In this document: positions 1 through 64,000 of the stretch, piece after piece
Numbering within the stretch: the stretch's first letter is position 1
Layout of the letters: the number at the start of each line of letters is the position of its first letter
From: Calidithermus chliarophilus DSM 9957
Lineage (GTDB): Bacteria > Deinococcota > Deinococci > Deinococcales > Thermaceae
Length of the DNA stretch: 64,000 nucleotides
Direction: 5' to 3'
Assembly (NCBI RefSeq): GCF_000430045.1
Contig: NZ_KE387027.1
Location: 411,901-475,900 of the forward strand
Made by a program: the position numbers and the translations under genes
The notes under the pieces: model-generated
Seen by the model: the letters and a program-made list of their open reading frames with translations, nothing else
Told to the model about the DNA's origin: nothing
The model's database searches: none

Positions 1-1
1 G

Positions 2-442
2 GCGCTGTTCGTCCCCGGCGCGGCGGTGAAGGGGCTCGAGGCGCTGCGCGACCCCTGGTTCCGGCGCGTGGTCATCGCCAACCCCGAGACGGCCCCCTAC
101 GGCAAGGCGGCGGTTCAGGCCCTGCAGGCCAGCAAGCTCTACGAGTTGCTCAAGGGCCGCCTGGTCTTCGCCCAGGACGTCGCGCAGGCCGCGCAGCTCA
201 CCCTCACCGCTGCCGACGCCGGGTTCATCGCCTACTCGGCGGTGTTTACCCCCGCCTTCAAGGGCAAGGGCGGCGTCTTCGTCGTGCCCCAGCGCCTGTA
301 CGACCCCCTCGACCAGGGGGTGCTGGTGGTGCGGGGCCGCGGCCGCCCCGAGGTGCGGGCCTTCTACGGCTTCCTGCGCTCGCCCGGGGCGTCGCGGATC
401 ATCAAGGCCTACGGCTACCAGACCCCCGATTCCTCGCTCTGA
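2..442 (+). CDS. modA: Molybdate ABC transporter substrate-binding protein, C-terminal part (window cuts the 5' end)
   Basis: The reading frame is open from base 2, so the gene enters from outside the window and only the last ~146 residues are visible. The fragment has the ModA hallmark IANPETAPYGKAA and ends in a second periplasmic-binding lobe (AFYGFLRSPGASRII). The protein would bind molybdate or tungstate outside the membrane and deliver it to ModBC. The TGA stop shares its A with the ATG of modB (TGATG), showing translational coupling. Assignment rests on the motif plus the modBC neighbours; tungstate or sulfate specificity cannot be excluded. Confidence 0.85.
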   Translation, partial: ALFVPGAAVKGLEALRDPWFRRVVIANPETAPYGKAAVQALQASKLYELLKGRLVFAQDVAQAAQLTLTAADAGFIAYSAVFTPAFKGKGGVFVVPQRLYDPLDQGVLVVRGRGRPEVRAFYGFLRSPGASRIIKAYGYQTPDSSL

Positions 443-1119
443 TGCTCGAGCCCCTGCTGCTGACCCTCCGCCTGGCGCTGCTGACCTCGCTGGCGCTGCT
501 GCTGTTGGCCGGGCCGCTGGCTTGGGTGCTGGCGAAGCGGGAGTTCCGGGGGCGGGGGCTGCTCGAGACGCTGCTGCTGCTGCCGCTGGTGCTGCCCCCC
601 ACGGTGCTGGGCTTCTACCTGCTGTTGCTGCTGGGCAAGAACGGGCCCTTGCAGCAGTGGTTCGGGCTGAGCCTGGCCTTCACCTTCGAGGGCATCCTGA
701 TCGGCTCGGTGGTGTTCAACCTGCCGCTGGCGCTGTCGAACTACCGCGAGGCCTTCCGCACCATCGACGACGACCTGCTCCAGACCGCCCGCACGCTGGG
801 GGCGGGCCGCTGGCGGGTTTTGCGCGAGGTGGTGCTGCCGCTGGCCGCTCCGGGGCTGCTGTCGGGCACCCTGCTGGTCTTCGCGCACGTGCTGGGGGAG
901 TTCGGCGTGGTGCTGATGGTGGGGGGGAGCCTGCCGGGGGAGACCCAGGTGCTGTCGATCTACATCTACGAGCTGACCCAGGCCCTGCGGCTGGAGGAGG
1001 CCAACCGGGTGGCGCTGGTGCTGGTGGGGCTGGCCTTCGGGCTGCTGCTGGCGATCCGTTCGTTGGAGGCTAGGTGGAAGTCGAATACGTCCTCGAGCAC
1101 CCCGTCCGCCTCGAGATAG
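442..1119 (+). CDS. modB: Molybdate ABC transporter permease
   Basis: A 225-residue integral membrane protein with about five to six hydrophobic segments. The typical permease EAA loop (LGAGRWRVLREVVLP, roughly residues 118-132) contacts the ATPase, and FAHVLGEFGVVLMVGG is characteristic of ModB/CysT-type permeases. It would form the transmembrane channel of the molybdate importer. It starts on the ATG overlapping the modA stop. Its 3' end overlaps the modC start by 46 bp, so the last ~15 residues (SNTSSSTPSASR) are read out of frame with modC and are probably dispensable. Length is normal for ModB. Confidence 0.9.
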   Translation: MLEPLLLTLRLALLTSLALLLLAGPLAWVLAKREFRGRGLLETLLLLPLVLPPTVLGFYLLLLLGKNGPLQQWFGLSLAFTFEGILIGSVVFNLPLALSNYREAFRTIDDDLLQTARTLGAGRWRVLREVVLPLAAPGLLSGTLLVFAHVLGEFGVVLMVGGSLPGETQVLSIYIYELTQALRLEEANRVALVLVGLAFGLLLAIRSLEARWKSNTSSSTPSASR

Positions 1120-2099
1120 CCCTGCAGGTGCAGGGCTTCACCGTGCTGCTGGGGGAGAGCGGGGTGGGCAAGACCAGCCTGCTCAAGGCCCTGGCCGGGC
1201 TGCTGCCCGCCCGGGGCCGGCCCTTCGCGGGGTTGCGGGCTGAGCAGCGCCCGGTGGGCTACCTGCCCCAGCACTTCGCGCTCTTCCCCCACCTGAGCGC
1301 GCTGGAGAACGTGGCCTTCCCCCTGGCCCACCTGCCGCCCGCGCGGCGCCGGGCGAAGGCGCTGGAGTTCCTCGAGCTCATGGGCATCCCCTCGCTGGCC
1401 CCGCGCTACCCGCGCCAGCTCTCGGGCGGGCAGCAGCAGCGCGTGGCCCTGGCCCGGGCCCTGGCCCGCGAGCCCCAACTGCTGCTGCTCGACGAGCCCA
1501 CCAGCGCCCTCGACGTGGCGACGCGCGAGGAGGTCTTCTCCGAGGTGCTGGCCTCGCTGCGCGACCTGAACATCCCCACCCTGGCCGCCTCCCACGACCC
1601 CTGGCTGGCCCAGCAGGCCGACCGCGTGGCGGTGCTGAGCGCTAGGGGCCTCATCCAGCAGGGCAGCAGCACCGAGGTCTTCGCCCACCCCGTAGACCTG
1701 GGCACTGCCCGGCTGGTGGGCTTCCGCAACTTCCTGCGGGGGGTGGTGGAGGGCCTCGAGGGCGAGAACGCCTGGATCGCCTGCGGCGGCGTGCGGCTGC
1801 GGGCCAGGCGCCCGGGTTGGGCCCGCCCCGGCCAGCCGGTGGTGGCCTGCGTGCGCTCCGACGAGGTGATCGTCGTGCGCCCCGACCGCCGCCCCGAACT
1901 GCCCGTGCAGGACAACCTCCTCAGCGGCACCCTGCTGAGCCTCAAGCCCGAGGGCCTGGGCCTGCGCGGGCGCTTCAGCGGCCCGCTCGAGCTCGACCTG
2001 CTGCTGCCGCGCCACGTGCAGGAGCGGCTGGGGCTCGAGGTGGGCCGGACCATCGAGGTGTCGCTCAAGCCGCAGTATCTGCATCTGGTGCCGGGGTAG
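1074..2099 (+). CDS. modC: Molybdate ABC transporter ATP-binding protein
   Basis: A 341-residue ABC ATPase. The Walker A GESGVGKT is at about residues 27-34, the signature LSGGQQQ begins at about residue 116, and Walker B LLLLDEPTSALD has its acidic pair at D140-E141. After about residue 215 a C-terminal region resembles the TOBE/MOP fold that binds oxyanion in ModC. It powers molybdate import with ModB. It starts with GTG inside the end of modB, so the three genes form one tight operon. There is no gene for 348 bp downstream, only a repeat element. Confidence 0.9.
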   Translation: MEVEYVLEHPVRLEIALQVQGFTVLLGESGVGKTSLLKALAGLLPARGRPFAGLRAEQRPVGYLPQHFALFPHLSALENVAFPLAHLPPARRRAKALEFLELMGIPSLAPRYPRQLSGGQQQRVALARALAREPQLLLLDEPTSALDVATREEVFSEVLASLRDLNIPTLAASHDPWLAQQADRVAVLSARGLIQQGSSTEVFAHPVDLGTARLVGFRNFLRGVVEGLEGENAWIACGGVRLRARRPGWARPGQPVVACVRSDEVIVVRPDRRPELPVQDNLLSGTLLSLKPEGLGLRGRFSGPLELDLLLPRHVQERLGLEVGRTIEVSLKPQYLHLVPG

Positions 2100-2102
2100 C
2101 TG

Positions 2103-2345
2103 AGCGCTGATAGCCCATAGCTCATAGCCGATAGCCGGGCGCGGGTCGTGCGTCGTACGCGAGACGCCAAACGCCAAACGCCGAACGCAAGACGCAAGAC
2201 GCCAAACGCAAGACGCAAGACGCAAGACGCAAGACGCAAGACGCGAGACGCAAGACGCGAGACGCCCTAGACCCTCGACGCCGGCGGGGAGGGACGGGGA
2301 GGGGTCAGCCACGAGCCGCACGCCATGAGCCATAGGCCACGGGTC
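2103..2345 (-). repeat. Composite heptamer repeat element, copy A (reverse orientation)
   Basis: This fills most of the 348-bp gap between modC and the CHAT gene. Read on the + strand it has GATAGCC-type heptamers, a CGTACG block, then fourteen consecutive 7-bp units (ACGCAAG, ACGCCAA, ACGCGAG variants) at 2164-2261, then a GGGGAGGGACGGGGAGGGG block, then CCACGAGC-type heptamers. This is the mirror order of copies such as 4296-4512. No ORF with coding character or RBS is seen in it. Confidence 0.85.
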
Positions 2346-2447
2346 GGCTGCCGTAACGCCGGTGTAACGTGCCTGGGCTACACTCGAGCGTAGTTCGCAC
2401 AGGCAAGCCGTCTCGCTTTCGCTTCCGTCGTTGCCGGGGGGTGGGGG

Positions 2448-4286
2448 GTGGGGAGGGTCATTCTGAAGTCGAAGGCGATCTACGCCGTGCCAGACGTGGT
2501 GCGGCTGCTCGAGTGCTACATCGGCCAGATGCCGCCCGAGCTGCAGGAGCGGCTGCAGGAGATCTACGCACAGTTTCTCGCGGGGGTGCCACAGCGGCCG
2601 GAGACGGCGGCGCGGGACTTTCTGCGGCGGCTCGAGGGGCTGGACTTCGAGTTCTTGAGGCCCGTCATCGAGGAGACCAAGGGGATACCCGACCGCTCCA
2701 GCCCGCCCCATGCCCCGCCCATGCCCCTGCCCGAGCTGCCGCCCCGCCTGGAGAGCCGTCCGCTGGAGCTCGCCAACGGTCCCAGGGCCGAGCCGCCGGG
2801 CAAGGGGCCGCTGCTGCGCTATCCGGGGATGGAATACCCCAACGTGGCGCTGGTGAACACCCCCCTCACCCTCACCCTGGCCCTGCGCCAGGAGCCGCCC
2901 GAGGGCGGGGGCGAAGGGGTGAGCTTCGACGACCCCGGCGAGCCGGTGAAGGTGGTGGTGCGGGCCACCGACTGCCTGTTCCCCGAGGGCGACTCCAAGC
3001 CGCTGACCCTGCAAGCGGGCCAGGACTCGCTCGAGACCCTCACCCTCATCCCGCTCAAGGTGGGGCCGCTGAGCCTGATGGCCGAGTTCTGGTACAAGAA
3101 ACGCCCGGTCGCCACGGTCAAGGGGCGGATCGAGGTGATGCCCAACCCGGTGGCCGCCGTCACCGTGCGCGTGACGGACACCGCCGACCTCAGCGACCCC
3201 GAGGGCCCCGAGCCCGACCTGATCCTGCGGGTGCGCATCCACCCCACCCAGCCCAAGGTGCTCGAGTTCGAGCTCGAGAGCTACCAGGACAGCCTCAGCC
3301 ACCTCACCGGGCCCCGGGGCCGGGTGACGCTGCGGCAGGCCCCCGAGCAGAAGATGGCGAAGGTGTACGAGCGCCTGAGCAAGATGGCGCGGGAGGCCAA
3401 GGACCGCCAGCACGAGGCGCTGGAGCACCTGGGCAACGATCTGTGGGACCTGCTGATCCCGCCCGAACTCCAGGCGGCCTACTGGGACTTCCGCGATAAG
3501 GTGCGGTTTTTGCTGGTGCGCTCGAGCGAGCCCCACATCCCCTGGGAGATCGTCAAGCCCTACCGCAAGGTGGACGGGGTGCCCGAGCAGGAGCCCTTCT
3601 GGTGTGAGCGCTTCAGCATGGCCCGCTGGCTCGACAGCGGCGGCCCCGCCACCAACCTCAGCGTGCAGAAGGTGGTGGCGGTGGCCCCCGACCCCGAGAA
3701 GGTCCAGCCGCCCCTGCCCTTCCTCGAGGACGAGGAGGAATACTTCTACCAGACCCTCCCCACCCTGCGCGACGGCCTCGAGGCCCTGCCCCCCTGCCGC
3801 ACCTCCGAGCAGGCCTTGGCCGCCTTCGAGGGCCTCGACTTCACCCTCATGCACGTCGCGGCCCATGGCATTTTCGACGCCCAGGACGCCGACGACTCGG
3901 CCATCGTGCTCGAGGGGGGCAGGCTGCAACCCTCCGAGATCAAGGTGGAGTTCGGCCACAAGCGCCCCCGCCCCCTGGTGTTCATCAACGCCTGCGAGGG
4001 CGCCCGCCTGGGCCAGACCCTCACCGGCCTGGGCGGCTGGGCCGAGCGCCTGGTCCGCTCGGCGCGGGTGGCCGCCTTCGTTGGCGCGGCCTGGGAGGTG
4101 CGCGACGACCTGGCCCTAGGCTTCACCCAGGCCTTCTACGAAGAGCTGCTGCGCAACAACCAGCCCGTCGCCGAGAGCTTCCGCCGCGCCCGCCTCAAGG
4201 TGCGCGACGCACAGCCCGAAAACCGCGACAACTCCACCTGGCTGGCCTACGTGCTCTACGCCTATCCGGGGGCGGTGGTGCGGTGA
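2448..4286 (+). CDS. CHAT-domain protease-like protein
   Basis: A 612-residue soluble protein without signal peptide. The C-terminal ~200 residues form a CHAT (caspase-like) domain with both catalytic residues visible: His473 in HVAAHG and Cys516 in FINACEG. These are followed by the usual AFVGAAWEVRDD and ending STWLAYVLYAYP. Residues ~1-85 form a helical domain I do not recognise. Residues ~120-290 look like beta-rich repeats, and ~300-390 contain the linker segment often preceding CHAT (WDLLIPPEL, IPWEIVKPY). The start is a GTG in a G-rich stretch with a poor RBS, so the exact start is uncertain. The gene lies 239 bp upstream of a metacaspase-lipase fusion on the same strand, with inverted copies of the composite repeat on both sides. 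CHAT proteins cleave protein partners in several conflict systems; the target here is unknown. Confidence 0.85.
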   Translation: MGRVILKSKAIYAVPDVVRLLECYIGQMPPELQERLQEIYAQFLAGVPQRPETAARDFLRRLEGLDFEFLRPVIEETKGIPDRSSPPHAPPMPLPELPPRLESRPLELANGPRAEPPGKGPLLRYPGMEYPNVALVNTPLTLTLALRQEPPEGGGEGVSFDDPGEPVKVVVRATDCLFPEGDSKPLTLQAGQDSLETLTLIPLKVGPLSLMAEFWYKKRPVATVKGRIEVMPNPVAAVTVRVTDTADLSDPEGPEPDLILRVRIHPTQPKVLEFELESYQDSLSHLTGPRGRVTLRQAPEQKMAKVYERLSKMAREAKDRQHEALEHLGNDLWDLLIPPELQAAYWDFRDKVRFLLVRSSEPHIPWEIVKPYRKVDGVPEQEPFWCERFSMARWLDSGGPATNLSVQKVVAVAPDPEKVQPPLPFLEDEEEYFYQTLPTLRDGLEALPPCRTSEQALAAFEGLDFTLMHVAAHGIFDAQDADDSAIVLEGGRLQPSEIKVEFGHKRPRPLVFINACEGARLGQTLTGLGGWAERLVRSARVAAFVGAAWEVRDDLALGFTQAFYEELLRNNQPVAESFRRARLKVRDAQPENRDNSTWLAYVLYAYPGAVVR

Positions 4287-4295
4287 GGGGCAGTG

Positions 4296-4512
4296 GGTGG
4301 CCGGCGGCATGCGGCTCGTGGCCCGTGGCTGACCCTTCCCCGTCCCTCCCCGCCGGCGTCGAGGGTCTAGGGCGTCTCGCGTCTTGCGTTTTGCGTTCGG
4401 CGTTTGGCGTTTGGCGTCTCGCATCCGACGTACGACCCGCATCCGACGTACGCCCCGCGCCCGGCGTTGGACGTTCAGCTATCGGCTATCAGCTATTAGC
4501 TATCGACCCACT
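4296..4512 (+). repeat. Composite heptamer repeat element, copy B
   Basis: This is a near-complete copy in forward order: GTGGCTC-type units, CCCCGTCCCTCCCC block, GCGTTTT/GCGTTTG heptamers, ACGTACG units, and GCTATCG/GCTATCA heptamers ending just before the RBS of the next gene. It is inverted relative to copy A, so the CHAT gene sits between two mirror-image elements. Confidence 0.85.
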
Positions 4513-4525
4513 CAAGAGGTGAACC

Positions 4526-7500
4526 ATGGCGAAAAAACTCTTCGCATTGCTGGTGGGAATTGACGACTACCCTTCGCCCGTGCCCAAGCTGGGCGGGTGT
4601 GTCAACGACATCGAGGCGGTCGAGCAGTTTTTGCGCCAGCGGGTCGGGGGGGATTATGCCCTGCAGACGCCGCGCAAGCTGCTCGACCGGGAGGCCGGGC
4701 GGCAGGCGGTGATCGCGGGGTTTCGGGAGTACCTGGGCCAGGCCGGGCCGGGCGACCTGGCGCTGTTTTACTACAGCGGGCACGGCTCGCAGGAGATGGC
4801 CGACGCCAAGTTCTGGAAGGTCGAGCCCGACCGGCGCAACGAGACGCTGGTGTGCTACGACAGCCGCACGCCCAGCGGCCAGGACCTCGCGGATAAGGAG
4901 CTGGCGCTGCTGATCGAGGAGGTGGCAGGCAAGGGGGCCGAGGTGGTGGTGGTGCTCGACTGCTGCCACTCGGGCAGCGGCACCCGGGCGGCCCTCGAGG
5001 ACGGCCTGCGGGTGCGGCGAGCCCCGCTCGACGTGCGGGCGCGGCCCCTCCAGACCTACCTCGAGGGGGTGCTCGAGGTCGGCAAAGCCTTCGCCAACCA
5101 GCCGGGGGACGAGACCGCCGACTGGCTGGGCTTCTCGCAGCGGCACCTGCTGCTGGCGGCCTGCCACGCCTCGGAGACGGCCAAGGAGGTGCAGCACCAG
5201 GGCAAGGACCGGGGGGCCTTCAGCGTGGCGCTGCTCAAGGCCCTGGCGGGCGGGAGCCTGACCTACCGCGACCTCGTCAAGCGGGCGGGGGCCGAGCTGA
5301 GCCAGACCGTGCGGCAGCAGACCCCGCAGCTCGAGGTGCCCCCCCAAGCCCTCGACCGGCTGTTCCTGGGCGAGGCGGTCCAGCCCCGCCCGGCCTACTA
5401 CACCCTCAGCCACGACAAGGAGCTGGGCTGGGTGATGGACGGGGGCGCGGTGCACGGCATCGCGGAGGGTGCGGGCAAGGAGCGCACCGTGATGGCGGTC
5501 TTCCCGGCGGGCAGCACCCCCGCCGAGTGGGGCTCGCCGGACAAGGCCCTCGGCGAGGCCACGGTGGTCGAGGTCTGGCCCGCGCGCTCGAGGCTCGAGG
5601 TAGGGAAAGCCAGGCTGGACCCCAAGCTCACCTACCCCGCGCAGGTGATCGCCACGCCCCTGCCGCCGCTGGCGGTGGCCTTCGAGGGGGAGGGGGCCCG
5701 GCTCGAGCCCGTGCGGGGGGCCCTCGCCACCCAGGGCCCCGGCGGCAAAGCCTCGCTGCTGGTGGCGGAGGCCAGGGGCAAGCAGGAGCCCGGCCTGCGG
5801 CTGCTGGCCCAGGGGGGCGCCTACACCCTCACCCGCCCCCACTCCGAGCGCCCCCTGATCCGGCCCCTGCCTTTCGACGAGCCCGACGCGGCGCGCAAGC
5901 TGGCCGAGCGCCTCGAGCACATCGCCCGCTGGCAGGCCACCGCGGCGCTCGCCAACCCCGGCAGCGGGCTCGAGGGGGCCGTCGCGGCCGAGTTCTACCG
6001 CTCGCTCAGCGGCCCCACCACCCGCAAGCCCGGCAGCGAGCGCTTCGAGCGGGTCCGGGGCCACGAGCTGCGGCTGGAGTACCGCCTGGAAGGGGAGAAG
6101 TGGTTCCAGCCCGCCTTCAAGCTGCGCCTCAAGAACGCCTCGCAGCAGGCCCTCTACGTGGGCCTGCTGGTGCTCAGCGAGTCCTTCGAGGTCGTGGTGC
6201 CGCTGGAGGAGGGCGGGGGGGTGCTGAAGCTCGAGCCCGGCCAGGAACTCTGGTACAACAAGGGCCAGCCGGTCTACACCCGCGTGCCCAAGGAGTGGTG
6301 GGAGGCGGGGATCACCCAGACCCAGGACCTCATCAAGCTCGTCGTCAGCGACCGGCCCTTCGACGCCACCCTGCTGGCCCAGCCCCCCCTGGACTCGCCT
6401 TTCGACCGCGAGGCCGCCGCCACGCGCTCCTCGCGCAACTCCCTCGAGCGCCTGATGCGCCGGGTGGGCACCCGCCACATCGGGCTCGAGCCCGAGGGCG
6501 AGGCCGAGCTCTCCGACTGGGCCGCCCTCACCCTCAGCGTCACCACCCTGCGCCCCACACCCAAGGCCGAGGTCGGCAAGCAGGTGGCCGAGCTGGGCAA
6601 CGGCGTGCGGGTGCGGCCCCACCCGGCCCTGCAGGCCCGCGCCCGCCTGATCGGGCTGCCCCAGGCCACGCGGGGCGGGGCCAACCTGCCGCCCTACCTC
6701 CCCGACCTCGAGGGCGTGGAGCCCTTCCGCCTCACCCCGCCCCAGGGGCGCGACGCGGGGTTGGGGGCGCTCGAGCTCAGCGAGATCAACGACCCCAAGG
6801 CCGTGAGCGAGGCCCAGCCGCTGGAGCTGGAGTTCGACCTCCCCCTGGGTGAGCGCGACCGGCTGATCGCGGTGGGTTACGACGCGAAGCAGAAGCTCTG
6901 GCTCCCGCTGGGCTTCGGCGGCCCGCTCCAGACCAAGGGCGAGGCCGGGGGCAGCTACGTGCGGCTTGAGCGCCTCCCCACCCCCGCGCCCGCCCCGCTG
7001 GCCGGGGAGCGCGGCCTCATCGACTCGGTCAAGCTGATGCTCTTCAAGCTGGTGGGCCAGAAGCTGGGCCTGCCCTTCGACTACCCCCGCCTCTCGGCCA
7101 TCACCGTGCCCGAGCTGGGCAAGGTGGAGTACGAGCCCGACGCCGCGAAGGTCCGGGCCAAGGTGGCCGGGGCCAAGAAGGTGCTGCTTTACGTGCACGG
7201 CATCCTGGGCCACACCAAGGACCTGGCCTACAGTGCGAGCAGCAAGGTCCGGCTAGGCGACGGGGAGGCGGCGTTGCAGGAGAGCTACGACCTGCTGCTG
7301 GCCTTCGACTACGAGAACATCCACACCTCGATCAAGGACAACGGGCGGCTGCTGCGGCAGAAGCTCGAGGCCGCCGGCTTCGGCCCCGACGACGGCAAGA
7401 CCCTGCACGTCGTCGCGCACTCGATGGGCGGGCTGGTCTCGCGCTGGATGATCGAGCAGGAGGGCGGGAAGGCCTTCGTGGACCACCTCATCGTGATGGG

Positions 7501-7993
7501 CACCCCCAGCGGCGGCTCCCCCTGGGCCAGCGTGCAGCAGTTCGCCTCCACCGCGCTGGCCCTGGGCATGAACGGCGCGGCGGCCCTGGCCTGGCCGCTG
7601 CGGCTGGTGGGGGGCCTGTTGGGGGCCATCGAGGCGGTGGACAACTCCCTCGACGAGATGCAGCCGGGCTCCGAGTTCCTCAAGACCCTGGGCCACAGCC
7701 CCGACCCCGCGCTGCCCTACACCGTGATCGCCGGGACCGCCTCCGTCAAGCGCGGCTCGAGCGCCAAGAGCCTGGTCAAGCGCATCCTCGACAACTTCCC
7801 CAACGCCATCCGCTTCGTGGCCCCCAGCGTGTTCCTGGGCCAGCCCAACGACCTCGCCGCCTCCGTCGCCAGCGTCCACAGCCTCGACCCGCAGCGCCAG
7901 CCCCAGCCCGCCCTGCTCACCGTGGGCTCCGACCACTTCTCCTACCTCGAGCCCGACGTCACCCTCCCCGAGGTGGTCGGGGCGCTGCGCTGA
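4526..7993 (+). CDS. Metacaspase (C14)-alpha/beta-hydrolase (lipase-like) fusion protein
   Basis: A 1155-residue multidomain protein starting at ATG after the RBS AGAGGTGA. Residues ~1-270 form a caspase/metacaspase domain with LFALLVGIDDY, catalytic His86 in YYSGHGS, and Cys147 in LDCCHSG. Residues ~290-860 are beta-rich (a C14-associated region, including a stretch like surface Ig or DUF4384 modules around 510-620). From ~885 to the end there is an alpha/beta hydrolase: oxyanion strand LLYVHGILGH, nucleophile Ser966 in AHSMGG, and candidate His1137 in SDHFSY. No signal peptide is visible. One chain thus joins a regulatory protease to a probable lipase or esterase, as expected for an effector unleashed by proteolysis. 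Context with the upstream CHAT gene suggests a conflict or programmed-death module; the substrate is unknown. Confidence 0.85.
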   Translation: MAKKLFALLVGIDDYPSPVPKLGGCVNDIEAVEQFLRQRVGGDYALQTPRKLLDREAGRQAVIAGFREYLGQAGPGDLALFYYSGHGSQEMADAKFWKVEPDRRNETLVCYDSRTPSGQDLADKELALLIEEVAGKGAEVVVVLDCCHSGSGTRAALEDGLRVRRAPLDVRARPLQTYLEGVLEVGKAFANQPGDETADWLGFSQRHLLLAACHASETAKEVQHQGKDRGAFSVALLKALAGGSLTYRDLVKRAGAELSQTVRQQTPQLEVPPQALDRLFLGEAVQPRPAYYTLSHDKELGWVMDGGAVHGIAEGAGKERTVMAVFPAGSTPAEWGSPDKALGEATVVEVWPARSRLEVGKARLDPKLTYPAQVIATPLPPLAVAFEGEGARLEPVRGALATQGPGGKASLLVAEARGKQEPGLRLLAQGGAYTLTRPHSERPLIRPLPFDEPDAARKLAERLEHIARWQATAALANPGSGLEGAVAAEFYRSLSGPTTRKPGSERFERVRGHELRLEYRLEGEKWFQPAFKLRLKNASQQALYVGLLVLSESFEVVVPLEEGGGVLKLEPGQELWYNKGQPVYTRVPKEWWEAGITQTQDLIKLVVSDRPFDATLLAQPPLDSPFDREAAATRSSRNSLERLMRRVGTRHIGLEPEGEAELSDWAALTLSVTTLRPTPKAEVGKQVAELGNGVRVRPHPALQARARLIGLPQATRGGANLPPYLPDLEGVEPFRLTPPQGRDAGLGALELSEINDPKAVSEAQPLELEFDLPLGERDRLIAVGYDAKQKLWLPLGFGGPLQTKGEAGGSYVRLERLPTPAPAPLAGERGLIDSVKLMLFKLVGQKLGLPFDYPRLSAITVPELGKVEYEPDAAKVRAKVAGAKKVLLYVHGILGHTKDLAYSASSKVRLGDGEAALQESYDLLLAFDYENIHTSIKDNGRLLRQKLEAAGFGPDDGKTLHVVAHSMGGLVSRWMIEQEGGKAFVDHLIVMGTPSGGSPWASVQQFASTALALGMNGAAALAWPLRLVGGLLGAIEAVDNSLDEMQPGSEFLKTLGHSPDPALPYTVIAGTASVKRGSSAKSLVKRILDNFPNAIRFVAPSVFLGQPNDLAASVASVHSLDPQRQPQPALLTVGSDHFSYLEPDVTLPEVVGALR

Positions 7994-8074
7994 AGTCCAC
8001 TGGGCTGACAACTCGGCCCAGAATCCCTTACCGCACCTCGTCGGCCACGGGCTCGAGGACGCCCGGCATGTCCC

Positions 8075-9178
8075 CTAACTCTCCTGCGCCACCACCGACC
8101 CGGGTACGGCCGACAATTCCCGCAGCAGGTCGCGCTCGCCGTGGGTCATGCACCACGTGTGGTTGTACTCGAACACCGGCCGGAGCACGGGCGAGAGGGC
8201 CCGGATCAGGGGGTACGTCGCCCGCACCTTCCAGTCGTAGGTCACCTCGGTGCCGCCGGGCACGGCGCGCAGGCGCCAGATGCCCCGGCCCTCCAGGTCG
8301 CCCTCGGCCCGCACCTCCAGGCGGTAGGGCTCCTCCACGCGGGTGCTCTCGAGGCGCATCCGCAGCTTGTAGGGCAGGGCGCCGTGGACCACGATCGCGT
8401 AGCGCTTGCCCACGCCGGCGGCGTCGCCGGGCGCCAGCAGCGTCACCCGGTCGTAGACCGAGCTCCACCAGCGGGGGTAGTCCTCCGCGTTCTGGACGTA
8501 GCGCCAGGCGGTCTCGAGGGGGGCCGGGACGAGCCAGCGGTCGAGGAAGTGGTAGTCGTTGGCCCGGGCGGGCCCGGGGGCCTCGTACTCCTCACCCGGC
8601 ACCGCGAAGCGGGCGTAGCGGCTGGAGTAGCCCAGCAGGCGCCCGACCCCGCCCAAGAGGCCGAACAGGCCCTGCTGCAGCGGGACGGGAACCCCGGCGG
8701 CGTAGGAGCTCGGCTGGAGCGAGCGCAGCAGCACCGCCGCCTGGAAGAAGCGCGGCTGCCCCTTAGCCCCGGTCCTGCCCTCCCGCGCCAGCCCGAACAG
8801 CGTCTCGAAGAAGTCCTCGAAGGCCTCAAGGGTGCGGCGGTCGGGGGAGTCGAGCTCGATGAGCTGCCGCAGGTGCAGGGGCTCCGTGCCCGCGTTCCAG
8901 GGGTTGAGGTGCGCCGCCCCGCGGGGGATGCGGAAGCGCTCGCCCGCCCGGGCGGTGTGCTCCTTCCCGTTCAGCACATAAGTCGCCGCGCCCGCGAGCA
9001 CCTCGAAGCCTTCCTCGAAGGTCTGGTGGAAGTGGGGCCGGTTGGCCTCCCGGCCCGCGCCGGGGGGGTAGAAGACCTCGACCTCGAGGGCCCGCCCGCC
9101 GCTGTCGCGGGCGGTACGGCGCACGATGAGCCGGGTTTGGGTCGTGGGGTCGCTGAGCACCTGTCCGGGAACGGCCAT
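8075..9178 (-). CDS. Cupin-SRPBCC (polyketide cyclase/dehydrase-like) fusion protein
   Basis: A 367-residue cytoplasmic protein with two ligand-binding folds. Residues ~30-115 form a small cupin with metal-type motifs (PHFHQTFEEGFEVLAG and later PRGAAHLNPW). Residues ~205-360 resemble the START/SRPBCC superfamily (DRWLVPAPLETAWRYVQNAE, GGTEVTYDWKV). Between them is a segment often seen in DoxX-like or terpenoid-binding contexts (SLQPSSYAAG). The reaction is not predictable; both domains bind small hydrophobic or polar ligands in other proteins. It is convergent with the caspase gene and stands alone. Confidence 0.7.
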   Translation of the reverse strand: MAVPGQVLSDPTTQTRLIVRRTARDSGGRALEVEVFYPPGAGREANRPHFHQTFEEGFEVLAGAATYVLNGKEHTARAGERFRIPRGAAHLNPWNAGTEPLHLRQLIELDSPDRRTLEAFEDFFETLFGLAREGRTGAKGQPRFFQAAVLLRSLQPSSYAAGVPVPLQQGLFGLLGGVGRLLGYSSRYARFAVPGEEYEAPGPARANDYHFLDRWLVPAPLETAWRYVQNAEDYPRWWSSVYDRVTLLAPGDAAGVGKRYAIVVHGALPYKLRMRLESTRVEEPYRLEVRAEGDLEGRGIWRLRAVPGGTEVTYDWKVRATYPLIRALSPVLRPVFEYNHTWCMTHGERDLLRELSAVPGSVVAQES

Positions 9179-9269
9179 GGCTTGCCTCCTGTACGGGGCA
9201 AGTGTGGCCCGGGAGGGTGCTCACCCGCCAGACCGGAAATTGCTCACCTTCGCAGGGCGCGCCCCGCTT

Positions 9270-10202
9270 TTACGGGTTGGACGCCGGCGGGTTGCCGAAG
9301 CGGCGCTGCACCACCTGCCCGACGCCCCCCATCAGGCCGCGGTCCTGGCCCTGCACGACGGCCCGAACCCCGCCGCCGTTGCCGGTGCGCACGTTGACGG
9401 GCAGGGGGAAGGAGAGCTGGGTCCCGGGGCGGGCGGTGCCCTCGTAGAGCTGGCGGCCGTCGAGGGTGGTGACCCGGATCCAGGAGGTCTGTTCGACCCG
9501 CAGGACCAGGGTATTGCCGCTAGGCTGGGCCGTGGGCGCGGGGGTGGTCCCGGCCGGCCGGGTGGCCTGGGGGGCGGCCGGGGGTTTGGCGACCTCGAGG
9601 CGCACCGTGAGGTTCTGGTCGGTGAGCAGGTTGAGGGTCTGCTGCTTGGGCGCGTAGCCCTGGGCCTCGACCCGGAGCACCCGCTCGCCCACTTCCACCG
9701 GGGCCTGGATGGGCGCGTTGCCCAGCAGGAAGCCGTCGAGGTAGACCCGCGCGCCCGCAGGCTCGCTGTTCACCCGTAGCATGACCTGCTTGGGGGCGGG
9801 GGCCACGGGAGCGACGGGCGCGGCCTCACCGCGGGGTTCCTGGCGGGTGGAGTACCACCAGAAGGCCGCTGCCGCCAGGATCGCCAGCAGGGGCAGCACC
9901 CACAGCCAGGCCCGGCGGGGGGTGCGGGTGGGGATGCGGCTCTTGGGGGGCACCTCGACGGTGCGGTTCATGCCCGGGCTGGCCGGGTAGAGCATCAGCA
10001 GGGGCTGGGGGTCGAGGCCCAGCGCCTGGGCGTAGCGCTTGAGGTAGCCCCGGGCCAGCGGGGGCTCAGGCAGTTCCTGGTAACGGCATTCCTCCAGCGC
10101 CTCGAGGATGGCCCGCCGCACCTTGAGCCGCTCGGCGAGTTGGGTGAGGTCGAGCCCCTGCTCTTCGCGGGCTTGGCGCAGACGGTATCCCAGTTCGCAC
10201 AT
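9270..10202 (-). CDS. rodZ: RodZ-like membrane protein: HTH, transmembrane helix, PEGA and DUF4115-type domains
   Basis: A 310-residue protein. Residues ~4-70 form an HTH_25 domain (GYRLRQAREEQGLDLTQLAE, then the RodZ-like ARGYLKRYAQALGLD). A single membrane helix spans ~98-115. Residues ~138-205 are a PEGA domain (SEPAGARVYLDGFLLG) on the outside, and ~225-290 resemble the RodZ C-terminal beta domain (TSWIRVTTLDGRQLYEGT). In rods, RodZ links MreB to the elongation machinery; a PEGA insertion is not in the textbook protein and may bind wall or surface sugar. It follows psuG by 19 bp and is probably co-transcribed. Alternative reading: a general membrane-anchored HTH regulator. Confidence 0.75.
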   Translation of the reverse strand: MCELGYRLRQAREEQGLDLTQLAERLKVRRAILEALEECRYQELPEPPLARGYLKRYAQALGLDPQPLLMLYPASPGMNRTVEVPPKSRIPTRTPRRAWLWVLPLLAILAAAAFWWYSTRQEPRGEAAPVAPVAPAPKQVMLRVNSEPAGARVYLDGFLLGNAPIQAPVEVGERVLRVEAQGYAPKQQTLNLLTDQNLTVRLEVAKPPAAPQATRPAGTTPAPTAQPSGNTLVLRVEQTSWIRVTTLDGRQLYEGTARPGTQLSFPLPVNVRTGNGGGVRAVVQGQDRGLMGGVGQVVQRRFGNPPASNP

Positions 10203-10221
10203 CTCGGAATATTCTAAGCCG

Positions 10222-11124
10222 CTAAGCGATGAGCTGGGCCAGTGCCCCGGCGATGCGCGCGGCCAGGCGGGCGTTTTCCTCCAGCAGGCGCAGGTTGACC
10301 TCCACCGTCACCCCGCCCGAGAGCTCGGCGAGCCTCGAGAGCAGGAAAGGGGTGAGGGCCTTGCCGTAGATGCCCCGCCGGGCCGCCTCCTGGTTGGCCT
10401 GCTCGACCCAGCTTTGCACCTGGGCCCACTCGAGGCCCCGCGAGACCGGGTTCATCACCAGCGTGGCGCTGGGCAGCAGGCGGCGGGCCTGGGCGAACAC
10501 GGCGGCGGCTTCCTCGGGGCTCTCCACGCGCGCGGGCAGCTCGAAGGGGGACTCGCGGGTGTGGAAGGCCGGGAGCTTGTCGGTCTTGTAGCCCAGCAAG
10601 CTCACGCCGAAGCTCTCGAGGCGCTCGAGGGTGGCCGCGAGGTCGAGGATGCTCTTCGGCCCCGCCGAGACCACCACGATGGGCGTGCGCGAGAGCTCGA
10701 ACAGGTCGGCCGACTCGTCGTAGGAGGCCTGCCCGCTGCCCGCGGGGTGCACCCCGCCGATGCCCCCGGTGGCGAAGACCGAGATCCCGGCCTTGTGCGC
10801 CAGGAAGGCCGTGGTCGCCACCGTGGTCCCCCCGTGCTTGCGCTGGGCCATGATGGCCGCCAGGTTCCACAGGCTGGCCTTCTCCACCTGCGCGGCGAAG
10901 GCGACGGCCTCGAGCTGCTGGTCGGTGAGCCCCACGTAGATCTCCCCGTCCAGGATGGCGATGGTGGCGGGCACCGCGCCCTCCTCCCGCACGGCCCGCT
11001 CCATCTTGCGGGCGAGCTCGAGGTTGGCAGGGCGGGGCAGCCCGTGGGTGATGACGGTGGACTCGAGGGCCACCACCGGCCGGTTGTCGGCGAGGGCTTG
11101 CTGAACTTCGGGGTGCAGGCGCAT
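10222..11124 (-). CDS. psuG: Pseudouridine-5'-phosphate glycosidase
   Basis: A 300-residue protein of normal family length with the family signatures VVALESTVITHGLPRP near the N terminus, GGTTVATTAFLAHKAGI, FATGGIGGVHP, and the C-terminal IYGKALTPFLLSRL. It reversibly cleaves the C-glycosidic bond of pseudouridine 5'-phosphate to uracil and ribose 5-phosphate, allowing salvage of RNA modification products. The usual kinase partner PsuK is not adjacent. It heads a two-gene unit with the RodZ-like gene. Confidence 0.9.
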   Translation of the reverse strand: MRLHPEVQQALADNRPVVALESTVITHGLPRPANLELARKMERAVREEGAVPATIAILDGEIYVGLTDQQLEAVAFAAQVEKASLWNLAAIMAQRKHGGTTVATTAFLAHKAGISVFATGGIGGVHPAGSGQASYDESADLFELSRTPIVVVSAGPKSILDLAATLERLESFGVSLLGYKTDKLPAFHTRESPFELPARVESPEEAAAVFAQARRLLPSATLVMNPVSRGLEWAQVQSWVEQANQEAARRGIYGKALTPFLLSRLAELSGGVTVEVNLRLLEENARLAARIAGALAQLIA

Positions 11125-11167
11125 GGTTCAAGAATACCGGGCGGGAGTGGGGAGCTGAAGGCGTGGG

Positions 11168-11357
11168 GCGGGAAGCGGTAAGCCGTCAGCCGTCAGCGAA
11201 AAGCTCATGACGTGTGGTTTGCCCCTCCCTGTCCCTCCCCGCCCGCGGGGAGGGTTTATCCCCCCAGCCCCCCTTGCTAAGGGGGGAACAAGGCGTCTTG
11301 CGTTTGGCGTTTTGCGTACGACGTAGGACGTACGACGTACGACCCACGCCCGGCGTT
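11168..11357 (+). repeat. Composite heptamer repeat element, copy C
   Basis: It fills the psuG-chrA gap. Forward order: GCCGTCA units, CCCTCCCTGTCCCTCCCC with a CCCTCCCCGC/GCGGGGAGGG hairpin, a CCCCCCTTGCTAAGGGGGG hairpin, GCGTTTT/GCGTCTT heptamers, then four ACGTACG/ACGTAGG units. The GCTATCG module is missing. Confidence 0.85.
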
Positions 11358-12566
11358 CTACAACCCCAGCAGCACCCCCACCCCCGCCGCCAGCAGCACC
11401 ACCAGCCAGGGCGGGGCCTTCCAGTGCATCAGCAGCGTGAAGCAGCCCAGCATCAGGGCGAAGTCGGCCGGGCTGTGGACGGCGCTGGTCCAGACCGGGG
11501 TGTAGAGCGCGGCCAGCAGGATGCCCACCACCCCGGCGTTGACGCCCCGGAGGGCGGCCTGCACCCCGGCGTAGCTTCGCAGGCGGTTCCAGAAGGGCAG
11601 CGTGCCCGCGACCAGCAGGAAGGCGGGCAGGAAAATAGCAACCAGGGCGATGGCGGCCCCGGCCAGCGGCTCGAGCCCCACCCGGTTGACCGCGCCCAGG
11701 TAGGCCGCGAAGGTGAACAGCGGCCCCGGCACCGCCTGCGCCGCCCCGTACCCGGCCAGGAAAGCCTCCTCCGCGACCCAGCCGGGCGGCACCACCTCGG
11801 CCTGCAGCAGCGGCAGGACCACGTGCCCGCCCCCGAAGACCAGCGACCCCGAGCGGTAGAAGCTGTCGAAGAGGGCCAGGGCCGGGGTCTGGCGCAGCAG
11901 GGGCAGGGCGAGCAGCAGCGCGAAGAACAGGGCGAGGAACAGCGCGCCCGCTCGAGCGCCCAGCCGCAGGGGGAGGGGGCTCGAGGCCGCGTTCACCGGC
12001 CCCCGCAGCAGCCAGGCGCCTACCACGCCCGAGGCCGCTATGATCGCCACCTGCACCGGCGAGCCCGGCCACAGCAGGGCCACGGCGGCGGCCACGACCG
12101 CCAGCGTGACGCGCGGCCGGTCGGGGGTGAGGCTCTGGGCCATGCCCCACACCGCCTGCGCCACCACCGCCACCGCCACTACCTTCAGCCCGTGCAGCCA
12201 ACCCGCCGAACCCAACTCCTCCAGCCGCGCCACCCCCAGCGCGAACAGCACCAGCAGCACCGCCGAGGGCAACGTGAAGCCCGCCCACGCCGCCAGCGCG
12301 CCCCCCAGCCCCGCCCGGTACATCCCGACCGCCATCCCCACCTGCGAACTGGCCGGCCCCGGCAGGAACTGGCAAAGCGCCACCAGGTCGGCGTAACCCT
12401 GCTCGTCGAGCCAGCCCCGCCGCCGCACGAACTCCTCGCGGAAGTACCCCAGGTGGGCCACCGGCCCGCCGAAGGAAGTAAGCCCCAGCCGGAGGAACAC
12501 CCCGAACACCTCGGCCACCGCCCGCCAGCCCTTGCGCTCGAGCCCTTGCTGCACAAGGCAGAGCAT
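11358..12566 (-). CDS. chrA: Chromate transporter, long two-domain form
   Basis: A 402-residue, very hydrophobic protein with ten or more membrane segments. The two CHR halves are visible: half 1 contains LGLTSFGGPVAHLGYF and CQFLPGPASSQ, half 2 contains SLVFGGGHVVLPLLQ and AAQAVPGPLFTF. Such full-length CHR proteins export chromate (some also act on sulfate-like anions) using the proton-motive force. The start at 12566 lacks a clear RBS, suggesting a short or absent leader. It is flanked by composite repeats on both sides and has no operon partner. Confidence 0.9.
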   Translation of the reverse strand: MLCLVQQGLERKGWRAVAEVFGVFLRLGLTSFGGPVAHLGYFREEFVRRRGWLDEQGYADLVALCQFLPGPASSQVGMAVGMYRAGLGGALAAWAGFTLPSAVLLVLFALGVARLEELGSAGWLHGLKVVAVAVVAQAVWGMAQSLTPDRPRVTLAVVAAAVALLWPGSPVQVAIIAASGVVGAWLLRGPVNAASSPLPLRLGARAGALFLALFFALLLALPLLRQTPALALFDSFYRSGSLVFGGGHVVLPLLQAEVVPPGWVAEEAFLAGYGAAQAVPGPLFTFAAYLGAVNRVGLEPLAGAAIALVAIFLPAFLLVAGTLPFWNRLRSYAGVQAALRGVNAGVVGILLAALYTPVWTSAVHSPADFALMLGCFTLLMHWKAPPWLVVLLAAGVGVLLGL

Positions 12567-12596
12567 AGCGGGTATGGGGGTGTGCGTGGCAGGTGA

Positions 12597-12790
12597 GGGC
12601 AGCCGTCAGCGAAAGGCTCGTCGCTTGTGGTGACCCCACCCCGTCCCTCCCCGCGTGCGGGGAGGGGATATCCCCCCAGCCCCCCTTACTAAGGGGGGTA
12701 GTAGGGCGTATTGCGTCTTGCGTTCGGCGTTCAGCGTACGACGTACGACCTCCATGAGACGTACGACCCGCCCCCAGCGCCCGGCTACCG
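12597..12790 (+). repeat. Composite heptamer repeat element, copy D
   Basis: Forward order: GCCGTCAGC, CCCCGTCCCTCCCCGCGTGCGG hairpin block, CCCCCCTTACTAAGGGGGG hairpin, GCGTCTT/GCGTTCG heptamers, and two ACGTACG stretches separated by a short spacer. It lies between chrA and the proline-rich gene. Confidence 0.85.
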
Positions 12791-12796
12791 CCCCCC

Positions 12797-13093
12797 TCAC
12801 CTCTGAACTGGCTTCGGCTCAGGCTCCGTCACCGGCGCTTGGGGCTCCCCCGGGCTCGGCGGTTGCGTGGGGTCTCTCGGTGGCTCGGGAACGTCCGGCA
12901 GGTCGGGGTTGGTCGGGGGTTCGGGCACCTCGGGCAGGTCCGGGTGGCGCGGCGGGTCGGGGATCTCGGGCCCGGGCGGCTTCTGGGGGGGCTGCTCGGG
13001 GGTGCCGGGCTTGCCGGGCGGCTCGGGGATTTCCGGCGGCTGGCGGCGGGGGTCGGGGTGCTGGGGCTTGGGGAGGGTGGCTCTGGTCTTCAT
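12797..13093 (-). CDS. Small proline-rich protein with PEPP/PDLP repeats
   Basis: The ATG at 13093 follows a good RBS (AAGGTGAGG) and gives a 98-residue protein. About one third of residues are proline, in a loose repeat of the form DLPEVPEPPxxPDLPDVPEPP, ending in PKPVQR. No signal peptide or membrane helix is present. It would be an extended, acidic/proline rod, perhaps a spacer or binding peptide. It is divergent from glnS with ~110 bp between starts. A longer reading from 13351 exists but would run across the glnS promoter and lacks an RBS. Function unknown; that it is expressed is inferred only from the RBS and the regular repeat. Confidence 0.5.
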   Translation of the reverse strand: MKTRATLPKPQHPDPRRQPPEIPEPPGKPGTPEQPPQKPPGPEIPDPPRHPDLPEVPEPPTNPDLPDVPEPPRDPTQPPSPGEPQAPVTEPEPKPVQR

Positions 13094-13183
13094 GGCCTCA
13101 CCTTGCGCCCGGCGGCTGTGGATGGCCTGAAGCGGTTCTGAGCTTTGGCTACGGGCGTCTCTTTCGCCGCCCAAGGCAGCGTG

Positions 13184-13189
13184 TATGCT
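13184..13189 (+). promoter_or_regulatory. Probable -10 box of glnS
   Basis: TATGCT lies 15 nt before the glnS ATG, with a weak TTTCGC at 13162-13167 in the -35 position (16-bp spacing). The same TATGCT word occurs before the response regulator at 55994. The leader would be under 10 nt. Confidence 0.4.
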
Positions 13190-13204
13190 TGAACTCAGTG
13201 ACGT

Positions 13205-15661
<2,457 letters not shown>

Positions 15662-15893
15662 GCTGTAAGCCGTCAGCTATCAGCCGTCAGCTAAAGGCTT
15701 GTGGCGAAAGGAATCCCTGCCCATCGGCGGGGAGGGTTTATCCCCCCCAGCCCCCCTTGCTAAGGGGGGTGACAAGGCGCCTTGCGTTTTGCGTCTTGCG
15801 TACGACGTAGGACGTACGACGTACGACCCGCGCCCCGCGTCCGGCCATCGGCTATGAGCTATCGGCTATCGACCATCGACCCTCGACCCCATC
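15662..15893 (+). repeat. Composite heptamer repeat element, copy E (complete)
   Basis: This is the most complete copy. It has GCCGTCA units, GGCTTGTGGCG, a CCC...GGCGGGGAGGG block, CCCCCCTTGCTAAGGGGGG hairpin, GCGTTTT/GCGTCTT heptamers, ACGTACG/ACGTAGG heptamers, GCTATCG/GCTATGA heptamers, and a CGACCATCGACCCTCGACC tail. It occupies the whole convergent gap between glnS and gabD. Confidence 0.9.
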
Positions 15894-17331
15894 AACCCAC
15901 CCCCACCGAGACGTACTTCACGTACAGGTATTCCTCGAGCCCCCAGTGCCCTCCCTCACGCCCGAAGCCGCTCTGCTTGACACCGCCGAAGGGGGCCTGG
16001 GCGGTGGAGGGCACCGCGTCGTTGACGCCGACGATGCCGTACTCGAGCCGCTCCGCCACCCGGATGGCGCGGCCGAGGTCGCGGGTCCAGAGGTAGGCGG
16101 CGAGGCCGTAGGGCGTGTCGTTGGCGGCCCGAATGGCCTCTTCCTCGGTCTCGAAGGTGATCACCGGGGCCACGGGGCCGAAGGTCTCCTCGGTGAGGAT
16201 CCTCATGCCCTCCCTCACGCCCGACAGCACGGTGGGGGCGAAGAACAGGCCGCCGGCAGGCTCGCCGCCGGTGAGCACGGTGGCGCCCTTGGCCTTGGCG
16301 TCCTCGACGTGCGAACGGACCTTCTCGAGGCCCTGCGCGTCCACCAGCGGCCCGATCTGGGTGCTGGGGTCGAGGGGATCGCCCACCTTGAGCCCGGAGG
16401 CGGCCTCGGCCAGCTTGCGGCTGAAGGGCTCGGCGATGCTCGAGTGCACGTAGACGCGGTTGGTGCACACGCAGGTCTGGCCCGCGTTGCGGAACTTGCA
16501 GGCCACCACGTCCCGCACGGCCTGCTCGAGGTCGGCGTCCTCGAAGACCAAGTAGGGGGCGTGCCCGCCGAGCTCCATCGAGATGCGCTTGAGGGTGTCG
16601 GCGCTCTGGCGGGTGAGGATCTTGCCCACATCGGTGGAGCCGGTGAAGGTGACCTTGCGGACGCGCTCGTCGGCCATCATGACCCGGGTGAGGGCCACGG
16701 GGTCGGAAGTCGGGAGCACCTGCAGGGTCCCGGGCGGCCCGCCGGCCTCGAGCCACAGCTCGGCCAGCTTGAGCGCGGTGAGCGGCGACTGCTCGGCGGG
16801 CTTGAGGATGAAGGTGCAGCCCGCGGCGAAGGCCGGCCCGATCTTGCGGGTGCCCATGGCGGCGGGGAAGTTCCAGGGCGTGACCCCGTACACCGGACCC
16901 ACCGGCTGCCGCAGGGCGAACAGCCGCTTGTGGGCGAACTGGCTGGGCACCGTCTCGCCGTAGACGCGCTTGGCCTCCTCGGCGTACCACTCGATGAAGC
17001 TCGCCGCGTAGCGCACCTCGCCCAGCGCCTCGCTCACGGGCTTGCCCATCTCGAGCGCGATGGTGCGGGCTAAGTCCTGCTCGTCGCGCAGGATCAGGGC
17101 GTGCCACCGCTTCATCAGCGCGGCCCGCTCGTAGGCGGTGGTGTTGCGCCAGCTCTCGAAGGCCTGTGCCGCAGCTTCGACGGCTTGCCGGGCCTCGGCC
17201 TCGCCGCAGTCGGCCACCTCGGCGATCACCTCCCCGCTGTAGGGGCTCCTCACCGGGAAGGTCCGGGGGGTCCCCACCCACTCGCCGCCCACGAGGGCCT
17301 TGGTGTTGAACGCGACGTCCTTGATGCTCAT
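15892..17331 (-). CDS. gabD: NAD(P)-dependent aldehyde dehydrogenase, succinate-semialdehyde dehydrogenase type
   Basis: A 479-residue aldehyde dehydrogenase of normal length. It shows the Rossmann/cofactor segment VTPWNFPAAMGTRKIGPA, general base Glu253 in SMELGGHAP, and nucleophile Cys287 in NAGQTCVCTNR. It ends with QAPFGGVKQSGFGREGG. The CVCTNRVYVH sequence and overall pattern match GabD-type enzymes that oxidise succinate semialdehyde to succinate. The start ATG has a good RBS (GAGGAGGT, 5-nt spacing). There is no 4-aminobutyrate transaminase nearby, so the true aldehyde may differ. Confidence 0.85.
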   Translation of the reverse strand: MSIKDVAFNTKALVGGEWVGTPRTFPVRSPYSGEVIAEVADCGEAEARQAVEAAAQAFESWRNTTAYERAALMKRWHALILRDEQDLARTIALEMGKPVSEALGEVRYAASFIEWYAEEAKRVYGETVPSQFAHKRLFALRQPVGPVYGVTPWNFPAAMGTRKIGPAFAAGCTFILKPAEQSPLTALKLAELWLEAGGPPGTLQVLPTSDPVALTRVMMADERVRKVTFTGSTDVGKILTRQSADTLKRISMELGGHAPYLVFEDADLEQAVRDVVACKFRNAGQTCVCTNRVYVHSSIAEPFSRKLAEAASGLKVGDPLDPSTQIGPLVDAQGLEKVRSHVEDAKAKGATVLTGGEPAGGLFFAPTVLSGVREGMRILTEETFGPVAPVITFETEEEAIRAANDTPYGLAAYLWTRDLGRAIRVAERLEYGIVGVNDAVPSTAQAPFGGVKQSGFGREGGHWGLEEYLYVKYVSVGVG

Positions 17332-17463
17332 AGCGACCTCCTCGAGTCCCCAACATTCTTATCCCGCGGGGCCCCGCAGGGGGTATGTCAGCGTGCAATC
17401 CGGAGGGGGAGACTGGTGTAGGTGTGTAGGCTACCCCCCTCTTCCCACCGCGCCAAAAACTGA

Positions 17464-17469
17464 TATGCT
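17464..17469 (+). promoter_or_regulatory. Possible -10 box of the ABC transporter operon
   Basis: TATGCT lies 85 nt upstream of the first gene of the branched-chain amino-acid-type operon, in a locally A-rich stretch. No convincing -35 is seen. Confidence 0.3.
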
Positions 17470-17553
17470 TGCGGCACGTCACAACTAAAGCCTCGGTCGG
17501 GGAAGTGGGCTCGGTGTTGGGTTTCCGGCTGGGGTACGGTCAAGGAGGCGTGC

Positions 17554-18741
17554 ATGAAGACGACTCGCAGGCAAGTTCTCAAATCGGCTCTGGCGGCTTC
17601 GACGGTTTTTTCCCCGCTGGCGATCAGCCTGGCGCAGAGCCGCCCGCTGAAGATGGCGGTGCTCTACCCCCTCACCGGCCCCTTCGCCTTCGCGGGGCAG
17701 GCCGGGCTCGAGGGCCTGCGCGACGCCACCGACTACTTCAACGAGGTGCGCGGCGGGGTGGGCGGGCGCAAGGTCGAGCTCATCGTCGAGGACACCGGCT
17801 ACGACGTCTCCAAGGGCACGGCGGCCTTCAACCGCATCATCTCCCGCGAGCGTGAGGACGAGCTGCTCTTCGTCTACGGCGACTCCACCGGCCTCTCCAA
17901 GGCCCTAGCCCCCGAGATCGCCCGCCTGCAACTGCCCTACACCGCCACCTCCTTCTCCACCGAGCTGGCCGACCCCAAGACCTACCCCACCATCTTCGTC
18001 TTCGGCCCCACCTACAACGACATGATGGCCGCCCTCCTTCAGCAGATCCGCCGCACCAAGGGCAAGGCCCGCGTCGCGCTGGCCTACTCCAACTCCGAGT
18101 TCGGCAAGGACCCCATCCCCTACGTCAAGGAGCAGGCCCCCAAGCTGGGCATGGAGATCGTGGCCGAGGAAGTCACCCCGCTCGCCGTCCCCGACGCCAC
18201 CGCCCTGGCGCTGAAGCTGCGGCAGGCCAACCCCGACTTCGTGATCTGCCACGGCTACGTGCTCACCGTCGAGCCGGTGCTGGTCAAGGCCGCGCGGGAG
18301 CAGGGCATGAAGTCCATCTTCATGGGCACCTACTACTCCGCCGAGCTCGCCCTCATGCAGCGGGCCGGCGCCGCCGCCGACGGCTTCATCGTGGCCTACC
18401 ACAACCCCTACTGGTACGACAACCTGGCCGCGGGCATCGACCGGCTCAAGAAGTTCCGCGCCGGCAAGGGCAAGGACAACGCCTACAAGACCACCTACTA
18501 CGTCGGCGCCTACACCTCCTGCTCGGCCATCTGGGAGGCCTACCGCCGCGCCGGGGCCGCGGGCAAGCTCAACCGCGCCGGGGTGGTGGAGAGCCTCAAC
18601 AACATGGGCGACTGGGACACCGGCGGCCTGATCCGCTCGATGCGCTTCGTCAACCACCGCCTGCCCTACACCAAGCTCTACCGCGCCAACGTCAAGACCG
18701 GCCGCTTCGACGCCATCACCGACTGGGTGTCGCTGGCCTGA
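17554..18741 (+). CDS. Branched-chain amino-acid-type ABC transporter substrate-binding protein
   Basis: A 395-residue periplasmic-binding protein, start supported by AAGGAGG. The N terminus MKTTRRQVLKSALAAS looks like a Tat signal (RRQVLK) cut near SLAQS. The mature domain begins LKMAVLYPLTGPFAF, the type I fold of LivJ/LivK-like receptors, and continues with the usual VELIVEDTGYDVSKG and FGPTYNDMMAAL segments. The acyl-CoA ligase encoded further down suggests the substrate may be an organic acid or aromatic compound rather than leucine. It is followed by two intercistronic hairpins that could set expression above that of the membrane components. Confidence 0.85.
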   Translation: MKTTRRQVLKSALAASTVFSPLAISLAQSRPLKMAVLYPLTGPFAFAGQAGLEGLRDATDYFNEVRGGVGGRKVELIVEDTGYDVSKGTAAFNRIISREREDELLFVYGDSTGLSKALAPEIARLQLPYTATSFSTELADPKTYPTIFVFGPTYNDMMAALLQQIRRTKGKARVALAYSNSEFGKDPIPYVKEQAPKLGMEIVAEEVTPLAVPDATALALKLRQANPDFVICHGYVLTVEPVLVKAAREQGMKSIFMGTYYSAELALMQRAGAAADGFIVAYHNPYWYDNLAAGIDRLKKFRAGKGKDNAYKTTYYVGAYTSCSAIWEAYRRAGAAGKLNRAGVVESLNNMGDWDTGGLIRSMRFVNHRLPYTKLYRANVKTGRFDAITDWVSLA

Positions 18742-18743
18742 AC

Positions 18744-18781
18744 CCGGGCGCGCCCGGCGGCGACCCGGCCCCTGAAGGGGC
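18744..18781 (+). other. Intercistronic hairpins after the binding-protein gene
   Basis: A 14-bp palindrome (CCGGGCGCGCCCGG, 18744-18757) is followed by a GCCCC-TGAA-GGGGC tetraloop hairpin (18768-18781), with no U-tract. This arrangement usually stabilises or partly terminates the upstream mRNA. Confidence 0.5.
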
Positions 18782-18822
18782 GGGGTTCGCCCGTAGGAGA
18801 ACCTTCCTCAAACCACACCGCG

Positions 18823-19713
18823 ATGGACCTATCCCTCCTGCCGCAGTTCCTCATCACCGGCCTGGCCACCGGGGCGCTTTACGCGCTGATCGCGCTGGGC
18901 TTCGTGCTGGTCTACCGTGCGACCAGCGTGGTCAACTTCGCCATCGGCGAGTTTTTGCTGGTGGGGGCCTACCTGGTCTACACCTTCAACGTCCCGCCCT
19001 TCAATTTCCCGTTGCCCCTGGCGATGCTGGTGGCCCTGCCGGTGGCTTTTCTCTTCGGCCTTCTGATCGAGCGCGGCTTCGTGCGGCCCCTGCTGGGGCG
19101 CAACGTGGTGGCGGTGATCATGGCGACCATCGGGCTGGTGGCGACGCTGGACGGGGCGGCCCAACTGGTGTGGGGCGCCGACCAGAAGGCCTACAACGGC
19201 GAACTGCCGGGCCAGCCCATCGTCCTGGGCAGCCTGGTGCTCACCGCCCGCTCGATGTGGGGCATCGCGGTGGGAATCGGGGTGGCGCTGCTGCTGATCG
19301 CGCTGCTGCGCTACAGCCGTTACGGGGTGATGGTGCGGGCGGTGTCGGAGAGCGAGACGGCGGCGCTGGCGCTGGGCATCAACGCGCCGCGCATGGTGGG
19401 CATCGTGTGGGGCCTCTCGGCGGCGCTGGCCGCGCTGGGCGGGGTGCTGCTGGCCTCGGCCAGCGGGCCCGGCTTCCACGTGATCGCGCTGGGCCTGATG
19501 GTCTTCCCGGTGGCGATCCTGGGCGGCATGGACTCGGTGCCGGGCGCGGTGATCGCCGGGCTGCTGCTGGGCGTGGTGCAGGCGCTCTCGACGGCCTACC
19601 TCGAGGGCCCCCTCCCCGGCATCACCGAAGCCCTGCCCTTCGTGATCGTGCTGCTGGTGCTGTTGCTGCGGCCCTACGGTCTCTTCGGCCAGAGCCGTAT
19701 CGAGCGGGTTTAG
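18823..19713 (+). CDS. livH: Branched-chain amino-acid-type ABC transporter permease (LivH family)
   Basis: A 296-residue membrane protein with about eight hydrophobic segments. It has family motifs LATGALYALIALGFVLVYRA near the N terminus, the IGEFLLVGAY segment, and the cytoplasmic loop SETAALALGINAPRMVG that docks on the ATPases. It forms the channel together with the LivM-like protein at 23501. The nearest purine-rich RBS (GTAGGAGA) is over 20 nt upstream, so translation initiation is not obvious. A palindrome and a partial composite repeat separate it from the next gene. Confidence 0.85.
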   Translation: MDLSLLPQFLITGLATGALYALIALGFVLVYRATSVVNFAIGEFLLVGAYLVYTFNVPPFNFPLPLAMLVALPVAFLFGLLIERGFVRPLLGRNVVAVIMATIGLVATLDGAAQLVWGADQKAYNGELPGQPIVLGSLVLTARSMWGIAVGIGVALLLIALLRYSRYGVMVRAVSESETAALALGINAPRMVGIVWGLSAALAALGGVLLASASGPGFHVIALGLMVFPVAILGGMDSVPGAVIAGLLLGVVQALSTAYLEGPLPGITEALPFVIVLLVLLLRPYGLFGQSRIERV

Positions 19714-19751
19714 GCGGAGGAAGCAGAAAGTGGCACCGACTGCGACCCAAA

Positions 19752-19776
19752 GGGCAGGCACAGGGGCCTGCCCCTA
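19752..19776. repeat. Short palindrome ending in CCCCTAC
   Basis: Stem GGGCAGGC/GCCTGCCC (19752-19759 with 19766-19773) is followed by CTAC. It shares its form with the palindromes at 27015-27039 and in carB. Confidence 0.6.
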
Positions 19777-19788
19777 CACCCTGTTTCT

Positions 19789-19853
19789 GTTTTCGGCTAT
19801 CGGCTACCGACATCCTCAATCTTCCCACGTACGACGTAAGACGTAAGACCTAG
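19789..19853. repeat. Composite heptamer repeat, fragment F
   Basis: A GCTATCGGCTACCGAC piece is followed by ACGTACG/ACGTAAG heptamers ending two bases before the livF-like start codon. The two modules are in unusual order, so this is a rearranged fragment. Confidence 0.65.
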
Positions 19854-19855
19854 CT

Positions 19856-20641
19856 ATGGCCTCCCTCAACGTCGAAAACCTCAAGGTGGTCTACCGGGGC
19901 GTGATCCTCGCCCTCAACGGCGTCTCGCTGCGGGCCGAGCCCGGCGAGGCGGTGGGGCTTTTGGGCCCCAACGGCGCGGGCAAGAGCACGCTGGTGCGGG
20001 CCATCGCTGGGCTGCTGCACCAGTACGAGGGCCGCGTGCTCGACGGCAAGATCACCCTCAGCGGCCAGGACATCACCCACGCCTCGGCGCTCAAGGTGGC
20101 GGCGCTGGGGCTCACGCCGATCCTCGAGGGCCGCCCCGTCTTCCGCTACCTCACCGTGCTGGAGAACCTCACCGCCGCGGCGCACAAGCTCCCCGCGGCG
20201 CGGGCCCGCGCCATCACCGAGGAGGTCTTCGCCCGCTTCCCCCGCATCTACGAGCGGCGGCGCGAGCAGGCCGGCTACCTCTCGGGCGGCGAGCAGCAGA
20301 TGCTCCTGCTGGGCATGGCCCTGCTCACCGAGCCCAAGGTGCTGGTGGTGGACGAGCCCAGCCTGGGCCTCTCGCCCAAGCTGGTCGAGGAGGTCATGCG
20401 CGTGCTGGGCGAGCTGCGCCGCGACAAGGGCCTGACGCTGATTCTGGTCGAGCAGAACGCCCGCGCCGCCTTCAGCCTCGTCGAGCGGGTGTACGTGCTC
20501 GAGCAAGGCCGCGTGGCCTTCGAGGGCAGCACCCAGGCCGCCCAGGGCGACGCCGACGTGATGGAGTTCTACCTTGGCGCCGGGGCCTCCGGCGGCTTCG
20601 CCGAGGCCAAGCGCTACCGCAGGAGGAAGAGGTGGGTGTGA
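19856..20641 (+). CDS. livF: Branched-chain amino-acid-type ABC transporter ATP-binding protein (LivF family)
   Basis: A 261-residue ABC ATPase with Walker A GPNGAGKST (~residues 37-45), signature LSGGEQQML, and Walker B VLVVDEPSLGLSP; the LGLSP form is typical of LivF. The C terminus has an extra basic tail (RYRRRKRWV). The ATG follows a heptamer repeat fragment directly and no Shine-Dalgarno sequence is visible, so translation may depend on coupling or on a leaderless transcript. It works with LivG, LivH and LivM. Confidence 0.85.
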   Translation: MASLNVENLKVVYRGVILALNGVSLRAEPGEAVGLLGPNGAGKSTLVRAIAGLLHQYEGRVLDGKITLSGQDITHASALKVAALGLTPILEGRPVFRYLTVLENLTAAAHKLPAARARAITEEVFARFPRIYERRREQAGYLSGGEQQMLLLGMALLTEPKVLVVDEPSLGLSPKLVEEVMRVLGELRRDKGLTLILVEQNARAAFSLVERVYVLEQGRVAFEGSTQAAQGDADVMEFYLGAGASGGFAEAKRYRRRKRWV

Positions 20642-20845
20642 AGAGGTCGTACGCCCGACGCCGAACGTCGAACGCAAAACGCAAAACGCTAAACGCTAAA
20701 CGCCGAGCGCGAAAAGACTGCTCGTGGCCGGTGGTGTGTGGTCCGTGGTCGAAAGCTTTTCACTACAGGCCACGAAACACGCGCCACGAGCCACTGGCCT
20801 CTCATCTTTGGATATCGGCTATCGACTATCAGCTATCGGCATTCC
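20641..20845. repeat. Composite heptamer repeat, copy G (rearranged)
   Basis: Reverse-oriented ACGCAAA/ACGCTAA heptamers are followed by CGTGGCC/GGTCCGTGGTC words, a CACTACAGGCCACGA...GCCACGAGCCACTGGCC segment and forward GCTATCG/GACTATCA heptamers. It sits inside the transporter operon between livF and livG. Confidence 0.75.
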
Positions 20846-20855
20846 GGAGGGCCCC

Positions 20856-21608
20856 ATGACCCCCATCCTCGAGGCCCACGACCTGGCCCTGGCCTTCAAA
20901 GGGGTGCGCGCCCTCAACGGGGTCAGCTTCACCGTCAACCCCGGCGACTTCTTCGCGGTTATCGGGCCCAACGGGGCGGGGAAGACCAGCCTGCTCAACG
21001 TGCTCTCGGGGCTCTACCGGCCCCAGCAGGGCACGGTGCGCTTCCTGGGGGAGGATTTGAGCGGGGTCTCGCCGCAGGAGCGGGCGCGGCGGGGGCTGGG
21101 CCGGACCTTCCAGAACCTCGAGCTCTTCCGGGGCATGAGCGTGCTGGACAACGTCAAGCTGGGGGCCGAGCTGGCGATGGGGGCCTACAGCGCCCTCACC
21201 CCCGACACCCGCAAGGAGTGGGCCATCCGCCGCTGGGCCGAGGAAGTCCTGGACTACCTGCACCTCGCCCCGCACCGCCACAAGCACGCCGGGGCGCTGC
21301 CCTACGGCCTGCAGAAGCGGGTGGAGGTGGCCCGCGCCCTGGCCGGCAAGCCCAAGCTGCTGCTGCTCGACGAGCCCATGGCCGGGCTCTCGCTCGAGGA
21401 GAAGCAGGACCTCGCCCGTTTCCTGCTCGACGCGCGGCGCGAGTGGGGCGTGACGATGGTGCTGGTCGAGCACGACCTCAAGGCGGTGCTCGAGCTCTCC
21501 ACGGGCGTGCTGGTGATGTCGTACGGCGAGGTGCTCTACCTGGGCGAGCCCGGCGGGGTGCGCGACAACCCGCGCGTGGCCGAAGCCTACCTGGGGAGGT
21601 CGGCCTAG
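20856..21608 (+). CDS. livG: Branched-chain amino-acid-type ABC transporter ATP-binding protein (LivG family)
   Basis: A 250-residue ABC ATPase. The ATG at 20856 is chosen because GGAGG lies 5 nt upstream and the family begins at MTPILEAHDL; a longer frame from 20724 only reads through repeat DNA. Visible motifs are Walker A GPNGAGKTS, the LivG-specific GLGRTFQNLELF, signature LPYGLQKRVEVARAL and Walker B LLLLDEPMAGLS. The stop TAG abuts the ATG of the ligase gene with no gap. Confidence 0.88.
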   Translation: MTPILEAHDLALAFKGVRALNGVSFTVNPGDFFAVIGPNGAGKTSLLNVLSGLYRPQQGTVRFLGEDLSGVSPQERARRGLGRTFQNLELFRGMSVLDNVKLGAELAMGAYSALTPDTRKEWAIRRWAEEVLDYLHLAPHRHKHAGALPYGLQKRVEVARALAGKPKLLLLDEPMAGLSLEEKQDLARFLLDARREWGVTMVLVEHDLKAVLELSTGVLVMSYGEVLYLGEPGGVRDNPRVAEAYLGRSA

Positions 21609-23498
21609 ATGCGGGGGACGCTGCTGGAGGCCCTGGCCCGCCGGGCCCAGACCACCCCCGGCCTGCCCGCCCACCGGGTCAAGCGCTACGGGGTGTGGGA
21701 GACCACCACCTGGGCGCAGTTCTGGGATAACGTGCAGCGCCTGGCCGGGGGGATGGGGCAGTTGGGCCTCGAGCCGGGCGGGGTGCTGGCCCTGCTGGGG
21801 CACAACGCGCCGGAGTGGGTCACCGCCGAGATGGCCGCCCAGGCTCTAGGGGCCATGCCCATGGGCATCTACGCCGACGCCATGCCCGAGGAGGTGGCCT
21901 ACTTCCTCGAGTTCACCAACGCCCAGGGCATCGTGGTCTCCGACGAGGAACAGCTCGACAAGGTGCTGCCCCACCTGCACCGGCTGCGCTTCGTGGTGGT
22001 GTGGGAAGAGGCCGGGATGAGCCGCTACTGGGGCGAAAAGATCTGGCCCTATTCCCGCGTGGTCGCGCAGGGCGAGGCGCCCGAGGCCCGGCAGGTCGTG
22101 CAGGCGGCCCTGGAGAAGATCGGCCCCGGCACCGTGGCCCTGCTGGCCCCCACCTCGGGCACCACCGCCCGCAGCAAGCTCGCCATGCTGACCCACGCCC
22201 AGCTCGAGGCCGGCTACCACGCGGTGGACCACTCGCTCGAGCTGCGGGGCGGGGAGTGGGTCTATAGCTACCTGCCCCTGCCCTGGATCGGCGAGCAGAT
22301 GCTCTCGGTGGTGCAGGGCCTGCTCGGCGGCGTGGTGCTGCACTTCCCCGAAGACCCCGCCACCGTCATCCCCGACATCAAGGAGGTCCAGCCCGACTTC
22401 TACTTAGCCCCCCCGCGCCTGTGGGAGGACGCCCTGGCCCTCGTGCGCAGCCGCATGGAGGACGCGCACTGGCTCAAGAAGGCTTTCTACCGCTGGGGCA
22501 TGGGCGTGCTGCTCAAGGCCGCCGAGCTCGAGTTCCGTGGCGAGCGCGTCGGGTTCGGGCTGGACCTGGCCCGCTCCCTCGCCTATCCCCTGGTGGCCCG
22601 CCCCATCCGCGCCCGCATGGGCCTGGCGGCCTGCCGGGTGGCCGTGACCGGCGGCGCCCCGCTGGGGCCGGAGGTCTTCACCTTCTACCGCGCGCTGGGC
22701 CTGGACATCCGCCAGTACTACGGCCAGTCCGAGACCGCCGCCAACACCTGCGCCCACCGCGCGGGCGACGCCCCGCCCGAGACCGTGGGCCAGCCTTTGG
22801 TCAACACCGAGGTGCGCATCAGCGAGGAGGGGGAGATCCAGGTGCGGGGGCCGCAGGTCTTCGTGGGCTACTTCGGCAACGAGGCCGCCACCCGCGAGAC
22901 CTTCACCCCCGACGGCTGGTTCCGCACCGGCGACGCCGGCTTCTTCGACGAGCGCGGGCACCTGGTGATCCTGGGCCGGCTGAAGGAGGTGGGGGCCCTC
23001 GCCAGCGGCACCCGCTTCTCGCCGCAGTTCCTCGAGAACCGCCTGAAGTACTCCCCCTACGTCCGCGAGGTGGTCATCATCGGGGATAAGCGCCCCTACG
23101 TCACCGCGCTCATCGAGCTCGACCCCGAGAACACCCAGAACTGGGCCCGCCGCCGCGGCCTGGCCTTCACCACCTACCAGAGCCTGGCCGCCCGCCCCGA
23201 GGTCTACCGCCTGATCTCCGAGGAGATCGCCCAGGCTTCGGCCGCGCTGCCCGAGGAGCTGCGGGTGCGCCGCTTCGCCATACTGCCCAAGGAACTCCAC
23301 CCCGACGACGACGAGGTCACCCGCACCCGCAAGGTCAAGCGCAAGACCGTCGAGGAGCGCTACGCCTCGCTGATCGCCGCGCTCTACGAGGGCAAGGACC
23401 AGGCCGTGCTCGAGCTCCCCATCCGCTACCTCGAGGGCGAGGGCAAGCTCGAGGCCGCCGTCTCGATCGCCGAAGTGGGCGAACTGGTGGGGAGGTAG
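21609..23498 (+). CDS. AMP-binding acyl-CoA ligase (long-chain type) in transporter operon
   Basis: A 629-residue ANL-superfamily enzyme. The P-loop-like motif is PTSGTTARSKLAMLTH (slightly divergent from SGTTGxPKG), A5 region YYGQSETAANTC, and A7/A8 region DGWFRTGDAGFFDERGHLVILGRLKE. It would activate a carboxylic acid with ATP and join it to CoA. Placement between livG and livM, with zero spacing to livG and 2 nt to livM, argues that it activates the imported substrate. Such transporter-ligase operons are common for fatty or aromatic acids; the exact acid is unknown. Confidence 0.85.
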   Translation: MRGTLLEALARRAQTTPGLPAHRVKRYGVWETTTWAQFWDNVQRLAGGMGQLGLEPGGVLALLGHNAPEWVTAEMAAQALGAMPMGIYADAMPEEVAYFLEFTNAQGIVVSDEEQLDKVLPHLHRLRFVVVWEEAGMSRYWGEKIWPYSRVVAQGEAPEARQVVQAALEKIGPGTVALLAPTSGTTARSKLAMLTHAQLEAGYHAVDHSLELRGGEWVYSYLPLPWIGEQMLSVVQGLLGGVVLHFPEDPATVIPDIKEVQPDFYLAPPRLWEDALALVRSRMEDAHWLKKAFYRWGMGVLLKAAELEFRGERVGFGLDLARSLAYPLVARPIRARMGLAACRVAVTGGAPLGPEVFTFYRALGLDIRQYYGQSETAANTCAHRAGDAPPETVGQPLVNTEVRISEEGEIQVRGPQVFVGYFGNEAATRETFTPDGWFRTGDAGFFDERGHLVILGRLKEVGALASGTRFSPQFLENRLKYSPYVREVVIIGDKRPYVTALIELDPENTQNWARRRGLAFTTYQSLAARPEVYRLISEEIAQASAALPEELRVRRFAILPKELHPDDDEVTRTRKVKRKTVEERYASLIAALYEGKDQAVLELPIRYLEGEGKLEAAVSIAEVGELVGR

Positions 23499-23500
23499 CC

Positions 23501-24571
23501 ATGCTGTTCCGACTCTCCCAGACCCTCACCGACCGCTGGAGCCGCACCTTCGCCCGCACCGTGCGGGCCACCTACCGCCAGGACGAGGCCTACGCCAGCA
23601 CCCCCATGGGCCGCTTCTGGCTGTGGGTCGCCCTGGCCCTGTTGTTGCTGCTGCCCTTGCTGCTGCCGCCCTACCCCATGTACGTGGTGGTGCTCATCGC
23701 CATCGCCGCCGTGGGCGCGCTCGGGCTGCACCTGCTGGTGGGCGGGGCCGGGCAGATCTCGCTGGGCCACGCCGCCTTCCTGGGCATCGGGGCCTACACC
23801 GCCTCGCACCTGGCCGGGCCGCTGGCGGTGGTGGGCATCCTGCTGGGCGGGGTGCTGGCGGGCCTGATCGGCGTGGTGCTGGGCCTGCCCTCGCTGCGCA
23901 TCAAGGGGGCCTACCTCGCCATCGCCACCCTGGCCCTGCAATTCCTGGCCGACTACGTCTTCAAGCGCTGGGAAGCCGTCACCGGCGGCATCCGGGGGCG
24001 CACCCTGCCGCCCGCCGAGTTCCTGGGCATCCCCCTGCCTGGCGCCGACGCGCTGTGGTATTTGGTGCTGCTCTTCGCCATCCCGCTCTTCTTCTACGCC
24101 AAGCGCCTGCTCTCGACGCGCGCGGGCCGCCTGTGGTACGCCGTACGCGACAACGACCTCTCGGCCCGCCTCTCCGGCGTGGACCTGACCCGCGCCAAGC
24201 TCACCGCCTTCGCCGTCTCGGCCTTCTACGCCGGGATCGCCGGGGGCCTGCTCGCCAACCTCTACAAGTCCATCACCCCCGAGAACTTCGTGCTCACCTT
24301 CAGCATCCAGTACCTCGCCATGGTGATCGTGGGCGGGGCCGGGACCGTGCTCGGCGCCGTGCTCGGCGCGACCTTCGTGGTGCTCATCCCTGAGGTGCTC
24401 AACGCCATCGTGGGCGCCTTCGGCCCCCAGTTCGCCCCGTCCTTCGCCGCCTGGCGCAACGTGGTCTTCGGGGTGCTGATCCTGATGTTCCTGATCCTCG
24501 AGCCCTTAGGCCTCGTCGGCCTGTGGGGCCGCATCCGCGACTACTTCCGCACCTGGCCTTTGCCGTACTGA
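23501..24571 (+). CDS. livM: Branched-chain amino-acid-type ABC transporter permease (LivM family)
   Basis: A 356-residue membrane protein with an N-terminal cytoplasmic extension of ~35 residues. It then has about nine hydrophobic segments. LivM landmarks are GGAGQISLGHAAFLGIGAYT, GLPSLRIKGAYLAIATLAL and AFAVSAFYAGIAGGLLANLY. The ATG follows GGGGAGGTAGCC. It is the last gene of the operon; a composite repeat lies right after its stop. Confidence 0.88.
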   Translation: MLFRLSQTLTDRWSRTFARTVRATYRQDEAYASTPMGRFWLWVALALLLLLPLLLPPYPMYVVVLIAIAAVGALGLHLLVGGAGQISLGHAAFLGIGAYTASHLAGPLAVVGILLGGVLAGLIGVVLGLPSLRIKGAYLAIATLALQFLADYVFKRWEAVTGGIRGRTLPPAEFLGIPLPGADALWYLVLLFAIPLFFYAKRLLSTRAGRLWYAVRDNDLSARLSGVDLTRAKLTAFAVSAFYAGIAGGLLANLYKSITPENFVLTFSIQYLAMVIVGGAGTVLGAVLGATFVVLIPEVLNAIVGAFGPQFAPSFAAWRNVVFGVLILMFLILEPLGLVGLWGRIRDYFRTWPLPY

Positions 24572-24650
24572 AGCAGCTTGTGGCTCGTGGCCTGCGTCTC
24601 GCGTTTTGCGTTTTGCGTACGACGTACGACCCGCGCCCGGCGTCTCAGGT
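24572..24650 (+). repeat. Composite heptamer repeat element, copy H (short)
   Basis: CTTGTGGCTCGTGGCC, GCGTTTT heptamers, ACGTACGACGTACGACC and CGCGCCCGGCGTCTC fill the convergent gap between livM and the glutaredoxin gene. Confidence 0.8.
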
Positions 24651-24655
24651 CCCGC

Positions 24656-24919
24656 TCAGTTCCGCGCAGGCTCGAGCAACCCCACCTGCTCGAGCCACTG
24701 CTGCAGCTTCATCACCGAGAAGCGGCTCATCGAGGCCGCCTGGTCGCCATAGACCAGGGTAGGAACGCTGCGGCGACCGGCGTTGACCTGCAACACCAGG
24801 CGCTCGCCTTCGGGGTGCTGGTCAATGTTCACCTCGGTGTAGCTCAGGCCGAGCCGCTCGAGGGCGGCCTTGGTCGCCTTGCAGTCGGAGCACCAGGCGG
24901 TGGTGTACATCGTGATCAT
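24656..24919 (-). CDS. Glutaredoxin-like/mycoredoxin-like protein
   Basis: An 87-residue thioredoxin-fold protein. The redox site is WCSDC near residues 9-13, the cis-proline is in RSVPTLV, and the fold-typical EVNIDQHPEG follows the first helix. CxDC sites with a preceding Trp are seen in mycoredoxin- or NrdH-like proteins that reduce mixed disulfides with low-molecular-weight thiols. A bacillithiol partner is plausible because bshA is in this window. No RBS is visible; a TAAGCT (24929-24934, minus strand) nine nt upstream suggests a near-leaderless transcript. Confidence 0.8.
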   Translation of the reverse strand: MITMYTTAWCSDCKATKAALERLGLSYTEVNIDQHPEGERLVLQVNAGRRSVPTLVYGDQAASMSRFSVMKLQQWLEQVGLLEPARN

Positions 24920-24977
24920 CGGTTGTAGAGCTTATCGGGGCGCTATGGAATTCATTGTGATTTTTGTGCCAAGACGG

Positions 24978-25135
24978 CTCCGGGGAAGCCGTCAGCCGTC
25001 AGCGATCAGCTTGTGGCTTGTGGCTCGTGGCTCGTGGCGTGTGGGAGTATCCCCCCTGGCCCCCTTGCTAAGGGGGGTAAACAAAGGGCGTTCGGCGTTC
25101 AGCTATCGGCTATCGGCTATCGACTATCGACCACC
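24978..25135 (+). repeat. Composite heptamer repeat element, copy I
   Basis: Forward order: GCCGTCA units, five GTGGCTC/GTGGCTT heptamers, CCCCCCTGG...TTGCTAAGGGGGG hairpin, GCGTTCG units, and GCTATCG/ACTATCG heptamers ending at the ychF stop. The ACGTACG block is absent. Confidence 0.85.
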
Positions 25136-25136
25136 C

Positions 25137-26252
25137 TCACACATTGAAGAGGATGTACATCACGTCCCCGTCCTTAACCTCGTACTCCTTGCCCTCGGTG
25201 CGTACCCAGCCCTTTTCCTTGGCCTGTGCCCAACCCCCGGCGGCAACCAGCTTGTCCCACTCGATGACCTCGGCCCGGATGAAGCCGCGCTCGAGGTCGG
25301 AGTGGATCTCGCCGGCGGCCTGGGGGGCTTTGGTGCCCTGGCGGATGGTCCAGGCCCGCACCTCCTTCTCGCCGGCGGTGAGGAAGGTGATGAGGCCCAG
25401 CACGCGGTAGGCTACCCGAACCAGGCGGTCGAGGCCGGACTCCTCGAGCCCTAGCGAGGCCAGGTACTCCTGGGCTTCGGCGTCCTCGAGCTCGGCCAGC
25501 TCGGCCTCGATCTTGGCCGAGACCACCACCACCTCGGCCCCCTCGGCCCCAGCCCGCTCGCGCACCTTGGCGACGTTGGGGTTGCCGGTGGCGTCGGGCA
25601 GGTCTTCCTCGGCCACGTTGGCGACGTAGATCACCGGCTTGGCGGTCATCAGGCCCATCTCGCGGGCGGCCTTGGCGAAGAGTTCGGGGTCGGCGGGGGC
25701 GTAGGTGCGGGCGGGCTGGCCTTGCGAGAGGTGGGGGAGGAGGGGCTCGAGCACTTCCAGCAGCGCCTTGTCATCCTTGTCCACGCGGGCGGTCTTGCGC
25801 AGCTTGTCCAGGCGCTTCTCCAGGGCTTGCAGGTCGGCCAGGGCCAGCTCGGTGTTGATGGTCTCGAGGTCGTCGAGGGGGTCCACCTTGCCCGAGACGT
25901 GCACCACGTTGGGGTCTTCGAAGCAGCGCACCACGTGGGCGATGGCCGCCACCTCGCGGATGTTGGCCAGGAACTGGTTGCCCAGCCCCTCGCCCTTGTG
26001 GGCGCCCTTGACCAGCCCCGCGATGTCCACGAACTCCACGTAGGTAGGCACGATGGGGGGCTTACGGTCGCCCTTGACGAAGAGCTTGGCGAGCGCCTCG
26101 AGGCGCTCGTCGGGCAGGGTCACCACCCCCACGTTCTTGTCGATGGTGGCGAAGGGATAGTTGGCGGCCAGCGCGCCCGCCTTGGTGATCGCGTTGAACA
26201 GGGTGGACTTGCCCACGTTGGGCAGTCCGACGATGCCGACTCCTAAAGCCAT
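25137..26252 (-). CDS. ychF: Ribosome-binding ATPase YchF
   Basis: A 371-residue Obg-family P-loop NTPase. The ATG at 26252 is chosen because the family starts [20 protein letters not shown]; a frame open further upstream only covers repeat DNA. Motifs are G1 GLPNVGKST, switch region [11 protein letters not shown], and G3 [17 protein letters not shown]. In the G4 position VANVAE replaces NKxD, the feature that gives YchF its ATP preference. The C-terminal TGS domain ends in [12 protein letters not shown]. It binds the 70S ribosome and is linked to stress responses. It is a single gene between two composite repeats. Confidence 0.93.
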
Positions 26253-26267
26253 ACAAGGCAACAGTGT

Positions 26268-26480
26268 ACTTGATGGTCGGGGGGTGGTCGAACGCGGGAT
26301 GCCCAACGCCGATAGCTGATAGCCCATAGCCGATAGCCGAACGCCAGACGCGAAACGCCAGACGCGAAACGCGAGACGTCCCTTCTTCACCCCCCTTGGC
26401 AAGGGGGGCTGGGGGGATACCCCCTCCCCGCACGCGGGGAGGGACGGGGAGGGGCAACCACGGGCCACTAGCCCCCTTCC
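26268..26480 (-). repeat. Composite heptamer repeat element, copy J (reverse, near complete)
   Basis: On the + strand: GATAGCTGATAGCCCATAGCC, GAACGCC/AGACGCG heptamers, TTCACCCCCCTTGGCAAGGGGGG hairpin, CCCCTCCCCGC/GCGGGGAGGG hairpin and CACGGGCCACTAG. It lies in the divergent region between ychF and the small lipoprotein. Confidence 0.85.
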
Positions 26481-26541
26481 TAAACCTGGCCTATCGTTTG
26501 AGCCTTCGTTAACCCTGGCGTGCTCGAGCCCGTGGCCTGGC

Positions 26542-26547
26542 TAGATT
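26542..26547 (+). promoter_or_regulatory. -10 box of a leaderless lipoprotein gene
   Basis: TAGATT ends 7 nt before the ATG at 26555, the spacing expected when transcription starts at or next to the start codon. Confidence 0.45.
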
Positions 26548-26554
26548 GAGGGAT

Positions 26555-26968
26555 ATGCGCAAGTGGTTGTGGCTATCCCTGGTGGTGGCGCTCGCGGCCT
26601 GTGGCGGGACGGGGGGGCCGGGCGGCGGGGGCGGTGGGGTGGTGACCAACGACTTCACCATGACCTGCACCCCCAGCCCGTTCTCGGTGCCTAAAGGAGG
26701 GCAGGCCACCCTGACCGTGACCGTGGAAAACCTCAAGGGGCAGGTGGCCAAGGTCCAGCTCAAGTTCGAAAGCGGCACCGTGGGGGTGGATGGTTCCCCC
26801 CTGACCCAGGTGGTGGAAGGGGCCGGGAGCGCCCAGTTCACCATCTCGGTCAAGAGCGGCATCACCGACAACAAGCCCTTCTTCTACATCTACGGCCGGG
26901 GAATGAACAGCGAAAACCGCACCTCCGGGATGCCGCAGAAAGACTGCCGGGTGCAGTGGAGCTACTAG
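26555..26968 (+). CDS. Small secreted lipoprotein with Ig-like region, function unknown
   Basis: A 137-residue protein with a clear lipoprotein signal: MRKWLWLSLVVALAACGG, lipobox LAAC, followed by a glycine-rich linker. The mature part (~100 residues) has alternating beta character with PFSVPKGGQATLTVTVENL, resembling bacterial Ig-like surface domains. A cysteine pair (MTC near the start, KDC near the end) could form a disulfide. It would be anchored on the outer face of a membrane. I do not recognise the family. Confidence 0.7.
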   Translation: MRKWLWLSLVVALAACGGTGGPGGGGGGVVTNDFTMTCTPSPFSVPKGGQATLTVTVENLKGQVAKVQLKFESGTVGVDGSPLTQVVEGAGSAQFTISVKSGITDNKPFFYIYGRGMNSENRTSGMPQKDCRVQWSY

Positions 26969-27014
26969 CCCCCTCGAGCGACAAGACTCCCTGCACAAGC
27001 CGCCGATCGTCGAA

Positions 27015-27039
27015 AGGGCCGGGTCCAAGACCCGGCCCT
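27015..27039. repeat. Palindrome with 11-bp stem, CCCTACC end
   Basis: AGGGCCGGGTC-CAA-GACCCGGCCCT is a perfect hairpin followed by ACC. It belongs to the same loose class as 19752-19776 and 50981-51004. It could end transcription of the lipoprotein gene, although no U-tract follows. Confidence 0.6.
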
Positions 27040-27040
27040 A

Positions 27041-27088
27041 CCAAAGGCGTTCGGCGTTTGGCTATCAGCTATCGACCATCGACCATTT
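27041..27088 (+). repeat. Composite heptamer repeat, short copy K
   Basis: GGCGTTCGGCGTTTG, then GCTATCAGCTATCGACCATCGACC. It is the right-hand end of the element only, between two convergent lipoprotein genes. Confidence 0.75.
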
Positions 27089-28609
27089 TTAGTTGATCGA
27101 CCCCAGGCTCCCCTCGAGCTCCACGTCGTTGTTGTTCCCGTCCCGCACGTAGAGCCCGCGCCAGGCGTCCTCGGTGGTGAAGTGCCCGTCGAGGCTGATG
27201 GAGAGGCCCGGCTTGACGTACTGCCGCACCGCGCCGGGGTTGGCGGGGTCGAGGCCAGGGTTGAGGCCGTAGACGTCGGTGTAGAAGTAGCCGTCCTTCT
27301 TGCCGTCGGAGAGGTCGAGGGACTCGACGTAGGACACCTTGAGGTTGCGGACGCTCATGGTGCGGCGGGTGGAGGAGCCGTCGTTGATGATGAGGCTGCT
27401 GCACTTGTAGTCGGCGCAACTGGTGGCGGGGTTTTGGATGTCGACCCCGATCACCCGGTCGCCGCACTCCATGCCTAAGGCGGGCTCACAGCCGCCGTCC
27501 CACTGCTCGTAGCCGCCGTTGCCGTCGCTGGCGACGCGGATGCGCTTGGAGGCGTCGGTCTCCTGGGCGATCTTGGCCTGGTCGGGGCAGGCGTCGGGGG
27601 TGATGAACTGCTCGGAGTCGTCGTTCTCCCTCGAGAAGCCGAAGTCGCCCTTGTAGCCGAGCTCGAGCAGCAATTGCCCGGTGCGCAGGTCGGTGGCGGC
27701 CAGGGTGACGGTGTGGACCCGGGCGCACACGCGCTGGCTGGTGCTGGTCTCGGAGTGCAGGTTGATGTACCAGCCGATCTGCTTGGCCTCGTCCCGGATG
27801 GCGAAGCCCTTGAAGCCCTCGCCGCGTTCGGGCTGGTTCTGGTTCTTCAGCGCCACGTAGGTGAAGGCGGCCTTGTAGCCGATGAGGCCGGGGTCGGAGT
27901 TGTGCTCGTGGCGGTAGTAGCACCAGTAGACGGGGTCGATCTGGGGGTGCCAGCCCTGGAACTCGTTGCCGTCGGGGCCCACCACGCGCCAGGTGTCGTG
28001 CAGCCACGAGGGGCAGTCGGTGTTGGGCAGGGGCTTCTCGCTGACGCCGGGCGGTAGGGCGGGCGCGGCGGAGGGCTTGCCGCCCGCCTCCGCGAGGAGC
28101 ACCGTGTACTTGCCGTTGTTCTTGCCGGGGCCGCCTAAGGCGACCTCGCCCTTCTTGAAGTCCTTGACGAAGGCGGTGAGCCCGTCGGGCATCGGCGACC
28201 GCTCCCACCCGATGAGCCACAGCGGCACCGGGTCGATCTTCCAGACCACCGCCACCCGCGCGTCGCGGTTGAGGGTCAGGCGCAGCCAGTCGGCGCGGAT
28301 GCTCTCGGAGGAGGGCACCGCGAGCTCGTCCCAGCCCTCGAAGCCCTTGAAGCTCGACTGCCGGGGCTTGTAGCGCACGCCGCCGTAGCCCGCCTCGAGG
28401 CTCAGCGTGCCGTCCTCATCCTTGTGCTCGCTGACGTGGTAGTAGCGGGCCAGCAGGGTGGGCTGGATGCCGTACTGGGTGGTTATGGGGTGCACCACGC
28501 CGCCTTTATCCACCGACGGGGGCCGCTCGTTGCTGCCGAAGCCGCCGGTACAGGCGGCCAGCACGAGCAGCAGCCCGGCGGCCAGGGTCAAGTTCACGCC
28601 TTTGCTCAT
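27089..28609 (-). CDS. Large lipoprotein, function unknown
   Basis: A 506-residue protein starting at ATG 28609, preceded by AGGGGGAGACG. The signal MSKGVNLTLAAGLLLVLAAC has lipobox LAAC. The mature region contains aromatic-rich segments (DPVYWCYYRHEHNSDPG, WYINLHSET) and several paired cysteines, for example CRPA/CGDRV and CADYKCSS, suggesting disulfides. The C-terminal part is beta-rich (GLSISLDGHFTTED). It is probably an outer-surface protein. No catalytic motif is recognised. It is convergent with the small lipoprotein at 26555. Confidence 0.75.
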   Translation of the reverse strand: MSKGVNLTLAAGLLLVLAACTGGFGSNERPPSVDKGGVVHPITTQYGIQPTLLARYYHVSEHKDEDGTLSLEAGYGGVRYKPRQSSFKGFEGWDELAVPSSESIRADWLRLTLNRDARVAVVWKIDPVPLWLIGWERSPMPDGLTAFVKDFKKGEVALGGPGKNNGKYTVLLAEAGGKPSAAPALPPGVSEKPLPNTDCPSWLHDTWRVVGPDGNEFQGWHPQIDPVYWCYYRHEHNSDPGLIGYKAAFTYVALKNQNQPERGEGFKGFAIRDEAKQIGWYINLHSETSTSQRVCARVHTVTLAATDLRTGQLLLELGYKGDFGFSRENDDSEQFITPDACPDQAKIAQETDASKRIRVASDGNGGYEQWDGGCEPALGMECGDRVIGVDIQNPATSCADYKCSSLIINDGSSTRRTMSVRNLKVSYVESLDLSDGKKDGYFYTDVYGLNPGLDPANPGAVRQYVKPGLSISLDGHFTTEDAWRGLYVRDGNNNDVELEGSLGSIN

Positions 28610-28943
28610 CGTCTCCCCCTTACGCTCATGTTCGAACCTAGCACACGCGCCAGAGGGCGCAGCTTGAGGCATCCTTAATCGGGTCGCTGGCTTGGTTCTG
28701 TATTGCGAACGGAAAAACCCTCATGGACGGTTTATCCCCCGGCCCCGCCTCGAGCCCGCACCCCCGCAGTATCGCGGGAGTGAAAATTGGGCCGGGCCTC
28801 TCAATCCCGCGCCGCCCGCCGGGGATAGTCCTGTCGGGGGCTGCCCCGGCCCGCTCCACCGCCTTGCCGGGGGGCCTCCACCGGACGGTGGAACCCGCGC
28901 CAAATGACCCGGCCTCGAGTTCCTCCCGCCCTACCCTGGAGGC
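28610..28943. other. 334-bp intergenic region with several GC-rich hairpins
   Basis: No repeat element or supported gene is present here. On the + strand there are CCCGC-AGTATC-GCGGG (about 28764-28779), a GGGCCGGG/CCCGGCCC pair closing ~50 nt (28789-28796 with 28845-28852), and TCCACCG-GA-CGGTGGA (28877-28892). These would form a structured leader for the 37-residue membrane peptide downstream. Confidence 0.5.
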
Positions 28944-29057
28944 ATGGACTGGAAGTTCACCGACAACGTCCCCTCAGTCCCTACCGGCAAGCTGGCCTGG
29001 CTGTTCCTGGCGTTCGCCCTGGCGGCCTTCGCCCTCGTCTGCCTGGCGGCCTTCTGA
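28944..29057 (+). CDS. 37-residue single-helix membrane peptide
   Basis: The ATG at 28944 gives MDWKFTDNVPSVPTGKLAWL followed by a hydrophobic helix of ~20 residues ending in CLAAF. GGAGG lies only 1 nt before the ATG, closer than ideal. The ORF is followed 12 nt later by a strong terminator, which argues for a real transcription unit. It has the form of small membrane proteins that modulate larger complexes. No homologue is recognised. Confidence 0.5.
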   Translation: MDWKFTDNVPSVPTGKLAWLFLAFALAAFALVCLAAF

Positions 29058-29069
29058 CCCGCCTTTCGA

Positions 29070-29106
29070 CCCGGCCCCGACCCCCGCGCGGGCCGGGGTT
29101 TATTTA
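29070..29106 (+). terminator. Intrinsic terminator after the small membrane peptide
   Basis: Stem CCCGGCCC (29070-29077) pairs with GGGCCGGG (29090-29097), followed by GTTTATTTAT. Confidence 0.7.
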
Positions 29107-29121
29107 TGAGAGACAAAGGAT

Positions 29122-30765
29122 ATGCTTGTGGGCGTGACGAGCGAACGGTTGTGGTGGCAGACCGCGGTGATCTATCAGGTGTATCCCCGTAGCTTCCAGG
29201 ACTCCAACGGCGACGGCATCGGCGACCTCGAGGGCGTGCGCCGCCGGCTGGGCTACCTGCGCGACCTGGGCGTGAACGCCGTGTGGCTCTCGCCCTTCTA
29301 CAAGTCGCCCATGAAGGACTTCGGCTACGACGTCGCCGATTACTGCGACGTAGACCCCATCTTCGGCACCCTCGCCGACTTCGACCGGCTGCTCGAGGAG
29401 GCCCATCGGCTGGGGCTGAAGGTGATCATCGACTTCGTGCCCAACCACTCCTCCGACCAGCACCCCTGGTTCCAGGAGTCGCGCTCAAGCTTGGACAATC
29501 CCAAGCGCGACTGGTACGTCTGGCGCGACCCGGCCCCGGACGGCGGCCCCCCCAACAACTGGATGGCCTACTTCGGCGGCCCGGCCTGGACCCTCGACCC
29601 CCGCACCGGCCAGTACTACCTGCACCAGTTCCTCCCCGAGCAGCCCGACCTCAACTGGCGCAACCCCGAGGTGCGCCAGGCCACCTACGAGGCCATGCGC
29701 TTCTGGCTGCGGCGCGGCGTGGACGGCTTCCGCGTGGACGTGATGTGGCTGTTGGTCGAGGACGAGCAATTCCGCGACGAGCCCGAGAACCCCTTCTGGA
29801 AGGAAGGCGAGTGGGACCGCGGGCGGCACGTCCACATCTACATGGAGGACCAGCCCGAGACCCGCGAGATCGTGCAGGAGATGCGGGCCGTCCTCGACGA
29901 GTTCACCACCCCCGGCAACGAGCGCATGATGGTGGGGGAGATCTACCTCCCCTACGACCAGCTCATGCCCTACTACGGCACCGCCGAGCGCCCCGGCTGC
30001 CACCTGCCCTTCAACTTCCACCTCATCTTCCGGGGCATGAACCACTGGACCGCCGAGAACATCCGCCACATCGTCGAGGAGTACGAGGCCAGCCTCCCGC
30101 CGTGGGCCACGCCCAACTGGGTGCTGGGCAACCACGACCAGCACCGCCTGGCGACCCGCATCGGCCACGCCCAGGCCCGCGTCGCGGCCATGATGCTCTT
30201 CAGCCTGCGCGGCTCGCCCACCTGGTACTACGGCGACGAGATCGGCATGGTGGACGGCATCATCCCCCCCGAGAAGATCCAAGACCCCGCCGCCCTGCGC
30301 CAGAAGAACGTCCACGGCGAGCACGGCCTCGACCCGGGCCGCGACCCCGAGCGCACCCCCATGCAGTGGACCCCCCACGCCCACGCCGGCTTCAGCACCG
30401 CCGAGCCCTGGCTCCCCGTCAACACCGACTACCTGCCCCCGCCGGCAGGGGCGGGGCGCAACGTCGAGGCCCAGGACGCCGACAGCGAGTCCATGCTGGC
30501 GCTGGTCCGCACCCTGCTGGTGGTACGGCGCGAAACCCCGGCGCTGCTCGAGGGCAATTACCAGACCTACAAGAGCCCCGAGGGCGTGTTCGCCTACCTG
30601 CGCGGCGGCGAAGTGCTGGTGGCGCTCAACTTCACCCCCGAACCCAAGCAGCTCTCGGTCCCCGCCGGCGAAATCCTGGTCTCGACCCACCTGGACCGCT
30701 ACGGCGCGGTGGGCGGGGTGCTCGAGCTGCGGCCGGACGAGGGCGTAATCGTGAAGCTGAAGTGA
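29122..30765 (+). CDS. GH13 alpha-glucosidase
   Basis: A 547-residue family 13 glycoside hydrolase without signal peptide. Start ATG after AAAGGAT. Conserved regions in order are QVYPRSFQDSNGDGIGD, VIIDFVPNHSS (region I), GVDGFRVDVMW (region II, nucleophile Asp), MVGEIYL (region III, Glu acid/base), and VLGNHDQHR (region IV). The 'QSPxxDxGYD' position reads KSPMKDFGYDVADY, as in alpha-1,4/1,6-glucosidases of Thermaceae. It should release glucose from maltose, isomaltose or short oligosaccharides in the cytoplasm. It is a single gene, paralogous to the trehalose synthase at 60155. Confidence 0.88.
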   Translation: MLVGVTSERLWWQTAVIYQVYPRSFQDSNGDGIGDLEGVRRRLGYLRDLGVNAVWLSPFYKSPMKDFGYDVADYCDVDPIFGTLADFDRLLEEAHRLGLKVIIDFVPNHSSDQHPWFQESRSSLDNPKRDWYVWRDPAPDGGPPNNWMAYFGGPAWTLDPRTGQYYLHQFLPEQPDLNWRNPEVRQATYEAMRFWLRRGVDGFRVDVMWLLVEDEQFRDEPENPFWKEGEWDRGRHVHIYMEDQPETREIVQEMRAVLDEFTTPGNERMMVGEIYLPYDQLMPYYGTAERPGCHLPFNFHLIFRGMNHWTAENIRHIVEEYEASLPPWATPNWVLGNHDQHRLATRIGHAQARVAAMMLFSLRGSPTWYYGDEIGMVDGIIPPEKIQDPAALRQKNVHGEHGLDPGRDPERTPMQWTPHAHAGFSTAEPWLPVNTDYLPPPAGAGRNVEAQDADSESMLALVRTLLVVRRETPALLEGNYQTYKSPEGVFAYLRGGEVLVALNFTPEPKQLSVPAGEILVSTHLDRYGAVGGVLELRPDEGVIVKLK

Positions 30766-30767
30766 AG

Positions 30768-30953
30768 CGGTCAGCCTTCAGCCGTCAGCGGTCAGCTCGT
30801 GGCTAGCGGCTAGTGGCTCGTGGCGAGTAGTCCGGGAGTCCCGCCCCCACCCTCCCCGCGCACGGGGAGGGAGTATCCCCCCCGGCCCCCCTTGTTAAGG
30901 GGGGTAAGGAAAGGGCGTCTTGCGTTTAGCGTTCGGCTATCGGCTATCAACCC
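30768..30953 (+). repeat. Composite heptamer repeat element, copy L
   Basis: Forward order: GGTCAGC/CGTCAGC heptamers, GTGGCTA/GTGGCTC heptamers, CCCTCCCCGCGC/GGGGAGGG hairpin, CCCCCCTTGTTAAGGGGGG hairpin, GCGTCTT/GCGTTTA units and GGCTATCGGCTATC. No ACGTACG block. Confidence 0.85.
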
Positions 30954-30959
30954 CCGCCG

Positions 30960-30965
30960 TACAAT
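30960..30965 (+). promoter_or_regulatory. -10 box of the phosphatase gene
   Basis: TACAAT ends 9 nt before the ATG, so the mRNA would be leaderless or nearly so. The region of a -35 falls in the end of repeat copy L. Confidence 0.5.
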
Positions 30966-30974
30966 GACCCCCGT

Positions 30975-31442
30975 ATGACCCGAGTCCTGTTCGTCTGCAT
31001 GGGCAACATCTGCCGATCGCCGATGGCGGAGGGGATATTTCGCAAGCTGGTCCGGGAGCGGGGGCTCGAGGGGCGCTTCGAGGTGGACTCCGCCGGGACC
31101 GGGGGCTGGCACGCGGGGGAGGAAGCCGACCCTCGAGCCCGGCGCGTGCTGGAGCGCCACGGGGCCTCCTTCGCCCACCGCGCCCGGCAGGTGAGCGCCA
31201 GGGACGCGGAGTACGACCACATCTTCGTGATGGACCGGGAGAACCTGGCAACCCTGCGCCGGATGCTGCCCCAGGCGCACGCGAAGATCCGACCCGTGAT
31301 GGACCTCGCGGGCGGGGGAGAGGTCCCCGACCCCTACTACGACGACCTCGAGGCCTTCGAGCAGGTGTACGCGATGCTCGAGCGGGCCATCACGGCTTTC
31401 TTGGATCAGGTCGCGCTGGTGGGTACGAACGCCTCGAGCTAG
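30975..31442 (+). CDS. Low-molecular-weight protein-tyrosine phosphatase
   Basis: A 155-residue protein. The P-loop CMGNICRSP carries nucleophile Cys8 and Arg14 (CX5R), and the general acid is in VPDPYYDD near residue 120. Members dephosphorylate tyrosine on proteins that often control polysaccharide production, or act as arsenate reductases; the DPYYDD loop favours the phosphatase. It ends 46 bp before the DUF817 gene. Confidence 0.9.
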   Translation: MTRVLFVCMGNICRSPMAEGIFRKLVRERGLEGRFEVDSAGTGGWHAGEEADPRARRVLERHGASFAHRARQVSARDAEYDHIFVMDRENLATLRRMLPQAHAKIRPVMDLAGGGEVPDPYYDDLEAFEQVYAMLERAITAFLDQVALVGTNASS

Positions 31443-31488
31443 CCATTTGCGCCACGCCCCGGCCTCGAGGCCTGTTAGGCTGGTTGCC

Positions 31489-32289
31489 ATGCTCCGGGGC
31501 CGCGTCATCCCCCGTCCTCTGTCCCTGCTGCTACACTTCGCCTATCAGGAAGCCGCTTCCTGCCTTTTCCCGGCCTTCATCTTCGCCATGCTGGTGCTGT
31601 CGAAGGTGGTGGAGATCCCGGGGCTGCCGCGCTACGACTTCATGCTGTTGGCCTGCGTCGGGATGCAGGTGGCGATGGTGTGGTGGCTGCGGGTGGAGAG
31701 CGTGGACGAGCTCAAGGTCATCACGCTTTTTCACGTGCTGGGCACCACCATGGAGGTTTTCAAGATCGCCATGGGCTCGTGGGCCTACCCCGACTTCGCC
31801 TACAGCAAGCTCCTGGGCGTTCCACTCTACTCGGGCTTCATGTACGCCAGCGTCGCCAGCTACATCACCCAGGCCTGGCGGCGGCTCGAGCTGCGCCTGA
31901 CCAACTTCCCGCCCTCCGGCCTCAACGTCGTCCTCGCCGCGCTGATCTACCTCAACTTCTTCACCCACCACTACACCCTCGACCTGCGCTACGTGCTGAT
32001 TTTGGCGGTGTTCGTGGCTTACTGGCGCACCCGCGTTTACTTCACCGTAGGCGGCGTGTCCTTCTGGCTGCCGCTCAAGCTGGGCTTCGCGCTGGTGGGC
32101 TTTTTCATCTGGCTGGCCGAGAACATCGCCACCTACCTGGGCGCTTGGCAGTACCCCGACCAGGCCACCCAGTGGACGCTGGTGCACCCCGGCAAGTTCA
32201 CCAGTTGGTTTTTGCTCTTCATCGTGAGCTTCCTCATCGTGGCCCAGCTCAAGCGCGTCAAGGCCGCGCGGCAGGGTGAACGTTGGTAA
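31489..32289 (+). CDS. DUF817-family integral membrane protein
   Basis: A 266-residue membrane protein with about eight hydrophobic segments. The ATG at 31489 is preferred over a TTG at 31447 because a TAGGCT box ends 7 nt upstream, the leaderless arrangement seen elsewhere here. Conserved features include TMEVFKIAMGSWAYPD, PLYSGFMYASVASYI and GVSFWLPLKLGFALVGFFIWLAEN (given in part). The family has no assigned function. Confidence 0.75.
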   Translation: MLRGRVIPRPLSLLLHFAYQEAASCLFPAFIFAMLVLSKVVEIPGLPRYDFMLLACVGMQVAMVWWLRVESVDELKVITLFHVLGTTMEVFKIAMGSWAYPDFAYSKLLGVPLYSGFMYASVASYITQAWRRLELRLTNFPPSGLNVVLAALIYLNFFTHHYTLDLRYVLILAVFVAYWRTRVYFTVGGVSFWLPLKLGFALVGFFIWLAENIATYLGAWQYPDQATQWTLVHPGKFTSWFLLFIVSFLIVAQLKRVKAARQGERW

Positions 32290-32384
32290 GGGAATAGACC
32301 TCTCGCGAAATTACCCGCCAGCTACCGTGAAGCGCCATGTCTGCCGTGGCTACCGGTTACCGACGATTTCCGCAGGAAGTCTGA

Positions 32385-32414
32385 TTGTTTTTCAAGTAGG
32401 GCGGGCGGTAGCCT
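32385..32414 (+). promoter_or_regulatory. Promoter of the S9 peptidase gene
   Basis: TTGTTT (32385-32390) and TAGCCT (32409-32414) are 18 bp apart, and the -10 ends 5 nt before the ATG. It is a well-formed leaderless promoter. Confidence 0.6.
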
Positions 32415-32419
32415 GAGCC

Positions 32420-34246
32420 ATGGTCAAAGAACGAATCCCGCTGGAAGAACTGGCTCGCCTGCCCAATTTCGCCGCGGTCACGCCCTCTTGGAGTGGGGAC
32501 CGGATCGCCTTCTACTGGGACAAGACCGGGCGCTTCGAGCTCTACGTGATGGACCTCCAGACCCGCGAGGTGCGCCAGCTCACCGACGGGCAGGCCCCGC
32601 GCCAGCTCCGGGCCGGCTTCGTCTGGACCCGCGACGACCGCGAGATCATCTTCGCCAAGGACCACCAGGGCGACGAGCAGAACAACCTCTTCAAGCTCGA
32701 GCTCGCCACCGGCCGGGTCATCCAGATGAACCACGACCCCAAGACCCAGGAGTACGCCGGCGAGGTCCACCCCGACAACCGGCGCATGGCGGTGATGAGC
32801 AACCGCGCCGGGCAGATGAACGTCTTCGTGCTCGAGCTCGCCAGCGAGAACCACGAGTGGAAGCAGCTCACCCGCTTCAAGGCCCCGGCCTTCGCGGGCC
32901 GCTGGAGCCCCGACGGGAGGTGGCTGGCCTTCGCCTCCAACGAGTCGCCCAACCTCAAGAACCAGGACGGCTACCTCGTGCGCGACGACGGCTCGGAGGT
33001 GCGCAAGGTCTTCTCGGTGCGCGAGGGCTCGCAGGACCAGATCGCCGACTGGCACCCCGACGGCGTGCACGTGGCCGTGACCTCCGACGCCAGCGGCAAC
33101 AACCGCCCCGGCATCCTCAACCTCGAGACCGGCGAGGTGCGCTGGCTGGGCCCGGGCACCGACCAGGCCGACGAGTACGCCGGCAGCTTCTCCAAGAGCG
33201 GCGAGTGGCTGGTGACGCTGCGCAACCAGGACTCCAGCATCTTCCCGGTGCTCTACCGCGTCTCCACCGGCGAGGAGCGCACCCTGCGCCTGCCCGGGGG
33301 GATGGCCTTCGGCACCAGCTTCGTGCTGAACGACACCAAGCTGCTCATCGCCCACTCCTCGGCCCGCCGCCGCCCCGAGCTGCTGCTCTACGACCTCCAG
33401 ACCGACGCCTGCGAGGTGCTGCTGCCCGCTGAGTACGGCTCCATCGACCCCGCCGTGTTCGTGGAGGACGAGTACGTTCGCTACCCCACCTTCGACGGCC
33501 AGCAGGTCCCGGCCATCCTCTACAGGCCGCGCGACGTGGCGCCGGGGGCCAGGCTGCCCGCGCTCGTCATCGTCCACGGCGGCCCCACCGCCCAGTTCTT
33601 CCGCGGCTTCGACCCCTACGCCCAGTTCCTCGCGGACCGCGGCTACGTGATCCTCCAGCCCAACATCCGCGGCTCCACCGGCTACGGCACCGCCTGGCGC
33701 GACGCCAACCTCAAGGACTGGGGCGGGGGAGACCTCGAGGACGTGGTGGCCGGGGCCAACTACCTCAAGTCGCTGCCCTACGTCGACCCCGAGCGGGTGG
33801 GCATCTTCGGCGGTTCCTTCGGCGGCTTCATGAGCTTCATCGCCGTCACCAAGAAGCCTGACGTCTTCAAGGTGGGCGTGCCCTGGGTGGGCATCACCGA
33901 CCTGCACCTGCTCTACGAGGAGGACATGGAGCACTTCAAGTACTACCTGCGCCAGCAGATGGGCGACCCCGAGAAGGACCACGCCCTGTGGCGCGACCGC
34001 AGCGCCGTCGAGTTCGCCCACCAGCTCAAGGCCAAGCTCCTCATCGTCCACGGCACCAACGACCCGCGCTGCCCCATCAGCCAGGCCCGCGTCTTCCGTG
34101 ACCGGCTGCTGCAACTGGGCAAGCGCGAGGGCGAGGACTTCGAGTACCACGAGTTCGGCGACGAGGGCCACGGCCCCGGCGGGGACATCCAGGGCAAGAT
34201 CCGCACCTACCGCCTGCTGGCGGACTTCCTCGAGCGGCGCCTGTAA
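32420..34246 (+). CDS. S9-family serine peptidase (acylaminoacyl/prolyl-oligopeptidase type)
   Basis: A 608-residue cytoplasmic peptidase. Residues ~20-330 form a beta-propeller of PD40/WD40-like blades (for example WSPDGRWLAFAS and FTRDDREIIFAKD-type strands). Residues ~350-608 are an alpha/beta hydrolase with Ser466 in FGGSFGGFMS, Asp548 in NDPRCPISQ, and His584 in EGHGPGG. It should trim short peptides from the N terminus after a blocked or specific residue. The promoter is leaderless. The gene is followed by an 11-bp hairpin before the next start. Confidence 0.92.
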   Translation: MVKERIPLEELARLPNFAAVTPSWSGDRIAFYWDKTGRFELYVMDLQTREVRQLTDGQAPRQLRAGFVWTRDDREIIFAKDHQGDEQNNLFKLELATGRVIQMNHDPKTQEYAGEVHPDNRRMAVMSNRAGQMNVFVLELASENHEWKQLTRFKAPAFAGRWSPDGRWLAFASNESPNLKNQDGYLVRDDGSEVRKVFSVREGSQDQIADWHPDGVHVAVTSDASGNNRPGILNLETGEVRWLGPGTDQADEYAGSFSKSGEWLVTLRNQDSSIFPVLYRVSTGEERTLRLPGGMAFGTSFVLNDTKLLIAHSSARRRPELLLYDLQTDACEVLLPAEYGSIDPAVFVEDEYVRYPTFDGQQVPAILYRPRDVAPGARLPALVIVHGGPTAQFFRGFDPYAQFLADRGYVILQPNIRGSTGYGTAWRDANLKDWGGGDLEDVVAGANYLKSLPYVDPERVGIFGGSFGGFMSFIAVTKKPDVFKVGVPWVGITDLHLLYEEDMEHFKYYLRQQMGDPEKDHALWRDRSAVEFAHQLKAKLLIVHGTNDPRCPISQARVFRDRLLQLGKREGEDFEYHEFGDEGHGPGGDIQGKIRTYRLLADFLERRL

Positions 34247-34283
34247 CAGATGAACGCCCGCAGGTCCGGCCCAGTGCTGTGGT

Positions 34284-34318
34284 TTTCAGGGTGCTTCTGG
34301 GAATGGCACCCTGAAAGG
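34284..34318 (+). promoter_or_regulatory. 11-bp hairpin that covers the RBS of the next gene
   Basis: TTTCAGGGTGC (34284-34294) pairs perfectly with GCACCCTGAAA (34306-34316) around an 11-nt loop. The RBS AAAGG (34314-34318) lies partly in the 3' arm, 7 nt from the ATG at 34326. It could act as an RNA thermometer or attenuator; there is no U-tract for a terminator. Confidence 0.55.
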
Positions 34319-34325
34319 TTTCACG

Positions 34326-35006
34326 ATGCGGAAGTTGTTGATTTCTCTTATCGCCCTGACGGCTTCTATGGCAGCTCCCTCGCTGGCGCAGTTTTCGCTC
34401 GAGCTGGGGGCGGGGTTCTACACCGGTTGGAGCGGCAACCTCAGCCTCGGCCTTGAGCGCATCGGCGGTTCGCCGCTGGGGATGCGGCTCGGGTTGCACG
34501 GCGCCGTAGGCCAACTCGTCAACGACGACGCCCCCTACGACTCCACGATGACCTGGGGCGAGTACAAGCGTTCAGTGCGCGAGTCCGGCGGGATGGGCAC
34601 GGACTATGCCTTTAGCATGGGCGCCGAGGCGGACTTGCTGTGGGCTTTAGTGACCCCCGAGCTTCCCCTCCAGGTTTCGCCCTACGTGGGCTTACGGTTC
34701 AACTGGTACGGCGGGGAGGTCGTAGCCAACGGCAGCCACGCGACGAGCATGGGCCGGGCAGGCCCCGGACAGACTCCGGCGTTGGGGTACGGGGCAGGCT
34801 TCCTGCTGGATTACCTGGTCTCGGGCGTACTCTTCGTCCGGACGGACATCGGCCTGGACTTCTACCCGGACAATTGCATTTATTCCGAGGGTGCTCCGGC
34901 TTACCCGGTGTGCCCCGGTGACCCGGATTACGAGCGATACCGCCGCGCGATCAACGCCCCCGGGTATGCGCTCAAAGCCCGGGTGAGCGCGGTCCTGAAG
35001 TTCTAG
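34326..35006 (+). CDS. Secreted beta-barrel-like protein, function unknown
   Basis: A 226-residue protein with signal peptide MRKLLISLIALTASMAAPSLAQ. The mature sequence alternates glycine, aromatic and polar residues (FSLELGAGFYTGWSGNLSLG, QVSPYVGLRFNWYG, GFLLDYLVSGVLFVRTDIGL) and ends in a C-terminal phenylalanine (ARVSAVLKF). Both are hallmarks of small outer-membrane barrels. One cysteine pair (NCIYSEG, PVCPGD) may be in a surface loop. Expression may be set by the upstream hairpin. Its stop codon interlocks with that of the convergent gene (CTAG). Confidence 0.65.
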   Translation: MRKLLISLIALTASMAAPSLAQFSLELGAGFYTGWSGNLSLGLERIGGSPLGMRLGLHGAVGQLVNDDAPYDSTMTWGEYKRSVRESGGMGTDYAFSMGAEADLLWALVTPELPLQVSPYVGLRFNWYGGEVVANGSHATSMGRAGPGQTPALGYGAGFLLDYLVSGVLFVRTDIGLDFYPDNCIYSEGAPAYPVCPGDPDYERYRRAINAPGYALKARVSAVLKF

Positions 35007-35608
35007 CGCAGAATTGCCCGTACCGGCGAGGCGTCGGCCCCCTCGAGCCGCAGCGGCAGCACGATCAGCTCGTACTCGCCCGGCCTCACCGCCCCCAGCG
35101 CCAGGCCCTCGACGATGTAGATGCCGTTGCGGGCGAAGGCCTTGTGGCCGGGCAGGTCCTTGGAGGTGAGGGGGTCCACGCTGGGGCAGTCGGTGCCGAA
35201 GAGCCTGACGCCCCGCTCGGCCAGGTAGTCCACGGCGGCGGGCAGGACGTGGGTGAACTCGCGGGGGAAGTCGCGCCACTCGTCGGGCTGGCCGGTGTAG
35301 AACAGCACGCGCTCGGCGCGCAGCTCGAGCGAGTGCAGGAAAGGCGCGTCGAGGGCCTGCTGGCCCCGGGCGTCGATCACCTGGCAGGGGCCGATGAGCG
35401 CCGAGAGCGGCACGCTCTCGAGCTTCCCCCCGTCCTCCACGTAGTGGTAGGGCGCGTCGAGGTGGGTGCCCAGGTGGGTGGTCGTGGTCAGCTTGCTCAC
35501 GTTGACCGAGTCGCCCTCGGCGATCTTGGAGACGGGCTCGAGGGTGAAAGGGGTGTCGCCGGGCCAGACGGGGTGCCCTTCGTAGAGGCGGCGGGTGATG
35601 TCGATCAT
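35003..35608 (-). CDS. Cyclase-family metal-dependent hydrolase (kynurenine formamidase-like)
   Basis: A 201-residue protein with the family metal motif HLGTHLDAPYHY near residue 45, preceded by YEGHPVWPGDTPF. A second conserved block is GTDCPSVDPL. Relatives hydrolyse N-formylkynurenine or similar amides and lactones, with zinc or manganese. There are no other tryptophan-breakdown genes here, so kynB is not assigned firmly. It starts 9 nt after the end of the nucleosidase gene and is probably co-transcribed with it. Confidence 0.75.
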   Translation of the reverse strand: MIDITRRLYEGHPVWPGDTPFTLEPVSKIAEGDSVNVSKLTTTTHLGTHLDAPYHYVEDGGKLESVPLSALIGPCQVIDARGQQALDAPFLHSLELRAERVLFYTGQPDEWRDFPREFTHVLPAAVDYLAERGVRLFGTDCPSVDPLTSKDLPGHKAFARNGIYIVEGLALGAVRPGEYELIVLPLRLEGADASPVRAILR

Positions 35609-35617
35609 GGTCCGATG

Positions 35618-36307
35618 TTACCGGAGGAGCCGGGCGAGGGCGGCCTCGAGGGCCTCCACCGCCTGCCGGACACGCCACTGCGCCTTGTCGCGCACCCCCG
35701 CCACGTTCGACACCGCGCGCAGCTCGGCCCCGGGCAGCCCCAGCCACAAGCAGGCCTGGGCGAAGGCCGCGCCCTCCATGTTCTCCACGTCGGCCTCCCA
35801 CTTGCGCGAGAGCTCCCTGGCCTCGGTGGGGTTCTCCGACACCAGGTCGCGGGTCAGGAAGCTCCGCACCGGAAGGTCCAGCGTGGCCCGGAGCTCCGCG
35901 GTGAAGGCTTTGTCCAGCGGGAAGCGGTTGTGGAAGTGCAGGGGCGGCGCTTCAGGGCCCCCCACGACGAGCGTCGGGAAGCCCATCCCCTTCATCCCCC
36001 CGTCTTTGATGCCCAGGTCGGCCTGGATCTCGCGCTCGGCCAGCACCGCGTCCCCGACCTGCAACCCCGACTCGGCGTAGGCCCCGGCGATCCCGAAGAG
36101 CAGGGCCCGCCCGACCTTGTGCCGCTGGGCGTAGGCGGCCAGGGTCATGGCGGTGTTGGTCTTGCCGATGCCGCACTCGAGCCACACCCACCCCTGCCCC
36201 CTGATCCCGGCGCGGCCCCGGTAGCTGAAGGGCTTGCCTTTGCCCTCGAGGAAGGCGGCTTCAAACCTCGTGGGGCTCAACAGGAGTAAGGAAGGGTTCG
36301 GTGGCAC
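35618..36307 (-). CDS. mqnB: Probable futalosine hydrolase (MTA/SAH nucleosidase superfamily)
   Basis: A 229-residue nucleosidase. Family blocks are VWLECGIGKTNTAMTL, LLFGIAGAYAESGLQVGD, and VENMEGAAFAQAC, where the Glu of MEGAA binds ribose. The final acidic residue that usually sits in SNVAGxRD is present (AVSNVAGVRD). Thermaceae make menaquinone by the futalosine route, which needs this activity. The alternative is 5'-methylthioadenosine nucleosidase. The GTG start has a GAGGAG RBS. Confidence 0.7.
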   Translation of the reverse strand: MPPNPSLLLLSPTRFEAAFLEGKGKPFSYRGRAGIRGQGWVWLECGIGKTNTAMTLAAYAQRHKVGRALLFGIAGAYAESGLQVGDAVLAEREIQADLGIKDGGMKGMGFPTLVVGGPEAPPLHFHNRFPLDKAFTAELRATLDLPVRSFLTRDLVSENPTEARELSRKWEADVENMEGAAFAQACLWLGLPGAELRAVSNVAGVRDKAQWRVRQAVEALEAALARLLR

Positions 36308-36336
36308 GGATAAACTCCTCTACTTTGGCTACAAGG

Positions 36337-36579
36337 TCACGGATTTCTTCTTCCGCGAGGTCGGCGAGTTGACGTTAAATAAGCTCTCGAGCAGTTTACC
36401 AGGGCGCTTTTCCAGGTTGCCGGGGCCATACCCAAGGGCAGCGCGCCCACGGTGCTTGAGACGGTGGCGCCGTTAGCGGGGGACTGGACCTCGACCTAGG
36501 GGGCTGAGCCGTCGCTGGGGTAGCAGACTGCTAAGACCGCAAACAGAGATGCAGCGATGTGATGTTGAAGGCACTTCAT
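36337..36579 (-). pseudogene. Broken small secreted-protein gene with in-frame TAG
   Basis: The ATG at 36579 opens a signal-like peptide MKCLQHHIAASLFAVLAVCY followed by PSDGSAP and an in-frame TAG (36496-36498). The same frame then continues VEVQSPANGATVSS, a normal-looking exported domain start. A second, shorter copy of the beginning occurs at 37270-37317. Further on, coding-like peptide appears in a shifted frame (LADLAEEEIRDLVAKVEEF, just before the mqnB start), so more than one lesion is likely. Confidence 0.5.
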
Positions 36580-36669
36580 ATTCCGCCCGTATTGGGATAC
36601 CACGGTAATACCTCCGATGATCACGAACTAGATATCTAAAGCGGGGAGGGGGTCTATGAAGGGGCGTAT

Positions 36670-37185
36670 TCACGACGCAGATTGCAGATCCCACGGGCCA
36701 ACGTACCAACGTCCGAAGATAACTATAAGAGAAACTACGAACACGAGGATGGCCGCGAGCCACCCCCATCTCAACTTCTTGTAGACCCTTGCTCCAAGCA
36801 CGGCAGGGGTCAGAAGAACCACCGCGGCTATTGCCCAGCCTAGCCCAGTTTCAACGGTTGGTGGCATTTGCCGTATCAGCCGCTCAGGGAAGCGATTGAT
36901 CCCATTGGGTAGGCCGAGCAGCAAGACGATGGCTATAGTAGCCGCGGACACGCCCCTTACAGCCACAGGGAATGACCCATGCCGTAAAAGGTCACCCCAT
37001 GCCCAGCCGCAATAGACCAGAAACGAGACAGAGAGGAGTAGATAGACATCTAAAAAGAAACTTCTGCCGACAAACGGGAAATATTCATTATAGGGAGTAA
37101 GTATCAGTACTATCAGACTCGTACTGAGAGACAATATCCCGATCATGTCGACAGCTTTGGTCAGTTGATCAACTACTGTGCGCAT
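36670..37185 (-). CDS. Duplicated four-helix membrane protein, copy 1
   Basis: A ~171-residue membrane protein with about four hydrophobic helices. The ATG at 37185 is preferred to an upstream GTG because CTGGAGGG lies 4 nt before it, and the same RBS is conserved in copy 2. Shared landmarks with copy 2 are NEYFPFVGR, YCGWAWGDLLRHGSF, and RVYKKLRWGWLAAILVFVV. Base composition is clearly lower in GC than the flanks. No family is recognised. Confidence 0.65.
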   Translation of the reverse strand: MRTVVDQLTKAVDMIGILSLSTSLIVLILTPYNEYFPFVGRSFFLDVYLLLSVSFLVYCGWAWGDLLRHGSFPVAVRGVSAATIAIVLLLGLPNGINRFPERLIRQMPPTVETGLGWAIAAVVLLTPAVLGARVYKKLRWGWLAAILVFVVSLIVIFGRWYVGPWDLQSAS

Positions 37186-37269
37186 GGAACCCTCCAGAGT
37201 TGCTGACACCTCGTTCACTAGTCGTGCATACGGCCCTCCGGGATTCCCGACGCTATAACACCGATCACC

Positions 37270-37317
37270 TCACGCTCTCACGAATGATGCGGTGATGTGG
37301 TGTTGAAGGCATTTCAT
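37270..37317 (-). pseudogene. Truncated copy of the small secreted-protein start
   Basis: The ATG at 37317 gives MKCLQHHITASFVRA then TGA. It corresponds to the start at 36579 but is cut after 15 codons. It lies in the spacer between the two membrane-protein copies. Confidence 0.4.
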
Positions 37318-37452
37318 GTTCAGCCCCTGTCGGGATGCCACGGTGATACCTCCGATGACCGCTAGAGATCTAAAGCCAGGAGAGGTCTATGAAGGAGTGT
37401 ATTTACGGCGCAATATATACAGCTAGGAATCCACGGTAACATGGCGGGTTCG

Positions 37453-37959
37453 CTATTGCAGCTCCCACGGGCCAAAGTACCAAAGTCCGAAGATAGCTAC
37501 AGGAGAAACTACGAACACGAGGATGGCCGCGAGCCACCCCCATCTCAATTTCTTATAGACCCTTACTCCAAGCACAGCAGGGGTCAGAAGAACCACCGCA
37601 GTTATCACCCAGCCCAGCCCAGTTTCGGCAAATGCCGGCATTTGCCATATCAGCCGATGGGGGAAGGGGTTTATCGCGGTAGGGAGGCCGAGCAGCAAGA
37701 TGATGGCTATGATAACCGCGAACATAACCTTCAAGGCCATAGAGAATGACCCATGCCGTAACAGGTCACCCCACGCCCAGCCGCAATAGACGAGAAACGG
37801 GACAGCAAGGAATAGATAGGCGTCTGTAAAGAAAGTTCTGCCGACAAACGGGAAATACTCATTGAAGGGGATGAGTACCATCATCAACAGACTCGCGCCA
37901 AGGGATAGCGTCCCGAGTACGTCGATAACTTTGGCTGGTTGATCACCCATTATGCGCAC
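37453..37959 (-). CDS. Duplicated four-helix membrane protein, copy 2
   Basis: A ~168-residue paralogue of the protein at 36670. The GTG at 37959 follows CTGGAGGGTTCC, exactly matching the RBS-start context of copy 1 where the codon is ATG. It has the same helices and the same YCGWAWGDLLRHGSF loop. It ends FGPWELQ against VGPWDLQ in copy 1. Retention of frame in both copies despite many substitutions suggests selection, unlike the broken neighbours. Confidence 0.65.
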   Translation of the reverse strand: MRIMGDQPAKVIDVLGTLSLGASLLMMVLIPFNEYFPFVGRTFFTDAYLFLAVPFLVYCGWAWGDLLRHGSFSMALKVMFAVIIAIILLLGLPTAINPFPHRLIWQMPAFAETGLGWVITAVVLLTPAVLGVRVYKKLRWGWLAAILVFVVSPVAIFGLWYFGPWELQ

Positions 37960-38121
37960 GGAACCCTCCAGAGTCGCTGACGCCTCGTTCACCAGTCTTG
38001 CACATACGCCCCTCTGGGATTCTTGATGCTCTAATTGAGCTTCATTCTCACCTCCCCGGTCTAGGTTGCAGCCCCAGAACTACAATCGTGTGGTGCATTG
38101 GTCTCCTATAGTGCCCTTATG

Positions 38122-38520
38122 TCATGGGTCCACCGGTTCCTTGAAGTGGGTAACAGTCCAATCCGTACGGTTAGAACTGCTGATCGCAACTGTATGGTTG
38201 AAGGTGATCCTTATTCTCCCGTCATCCAGGGCATCTACGACCCGCTCGAGAAGTAAGCGCTCGGTTAGTGTTTCCTCGGCGAGGTACGTGATCGGTTGCC
38301 GGAAGATCTCCTGCCACTTGGAATCTTTAGACGGTCTGAACTGAAATACAACCCTCGCGGTTAACGGAGATAGTTGCGGGATCCGAGGCTGGGTGATCAC
38401 GCGTACTTCTCCATATGCCCCTAAATCCCAAAACTCAGAAACATCGTAAGTCGACTCTCACAGCAGTGCCAACAACGTAATGCAAACGATCAGAGCCACC
38501 CCAGGGATAAAACGGCGCAT
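38122..38520 (-). pseudogene. Secreted-protein gene with in-frame TGA right after its signal sequence
   Basis: From ATG 38520 the frame reads MRRFIPGVALIVCITLLALL, then TGA (38458-38460). It then continues open in the same frame for ~110 codons (ESTYDVSEFWDLGAYGEVRV ... TDWTVTHFKEPVDP) to 38122. The downstream part alone lacks a good start (a GTG at 38400 has no RBS). Either a nonsense mutation killed the gene, or the stop is read through. A change of one base would give Cys or Trp. The region is low in GC. Confidence 0.55.
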
Positions 38521-38782
38521 ATTATCCATATGCTACTCGCATACGCTGTTGCGGATCGCGACTTCTACCCTCTCGGCTGCATATTTCTGGCTTCGCCCCA
38601 GCCTTAAAACCGTGATGCTCGCCCCTATCCCAGTCATTGAGGGATTGGGATTGACATCAAGTGGTCCAAGAATGCAGGAATGGGCTGAGTTGAAGGGGTG
38701 GACGACACCCGGCTGAACGATCAGCAGTGTGCGGTGGTCACGCCGTTGCTGCCGCCCCAGCCCGGCAAAGGCCGTAGGCGCG
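38521..38782. other. Low-GC stretch without a recognised gene
   Basis: This is the right end of the low-GC island (about 36.3-38.8 kb). A 78-codon frame at 38480-38716 has no RBS and no protein-like pattern. I see no further feature. Confidence 0.4.
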
Positions 38783-40450
38783 TTAATCCACCACCTTGAA
38801 ACCCAGCGCCTCGGCCCGCTCGACGAAGAACTGAATGTTCTCGCTCTTGGTCTCCCCGCCCAGGCTCTTGCGCTCGAAGGCCCCCTCGGCGGCGAGGATC
38901 ATGGTCTCGGCCAGGCAGGCAGGCACCGCGCCCTCGCCGAAGTGGAGGTTGAGGTTGCCGGTCATGGCGCCGGGCGGGCGCACCACCCCGCCGGGGATGA
39001 CCCGCACGCCGGGGAGCTTCTTCACGCTCTCGTGGACGTCGGGGGGAACGCCCTCGTCGTAGATCCAGGCGCCGGGTTTGACGTGCTCGGGGAAGATCAC
39101 GGCCTGGGGGTCGGAGGTGGCGCTGAAGACGAGGTCGGCCTCCTTGATGGCGGCGATGTCGGTGGTGACGACGAGATCGGGCACCTGGCCCTTGCGCTCG
39201 AGGTTCTTCCGCAGGCTCTCGGCGCTCTTCTCCAGGCGCTCCATGTTGCGCCCCACCAGGATCAGCTTCCCCACCAGCGGGGCGATCTGCCGGGCGATGC
39301 CGAAGGCCACCACGCCGTTGGCGCCCACCACCGCGGCGGTGGTCTGGCGCAGGTCGCGGCCGGTCTGGCCGAAGTGGGCGATGATGCCGGGGATGGCGGC
39401 CTTGACGGTGCCGGAGGTGTAAGCCCCGCCGTTGGTGATCTCGATCTCGGGCACGGCCTCCTGCACCCGCTTGCCCTTCTCGCCCACCACGCTCCAGAAG
39501 GCCCCCAGCCCCAGCACCGTGCAGCCGAGCTCCTTGGCCAGCCGCGCGGCCTGGATGGCCTTCTGGGTGGCGAGTTCGGGGTTGGAGGTGATCTGGTGCG
39601 GCAGCAGCGGCGCCGAGATGAGGTAGCAGCGGATCTCGCGCCCGTCGGCGGTCTTGATGCCGCGCAGCTCGCCGTTCTTCATGGGCCGGATCAGGGCGGT
39701 GAAGCGCTCGAGCAGGCTTTGCGAGACCCAGCCCCGGTCCACCAGGGGCTTGAACCAGCGGAAGCGCGGGCTCTGGAAGAGGTCGTCGAGGGTGAGGGGG
39801 TGGATCATGAAGGCGCACACCGCCTGCTTCTCCGACGGGAGGGGCAGGGGCTCGCCCAGCCTGGGTTCGGTGCCCTCGAGCATGCGCCCGATGTTCTCCT
39901 TGTAGCGCCACAGCGCCAGCCCCAGCAGCGCCAGCGCGGCCACCTTGGCCCAGGCGGCGATGCCCAGCCCCAGCACCCCCAGCGCCAGCAGCGTCACCAC
40001 GGATAACCCGGCCAGGGTCATCCAACCTGTAGCGACCAGCGCGGCGGCGGCGACGACCAGAGGGAGGGCGGTGGCCCAGTAGGGCAGCCCCGCGAAGGAC
40101 AGCCCCACCAGGATGCCCAGCAGAACGAACCCGCCGCGCCCGCGCAGCGTAGTGCCCGAGGTGAGGGCGGGCGGGGGATAGAGGTGGCCCAGGTAAGCCA
40201 GCAGGGCCAGCAGCAGGCCCCCCTCGAGCCCCCACCCCCTTCCCAGCAGCACGGCCAGCAGGCCCTTGAGGAAGTCGAGGCTCGAGGCCAGCACCAGCGG
40301 CCCCGCACCCAGTTGCTTGAGGGCGTTCTCGAGGCCCAGGTTGTAGGCCGAGGCCCAGCGCGGTTCCTGATGGCTCAGACGGCGAACGGCCCAGTACCCC
40401 AGCGGCAGCGAGCCGATGAGGTAGGCCAGGATGCCTAGCACGACGATCAC
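38783..40450 (-). CDS. Fusion of PlsY-type acyltransferase and acyl-ACP-reductase-like dehydrogenase
   Basis: A 555-residue two-part protein. The GTG at 40450 is chosen because it opens directly into the PlsY-like start (VIVVLGILAYLIGSLPLGYW); the longer frame upstream is repeat DNA. Residues ~1-200 are a polytopic membrane domain like PlsY, which makes lysophosphatidate from acyl-phosphate and glycerol 3-phosphate. Residues ~215-555 resemble cyanobacterial long-chain acyl-ACP reductase: YLISAPLLPHQ region, LGLGAFWS, NAD(P) loop VVGANGVVAFG, and Cys512 in PACLAETMIL, matching the acylated cysteine of that enzyme. The chain could channel acyl groups between glycerolipid and aldehyde. The PlsY glycerol-phosphate sites are partly altered (for example YNLGLENA), so acyltransferase activity is uncertain. 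Confidence 0.75.
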   Translation of the reverse strand: MIVVLGILAYLIGSLPLGYWAVRRLSHQEPRWASAYNLGLENALKQLGAGPLVLASSLDFLKGLLAVLLGRGWGLEGGLLLALLAYLGHLYPPPALTSGTTLRGRGGFVLLGILVGLSFAGLPYWATALPLVVAAAALVATGWMTLAGLSVVTLLALGVLGLGIAAWAKVAALALLGLALWRYKENIGRMLEGTEPRLGEPLPLPSEKQAVCAFMIHPLTLDDLFQSPRFRWFKPLVDRGWVSQSLLERFTALIRPMKNGELRGIKTADGREIRCYLISAPLLPHQITSNPELATQKAIQAARLAKELGCTVLGLGAFWSVVGEKGKRVQEAVPEIEITNGGAYTSGTVKAAIPGIIAHFGQTGRDLRQTTAAVVGANGVVAFGIARQIAPLVGKLILVGRNMERLEKSAESLRKNLERKGQVPDLVVTTDIAAIKEADLVFSATSDPQAVIFPEHVKPGAWIYDEGVPPDVHESVKKLPGVRVIPGGVVRPPGAMTGNLNLHFGEGAVPACLAETMILAAEGAFERKSLGGETKSENIQFFVERAEALGFKVVD

Positions 40451-40477
40451 GGCACTAAGATACTCCAGGTGGGGTGG

Positions 40478-40675
40478 GGTAATGCCGGGCGCTGAATGCC
40501 GGTAGCCGAACGCCCAACGCCGATAGCTGATAGCTGATAGCCGATAGCCGATAGCCAACCGCAAAACGCAAGACGCCTTGTTCCCCCTTAGCAAGGGGGG
40601 CTAGGGGGGATACCCCTCCCTGCGGGCGGGGAGGACCGGGGAGGGGCAACTGCGAGCCACAGGCCACGAGCCCCC
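40478..40675 (-). repeat. Composite heptamer repeat element, copy M (reverse)
   Basis: On the + strand: GTAGCCGAACGCCCAACGCC, GATAGCT/GATAGCC heptamers, ACGCAAAACGCAAGACGCC, CCCCCTTAGCAAGGGGGG hairpin, CCCTCCC...GCGGGGAGG block, GAGCCACAGGCCACGAG. Confidence 0.85.
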
Positions 40676-40681
40676 ATTACC

Positions 40682-41422
40682 CTAGACCCGTTCCTCGCTC
40701 CCCAACCGCTCCCTCCGCTGGCTTACCGCCCAGATCGTGCCCAGCACCAAAGCGCCCAGGATGAAGAAGGAGAATTGGGTCTTGTCGATGCCGCTGACGA
40801 GTTCGGGGCGGCTGAGCACCTCCTTGGCGAACTTGTCCCAGCCGCCGAGGGCCAGCTTGGCCCCGGCCAGGGCCACGATGGCGTAGGCCACCGCCTCGAA
40901 GCGGGGGAAGCGCTCGAGCAGCCCCACGAAGACCCCGGCCACGAAGCGCAGGGCCAGGATGCCCACGAAGACCCCGGTGAAGATGATCGCCATGTTGTCG
41001 GAGAGGGCCACTGCCACCAGCACCGAGTCCACGGCGAAGGCCAGGTCGGCCAGCTCGATCTGGGCCACGATGGTCCAGAACTGGCGGGGGGTGACGCTCT
41101 TGAGCACCCCGCCGGCGGTGAGCTCCTCGGGGGCGTGGGCGGGCCTGGCCTTTTTGCCGAAGAAGTGCTTGAAGGCGATGTAGAGCAAATAGACCGCGCC
41201 CAGCGCCTGCACCCACCAGAACTCGATGAGCAGCGCGGCGAAGACCAACGCCAGCCCGCGCAGCACGTAGGCCCCGGCGATGCCGTAGAACAGGGCCCGC
41301 TGCCGCCAGGGCGGGGGCAGCTTGCGCACCATGACCCCCAGCACCATGGCGTTGTCGGCCGAGAGGATGGCCTCGAGCACGATCAGGATGCCGATTACCG
41401 TCAGCGCTTGTCCGATTTCCAC
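40682..41422 (-). CDS. terC: TerC-family membrane protein, second copy
   Basis: A 246-residue membrane protein with about seven helices. TerC signatures are EAILSADNAMVLGVMV near the N terminus and LAFAVDSVLVAVAL in the middle; both carry conserved Asp residues of the metal site. Current knowledge links TerC/YkoY proteins to manganese export or metal loading at the Sec machinery, and others to tellurite resistance. The GTG start has RBS GGGAGGT at 7 nt. It is preceded by a hairpin cluster and the paralogous gene. Confidence 0.85.
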   Translation of the reverse strand: MEIGQALTVIGILIVLEAILSADNAMVLGVMVRKLPPPWRQRALFYGIAGAYVLRGLALVFAALLIEFWWVQALGAVYLLYIAFKHFFGKKARPAHAPEELTAGGVLKSVTPRQFWTIVAQIELADLAFAVDSVLVAVALSDNMAIIFTGVFVGILALRFVAGVFVGLLERFPRFEAVAYAIVALAGAKLALGGWDKFAKEVLSRPELVSGIDKTQFSFFILGALVLGTIWAVSQRRERLGSEERV

Positions 41423-41441
41423 GTCGAACCTCCCAAAGGCA

Positions 41442-41478
41442 CGGCTTTACGTAAAGCCGCCACGGAAGGCGTGGCGGC
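41442..41478 (-). promoter_or_regulatory. Two overlapping hairpins between the terC genes
   Basis: CGGCTTTACGTAAAGCCG (41442-41459) is a perfect palindrome. GCCGCCACG-CCTTC-CGTGGCGGC on the minus strand (41456-41478) is a 9-bp hairpin. They share four bases, so only one can fully form at a time. This is a possible attenuator ahead of the second terC. Confidence 0.45.
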
Positions 41479-41506
41479 GGAAAGGGGCGAAGCGAGGGGG
41501 AGGGGG

Positions 41507-42223
41507 TCAGGTGCTGCTGGGGGAGCGGTCGCTCGAGCGCAGCGCCCACAGCGTGCCCACCACCAGGATCAGCAGCGTGACGCCCAGGAACAGCTCCTTG
41601 GGCAGGTGCAGGGCCAGGGCCTCGTTGTGCAGCCACACCTCAGCGCCCAGGTTCCAGCCCTCGAGGGTGAGCTTGAGCCCGGCCCAGCCCACCACCGCGT
41701 AGGCGACCTGCTCGAGGCGGGGGTAGTTCTCCATCACCCGCACCATCCAGCCCGCGGCCAGCCGGATCAGCAGGATGCCGATGGCGACGCCGGTAAAGAT
41801 CACCCAGAACACCTTGCTGAAGGCCACCACCACCAGCACCGAGTCGATGGCGAAGGCCAGGTCCACGACGTTGACCATCACCACGATGCGCCAGAAGGAC
41901 TGCTGGACGGAGGCCTTGACTTCCTCCTCGGGGGACCGGATCTCGTCGGACTGGCGGCTCAGGAAGAACTTCACCGCGAGGTAGATCAGGTAGACGCCGC
42001 CGAGCACCTGGATCCACCAGATGTTGATGATCACCGTGGCGAACAGCAGGGCCAGACCGCGCAGCACGTAGGCCCCGATAATGCCGTACAGCAGTGCCTT
42101 CTTGCGCAATTCAGGGGGCAGCGGCTTGACCATCACCGCCAGCACCATGGCGTTGTCGACGGAGAGAATCGCCTCGAGGGCGACGATGATAACGATCGCG
42201 AGGATAGCTTCGGCAAGTCCCAT
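41507..42223 (-). CDS. terC: TerC-family membrane protein, first copy
   Basis: A 238-residue membrane protein from ATG 42223 (MGLAEAILAIV). It has the same two motifs as its neighbour: EAILSVDNAMVLAVMV and LAFAIDSVLVVVAF. It differs in its cytoplasmic loop (LSRQSDEIRSPEEEVKAS). The tandem pair may form a heteromer or serve two metals. I looked for the yybP-ykoY manganese riboswitch upstream and could not find its conserved core. Confidence 0.85.
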   Translation of the reverse strand: MGLAEAILAIVIIVALEAILSVDNAMVLAVMVKPLPPELRKKALLYGIIGAYVLRGLALLFATVIINIWWIQVLGGVYLIYLAVKFFLSRQSDEIRSPEEEVKASVQQSFWRIVVMVNVVDLAFAIDSVLVVVAFSKVFWVIFTGVAIGILLIRLAAGWMVRVMENYPRLEQVAYAVVGWAGLKLTLEGWNLGAEVWLHNEALALHLPKELFLGVTLLILVVGTLWALRSSDRSPSST

Positions 42224-42374
42224 CCGTACCAGGGTAGCCCCAAACCCCGCGGCGCACCGCGAGCTACGCCCTGGTGACGCCAAGGCGAAAATCTGCTACA
42301 GTGGTAACCGCGCTTAAAAAAACGGCGAGTGGGGGCGAACCGCGTTTTGCTGTCCCAGACGGCTTTTTGCTGCT

Positions 42375-43343
42375 CTAACGGGCCTTGCCGAAGAGGTAGC
42401 GCAGGCCCGGGGCCAGCCCCTGGCGCCAGGTCATCCAATTGTGGCCGGAGGGGCGCTCGAGGTAGGCGTGGGGGTAGCCCTTGTCCTGCAGCATCGCGGC
42501 GAAGCGGCGGTTGGGGGCTAAGAGCCACTCGATCTGGCCCGTCTCGCAGTAGAAGCGCAGCGGCAGGCGCTCGGCGCCGGCGTACTGCTGGGTAAGCCAC
42601 TCAGGGGCGGTGTAGCTGTCGTCGCCGCCGGGCTCGAGGGTCAGGCAGGCCGACTGGGTGCCCACCACCTGGAAAAGCTGGGGGTTGCGGAAGGCCAGCC
42701 AGGCCGAGACCACCCCGCCCAGGCTGGCGCCCCAAAGCCCCTTCCGCTCGGTCTTGCCGTAGTGGGATTCCACGGCGGGGATGATCTCCCGGAGCAGGAA
42801 TTGCTCGTACTTAGGGTTGAACCAGTACTCGCTGCGCCGGTCCTCGGGCTCGATGAACACCATGCGCACGGGCTCGATCTCGCCGTGCTCGCACAGCGCT
42901 TCGGCGATGTCGGCGAACTGGGCGGTGCGGTAGTAGGCCACGCCGTCCTGGATGTAGAGCGTGGTGCGGGGGGTCTGGGAGGGCTCGTAGACGTAGTAGC
43001 GCCGGGTGCTGCCGAAGGTGGCCGACTCGAGCCGGTGCCGGTGCACGCCCTTGCCCTCGCCGCTGGCCTGGGGCGGGGCCTCGTAGCGGAAGCCGGGGAG
43101 CTCGACGGCGCGGGGGTAGGTCCACCAGGGGTTCTGGGCCTTGTGGGGGTTGTCGGGGTCGGGGAAGGGCTTGCCCTGGTCGTCGAGGAAGGCGTATTCG
43201 ACGTAGGCGTGGGGGGGGAACTCGAGGGTGAGCGGTCCTGAGATGGGGATGGGGCGCTTGTCCCAGTCGGTGAAATCGCCTACCAGGAAGCGGGCGTTGG
43301 CGGGGGGGTGAAAGGTCACGAAGCGCGAGCGTACCTCGACCAT
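42375..43343 (-). CDS. Esterase, enterochelin-esterase (Fes)-like
   Basis: A 322-residue protein. Residues ~1-70 look like an Ig/E-set domain (FVTFHPPANARFLVGDFTDW), as in Fes and CBM48-type modules. The rest is an alpha/beta hydrolase of the esterase D family with nucleophile motif LWGASLGG and His in RPSGHNWMTWR. It is cytoplasmic by sequence. The substrate may be a siderophore, a trehalose ester or another acyl ester. A TAAGCT box on the minus strand (43352-43357) ends 8 nt before the ATG, suggesting leaderless expression. Confidence 0.78.
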   Translation of the reverse strand: MVEVRSRFVTFHPPANARFLVGDFTDWDKRPIPISGPLTLEFPPHAYVEYAFLDDQGKPFPDPDNPHKAQNPWWTYPRAVELPGFRYEAPPQASGEGKGVHRHRLESATFGSTRRYYVYEPSQTPRTTLYIQDGVAYYRTAQFADIAEALCEHGEIEPVRMVFIEPEDRRSEYWFNPKYEQFLLREIIPAVESHYGKTERKGLWGASLGGVVSAWLAFRNPQLFQVVGTQSACLTLEPGGDDSYTAPEWLTQQYAGAERLPLRFYCETGQIEWLLAPNRRFAAMLQDKGYPHAYLERPSGHNWMTWRQGLAPGLRYLFGKAR

Positions 43344-43439
43344 ACGGGGATAGCTTAACGCTCCTGCTGTGTCTTCCGTGGGGAGGGGTTGGTTTGTGGT
43401 GCTTTGGTTTGGTGTCCCCCGCTCCGCCGTCAGGGGCCG

Positions 43440-43650
43440 GAGGGGGAGGCCATTCCACGTGGCGGGGGCATCGCGGTACGCGACCCGGCATACGCCGGAA
43501 ACCTGCTCCCCCTCTCACCCTCCGAGGGACTCCAGGTTACCGGCAGAGCCGGTATGGCCTACGGCCACCCCCTCGCGGACATGCCGCCGGGTCAAGGTGC
43601 GGCCCGCACCCCCGCACACGCGGGCACTGAGGCCCGGCGGCATGCCCGTC
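43440..43650. ncRNA. Run of tightly packed hairpins, candidate structured RNA or palindromic element
   Basis: This lies inside a 507-bp gene-free gap (43344-43850). Successive perfect stems are: TCGCG/CGCGA (43471-43483); CCGGC/GCCGG (43485-43498); AACCTG/CAGGTT closing 43500-43538; ACCGGC-AGA-GCCGGT (43539-43553); TGGCC-TAC-GGCCA (43555-43567); and CATGCCGCCGGG with CCCGGCGGCATG (43580-43591 and 43633-43644). The last stem encloses two adjacent hairpins (GGTGCGG/CCGCACC and CCCGC-ACAC-GCGGG). Spacing between stems is 0-2 nt for most. No RBS-led ORF is convincing. It does not match tmRNA, RNase P, SRP or 6S RNA landmarks that I know. Confidence 0.45.
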
Positions 43651-43777
43651 TGCGCCACCCCGCCCACCCCCTCCCGCGTGAGCCGCACACCCCGGCCGGG
43701 GCACGGCAGCGACCACCGAGCGCCCTTCCGCGGGGAAGTGGGGCTGTAGTCGGCCTATGGGGCGGGCACATTAATCC

Positions 43778-43850
43778 CGAAGGGCGTTTGGCTATCGGCT
43801 ATCGACTATCGGCTATCGGCTATCGACTATCAGCTATCGACCATCGACCC
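43778..43850 (+). repeat. Composite heptamer repeat, copy N (GCTATCG module only)
   Basis: GGCGTTTG is followed by about eight GCTATCG/ACTATCG/GCTATCA heptamers and CGACCATCGACCCC, ending at the aldo-keto reductase stop. Confidence 0.85.
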
Positions 43851-45859
<2,009 letters not shown>

Positions 45860-45863
45860 GTCA

Positions 45864-45944
45864 CCCCACGGTGAGCTTGTCGCATAGCCATACCGAGGCA
45901 AAGCTGTTCGAGGGCTTCAGCAAGGACTTGCGCTCACCGTGGGG
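45864..45944. repeat. 81-bp element with perfect 13-bp terminal inverted repeats
   Basis: CCCCACGGTGAGC (45864-45876) and GCTCACCGTGGGG (45932-45944) flank 55 bp just after the ldh stop. It could fold as a long hairpin ending the ldh transcript, or be a small mobile-element relic. A fragment of the composite repeat (CACGAGCCACTGGCC, about 45985-46027) follows. Confidence 0.6.
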
Positions 45945-46030
45945 CCCCGGCAAACGACAAACATACGTCGGAGGTGCTTAGGCTCCAGGCCGGTTCACTA
46001 CGGGCTACGCGCCACGAGCCACTGGCCTCC

Positions 46031-46801
46031 TCAACGCCGTTCCGGCGGCGGCAGCGTGCGGTTATAGCTGATCCGCACGGCCGAAGTGCTGTTCAGGATG
46101 GCTTCCTCGTTGTCCAGCAGCCACTTCCTGACCTCGAGCGGCGCGTTCTGCATCAGCCAGCCCTTGGCGGCGGCTCCGCGCCCGATGACCAGGGCGTTGA
46201 CCCAGTAGCCCATCGCGCTGCCCTTCATGCCGAAGGCGTCGCCCGACTTGCGGGCCTCGAGGAAGGCGCTCTGGTAGCGCTGCATCTCCTGGAGGTTGCG
46301 GGCGGGGAACTGCCGGGTGGCGTCGTAGAACTGGATGCCGTCGTAGGCGTAGACGCGGGTCACGCCGGGCGAGTCGGCGAAGGAGAGGCCGGCGAAGTAG
46401 GAGTACACGCCCAGCGTGATCAGCTCGGCCCGCCCGTCGCCGTCGAGGTCTCGCACCTCCTGGATGCCCCCGTCGCCCCACTCCTCGAACATCAGGTTGC
46501 GCAGCCCGCCCTCCTGGGTGAAGAGGTAGTGGGTGAAGCAGCAGTGTGCCCCGCCCGAGTAGTCGGTGAGCAGCAGCTCCTTGGGGGCTTTGCCGGTGAC
46601 TTCGACCAGCGAGGCCTCCAGCCGCCAGCCCCGCACCTCGAGCCGGGTGCGCCCGCTCGAGATGACCCGCGCTACCTGCTCCCCCTCGCTCTTGCCCTCG
46701 ATCCGCACGCCGTAGCCGCCCCAGGACAGGGTTTGCAAGGGCTTCTGCGCCAGGCCAAGGGGGGCCAGTGCGGCCAGTATCGCCAGCATCCAGTGCTTCA
46801 T
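46031..46801 (-). CDS. Secreted protein with FG-GAP-like calcium motif, function unknown
   Basis: A 256-residue protein from ATG 46801. Signal peptide MKHWMLAILAALAPLGLAQ. The middle has DYSGGAHCCFTHYLFTQ and the calcium-type loop RDLDGDGRAELIT, as in FG-GAP/VCBS repeats. The last 70 residues are helical. It would sit in the periplasm or on the surface. It begins 17 bp after the end of the CPBP-like gene and is likely co-transcribed. Confidence 0.65.
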   Translation of the reverse strand: MKHWMLAILAALAPLGLAQKPLQTLSWGGYGVRIEGKSEGEQVARVISSGRTRLEVRGWRLEASLVEVTGKAPKELLLTDYSGGAHCCFTHYLFTQEGGLRNLMFEEWGDGGIQEVRDLDGDGRAELITLGVYSYFAGLSFADSPGVTRVYAYDGIQFYDATRQFPARNLQEMQRYQSAFLEARKSGDAFGMKGSAMGYWVNALVIGRGAAAKGWLMQNAPLEVRKWLLDNEEAILNSTSAVRISYNRTLPPPERR

Positions 46802-46818
46802 GGGGCCATTATCGAGCT

Positions 46819-47610
46819 TCAGGGGTGCCACCACACCGAGAAGGCCGGGTAGTAGGCTTCCACGATCTCCTGGAACAGGAAGTAGTCCACGATCAGGTGC
46901 ACCACCAGCACGTAGACCAGCACCCTCGAGCGCTCGAACATGATGCCCTGGGTGACGGCCAGGAAGAACACGAACAGCGGCCCCCAGCCCTGGAAAGCCA
47001 TGTCGTAGAGCACCGAGGTGTACACCACCGACTGCGCCAGGTTGGCGCTCCAGAAGGGGAAGAGCGAGCGCAGGACGGCGAAGCAGGTGTTGATGAAGAA
47101 CAGCTCGTCCCAGACGCCCACCAGGTTGATCCCGGCGAAGAGGGTGAGCAGCGGGCCGCTCGCGGGCTCGGGCGGCAGCTTCCAGTTGAAGGGAACCTCG
47201 GGCGAGAGCACCCCGAAGTAGAGCCGGAAGGCGGCCCAGGCCAGCGGGACCGACAGCAGCACGTAGCCGAACTCGAGCCAGCTAAAGTGCCGGGGCCACA
47301 GGTGAAAGCTGAGCAACCCGGGGTCGCTGCGCCGCAGCAGCAGGGGCGGCAGGGCGATCACCGCCAGGAAGGGGAGCCCCAGCGTGAGGAACTTGACGGG
47401 CCGGGTGTCGGTGCTGATGGGGGCCAGCGCCAGCAGCAGGATGCAGCCCAGCAGCACCCCCATGCGCCGCCGGAAGGCCGCGTCACGGCTTTGCCAGACC
47501 GCCCAGCCGCTCAGGCCGAAGGCGATCGTGCCGGGGAGCCAGGCCTCGAGGGGGATCAGCAGCACGGTAGCCGCGCAGAAGGTGGCGAGGGCGAAGGTTC
47601 TCACTCGCAC
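46819..47610 (-). CDS. CPBP (CAAX/Abi)-like intramembrane protein
   Basis: A 263-residue membrane protein with about eight hydrophobic helices. The protease-like core is GVWDELFFINTCFAVLR followed by VVHLIVDYF. In true CPBP glutamic proteases the first motif is EExxxR; here it reads DELFF, so catalysis may be lost or altered. Related proteins take part in prenyl-protein processing, bacteriocin immunity or transport. It pairs with the downstream secreted protein. Confidence 0.6.
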   Translation of the reverse strand: MRVRTFALATFCAATVLLIPLEAWLPGTIAFGLSGWAVWQSRDAAFRRRMGVLLGCILLLALAPISTDTRPVKFLTLGLPFLAVIALPPLLLRRSDPGLLSFHLWPRHFSWLEFGYVLLSVPLAWAAFRLYFGVLSPEVPFNWKLPPEPASGPLLTLFAGINLVGVWDELFFINTCFAVLRSLFPFWSANLAQSVVYTSVLYDMAFQGWGPLFVFFLAVTQGIMFERSRVLVYVLVVHLIVDYFLFQEIVEAYYPAFSVWWHP

Positions 47611-47627
47611 GGCAGTTTATATGGTGG

Positions 47628-47945
47628 ATGTCGGTGGTCGATAGCTGATAGCCGATAGCCGATAGCTGAACGCCTAACGCGGGTCGTACGTCTGATGCAG
47701 GTCGTACGTCGTACGCAAGACGCAAGACGCAAGACGCAAGACGCGAGACGCAAAACGCAAGACGCAAAACGCAAAACGTAAAACGCAAAACGTAAAACGC
47801 AAAACGCAAAACGTAAAACGTAAAACGTAAAACGTAAAACCCCTTGGCCCTCGATGCTGGCGGGGAGGGGGCACCGCAGGTCACAAGCTGACGGCTGAGG
47901 GCTGAAAGCTGACGGCTTACCGCCGTCTGCCGCGAGCCACACGCT
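47628..47945 (-). repeat. Composite heptamer repeat element, copy P (longest, reverse)
   Basis: This fills most of the 476-bp divergent region between the CPBP-like gene and carB. On the + strand: GATAGCT/GATAGCC heptamers, CGTACGTC blocks, then exactly 18 consecutive heptamers of ACGCAAG/ACGCAAA/ACGTAAA type (47713-47838). These are followed by a CTGGCGGGGAGGGGG block, CTGACGG/CTGAGGG/CTGAAAG heptamers and CGAGCCACACGC. Only the 3' 140 bp are left for the carB promoter. Confidence 0.9.
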
Positions 47946-48055
47946 CCTTGCGTACGGCCAGCACCCACCCACGCCCGGCCCGCGACTTTATGCTTGAATT
48001 GGGCATCTTTATTCGGGTAGCATGGCCGCTTAGAGCCGCGTGCGGCCAAAGGTGG

Positions 48056-48061
48056 TAGGCT
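48056..48061 (+). promoter_or_regulatory. Possible -10 box of carB
   Basis: TAGGCT is 25 nt before the ATG. The -35 is not clear. An RBS-like GAG(A)GCTGAGG precedes the start. Confidence 0.35.
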
Positions 48062-48086
48062 GACCGGCTGGAGAGCTGAGGACGCG

Positions 48087-51220
<3,134 letters not shown>

Positions 51221-51221
<1 letters not shown>

Positions 51222-51289
51222 TGCCCGATTCGGTTAGCCCGTCACCGAACGGTGACGGGCTAACCCGACCGAAGGGAGTGCTCCGGGTC
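51221..51289 (-). repeat. Partial MITE-like element at the carB stop codon
   Basis: Read on the minus strand it matches the right half of the element at 60017-60144: GGAGCACTCCCTTCGGTCGGG, a GTTAGCCCGTCACCG/CGGTGACGGGCTAAC stem (51233-51264), then CCGAATCGGGCAT. The stem can also serve as carB terminator. Confidence 0.75.
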
Positions 51290-51300
51290 GCGCCGGGGCG

Positions 51301-51699
51301 CTACTGCGCGGGCTTGTAGAGGTCCACGCCGCCGGCCTTGTCGAAGTTGGCCTTGAGGAAGGCGGCGTCCACCAGCGGCTTGCTGTCGGGGCTGCCGGGC
51401 AGGGTGCCGGCGAAGACCTCGAGCGCGTCGAGGTAGCCGTCGCCGTCGGAGTCCTTCATGGCCTTGAGGGCCTCGTAGAGGGCGGTGTTGATGGTGCCCT
51501 TGAAGTTGGCGCGAACCAGCTCGCCGAAGGGGTTCCAGGGGGCCCCGCCGTTGGCGTTGACGTGGCAGAACTGGCAGGTGATGCTCGGGCTCAAATGGAA
51601 CTGCTGAACCGCCTGGGTGCGGTAGGGCGGGCGGGCGAGGGCGAGGGAGAGAAGGACGGTAGCCGATCCCAGCAGGACCCACGTCAGAATTTTTTTCAT
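51301..51699 (-). CDS. Secreted single-heme c-type cytochrome-like protein with EF-hand-like loop
   Basis: A 132-residue protein with signal peptide MKKILTWVLLGSATVLLSLA. The heme motif CQFCH is at residues 42-46, and an EF-hand-like loop DSDGDGYLDALE at about 83-94. There is one Met-containing segment (LKAMKDSD) and no strong second ligand. It may carry electrons outside the cell membrane or sense calcium. It follows the cupredoxin gene by 7 bp on the same strand and is probably co-expressed. Confidence 0.75.
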   Translation of the reverse strand: MKKILTWVLLGSATVLLSLALARPPYRTQAVQQFHLSPSITCQFCHVNANGGAPWNPFGELVRANFKGTINTALYEALKAMKDSDGDGYLDALEVFAGTLPGSPDSKPLVDAAFLKANFDKAGGVDLYKPAQ

Positions 51700-51706
51700 G
51701 GTGACC

Positions 51707-52051
51707 TCACTTTACAACGATCTTCCCGCCCATCGAGCTCCCGTGGGCGGTGCAAATGTACTCGTACGTGCCGGGGACGTCGAGGGCGATCTCTGCAGAG
51801 GTGGCGCCGCTCGCCAGGTTCCCGGTGTCGAAGGCCTCGGGGGCGCTCGCCTTGGTTATGGCGCCGTGCAGGACGTCGTCGCTGTTCTTGAAGCGGACTT
51901 TGCTGCCGGCGGTCGTCGTGCAGTCGCTCGGGTTGTAGCTGAAGCTCGGAATGTCGATCACGGCCGGGCAGGGGGTCTCCCCGCCTCCACCGCCCTGTGG
52001 GGTGCAGGCTACACCCAGTAGCGCCAATCCCAGCAAGAGCCACGCTTTCAT
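51707..52051 (-). CDS. Plastocyanin-like cupredoxin lipoprotein
   Basis: A 114-residue lipoprotein from ATG 52051: MKAWLLLGLALLGVAC, lipobox LGVAC, then a glycine linker. The mature domain has the type 1 copper ligands His in DDVLHGAI and the cluster YICTAHGSSMGG (Cys, His, Met). It should be a membrane-anchored blue-copper electron carrier. It is clustered with the cytochrome-like gene downstream and a CHRD protein upstream; a MITE-like element lies in its promoter region. Confidence 0.85.
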   Translation of the reverse strand: MKAWLLLGLALLGVACTPQGGGGGETPCPAVIDIPSFSYNPSDCTTTAGSKVRFKNSDDVLHGAITKASAPEAFDTGNLASGATSAEIALDVPGTYEYICTAHGSSMGGKIVVK

Positions 52052-52099
52052 GGAATACCTCCGTCCCGAGCTTAGCACGCCGGCCTCATCCAGGGCTTC

Positions 52100-52309
52100 A
52101 TACCGGGTTCAAAAAGATAACCCTCCAACCCAGACCCCCAGGGGCTATCTTTTCGGACCCTAGAACGCACCCCTCCCCGGCGGTTGGCGAAGCAAGCGTC
52201 TCCCTTCCAAGGGGCGGTATCGCCCTCCGCCACGCAGATAACTTCGGTCGGCCGCCCCGCCTTGGCGGGGCGGCGTCACCGAACGGTGACGAACTAACCG
52301 AATCTTAAT
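52100..52309 (+). repeat. MITE-like element, copy 1 (210 bp)
   Basis: The left end is ATACCGGGTTCAAAAAGATA. An inverted AAAAAGATA / TATCTTTT pair follows, then CTTCCAAGGGGCGGTATCGCC, CGTCACCG/CGGTGACG and right end CCGAATCTTAAT (a degraded partner of the left end). It separates the cupredoxin gene from the CHRD gene, and its right end supplies the TAA stop of the latter. Confidence 0.8.
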
Positions 52310-52751
52310 CGCCCACCGCGCTCACGTCGCCGCAGGCGATGCTGGGCCCTACGGCCTGGGGGCTGTTGGCGTGCACGTTGAAGTAGGTGGTGCCCTTGGG
52401 GTAGGCGGCCACCTTGTCGGCGGTGATGAGCGTGTAGGCCACGGCTTTGCCGTTGGCGTCGGCGACGAGGTTGGTGAGGGGGACGATCTTGTTGCCGTTC
52501 TGGGCCTTGCAGTTGGCGTCGCCCGCGTCGTTGAAGTGGATGTGGTTGGCGTAGCTCCCTGAGCCCGGCTTGAGCCCCTCGAGCTGCACGAAGGCCCAGT
52601 GCTCGCCGCTCGGCAGCGTCACCAGCACCGCGCTGCCCTTGAGCCCCTCGCCGCCGAGGCTGGCGAAGCGGGCCTGGGGTTTCTGCCCCCCTTGGGCCAG
52701 CACCGCCAAGCCCACGACCGCCAGGATGCCGATCAGCCATTTACGCTTCAT
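52305..52751 (-). CDS. Secreted CHRD-like domain protein
   Basis: A 148-residue protein from ATG 52751 with a strong RBS (GGAGGTG). Signal peptide MKRKWLIGILAVVGLAVLAQ. The mature part has CHRD/superoxide-dismutase-like features: WAFVQLEGLKPGSGSYANH, HFNDAGDANCKA, and YFNVHANSPQAVGPSIACG. Two cysteines probably form a disulfide. It is likely periplasmic. The stop codon lies in the end of a MITE-like element, so the last residues may differ from the ancestral C terminus. Confidence 0.7.
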   Translation of the reverse strand: MKRKWLIGILAVVGLAVLAQGGQKPQARFASLGGEGLKGSAVLVTLPSGEHWAFVQLEGLKPGSGSYANHIHFNDAGDANCKAQNGNKIVPLTNLVADANGKAVAYTLITADKVAAYPKGTTYFNVHANSPQAVGPSIACGDVSAVGD

Positions 52752-52845
52752 GGGACACCTCCATCCCCCCATACGCGGGGCGCGGCCGGCCGGATTCAGC
52801 GGCAAAAACCGGCGGCCCGAAAGCCGCCGGTCCGTGGGGCCGGGC

Positions 52846-54135
52846 CTACTCCGAGGAGCTCACCTCGGGGATCTTGAAGCCGTCCTTGTAGGCCTCGAGC
52901 AACTGCGCCATCGCCCGGCCGCGGTGGGAGTAGCGGGCCTTCTCCTCCAGGGTCATCTCGGCGAAGGTCTTGCCCGCTTCGGGCACGAAGAACAAAGGGT
53001 CATAGCCGAAGCCCTTGTCGCCGCGTGGGGCCTCGAGGATCACCCCTTCGGTCACGCCGCGGAACATCTGCATGAAGCCCTGGGGGTGGGCCACCGCCAG
53101 CACCGCCACGAAGCGGGCCGTGCGCTGCTCCATCGGCACGCCCTTGAGGCGCTCGAGCAGGTAGACGTTGCGCTCGAGGTCGCTCTTGCGGCCGCCGAAG
53201 CGGGCGGAGTAGACCCCGGGCTCGCCGTCGAGGGCGTCGACCTCCAGGCCCGAGTCGTCGGCCAGGGTCAGCAGGCCGGTCTGGCGGCAGGCGAAGGCCG
53301 CCTTGAGCATGGCGTTGTCCTCGAAGCTCGCCCCGTCCTCGGGGGGCATCTTGAAGGTGTAGTCGAGCAGGGAGGCGAGCTCCCAGCCCAAGGGCGCGAG
53401 CCCTTCGCGCAGCTCGCGGAACTTGCCGGGGTTGTTGGTGGCGACCAGTAGGCGCATAGGGGTAGGGCGGGCGGAGGGCTTGGCAGCCTCCGGGGCCACC
53501 TCGAGTGTAGCCGACGACGCGGGGGGCGACAGCTCGACGGTGGGGTGCAGGTGGTCCATGATGTGGTGCCCCAGCAGCCGGCGCACGGCCCGCTCCCACG
53601 GCGAGAAGCGCTCGCGCTCGGCGGGGGACATCTCCGCGAGGGTCTTGCCCGCCTCGAGCACGAAGAACAGCGCGTCGTAGCCCACGCCGCCTTCGCCCTT
53701 GGGCTTGTGCAGCAGCACGCCCTGGGTCTCGCCGACGTAGGTCTCGGTCTGGCCCTGGGGGTAGGCCAGGGTGAGCACGGTCATGAAGCGGGTCACGCGC
53801 TCCTGCGGCGGCAGCCCCTGCATCTTCTGCAGCAGCACCTTGCGGCGCTCCTCCTCCGAGGAGCCGGGGCCGAATTGCAGCGAGAAGAACACCCGCTGCC
53901 CGGCGTGGGTGTACTCGAAGCAGCTCTCGTCGAGCAGGGTGGGCAGGCCGCTGAGGTCGGCGAGGTGCGCGGCCACGACGGGCACGCGCTCGGTGAGGTC
54001 TTCGCCGGAGGCGTCGGGGTCGGGCAGTAGCCCGGCGTAGCTGCCGATGGGCTCGAGCTGCCACCCCAGCGGGGACAGAAGCTCGCGAAGCTTAGCGAGC
54101 TTGGGCTCTTTGTTGGTGGCTACCAGTACGCGCAT
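52846..54135 (-). CDS. rdgB: Double Ham1/RdgB-type nucleotide pyrophosphatase (tandem fusion)
   Basis: A 429-residue protein containing two complete Ham1 folds. Domain 1 (~1-195) starts MRVLVATNKEPKLAKLRELL; domain 2 (~227-429) starts MRLLVATNNPGKFRELREGL. Domain 2 has intact active-site blocks (TNNPGKF, LADDSGLEVDALDGEPG, GFGYDPLF). Domain 1 has lost them in part (LLDESCFEYTHAGQ in place of DDSGLEVDAL) but keeps GYDALF. Normal RdgB proteins are ~200 residues and dimeric; the fusion mimics the dimer with one degenerate half. It removes ITP/XTP and deoxy forms. It follows rph by 9 bp, the usual pairing. Confidence 0.88.
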   Translation of the reverse strand: MRVLVATNKEPKLAKLRELLSPLGWQLEPIGSYAGLLPDPDASGEDLTERVPVVAAHLADLSGLPTLLDESCFEYTHAGQRVFFSLQFGPGSSEEERRKVLLQKMQGLPPQERVTRFMTVLTLAYPQGQTETYVGETQGVLLHKPKGEGGVGYDALFFVLEAGKTLAEMSPAERERFSPWERAVRRLLGHHIMDHLHPTVELSPPASSATLEVAPEAAKPSARPTPMRLLVATNNPGKFRELREGLAPLGWELASLLDYTFKMPPEDGASFEDNAMLKAAFACRQTGLLTLADDSGLEVDALDGEPGVYSARFGGRKSDLERNVYLLERLKGVPMEQRTARFVAVLAVAHPQGFMQMFRGVTEGVILEAPRGDKGFGYDPLFFVPEAGKTFAEMTLEEKARYSHRGRAMAQLLEAYKDGFKIPEVSSSE

Positions 54136-54144
54136 GGCCGTTTC

Positions 54145-54903
54145 CTAGGATAGGGGTTTTCGCATCTGCGCGTGCACGGTTTTGATCAATTCGGGCATCT
54201 GGCCCAGGCCGGTCTCGAGCATGCGCCGGTAGACGGCCTGCGGCACCGGGCGGCCCTCGCCCCCGCCGTGCACCTCGATGACGTCGCCGTCCTTGGTAGC
54301 CACCACCGTCAGGTCGGCCCAGGCGCTCTCGTCTTCGTGGTGGGTGAGGTCGAGGAGGATGCGGTCCTCCCCGAACCAGCCCAGGCTCACGGCGGCGAAC
54401 TCGCTCAGCGGCCACTCGTCGATCTTGCCCAGCATCACCAGCCGGTCGAGCGCGGCGTAGAGCGCGGCGTAGCCGCCCAGCAGCGAGGCCACGCGGGTGC
54501 CCCCGTCGGCCTGGAGTACGTCGGCGTCGATGATCACGGTCTTGTTGGGCAGGAGCGAGAGGTCGAGGGCGGCCCGGAAGGCCCGGCCCATGAAGCGCTG
54601 GATCTCGGCGGTGCGGCCTGAGAGCTTGTGGCGCTCGCGCTCCTTGCGCTCCTTGGTCGAGCGCGGCAGCAGGTTGTACTCGGCCATCAGCCAGCCCTCC
54701 TTGGCCGAGACGTGCCGCGGAACCCCGTCGGTCAGCGAGACCGTCACCAGCACGCGGGTCAGGCCGAGCTCGACCAGTGCCGAGCCCTCGGCGTAGGCGC
54801 TGTAGCCGAGCTCGAGCTTGAGCGGGCGCATCTGCAGGGCCTCGCGCCCGTCCTTGCGGGCGCTCTTGGTATCAGGAGGAAGGTTCACGGCAGCCCACAG
54901 CAT
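54145..54903 (-). CDS. rph: Ribonuclease PH
   Basis: A 252-residue phosphorolytic exoribonuclease. It shows ARKDGREALQMRPLKLELG, the phosphate-site region NLLPRSTKERKERERHKLSGR, and catalytic block IDADVLQADGGTRVASLLGGY. It trims the 3' ends of tRNA precursors and releases nucleoside diphosphates. The ATG at 54903 has GGAGG directly adjacent; a GTG at 54888 with the same RBS at larger spacing is the alternative. The gene is first in the rph-rdgB pair. Confidence 0.93.
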   Translation of the reverse strand: MLWAAVNLPPDTKSARKDGREALQMRPLKLELGYSAYAEGSALVELGLTRVLVTVSLTDGVPRHVSAKEGWLMAEYNLLPRSTKERKERERHKLSGRTAEIQRFMGRAFRAALDLSLLPNKTVIIDADVLQADGGTRVASLLGGYAALYAALDRLVMLGKIDEWPLSEFAAVSLGWFGEDRILLDLTHHEDESAWADLTVVATKDGDVIEVHGGGEGRPVPQAVYRRMLETGLGQMPELIKTVHAQMRKPLS

Positions 54904-54938
54904 CCTCCCTCGAGGCGCCCCCCGTCAAGCGAGCGCAC

Positions 54939-54967
54939 TTGCCGCTGGGGCCAAAACCGGCTAACAT
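54939..54967 (+). promoter_or_regulatory. Promoter of tRNA-Thr
   Basis: TTGCCG (54939-54944) and TAACAT (54962-54967) are 17 bp apart, with the tRNA 5' end 13 nt after the -10. Confidence 0.65.
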
Positions 54968-54979
54968 AGCTGTCTGCGG

Positions 54980-55054
54980 GCCGGTGTAGCTCAGCGGTAG
55001 AGCACTCGATTCGTAATCGAGCGGTCGTCGGTTCAAATCCGACCACCGGCTCCA
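54980..55054 (+). tRNA. tRNA-Thr (anticodon CGT), CCA encoded
   Basis: The 75 nt fold into a clean cloverleaf: acceptor GCCGGTG/CACCGGC, D-stem GCTC/GAGC, anticodon stem CTCGA/TCGAG with loop TTCGTAA (anticodon 55012-55014), and T-stem GTCGG/CCGAC with TTCAAAT. The discriminator is T, followed by encoded CCA. It has its own promoter and terminator. Confidence 0.97.
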
Positions 55055-55059
55055 GTCCG

Positions 55060-55093
55060 GGACGGGGTTCTCTCACCCCGTCCTTTAGCTTTT
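55060..55093 (+). terminator. Intrinsic terminator of tRNA-Thr
   Basis: GGACGGGG (55060-55067) pairs with CCCCGTCC (55076-55083), followed by TTTAGCTTTT. Confidence 0.85.
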
Positions 55094-55192
55094 ACCCAAG
55101 CATCCCCAGACCACGCCAGCACCACGCCCGGATCTGTTAGGCTTCGCGAAGGCCTACGCGTGGCACCGGACCCAGGCTCCACGCCGGAGGGC

Positions 55193-55383
55193 TCGCAGCC
55201 AGTGGCCTGTGGCTGTGGCTCGTGGTTATCCCCCCCGGCCCTCCGGGTTAGCGTCGAGGGTCGAGGGTCTAGGACGTTTTGCGCCTTGCGTTTTGCGTAC
55301 GACGTACGACGTAGGACGCACGATGCTGGGCGCGGCGTTTGGCTATCGGCTATCAGCTATCAGCTATCGACGTCTTCCGGCAT
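55193..55383 (+). repeat. Composite heptamer repeat element, copy Q
   Basis: It fills most of the 344-bp gap from the tRNA to the UspA gene. Forward order: GTGGCCT/GTGGCTC heptamers, CCCCCCCGGCCCTCCGGG, GTCGAGGGTCGAGGGTCTAGG, GCGTTTT/GCGCCTT units, ACGTACG/ACGTAGG units, and GCTATCG/GCTATCA heptamers. Confidence 0.85.
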
Positions 55384-55398
55384 CCTACCCCCAACGCC

Positions 55399-55869
55399 TC
55401 ACGCCAGAGCCACCGGACGGCCCAGCCGCACGGTAAGCACCGGGATAGGGGCTTTCTCCACCAGGCCCCGCGCTACCGAGCCCAGGTTGGGGTGCGCGAG
55501 GCTGCCGCGCTCGTGCGAGCCCACCACGATCAGGTCCCCGGGCCGGATCTGGGCCAGGATCGCCGCCAGGGGGTTGCCCCCCAGCAATTGCGCCTCGGCC
55601 TCCACGCCCATGCGGCGGGCCAGGGCCAGGTCGTCCTCGAGCACCCGCCAGCCGATGACGTCCATGGCCCGCTCGACCTCCTCGTCGCTGCGGCCCGGGG
55701 AGGCCGAGGGGTAGCCGGTGAGGCTGAGGTAGTGGCGCAGGGTGCTGTCCTTGACGAAGAGGAAGCAGGCCGTGGCCCCAAGGCTCCGGGCGATCTCCAG
55801 GCCCTCCCGCGCAACCTCCTGGCTGTTGGCCCCGATGTGCACGGGGATCAGCACGCGTTGGTAGTCCAT
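55399..55869 (-). CDS. Universal stress protein (UspA family)
   Basis: A 156-residue protein. Start ATG with AAGGAG 8 nt upstream. N-terminal strand RVLIPVHIGANSQE and ATP-loop region VVGSHERGSLAHPNLGSVARGLVEKAPIPVL, which fits the G2xG9xGS/T pattern of ATP-binding UspA proteins. It is induced by stress in many bacteria. It is divergent from the two-component system; the CTGA-box array between them could also affect it. Confidence 0.88.
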   Translation of the reverse strand: MDYQRVLIPVHIGANSQEVAREGLEIARSLGATACFLFVKDSTLRHYLSLTGYPSASPGRSDEEVERAMDVIGWRVLEDDLALARRMGVEAEAQLLGGNPLAAILAQIRPGDLIVVGSHERGSLAHPNLGSVARGLVEKAPIPVLTVRLGRPVALA

Positions 55870-55908
55870 TCCGGCCAGCTCCTTCCGCCCTCAGCGTAGG
55901 CGGCCCGC

Positions 55909-55991
55909 CTGAATCGGCTCTGTCCTGGGGCTAAACGAAGGCTGAATGCCGGCTGAGTCCCGGCTGAATGCGGCTGAGCCGGGGCTGAGCC
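55909..55991 (+). promoter_or_regulatory. Array of 11-bp-spaced CTGA boxes before the response-regulator gene
   Basis: Direct repeats begin at 55909 (CTGAATC), 55920 (CTGTCCT), 55931 (CTAAACG), 55942 (CTGAATG), 55953 (CTGAGTC), 55964 (CTGAATG), 55974 (CTGAGCC) and 55985 (CTGAGCC), nearly all exactly 11 bp apart. OmpR/PhoB-type regulators bind such 11-bp direct repeats. The last box ends 2 bp before a TATGCT -10 (55994-55999) and would take the place of a -35, as in PhoB-activated promoters. Confidence 0.75.
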
Positions 55992-55993
55992 TG

Positions 55994-55999
55994 TATGCT
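55994..55999 (+). promoter_or_regulatory. -10 box of the two-component operon
   Basis: TATGCT directly follows the CTGA-box array and precedes the RBS GGGGAGGTGAT. Confidence 0.6.
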
Positions 56000-56020
56000 C
56001 GAGCCGGGGAGGTGATCGTC

Positions 56021-56704
56021 CTGAAACGCATTCTGGTCATCGACGACGACGAGGGCATCACCCACTTCCTCCGGGTCGGGCTCACCTACGAGGGCTACGC
56101 CGTCTCCACGGCGGCCAGCGGCGAGGAGGGGCTGCGGGTGGCGCGCGAGCAGCCGCCCGACCTGGTGGTGCTCGACTGGATGCTGCCCGAGCTCTCGGGC
56201 CTCGAAGTCCTGCGGCGGCTCAAGGCCGTCAACGAGAAGCTCCCGGTCATCCTGCTCACCGGCAAGGACGCCCCCGACGACCAGGTGCTGGGCTTCGAGA
56301 CCGGCGCCGACGACTACGTGCTCAAGCCGGTGCGCTTCGAGATCCTGCTGGCGCGCATCCGCGCCCGCATGCGCGACCAGGAGCCCCAGCCTGAGGTGCT
56401 CACCTACGCCGACCTGCGGATGGAGCCCGCCGCACACACCGCGTTCCGGGGCGTGCGCGAGATCCAGCTCACCGGGCTCGAGTACCGCCTGCTGCAGCTT
56501 CTGGTGGAGAACGCCGAGCGGGTGTTCTCCAAGAGCAGCATCCTCGACCGCATCTGGGGCGAGGACTTCTTCGGCGACCCCAACGTGGTCGAGGTCTACG
56601 TCAAGCAGTTGCGGCAGAAGCTCGAGGCCGGCGGCGAGCCCCGGCTGATCCAGACCATCCGCGGGGTGGGCTACGTGCTGCGGGCGCTGCCCGCGGAGGC
56701 CTAG
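56021..56704 (+). CDS. Response regulator, OmpR/PhoB family, probable CTG start
   Basis: A ~227-residue regulator. The receiver domain (1-~115) starts KRILVIDDDEG, phospho-acceptor Asp52 is in LVVLDWMLPE, switch Thr is in ILLTGKD and Lys in YVLKPVR. The winged-helix domain (~130-227) ends RLIQTIRGVGYVLRALP. The usual family start (M)KRILVIDDD corresponds to a CTG codon at 56021, with GGAGGTGAT 8 nt upstream. A GTG at 56012 is inside that RBS and an ATG at 55946 is upstream of the promoter. Non-canonical CTG initiation is therefore likely. It is co-transcribed with the kinase 12 nt downstream and probably autoregulated. Confidence 0.88.
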   Translation: MKRILVIDDDEGITHFLRVGLTYEGYAVSTAASGEEGLRVAREQPPDLVVLDWMLPELSGLEVLRRLKAVNEKLPVILLTGKDAPDDQVLGFETGADDYVLKPVRFEILLARIRARMRDQEPQPEVLTYADLRMEPAAHTAFRGVREIQLTGLEYRLLQLLVENAERVFSKSSILDRIWGEDFFGDPNVVEVYVKQLRQKLEAGGEPRLIQTIRGVGYVLRALPAEA

Positions 56705-56716
56705 CGGGGGCGAGCC

Positions 56717-58150
56717 GTGTCCATCCGCCTGCGCCTGGCCCTGTGGTACGGCACCACCACCGCGCTCATCGTGACGCTGGTAGCGCTGCTGGGCTGGGGG
56801 GCCTACGTGCAGGGGCAGTACCGCCTGCTCGACCAGGTGCTGCTGCTGTCGGCCAACCACGTCGCCGCGGGGTGGCGGGTCTCGGGCACCTCCTACGTGC
56901 TCGAGGCCGACCTCTCCGAGCTCGAGGTCGCCTTCCGGCTTTACGGCCCCGGCGGCAAGCTCAAGCGCACCTCGCGCCGCGTCCCCGAGCTGCCCCTGAT
57001 CGACCCCGCCCGCTTCCTCGAGCAAGCGCCCGCCCGGCCGCGCGGGTGGGGCCTCCTCGGCTGGACACCCCCCGGCGTGACCCCCGCGGGGGCGGCCTTC
57101 GGCCTGAGCCGGGGCGAGGGTACCCGCTGGCGCACGCTGGTGCAGCGGCTGGAGCGCGACGGGGAGGTGCTGGGCTACCTCGAGGCCCTCACCCCGCTGG
57201 GCGGCCTCGACCGCTCGGTGCGCTCGCTGGGCTTGCTGCTGGTGGGCCTGATCGTGCTGTCGGTGCTGGGGGTGCTGGGCCTGAGCCTGGCCCTGGCGGC
57301 CATCGGCCTGCGGCCCATCGACCAGCTCAACCGCGCCGCCCAGCAGATCGCCCGCTCGCGCGACCTCTCGCGCCGGGTGGAGGGCCGCCCCGGCGGCGAC
57401 GAGCTCTCGCGCCTGGCCGAGACCTTCAACCAGATGCTTTCCAGCCTCCAGGAGGCCGACAACGCCCAGAAGCGCTTCGTGGCCGACGCCTCCCACGAGC
57501 TGCGCGCCCCGCTGGCGACGATCCAGGGCAACCTCGAGCTCCTGCGCCGCTACCCCCAGATGCCCGCCGCCGAGCGGGAGAAGACCTTGCGCATGGCCGA
57601 GCGCGAGGCCGTGCGCCTGTCGCGGCTGGTCAACGACCTGCTGACCCTGGCCCGCGGGGACGCGGGCTTGCCGCTGCGCCAGGCCCCCGTCGGCCTCAGG
57701 GCCGTGGCGCAGGAGGCGCTCACCGAGGCGCGCTACCTGCTGCGGGGGCAGCGGCTGGAGGCCCCCGAGCTCGAGGAGGCCTGGGTGCTGGGCGACCGTG
57801 ACCACCTCAAGCAGCTCGTCCTGATCCTGCTCGACAACGCCATCCAGTACACCCCCGAAGGCGGCGAGGTGCGGCTCTCGCTGCACGCGGAGGGGGAGGA
57901 GGCCCGGCTCACGGTGAGCGACACCGGCATCGGCATCCCGCCCGAGGACCTGCCCCACGTCTTCGAGCGCTTCTACCGTGCCGACCCGGCCCGCAGCCGG
58001 AACAAGGGCGGCAGCGGCCTGGGGCTCGCCATCGCCCACTGGATCGTCGAGCGGCACGGGGGAGCGGTCACGGTGGAGAGCCAGGTGGGGCGGGGCACCA
58101 CCGTCGCGGTGCGGCTGCCCCTGCGGGCGCACGCGCCCATCGCCCGGTAG
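56717..58150 (+). CDS. Membrane sensor histidine kinase
   Basis: A 477-residue kinase, GTG start. There are two membrane helices (~8-30 and ~173-198) with a ~140-residue external sensor domain between them that I do not recognise. A HAMP domain (GLRPIDQLNRAAQQIA) follows, then HisKA with phospho-His260 in FVADASHELRAPLATI. The ATPase domain has N box LILLDNAIQYTP, G1 DTGIGIP, F box FERFYRAD and G2 GGSGLGLAIAHW. It would phosphorylate the upstream regulator. Proximity to nhaA and trehalose genes suggests a salt, pH or osmotic signal; this is inference. Confidence 0.9.
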   Translation: MSIRLRLALWYGTTTALIVTLVALLGWGAYVQGQYRLLDQVLLLSANHVAAGWRVSGTSYVLEADLSELEVAFRLYGPGGKLKRTSRRVPELPLIDPARFLEQAPARPRGWGLLGWTPPGVTPAGAAFGLSRGEGTRWRTLVQRLERDGEVLGYLEALTPLGGLDRSVRSLGLLLVGLIVLSVLGVLGLSLALAAIGLRPIDQLNRAAQQIARSRDLSRRVEGRPGGDELSRLAETFNQMLSSLQEADNAQKRFVADASHELRAPLATIQGNLELLRRYPQMPAAEREKTLRMAEREAVRLSRLVNDLLTLARGDAGLPLRQAPVGLRAVAQEALTEARYLLRGQRLEAPELEEAWVLGDRDHLKQLVLILLDNAIQYTPEGGEVRLSLHAEGEEARLTVSDTGIGIPPEDLPHVFERFYRADPARSRNKGGSGLGLAIAHWIVERHGGAVTVESQVGRGTTVAVRLPLRAHAPIAR

Positions 58151-58188
58151 CGCTTGCCGATGGCCGATCGTCCCAAGCGTGGCCTGTG

Positions 58189-58354
58189 ATACCGGATTCA
58201 AAAAGATAGTCATCCGATCTAAAGACTTTCAGAGGCTATCTTTTTGAATCCCAGAGCACCCCCTTCCAAGGGGCGCTATCGCCCTCCGCTACGCGGATAA
58301 CTTCGGCCCTGTCAGCCCGGCGCCGTCCGGCACCGGACCAACCGAATCGGGTAT
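58189..58354 (+). repeat. MITE-like element, copy 2 (166 bp)
   Basis: Ends ATACCGGATTC (58189-58199) and GAATCGGGTAT (58344-58354) are inverted repeats with one mismatch. Inside are AAAAAGATA/TATCTTTTT, CTTCCAAGGGGCGCTATCGCC, CGGATAACTTCGG and CCGTCCGGCACCGGACC. It lies between the kinase gene and the nhaA promoter. Confidence 0.85.
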
Positions 58355-58419
58355 AAACACTTTCGCACGTGCCGGGGACGGCTATCGGCCGTCGGCGGCT
58401 CGCACAGGAAGCCTGCTGG

Positions 58420-58425
58420 TATACT
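58420..58425 (+). promoter_or_regulatory. -10 box of nhaA
   Basis: TATACT, with CTCGCA about 17 bp upstream as a weak -35. This would give a ~93-nt leader. Confidence 0.55.
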
Positions 58426-58438
58426 CGAGCCACAATTC

Positions 58439-58520
58439 GCTGCTTCCGCAGCAGGAGCGCGGCCTCCGGCAGCCGCACGGGTGGAGACTGTCAACCGGTC
58501 TCCGCCCTTTGTGTAGGAGG
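58439..58520 (+). promoter_or_regulatory. Structured nhaA leader with terminator-like hairpin (candidate riboswitch or attenuator)
   Basis: Three stems in series: GCTGC-TTCC-GCAGC (58439-58452), GCGGC/GCCGC (58459-58476), and GGGTGGAGAC/GTCTCCGCCC (58479-58507). The third is followed by TTTGTGT, as in an intrinsic terminator, and then by AGGAGG (58515-58520) 4 nt from the ATG. It is not recognisable to me as a known Na+, Li+ or pH riboswitch class. Confidence 0.5.
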
Positions 58521-58524
58521 AAAC

Positions 58525-59799
58525 ATGCGTCGAATCGTCCGGCCCTTCGTCGAGTTCTGGAACAGCGAGGCCCGCAGCGGCTTCATCCTCTTCGCCGCCG
58601 CGCTGGCCGCCTTCGCCATCGCCAACTCCCCGGCCTCGAGCTGGTACTTCGAGCTCAAGCAATTCCCCATCGGGCTGAGCTTCGGCGACGCCGGGCTGCA
58701 GAAGCCGCTGGCGAGCTGGGTCAAGGACCTCCTGATGGCCTTCTTCTTCTTGCTGGTGGGCCTGGAGATCAAGCGCGAGATCGTGCAGGGCGAGCTCTCC
58801 GACCCCCGCCGCTCGATGCTGACCATCCTCGCGGCCCTGGGCGGGATGGTGGTGCCCGCGCTGATTTACGTGCTGTTCAACGCCGCCGGCGCCGGGGTGG
58901 CGGGCTGGGGCGTGCCCATGGCCACCGACATCGCCTTCGCCATCGGGGTGCTGTCGCTGCTGGGCAAGCGGGTTCCGCTGGGGCTCAAGGTCTTCCTCAC
59001 CGCCTTCGCCATCGTCGACGACCTGGGCGCGGTGCTGGTGATCGCCTTCTTCTACACCCAGGGCCTCGACCTCCCCGCCCTGCTGGCCGCGCTCGGCTTC
59101 TTCGGCGTCGCCCTGCTGTTGGGGCGGGCCGGGGTCACCAACCTCTTCGCCTACCTGCTGGCGGGGGCGTTCATGTGGTACTTCATGCTCGAGTCCGGCG
59201 TGAGCCCCACCGTGGCCGCGGTGCTCCTCGCCCTCGCCGTCCCCCTGCGCCGCGCGGTCGCCCTCCCCGACCTCCGGACCACCCTCGACGAGGCCGCCCG
59301 CCGCGACCCCGAGAACCTCGAGGCCGAGATGGACTCGCTCGAGGACACCCTGCGCAACGCCCAGAGCCCCCTGCACCGGCTCGAGCGCACCCTCCACCCC
59401 TGGTCGGCCTACTTCATCATGCCGGTCTTCGCCTTCTTCAACGCGGGCGTGAGCGTCGCCGGGGCCGGCTACGGGGAGGTGGCGGTGGGCGCCTCGCTGG
59501 GCCTGTTGCTGGGCAAGCCGCTGGGCATCTTCGGCGTCTGCTGGCTGGCCGTGCGCTCCGGCATCGCCGCCCTCCCCGCGGGCGTCACCTGGCCCATGAT
59601 CCTGGGCGCGGGCTTCTTGGGCGCCATCGGCTTCACCATGTCGCTGTTCGTGGCCACGCTGGCCTTCGAGGGCTCGGCCACGCTGCTGAACCAGGCCAAG
59701 ATCGGCGTGCTCTCGGCCTCGGTGGTAGCAGCACTGGTGGGGCTAGGCTTCCTGGCGTGGGCTACGGGGCGGCAGCCCGTGGGCGTCGATAGTCGATAG
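58525..59799 (+). CDS. nhaA: Na+/H+ antiporter NhaA
   Basis: A 424-residue membrane protein with about twelve helices; ATG 58525 after AGGAGGAAAC. NhaA landmarks are EARSGFILFAAALAAFAIAN, VPMATDIAFAIGVL and the ion-binding pair Asp-Asp in FAIVDDLGAVLVIAFFY. Late helices have GIFGVCWLAVRSG and GFLGAIGFTMSLFVATLAF. A charged loop of ~45 residues (about 255-300) sits before helix 9. It expels Na+ (or Li+) in exchange for protons. The last ~9 residues (RQPVGVDSR) and the TAG stop are encoded by repeat DNA, suggesting the repeat changed the C terminus. Confidence 0.93.
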   Translation: MRRIVRPFVEFWNSEARSGFILFAAALAAFAIANSPASSWYFELKQFPIGLSFGDAGLQKPLASWVKDLLMAFFFLLVGLEIKREIVQGELSDPRRSMLTILAALGGMVVPALIYVLFNAAGAGVAGWGVPMATDIAFAIGVLSLLGKRVPLGLKVFLTAFAIVDDLGAVLVIAFFYTQGLDLPALLAALGFFGVALLLGRAGVTNLFAYLLAGAFMWYFMLESGVSPTVAAVLLALAVPLRRAVALPDLRTTLDEAARRDPENLEAEMDSLEDTLRNAQSPLHRLERTLHPWSAYFIMPVFAFFNAGVSVAGAGYGEVAVGASLGLLLGKPLGIFGVCWLAVRSGIAALPAGVTWPMILGAGFLGAIGFTMSLFVATLAFEGSATLLNQAKIGVLSASVVAALVGLGFLAWATGRQPVGVDSR

Positions 59800-60016
59800 T
59801 CGATGGTCGATAGCCGATAGCCGGGCGCGGGTGGTGCGTCGTACGTCGTACGCCAGACGCAAAACGCAAGACGCGAAACGCCAAACGCCCTTTCTTCACC
59901 CCCCTTAGCAAGGGGGGCTGGGGGGATACCCCCGCCCCGCGTGCGGGGCGGGGTTTTGCACGGGCCACGGGCCTTCCGCTGACGGCTGAAAGCTGACCGC
60001 TGACGGCTTACCGCTT
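59785..60016 (-). repeat. Composite heptamer repeat element, copy R (reverse, complete)
   Basis: On the + strand: CGATAGT/CGATAGC heptamers (overlapping the nhaA stop), CGTACGTCGTACG, ACGCAAA/ACGCAAG/ACGCCAA units, CCCCCCTTAGCAAGGGGGG hairpin, CCCCGCCCCGC/GCGGGGCGGGG hairpin, GGGCCACGGGCC, and CTGACGG/CTGAAAG/CTGACCG heptamers. It runs straight into MITE copy 3. Confidence 0.9.
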
Positions 60017-60144
60017 ATACCGGATTCAAAAAGATAATCATCCGATCCAAAGAGCCCCGGAGGCTATCTTTTTGGACCCCAGAGCACTCCCTTCGGTCGG
60101 GTTGGTCCGTCACCGTTCGGTGACGGACCAACCGAATCTGGTAT
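60017..60144 (+). repeat. MITE-like element, copy 3 (128 bp, best ends)
   Basis: ATACCGGATTC (60017-60027) and GAATCTGGTAT (60134-60144) are inverted with one mismatch. The interior has AAAAAGATA/TATCTTTTT and a GGTCCGTCACCG/CGGTGACGGACC stem. It lies at the 3' end of treS. Confidence 0.88.
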
Positions 60145-60154
60145 TACCGCTCCC

Positions 60155-61801
<1,647 letters not shown>

Positions 61802-61842
61802 AGGGCAATTAATGGCACGAAGCCGCGGCGTGAGCCAAATCC

Positions 61843-61890
61843 TCAGCTCCCCCTCAGCCGGTGTTCAGAAGGGCTTCAGGCCGCTTTCAG
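61843..61890 (-). promoter_or_regulatory. Second array of 11-bp-spaced boxes, between treS and bshA
   Basis: TCAG on the + strand begins at 61843, 61854, 61865, 61876 and 61887, all exactly 11 bp apart. On the minus strand these read CTGAAAG, CTGAAGC, CTGAACA, CTGAGGG, CTGAGGA toward treS. This is the same word and period as the array at 55909-55991, pointing to the same regulator. Confidence 0.7.
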
Positions 61891-61940
61891 GGCAGCAACC
61901 GTTTCACCTGGCATTAATTCGGCGAAACGAGGAAGCCTTT

Positions 61941-63224
61941 ATGGATAACCGCCGTAAGATTGCCATCCTATGCCACACCAGCGCCGGGGGCTCCGGCGTG
62001 GTCGCCACCGAGTTGGCGATCGCCCTGGCGGGGCTGGGGCACCAGGTCCACATCGTCGCCACCGAGCGGCCCTTCCGCCTCACCGACGACCGCATGGCCA
62101 TCGCGGGGGACCACGCCCCGGCTTTGGTGCGCGACCTGGGCGAGAACCCCAAGGGCTGGGGCCACTGGCTCAAGAAGAGCCGCGAGAGCGTGCTGGGCTG
62201 GCTCGCCCGCACGGGCCGCAAGTCGGGCCAGGGCACCCTGCACTTCCACCAGATCACCGGCGCCGACTACCCGCTGTTCAAGGAGCCCATGACCATCCTC
62301 ACCGCCTCCAACGCCCTGGCCCAGGTGGTCGAGCGCCACGGCGTCGAGATCGTCCACGCCCACTACGCCATCCCCCACGCCACCAGCGCCCTGATGGCCC
62401 GCAGCATGGGCCTGCCCATCAAGGTCGTGACCACCCTGCACGGCACCGACGTGACGCTGCTGGGCCTCGAGCCCGCCTTCGCCCACACCACCAAGCACGC
62501 GGTGCAGGAGTCCGACGCGGTCACGGCCGTCTCGCGCTCGCTCGAGCAGGACACCCGGCGCAACCTGGGCATCGAGCGGCCCATCCACGTGGTCCATAAC
62601 TGGGTCGACACCGAGCGCTTCCGCCCCAACCCCGACCCCGCCAACCGCCTCAAGTACGCCCAGCCCGAGGAGGCCATCCTGCTGCACGTCTCCAACTTCC
62701 GCCCGGTCAAGCGCCCGCAGGACGTCATCCGCGTCTTCTCCGCCGTCGCCCGCGAGCGCCCGGCGCGCTTGCTGATGATCGGCGACGGCCCGGCGCGGCG
62801 GGAGTGCCAGGAGCTCGCGCTCGAGCTCGACCTGGCGGGCCGGGTGCAGTTCATCGACTTCACCCCGGCGGTCGAGCGGTTCATGGCGGTGGCCGACGTG
62901 TTCTTGCTGCCCTCGGAGGAGGAGTCCTTCGGGCTGGTGGCGCTGGAGGCCATGAGCTGCGGGGTCCCGGTGGTGGCGAGCCGGGCCGGGGGGCTGCCGG
63001 AGGTGGTGGTCGAGGGCGAGAGCGGCCACCTCTGCCCGGTGGGCCACACCGAGGCCATGGCCGAGGCCGTGCTCGGCATCCTCGCCGACCCCCGGCGCCG
63101 CGCCGAGATGGGGCGGGCGGCCCGCGAGCGCGCGGTGCAGAACTTCCGGCCCGAGCACATCCTGCCGCGCTACCTCGAGGTCTACCAGAGCGCGCTGGAA
63201 GGCGAGGAGATCGTGTGGGCTTGA
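61941..63224 (+). CDS. bshA: BshA-type glycosyltransferase (N-acetyl-alpha-D-glucosaminyl L-malate synthase)
   Basis: A 427-residue GT4-family enzyme, ATG with GAGGAAG upstream. The N-terminal half has the BshA hallmarks [57 protein letters not shown] and [12 protein letters not shown]. The C-terminal half has the UDP-sugar motif [19 protein letters not shown]. It joins GlcNAc to malate in the first step of bacillithiol synthesis. It overlaps otsA, so both are one unit controlled from the box array upstream. A ~35-residue insertion ([20 protein letters not shown]) differs from Bacillus enzymes; another malate or sugar acceptor is possible. Confidence 0.82.
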
Positions 63225-64000
63225 TCGTCGTCTCCAACCGCGAGCCCTACAGCCCGGTGCGCGAGGGGCACGAGCTGCACTGGAAGGCGGCGGTGGGGGG
63301 GCTCACCGCCGCCCTCGACCCGGTGCTGCGCGAGCGTGGGGGCACCTGGATCGCCTGGGGCGACGGGGAGCGCGAGATCCGCAGCGTCGAGCTGCCGCCG
63401 GGGGAGGGGCGCTACCGCCTCGAGCGCCTGCCTTTGCGCGAGAGCGAGCTGCAGGACTACTACTACGGCTTCTCCAACCGCGCGCTGTGGCCCATGAGCC
63501 ACTACTTCCTCAACCGGGTGCGCTACCTGGGCCGCTACTGGAAGGCCTACCAGCGGGTCAACCGGCGCTTCGCCGAGGCGGTGCTGCAGGCCTACCGGCC
63601 CGGCGACCTGGTGTGGGTGCACGACTACCAGCTCTGCCTGGTGCCCCGCCTGGTGCGCGAGGCGCTGCCCGAGGCCAGGATCGGCTTCTTCTGGCACATC
63701 CCCTGGCCCTCGAGCGAGGTGTTCCGCACCCTGCCCTGGGACCACGAGATCCTCGAGGGCATCCTGGGCGCCGACGTGGTGGGGGTTCACGTGCCTGAGT
63801 ACGCCCGCCACTTCCGCTCGTGCTGCCGCATCGTGCTGGGCTACGACAACGACGGCCACGCCGTGCAGACCCCCGAGCGCCCGGTGCGGGTGGAGTCCTT
63901 CCCCATCGGCGTCGAGGCCAAGGCCTTCGCCGAGCTGGCCTGCTCGAGCGAGGTGCGCCGGGCCGCCGAGGAGCTGCGCCAGCAGGTGGGCACCCCCTTT
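63215..64000 (+). CDS. otsA: Trehalose-6-phosphate synthase, N-terminal part (window cuts the 3' end)
   Basis: The first 262 residues of a GT20 enzyme are visible. The start is GTG 63215 with GAGGAG 5 nt upstream, overlapping the last 10 bases of bshA; a TTG at 63221 is the alternative. Motifs are [78 protein letters not shown] and a SFPIGVEAKAF segment. It joins UDP-glucose and glucose 6-phosphate to trehalose 6-phosphate. With treS opposite, the cell has two trehalose routes in one locus. Confidence 0.92.
   Translation, partial: MGLIVVSNREPYSPVREGHELHWKAAVGGLTAALDPVLRERGGTWIAWGDGEREIRSVELPPGEGRYRLERLPLRESELQDYYYGFSNRALWPMSHYFLNRVRYLGRYWKAYQRVNRRFAEAVLQAYRPGDLVWVHDYQLCLVPRLVREALPEARIGFFWHIPWPSSEVFRTLPWDHEILEGILGADVVGVHVPEYARHFRSCCRIVLGYDNDGHAVQTPERPVRVESFPIGVEAKAFAELACSSEVRRAAEELRQQVGTPF

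Follow-up and report, generated by a model that had tools for sequence, protein, structure and literature searches.

Why should a PlsY-type membrane domain and a reductase share one polypeptide, and what becomes of the reductase product? This question is raised by a gene in a 64,000-nucleotide stretch of the Calidithermus chliarophilus DSM 9957 genome, referred to here as the window. An earlier note, made from the letters of the window, had placed the gene at positions 38783-40450 and read it as a single chain of PlsY and reductase parts. Both the coordinates and the single-chain reading are borne out, the latter by Pfam, NCBIfam and PDB matches and by fold matches of an AlphaFold model; the gene lies on the minus strand. 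We propose the fusion as a good candidate for the enzyme at the start of fatty-amine chain formation in the signature lipid of the phylum Deinococcota. Its features are collected in Table 1.

Table 1. Coordinates in the window of the PlsY-reductase fusion gene, its domains and its principal residues.
Feature	Position	Strand	Basis
PlsY-reductase fusion gene, 555 aa + stop	38783..40450	minus	Open frame; fusion in five families
PlsY-type membrane domain, residues 8-190	39881..40429	minus	PF02660 E 1.5e-23; PDB 5xj5; TM 0.83 to 5xj7
Acyl-thioester-reductase-type domain, residues 207-555	38786..39832	minus	NCBIfam PigE and AAR; PDB 6jzu, 4ppm; TM 0.78
Glu41, aaPlsY Thr41 position (acyl-phosphate carbonyl contact)	40328..40330	minus	Glu in 56/57 fusions
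His89, aaPlsY His92 position (acyl-phosphate contact)	40184..40186	minus	Invariant, 57/57
RGRGG (103-107), aaPlsY Lys104 phosphate loop	40130..40144	minus	Lys104 = Arg/Lys; Gly105 invariant
NAD(P)-binding loop GANGVVAFG (376-384)	39299..39325	minus	Aligns with AAR GATGDIG loop
Cys512, presumed catalytic	38915..38917	minus	Invariant, 26/26; aligns with AAR C294 and PigE C296

The fusion gene, its surroundings and its distribution

The open frame begins with a GTG codon at 40450 and encodes 555 residues. Starting instead from a TTG codon at 40594 would lengthen the protein by 48 repeat-like residues that have no counterpart in relatives. The frame reaches this TTG codon through short imperfect repeats at 40484-40580, upstream of the gene, and a similar peptide (YRLSAIGYRLSAI) occurs in the open frame at 43389-43946.

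Among 111 Deinococcota genomes, the reductase domain is present in 107 (84 of the 85 good ones), essentially as a single copy. All 20 loci picked from five families via the reductase domain alone run on into a PlsY domain. Likewise, each of 26 aligned fusion proteins, with identities to the query down to 39%, matches both Pfam families. The fusion is therefore neither an assembly error nor a chance read-through, and it appears to have been fixed early in the phylum. The genus Deinococcus lies outside the direct coverage of the 111-genome sample. Deinobacterium chartae, used as a named control, gave a match to the AAR model TIGR04058 under the cut-off, which is only suggestive because Methanocaldococcus also matches under the cut-off. 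A scan of genome contigs with one fusion sequence as query recovered close Thermaceae relatives only, and the PlsY fusion was not found among plasmid relatives of the reductase outside the phylum.

Gene neighbourhood was dropped as a guide to function since it differs by family and no lipid genes were found at the loci examined. In Thermus and family f4 the neighbours, named by sequence reading, are mqnB and translation genes; in family f5 they are a gene for a DnaB-like helicase together with prmA- and rsmE-like genes. In the window, two adjacent, seemingly paralogous frames resembling TerC-family membrane proteins (40682-41422 and 41507-42283, minus strand) lie directly upstream of the fusion gene; this pair is only partly common to Thermus and Meiothermus loci. 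A further tandem of similar membrane-protein frames, of 182 and 179 residues, is found at 36670-37218 and 37453-37992 (minus strand), and its 84% DNA identity over 300 nt suggests a recent duplication.

Class and fold of the reductase domain

The earlier note had likened the reductase part to cyanobacterial fatty-aldehyde-forming enzymes, as opposed to shikimate or glutamyl-tRNA reductases. Domain searches with the C-terminal part return the acyl reductases PigE and AAR as best matches in both NCBIfam and the PDB. The NCBIfam PigE model covers residues 261-552 of the fusion (E 5e-29) and the AAR model residues 265-533 (E 9e-17); by sequence, the nearest PDB entries are AAR 6jzu (E 5e-15) and PigE 4ppm (E 5e-11). 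The equivalog cut-offs of both models are missed, with 101 versus 850 bits for PigE (NF053554), the chain being without the aminotransferase domain, and 61.3 versus 449.7 bits for AAR. With a score under the TIGR04058 cut-off, the fusion is not classed by sequence as an AAR itself.

The cysteine and NAD(P) loop to which the earlier note had pointed align as claimed with C294 and the GATGDIG loop of AAR. Cys512 stands within VPACLAETM, and the catalytic column reads VPACLAET in the fusion, LNGCMAET in PigE and MFACFAEA in AAR; aminotransferase-fused reductases have LNACLAET, LNGCLAET or AFACIAET. Cys294 of AAR holds the acyl chain, which is then reduced with NADPH (PMC7089970).

An AlphaFold model of the fusion, built with 26 natural sequences in the alignment, has a pLDDT of 90.8 and a pTM of 0.88. 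Its first Foldseek match is AAR 6jzu (E 3e-19, TM 0.78, 24% identity) over the full AAR length. Other top matches are the TAD domain of carmabin and PlsY, the latter over its whole length with a TM of up to 0.83. Glutamyl-tRNA reductase (GluTR) and shikimate enzymes match the model through the Rossmann part only. A profile of the 26 C-terminal domains gives 109, 89 and 83 bits for three aminotransferase-fused reductases, 72 for AAR and 66 for PigE; in the organism's own genome, the same profile gives GluTR only 9.7 bits and shikimate dehydrogenase (AroE) no score. The grouping with shikimate or glutamyl-tRNA reductases is thus absent, and the sequence matches and modelled fold place the C-terminal domain with the acyl reductases. 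The reductase-domain tree has very long branches and no resolved deep order among AAR, the PigE-type enzymes and the fusion family. Homology, invariant residues and fold together suggest that the C-terminal domain forms an aldehyde.

A proposed route to the alkylamine lipid

The lipids of the phylum suggest a use for such an aldehyde. In Thermus and Meiothermus, the major phospholipid is the phosphoglycolipid 2'-O-(diacylglycero-phospho)-3'-O-(GlcNAc)-N-glyceroyl alkylamine. Together with a related Deinococcus lipid, it has been described as a chemical marker that identifies the lineage unambiguously (PMC3035268). Its behaviour on TLC makes it likely to occur also in Oceanithermus, Vulcanithermus and Rhabdothermus (PMC3111992). 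The alkylamine chain of T. thermophilus is iso-C17 (PMC3398001). As of 2022, the enzymes responsible for forming the third chain and for replacing the polar head were stated to be unidentified (PMC9636437), and our literature search, in which few subscription journals were covered, found no known biosynthetic gene for the alkylamine chain. The lipid reports thus far named cover Thermus, Meiothermus, Deinococcus, Oceanithermus, Vulcanithermus and Rhabdothermus; the gene occurs in Trueperaceae-like families as well. The iso-C17 length is also found among T. thermophilus fatty acids, and a related lipid was reportedly described from Deinococcus radiodurans in 1985.

Pairing a reductase of this type with a class III aminotransferase is a known route to fatty amines, as seen in PigE, PtTamH and plasmid-encoded fusions. 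PigE reportedly reduces a thioester and transaminates the aldehyde so formed (PMC8341465), and PtTamH converts acyl-ACP through an aldehyde to a fatty amine (PMC9594044). Each of the six plasmid relatives of the reductase found outside the phylum overlaps a class III aminotransferase gene; the three that were inspected carry both domains in one chain. On plasmids of Methylocystis iwaonis and a Thioclava sp., the surroundings of the reductase-aminotransferase gene resemble a prodigiosin-type cluster; they include genes of PEP/pyruvate-binding, AMP-binding, methyltransferase, ACP and class I/II aminotransferase type.

We propose, with a probability of about 0.6, that the reductase makes a long-chain aldehyde from which the alkylamine part of the N-glyceroyl-alkylamine phosphoglycolipid is derived. 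A long-chain acyl thioester, either acyl-ACP or acyl-CoA, would load Cys512 and be reduced to a fatty aldehyde at the expense of NAD(P)H, while the PlsY-type domain would anchor the reductase in the membrane. Family patterns suggest that a separate class III aminotransferase would then convert the aldehyde to a long-chain alkylamine, which would be joined to glyceric acid by an amide bond and also phosphatidylated and glycosylated, yielding the final lipid.

Candidates for this aminotransferase were sought by likeness to PigE. In the organism's own genome, the highest score against the PigE aminotransferase is that of G000:C3:2718282-2719559 (type A), at 419 bits; the next protein reaches 272. 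Type A orthologues occur in 59 genomes, all within families f1 and f4, and were not found in f2, f3 or f5 at E 1e-90. A single orthologous aminotransferase serving the entire phylum was accordingly rejected, and the search moved to a second type (type B; e.g. G083:C1:3445184-3446650), present in 35 genomes, all of f2, f3 and f5, and having PigE as its best NCBIfam model. Both types obtain high PigE-model scores, and they never co-occur. One of them is found in 94 of the 111 genomes and neither in 17, some of which are incomplete or masked. When 90 class III aminotransferases from 18 genomes were placed in a tree with three reductase-fused ones, types A, B and the reductase-fused enzymes formed one clade (UFBoot 96) with weak internal order; A and B could simply be orthologues that have diverged. 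Type A would act in Thermaceae and Marinithermaceae-like families and type B in the other sampled families. Class III aminotransferases are hard to assign, and the role of type A is tentative, as it resembles putrescine aminotransferase too. At the loci examined, there is no genomic linkage between the fusion gene and either type. Apparent type B fusions of about 2000 aa in three genomes (G086, G090, G110) were rejected as artefacts, their inserts being N runs of about 5 kb (L236:9502-14501, L237:3634-8733 and L238:9002-14001); masked sequence can thus mimic a fusion. Together, the fusion and the two aminotransferase types provide named targets for the third chain of the phylum's signature lipid.

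Other fates of the aldehyde were weighed against this proposal. Long-chain 1,2-diols, which replace acylglycerol in Thermus glycolipids, had been put forward in the earlier note as a Thermaceae product; they occur in Thermus and Meiothermus, where the fusion gene is always present, but are minor in the latter (PMC3398001, PMC3035268). The presence of the gene in nearly all sampled Deinococcota (the 107 of 111 genomes above) disfavours this role, and a function confined to Thermaceae is argued against by a fusion that spans the phylum. In addition, the closest tested relatives, PigE and TamH, hand their aldehyde to aminotransferases, and we know of no diol report for some of the families that carry the gene. 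We consider the diol route quite unlikely; use in the alkylamine, which the earlier note had not raised, fits the phylum-wide distribution better. Conversion to alkanes, also suggested earlier, draws on the fact that, among enzymes of solved structure, AAR is nearest in both sequence and fold. It is highly improbable and is ruled against by the cyanobacterial aldehyde-deformylating oxygenase (ADO; PF11266), which is found in none of the 111 genomes and is detected in the control, Synechococcus elongatus. A reductase does not by itself set the fate of its aldehyde, which might be reduced further, to a fatty alcohol destined for ether or wax-type lipids, or have another use. Such uses give the aminotransferase pattern no role and seem unlikely; to our knowledge, fatty-alcohol ether or wax-type lipids are not general features of the phylum, nor do we know of plasmalogens in it.

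The PlsY-type domain and comparison with known systems

While the alkylamine pathway accounts for the reductase, it leaves the PlsY-type domain unexplained, and this counts against the alkylamine reading. Residues 8-190 match PF02660 with 84.1 bits, over the gathering cut-off of 24.1, and the equivalog model for G3P acyltransferase (TIGR00023) is missed with 54.5 versus 137.2 bits. Pocket residues, numbered after aaPlsY (PMC5700162), were counted in 57 distinct fusions chosen as full-length alignments, so that the counts reflect residue conservation and not fusion frequency. The acyl-phosphate contacts His92 and Gly105 are kept in all 57, as is a basic residue at position 104 (Arg in 44, Lys in 13); position 45 is Arg or Lys in 50 and Asn180 is kept in 49. 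The contact residue Thr41 is replaced by Glu in 56, and the G3P pocket is mostly lost, with Ser35 in 3, Ser142 in 6 and His177 in 5 of the 57. Mutants of aaPlsY at Ser35, Thr41, Ser142 and His177 lose most activity (PMC5700162). The genome also encodes PlsX and a separate PlsY with every canonical residue. Two more PlsY-family proteins of the genome (G000:C7:98051-98566 and G000:C3:2809626-2810102) are without the SGN and HxEN motifs, which brings the PlsY-type proteins to five, at most two of them canonical-looking.

These residues bear on the view, taken in the earlier note, that the chain contains an ordinary acyltransferase. A working G3P acyltransferase, its reductase domain recycling or sensing acyl chains for phospholipid synthesis, would accord with the PF02660 score, His92, Gly105 and a phosphate clamp (45/104/180) that is mostly compatible. 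Against it stand the four positions changed in most or all of the 57 fusions, the missed TIGR00023 cut-off and the canonical PlsY elsewhere in the genome; we judge it quite improbable. Given the remodelled acceptor site and the separate PlsY, the domain is unlikely, by its sequence, to be an ordinary G3P acyltransferase. It may anchor the protein, act as a site of acyl-phosphate loading or form an amide by acyl transfer. It is possible, though doubtful, that the domain retains acyl-phosphate chemistry with a new acceptor, Cys512 or the alkylamine. In one form of this idea, the acyl group of PlsX-made acyl-phosphate would pass to Cys512, making the chain a membrane-embedded acyl-phosphate reductase. 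In another, Glu41 would act as a base while a glyceroyl-phosphate, for example 1,3-bisphosphoglycerate, acylates the alkylamine, yielding the glyceroyl amide. If true, retained PlsY chemistry would put two steps of the alkylamine lipid in one chain. We know of no earlier case of a PlsY-type domain fused to a reductase with a rebuilt acceptor site.

Compared with known systems, the proposed alkylamine route is similar in logic to GluTR and GSA aminomutase, in which a cysteine thioester yields an aldehyde that passes to a class III PLP enzyme (PMC8341465); the likeness in structure is restricted to the Rossmann part, in line with the low profile score of the organism's own GluTR (9.7 bits). The PlsY enzymes (PF02660, PDB 5xj5-5xj9) share with the fusion the fold (TM 0.83), His92, Gly105 and a basic residue at 104, whereas in most copies of the fusion Ser35, Thr41, Ser142 and His177 have given way to other residues, with a near-invariant Glu at position 41, and a reductase is attached. 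Cyanobacterial AAR (PDB 6jzu) resembles the reductase over the whole domain (TM 0.78, 24% identity), including an equivalent of Cys294, but is a stand-alone soluble enzyme that works with ADO, a partner absent from the Deinococcota sample. The related plasmid reductase-aminotransferases have about a quarter identity to the fusion. PigE of prodigiosin and PtTamH of tambjamine biosynthesis share with it the reductase type, the CLAET-like cysteine motif and the NAD(P) loop; they differ in being fused to an aminotransferase rather than to PlsY and in serving secondary-metabolite pathways.

Follow-up and report, generated by a model that had tools for sequence, protein, structure and literature searches.

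An eight-box array of 11-bp tandem half-sites between a response-regulator gene and a divergent usp gene in Calidithermus chliarophilus, and the stress-type regulon that it may mark

The array and its neighbouring genes

The window, a stretch of 64,000 nucleotides from Calidithermus chliarophilus DSM 9957, carries a universal stress protein gene (usp; family match to PF00582; 55399..55869, minus strand) that is 71% identical to its counterpart, found in the same place, in the sole other genome of the genus that was found (G001, used for the alignments of both arrays described below). Divergently from usp, on the plus strand, lie the gene of a response regulator (56021..56704) and that of a HAMP histidine kinase assigned by family match (56717..58150), its probable partner, which is adjacent to the regulator gene in several orthologs as well. 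The regulator consists of a receiver and a winged-helix domain (PF00072 and PF00486, both above their cut-offs), the two-domain build of the OmpR/PhoB family. It belongs to a clade, defined here by about 55% identity or more and with members in 10 of 41 genomes, in which D9, D10, D52, T80 and K102 are invariant and a specific recognition helix is conserved (NVVEVYVKQLRQKL in the window's regulator). Its start codon is apparently CTG (56021), with a long Shine-Dalgarno match, GGAGGTGAT, upstream (56006-56023); the start is also CTG in G001 and is ATG in other orthologs. A paralogous regulator locus (65% identity) is represented by L040 and L041 (G000:C3:459571 and G000:C7:925468), the upstream sequences of which are identical; the L041 copy lies near the end of contig C7, which points to a duplication or an assembly overlap. 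Short imperfect intergenic repeats, cgacgtacgacgta and ctatcggctatcagctatcagctatcg, are present downstream of usp (55264-55380).

A sequence scan combined with the comparison to G001 delineated, between usp and the regulator gene, an array of eight in-phase half-sites (55909..55988) whose TCAG core is on the minus strand. Read on the plus strand, exact CTGA boxes start at 55909, 55942, 55953, 55964, 55974 and 55985, and boxes with one mismatch at 55920 (CTGT) and 55931 (CTAA), which are ACAG and TTAG on the minus strand; the original prediction of eight CTGA boxes was thus right about all positions and about the sequence of six of them. The boxes follow one another at steps of 11, 11, 11, 11, 11, 10 and 11 bp, so that the predicted 11-bp phase over ~80 bp was borne out with a single 10-bp step. 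The minus-strand reading is TCAG-N7-TCAG, with the final box at 55912-55909.

In G001, the boxes in matching phase are TCAG, ACAG, TTAG, TCAG, TCAG, TCAG and GCAG. Both variants, ACAG and TTAG, are therefore kept in the same phase in the two genomes of the genus, for which reason the boxes at 55920 and 55931 are regarded as genuine members of the array. Across the six boxes that were aligned, identity is 24/24 bases within boxes as against 23/35 within spacers, which in terms of sequence is a footprint-like pattern, and conservation in relatives, named as a check when the array was first noticed, is thereby established for G001. The boxes closest to the regulator gene are lost or degenerate in that genome, and the usp end is intact. 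In Markov windows of 64 kb with the same composition, the longest CTGA/TCAG run comprised three boxes and occurred in 5 of 200 windows; when all 256 tetramers were allowed, a run of five of some tetramer arose once in 30 random windows. The five consecutive exact boxes alone exceed chance expectation.

Direction of the array and promoter layout

On the usp side, the last TCAG (box 55909) is followed by GCGGGCCGCC and then by TACGCT (55893..55898, minus strand), a predicted -10 element of usp located exactly 10 nt past the box; in G001, the last TCAG is followed by GAAAGCCGTC and TAGACT. The same offset recurs elsewhere. On the CTGA side, none of 74 arrays from this and related genomes has TANNNT at an offset of exactly 10; on the TCAG side 19 do, an enrichment with a binomial probability of about 4e-21 against background. 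Four more have it at offset 11, which brings the two offsets together to only 23 of the 74 arrays, and in the remainder the -10 elements are weaker or placed differently. Where the two flanking genes run in the same direction, the TCAG reading points to the downstream one in approximately 21 of 24 arrays, by our tally. Similarly, at 13 regulator loci (12 from the order to which the window belongs and one from Ktedonobacter), TCAG-N10-TANNNT faces away from the regulator gene in eight cases and towards it in none, the clean unit being absent at some of them (L012, L016, L018, L019 and L040). A sigma-70 -35/-10 hexamer pair was looked for, and none was found.

Because the offset of 10 on the TCAG side fits at box 55909 in both the window and G001, the divergent usp gene is taken to be the predicted main target. 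On this sequence evidence, the promoter-proximal end of the array is 55909 and not 55985, and it faces usp; the claim that the array is directed at the response-regulator gene is contradicted, and a regulator-directed promoter as its main function was rejected on the offset statistics (19/74 vs 0). It is hence from the promoter, and not from the nearest regulator gene, that the direction of a tandem array has to be read. The geometry that had been proposed, namely that of PhoB-type sites, holds up in the other direction: 11-bp tandem half-sites are typical of OmpR/PhoB-type regulators, and the terminal box stands in the place of the -35 element, at a fixed 10-nt offset from the -10 and without a -35, as in a PhoB-like class II layout. 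The distance from TCA to the -10 in the E. coli pstS promoter is reportedly the same as here.

PhoB promoters share with the present array both a last box that stands where a -35 would be and the direct repeats of 11 bp that make up the Pho box in E. coli (PMC3978041). They differ in their core, which is CTGTCA as opposed to TCAG, and in that up to eight boxes are found here. A PhoB phosphate regulon was rejected, as the regulator scores 216.2 bits against the PhoB family TIGR02154 (cut-off, 296.2) and no phosphate uptake genes (pst, pho) occur among the targets scanned, which are part of the predicted ones; the kinase scores 211 bits against PhoR (cut-off, 334). The ArcA sites of E. coli consist of two to five direct-repeat elements with 11-bp spacing, are bound cooperatively and have a plastic architecture (PMC3798270). 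The arrays described here resemble them in the variable number of such elements, whereas the eight boxes at this locus exceed that range, in agreement with the original prediction of more boxes than usual. ArcA, moreover, is mostly a repressor and in many cases overlaps the promoter, in contrast to the fixed -10 offset of these arrays. By full-length sequence, the closest relatives of the regulator with solved structures are the mycobacterial PhoP, PrrA and MtrA proteins, which have the same two-domain build; it differs from MtrA in its score (204 bits, family cut-off 300) and in the recognition helix that is proper to its clade. Its scores reach the cut-off of none of the named families given here.

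Recurrence of the promoter unit and its predicted targets

A second array, overlooked by the original prediction, is found in the same window between treS and bshA, on the opposite strand from the first. It was detected by sequence scan and comprises five TCAG boxes, all exact and in steps of 11 bp (61843..61890, plus strand) facing bshA (61941..63224, plus strand), the bacillithiol synthesis glycosyltransferase gene (family match to TIGR03999) and its predicted target. Relative to G001, 20/20 box bases and 16/28 spacer bases are identical. ACCG at 61898..61901 (ACCC in G001) might be a degenerate sixth box, and CATTAA at 61912..61917 (CATCAT in G001), 10 nt past it, a possible -10 of bshA; both plus-strand matches are weak, and this -10 is weaker than that of the full promoter unit. 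Full TCAGN7TCAGN10TANNNT promoters precede BshA-like starts in G004, G015 and G019, and the BshA-like protein of G015 matches glycosyltransferase families. As for treS, only a C-terminal remnant of it subsists in G001 (residues 464-547; L043:7080-7332) beside an intact array and bshA, and for that reason it was discarded as the gene that the second array mainly serves.

The three-box motif CTGAN7CTGAN7CTGA has 19 matches in the genome under study, with none for the reversed control, and 106 matches in 61 genomes including that one, with controls empty except in G033; those inspected are mostly intergenic. For the full unit, TCAGN7TCAGN10TANNNT, there are 113 matches across 41 genomes vs 2 for the reversed control, and it often precedes stress-type genes (bshA, usp and those of trehalose enzymes, YtxH-like, DUF2171, PRC and YihY proteins). 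In the genome under study, the predicted targets include usp, bshA and the genes of amylase-family enzymes resembling trehalose synthesis enzymes, YihY/BrkB, YtxH/DUF883-like, DUF2171, BON and GreA/GreB-like proteins, NRAMP, FMN reductase, topoisomerase IB, a PAS histidine kinase and a single-domain receiver; further targets, predicted in relatives, are genes of PRC-barrel, DUF892, Transgly_assoc and ABC1 kinase proteins, of a protein with both YHS and HMA domains, and of Crp-type regulators. Target gene starts were chosen by a simple script, and some of these assignments may be wrong. Taken together, the predicted targets look like what we infer to be a general stress set. No published description of the regulon or of its motif was found in the open-licence literature, which is weak evidence of novelty, and the best reading is that of an undescribed stress-type regulon, of OmpR/PhoB type and with class II-like activation.

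Several of these sites have features of their own. A 31-base promoter unit is letter-identical in two genera (G000:C5:104568-104598 and G021:C85:5184-5214); it precedes the PAS histidine kinase gene in the genome under study and may have moved between genomes. G028, G032 and G040, of family f5, have in common a variant of the unit in which ATCAGGT is repeated; it may serve another regulator, related to this one. In L182:1396-2667, a BrkB/YihY protein runs on into a YtxH/DUF883-like part in a single open frame of 424 aa with a second TCAG promoter unit inside it, which suggests a fusion or a missed stop. The single-domain receivers L183 (G000:C3:761452-761848), L340 and L315 (G007) resemble the receiver of the regulator clade; at two of the three, a pair of TCAG boxes is directed at the receiver's own gene, and these receivers may act as phosphate sinks of the same network.

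The probable reader of the sites and its mode of action

The interpretation that we favour, and consider fairly likely, is that the eight tandem, head-to-tail half-sites are of the OmpR/PhoB type and are read by the adjacent response regulator, which activates usp, and that the promoter unit marks a regulon. Once phosphorylated, the regulator would occupy the boxes cooperatively, all on the same face of the helix. The subunit nearest the promoter, bound to box 55909, would take the position of a -35 element and thereby bring RNA polymerase to TACGCT, the -10 of the divergent usp gene. In the Thermaceae and in some of their relatives, the TCAG-N7-TCAG-N10-TANNNT layout would be the mark of a stress-type regulon of multiple genes, to which bshA would belong by way of the second array, and a stress signal may be what the system responds to.

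Tandem repeats of 11 bp adjoin the regulator gene and its orthologs, and three-box arrays are present in 10/10 genomes that have a member of the clade vs 8/31 that do not, a comparison that ignores phylogeny. A scan of contigs for relatives yielded Chloroflexota orthologs and no close relatives from the organism's own phylum; the Ktedonobacter ortholog (58% identity) has a perfect promoter unit beside it, in an array of four boxes. Orthologs on Deinococcus plasmids have two or three boxes only and no clean promoter unit. G007 contains arrays and several promoters in common with G004, yet no member of the clade, which implies that another regulator reads the sites there or that they are relics. 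The neighbouring regulator is therefore only the probable binder of the array. A reading in which the sites, with the same polarity, are mainly bound by another regulator of OmpR type or shared among several paralogs, the neighbour being only a controlled gene or a minor reader, appears doubtful. The sites of G007, the TCAG promoters of the clade-related single-domain receivers and the 65% paralog in the same genome would suit this view; the co-occurrence of arrays with the clade and their position next to the regulator gene in many orthologs, including one from Chloroflexota, argue for the neighbour, as does the lack of a convincing array at the other regulator genes of G007, two boxes before a single-domain receiver excepted.

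The mode of action might also be the reverse, the bound regulator repressing both usp and its own gene by covering their promoters in the shared intergenic region. L014 and L016, where TCAG boxes lie downstream of a plausible -10 of the regulator gene, suit repression of that gene; a fixed offset replacing the -35, with no -35 hexamer, is nevertheless the layout of an activator, and repression is unlikely.

At the far end of the array, TATGCT (55994..55999, plus strand; TATCAT in G001) is a candidate -10 of the regulator gene, for which no -35 match was found. The original prediction had reported this element correctly and had placed it 2 bp after the last box, the actual distance being 5 bp from the last CTGA. 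Since this candidate abuts the array in the window, autoregulation, whether positive or negative, is possible. A stronger version, in which 55985 is the working end and the array activates the regulator gene from TATGCT in strong positive autoregulation, seems quite improbable: TGTATNNT is kept in G001 and arrays adjoin most orthologs of the regulator, but their distance from its start varies widely, the CTGA side lacks a fixed -10 offset, and the regulator-proximal boxes are not conserved. Finally, the G+C-rich region and the five-runs in 1/30 random windows might speak for a functionless repeat that arose by chance or mutation; this is exceedingly improbable in view of the box-wise conservation, the recurrence with empty controls and the fixed -10 offset, and plain chance was rejected on the Markov windows together with recurrence and conservation.

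Returning to activation by the adjacent regulator, a broader proposal, put forward tentatively, is that the general stress response of non-Thermus Thermaceae and of some relatives is governed by a two-component regulator of PhoB-like type, in a role that elsewhere falls to SigB, RpoS and other alternative sigma factors, and that the number of boxes, from two to eight, sets promoter strength or threshold. Arrays that range in nature from two to eight tandem sites form a series on which the relation between box number and cooperative activation could be studied. For this lineage, in which no description of such a system was found, the analysis offers a testable regulon, a promoter rule and a candidate regulator for a stress physiology that may involve bacillithiol, trehalose and universal stress proteins.
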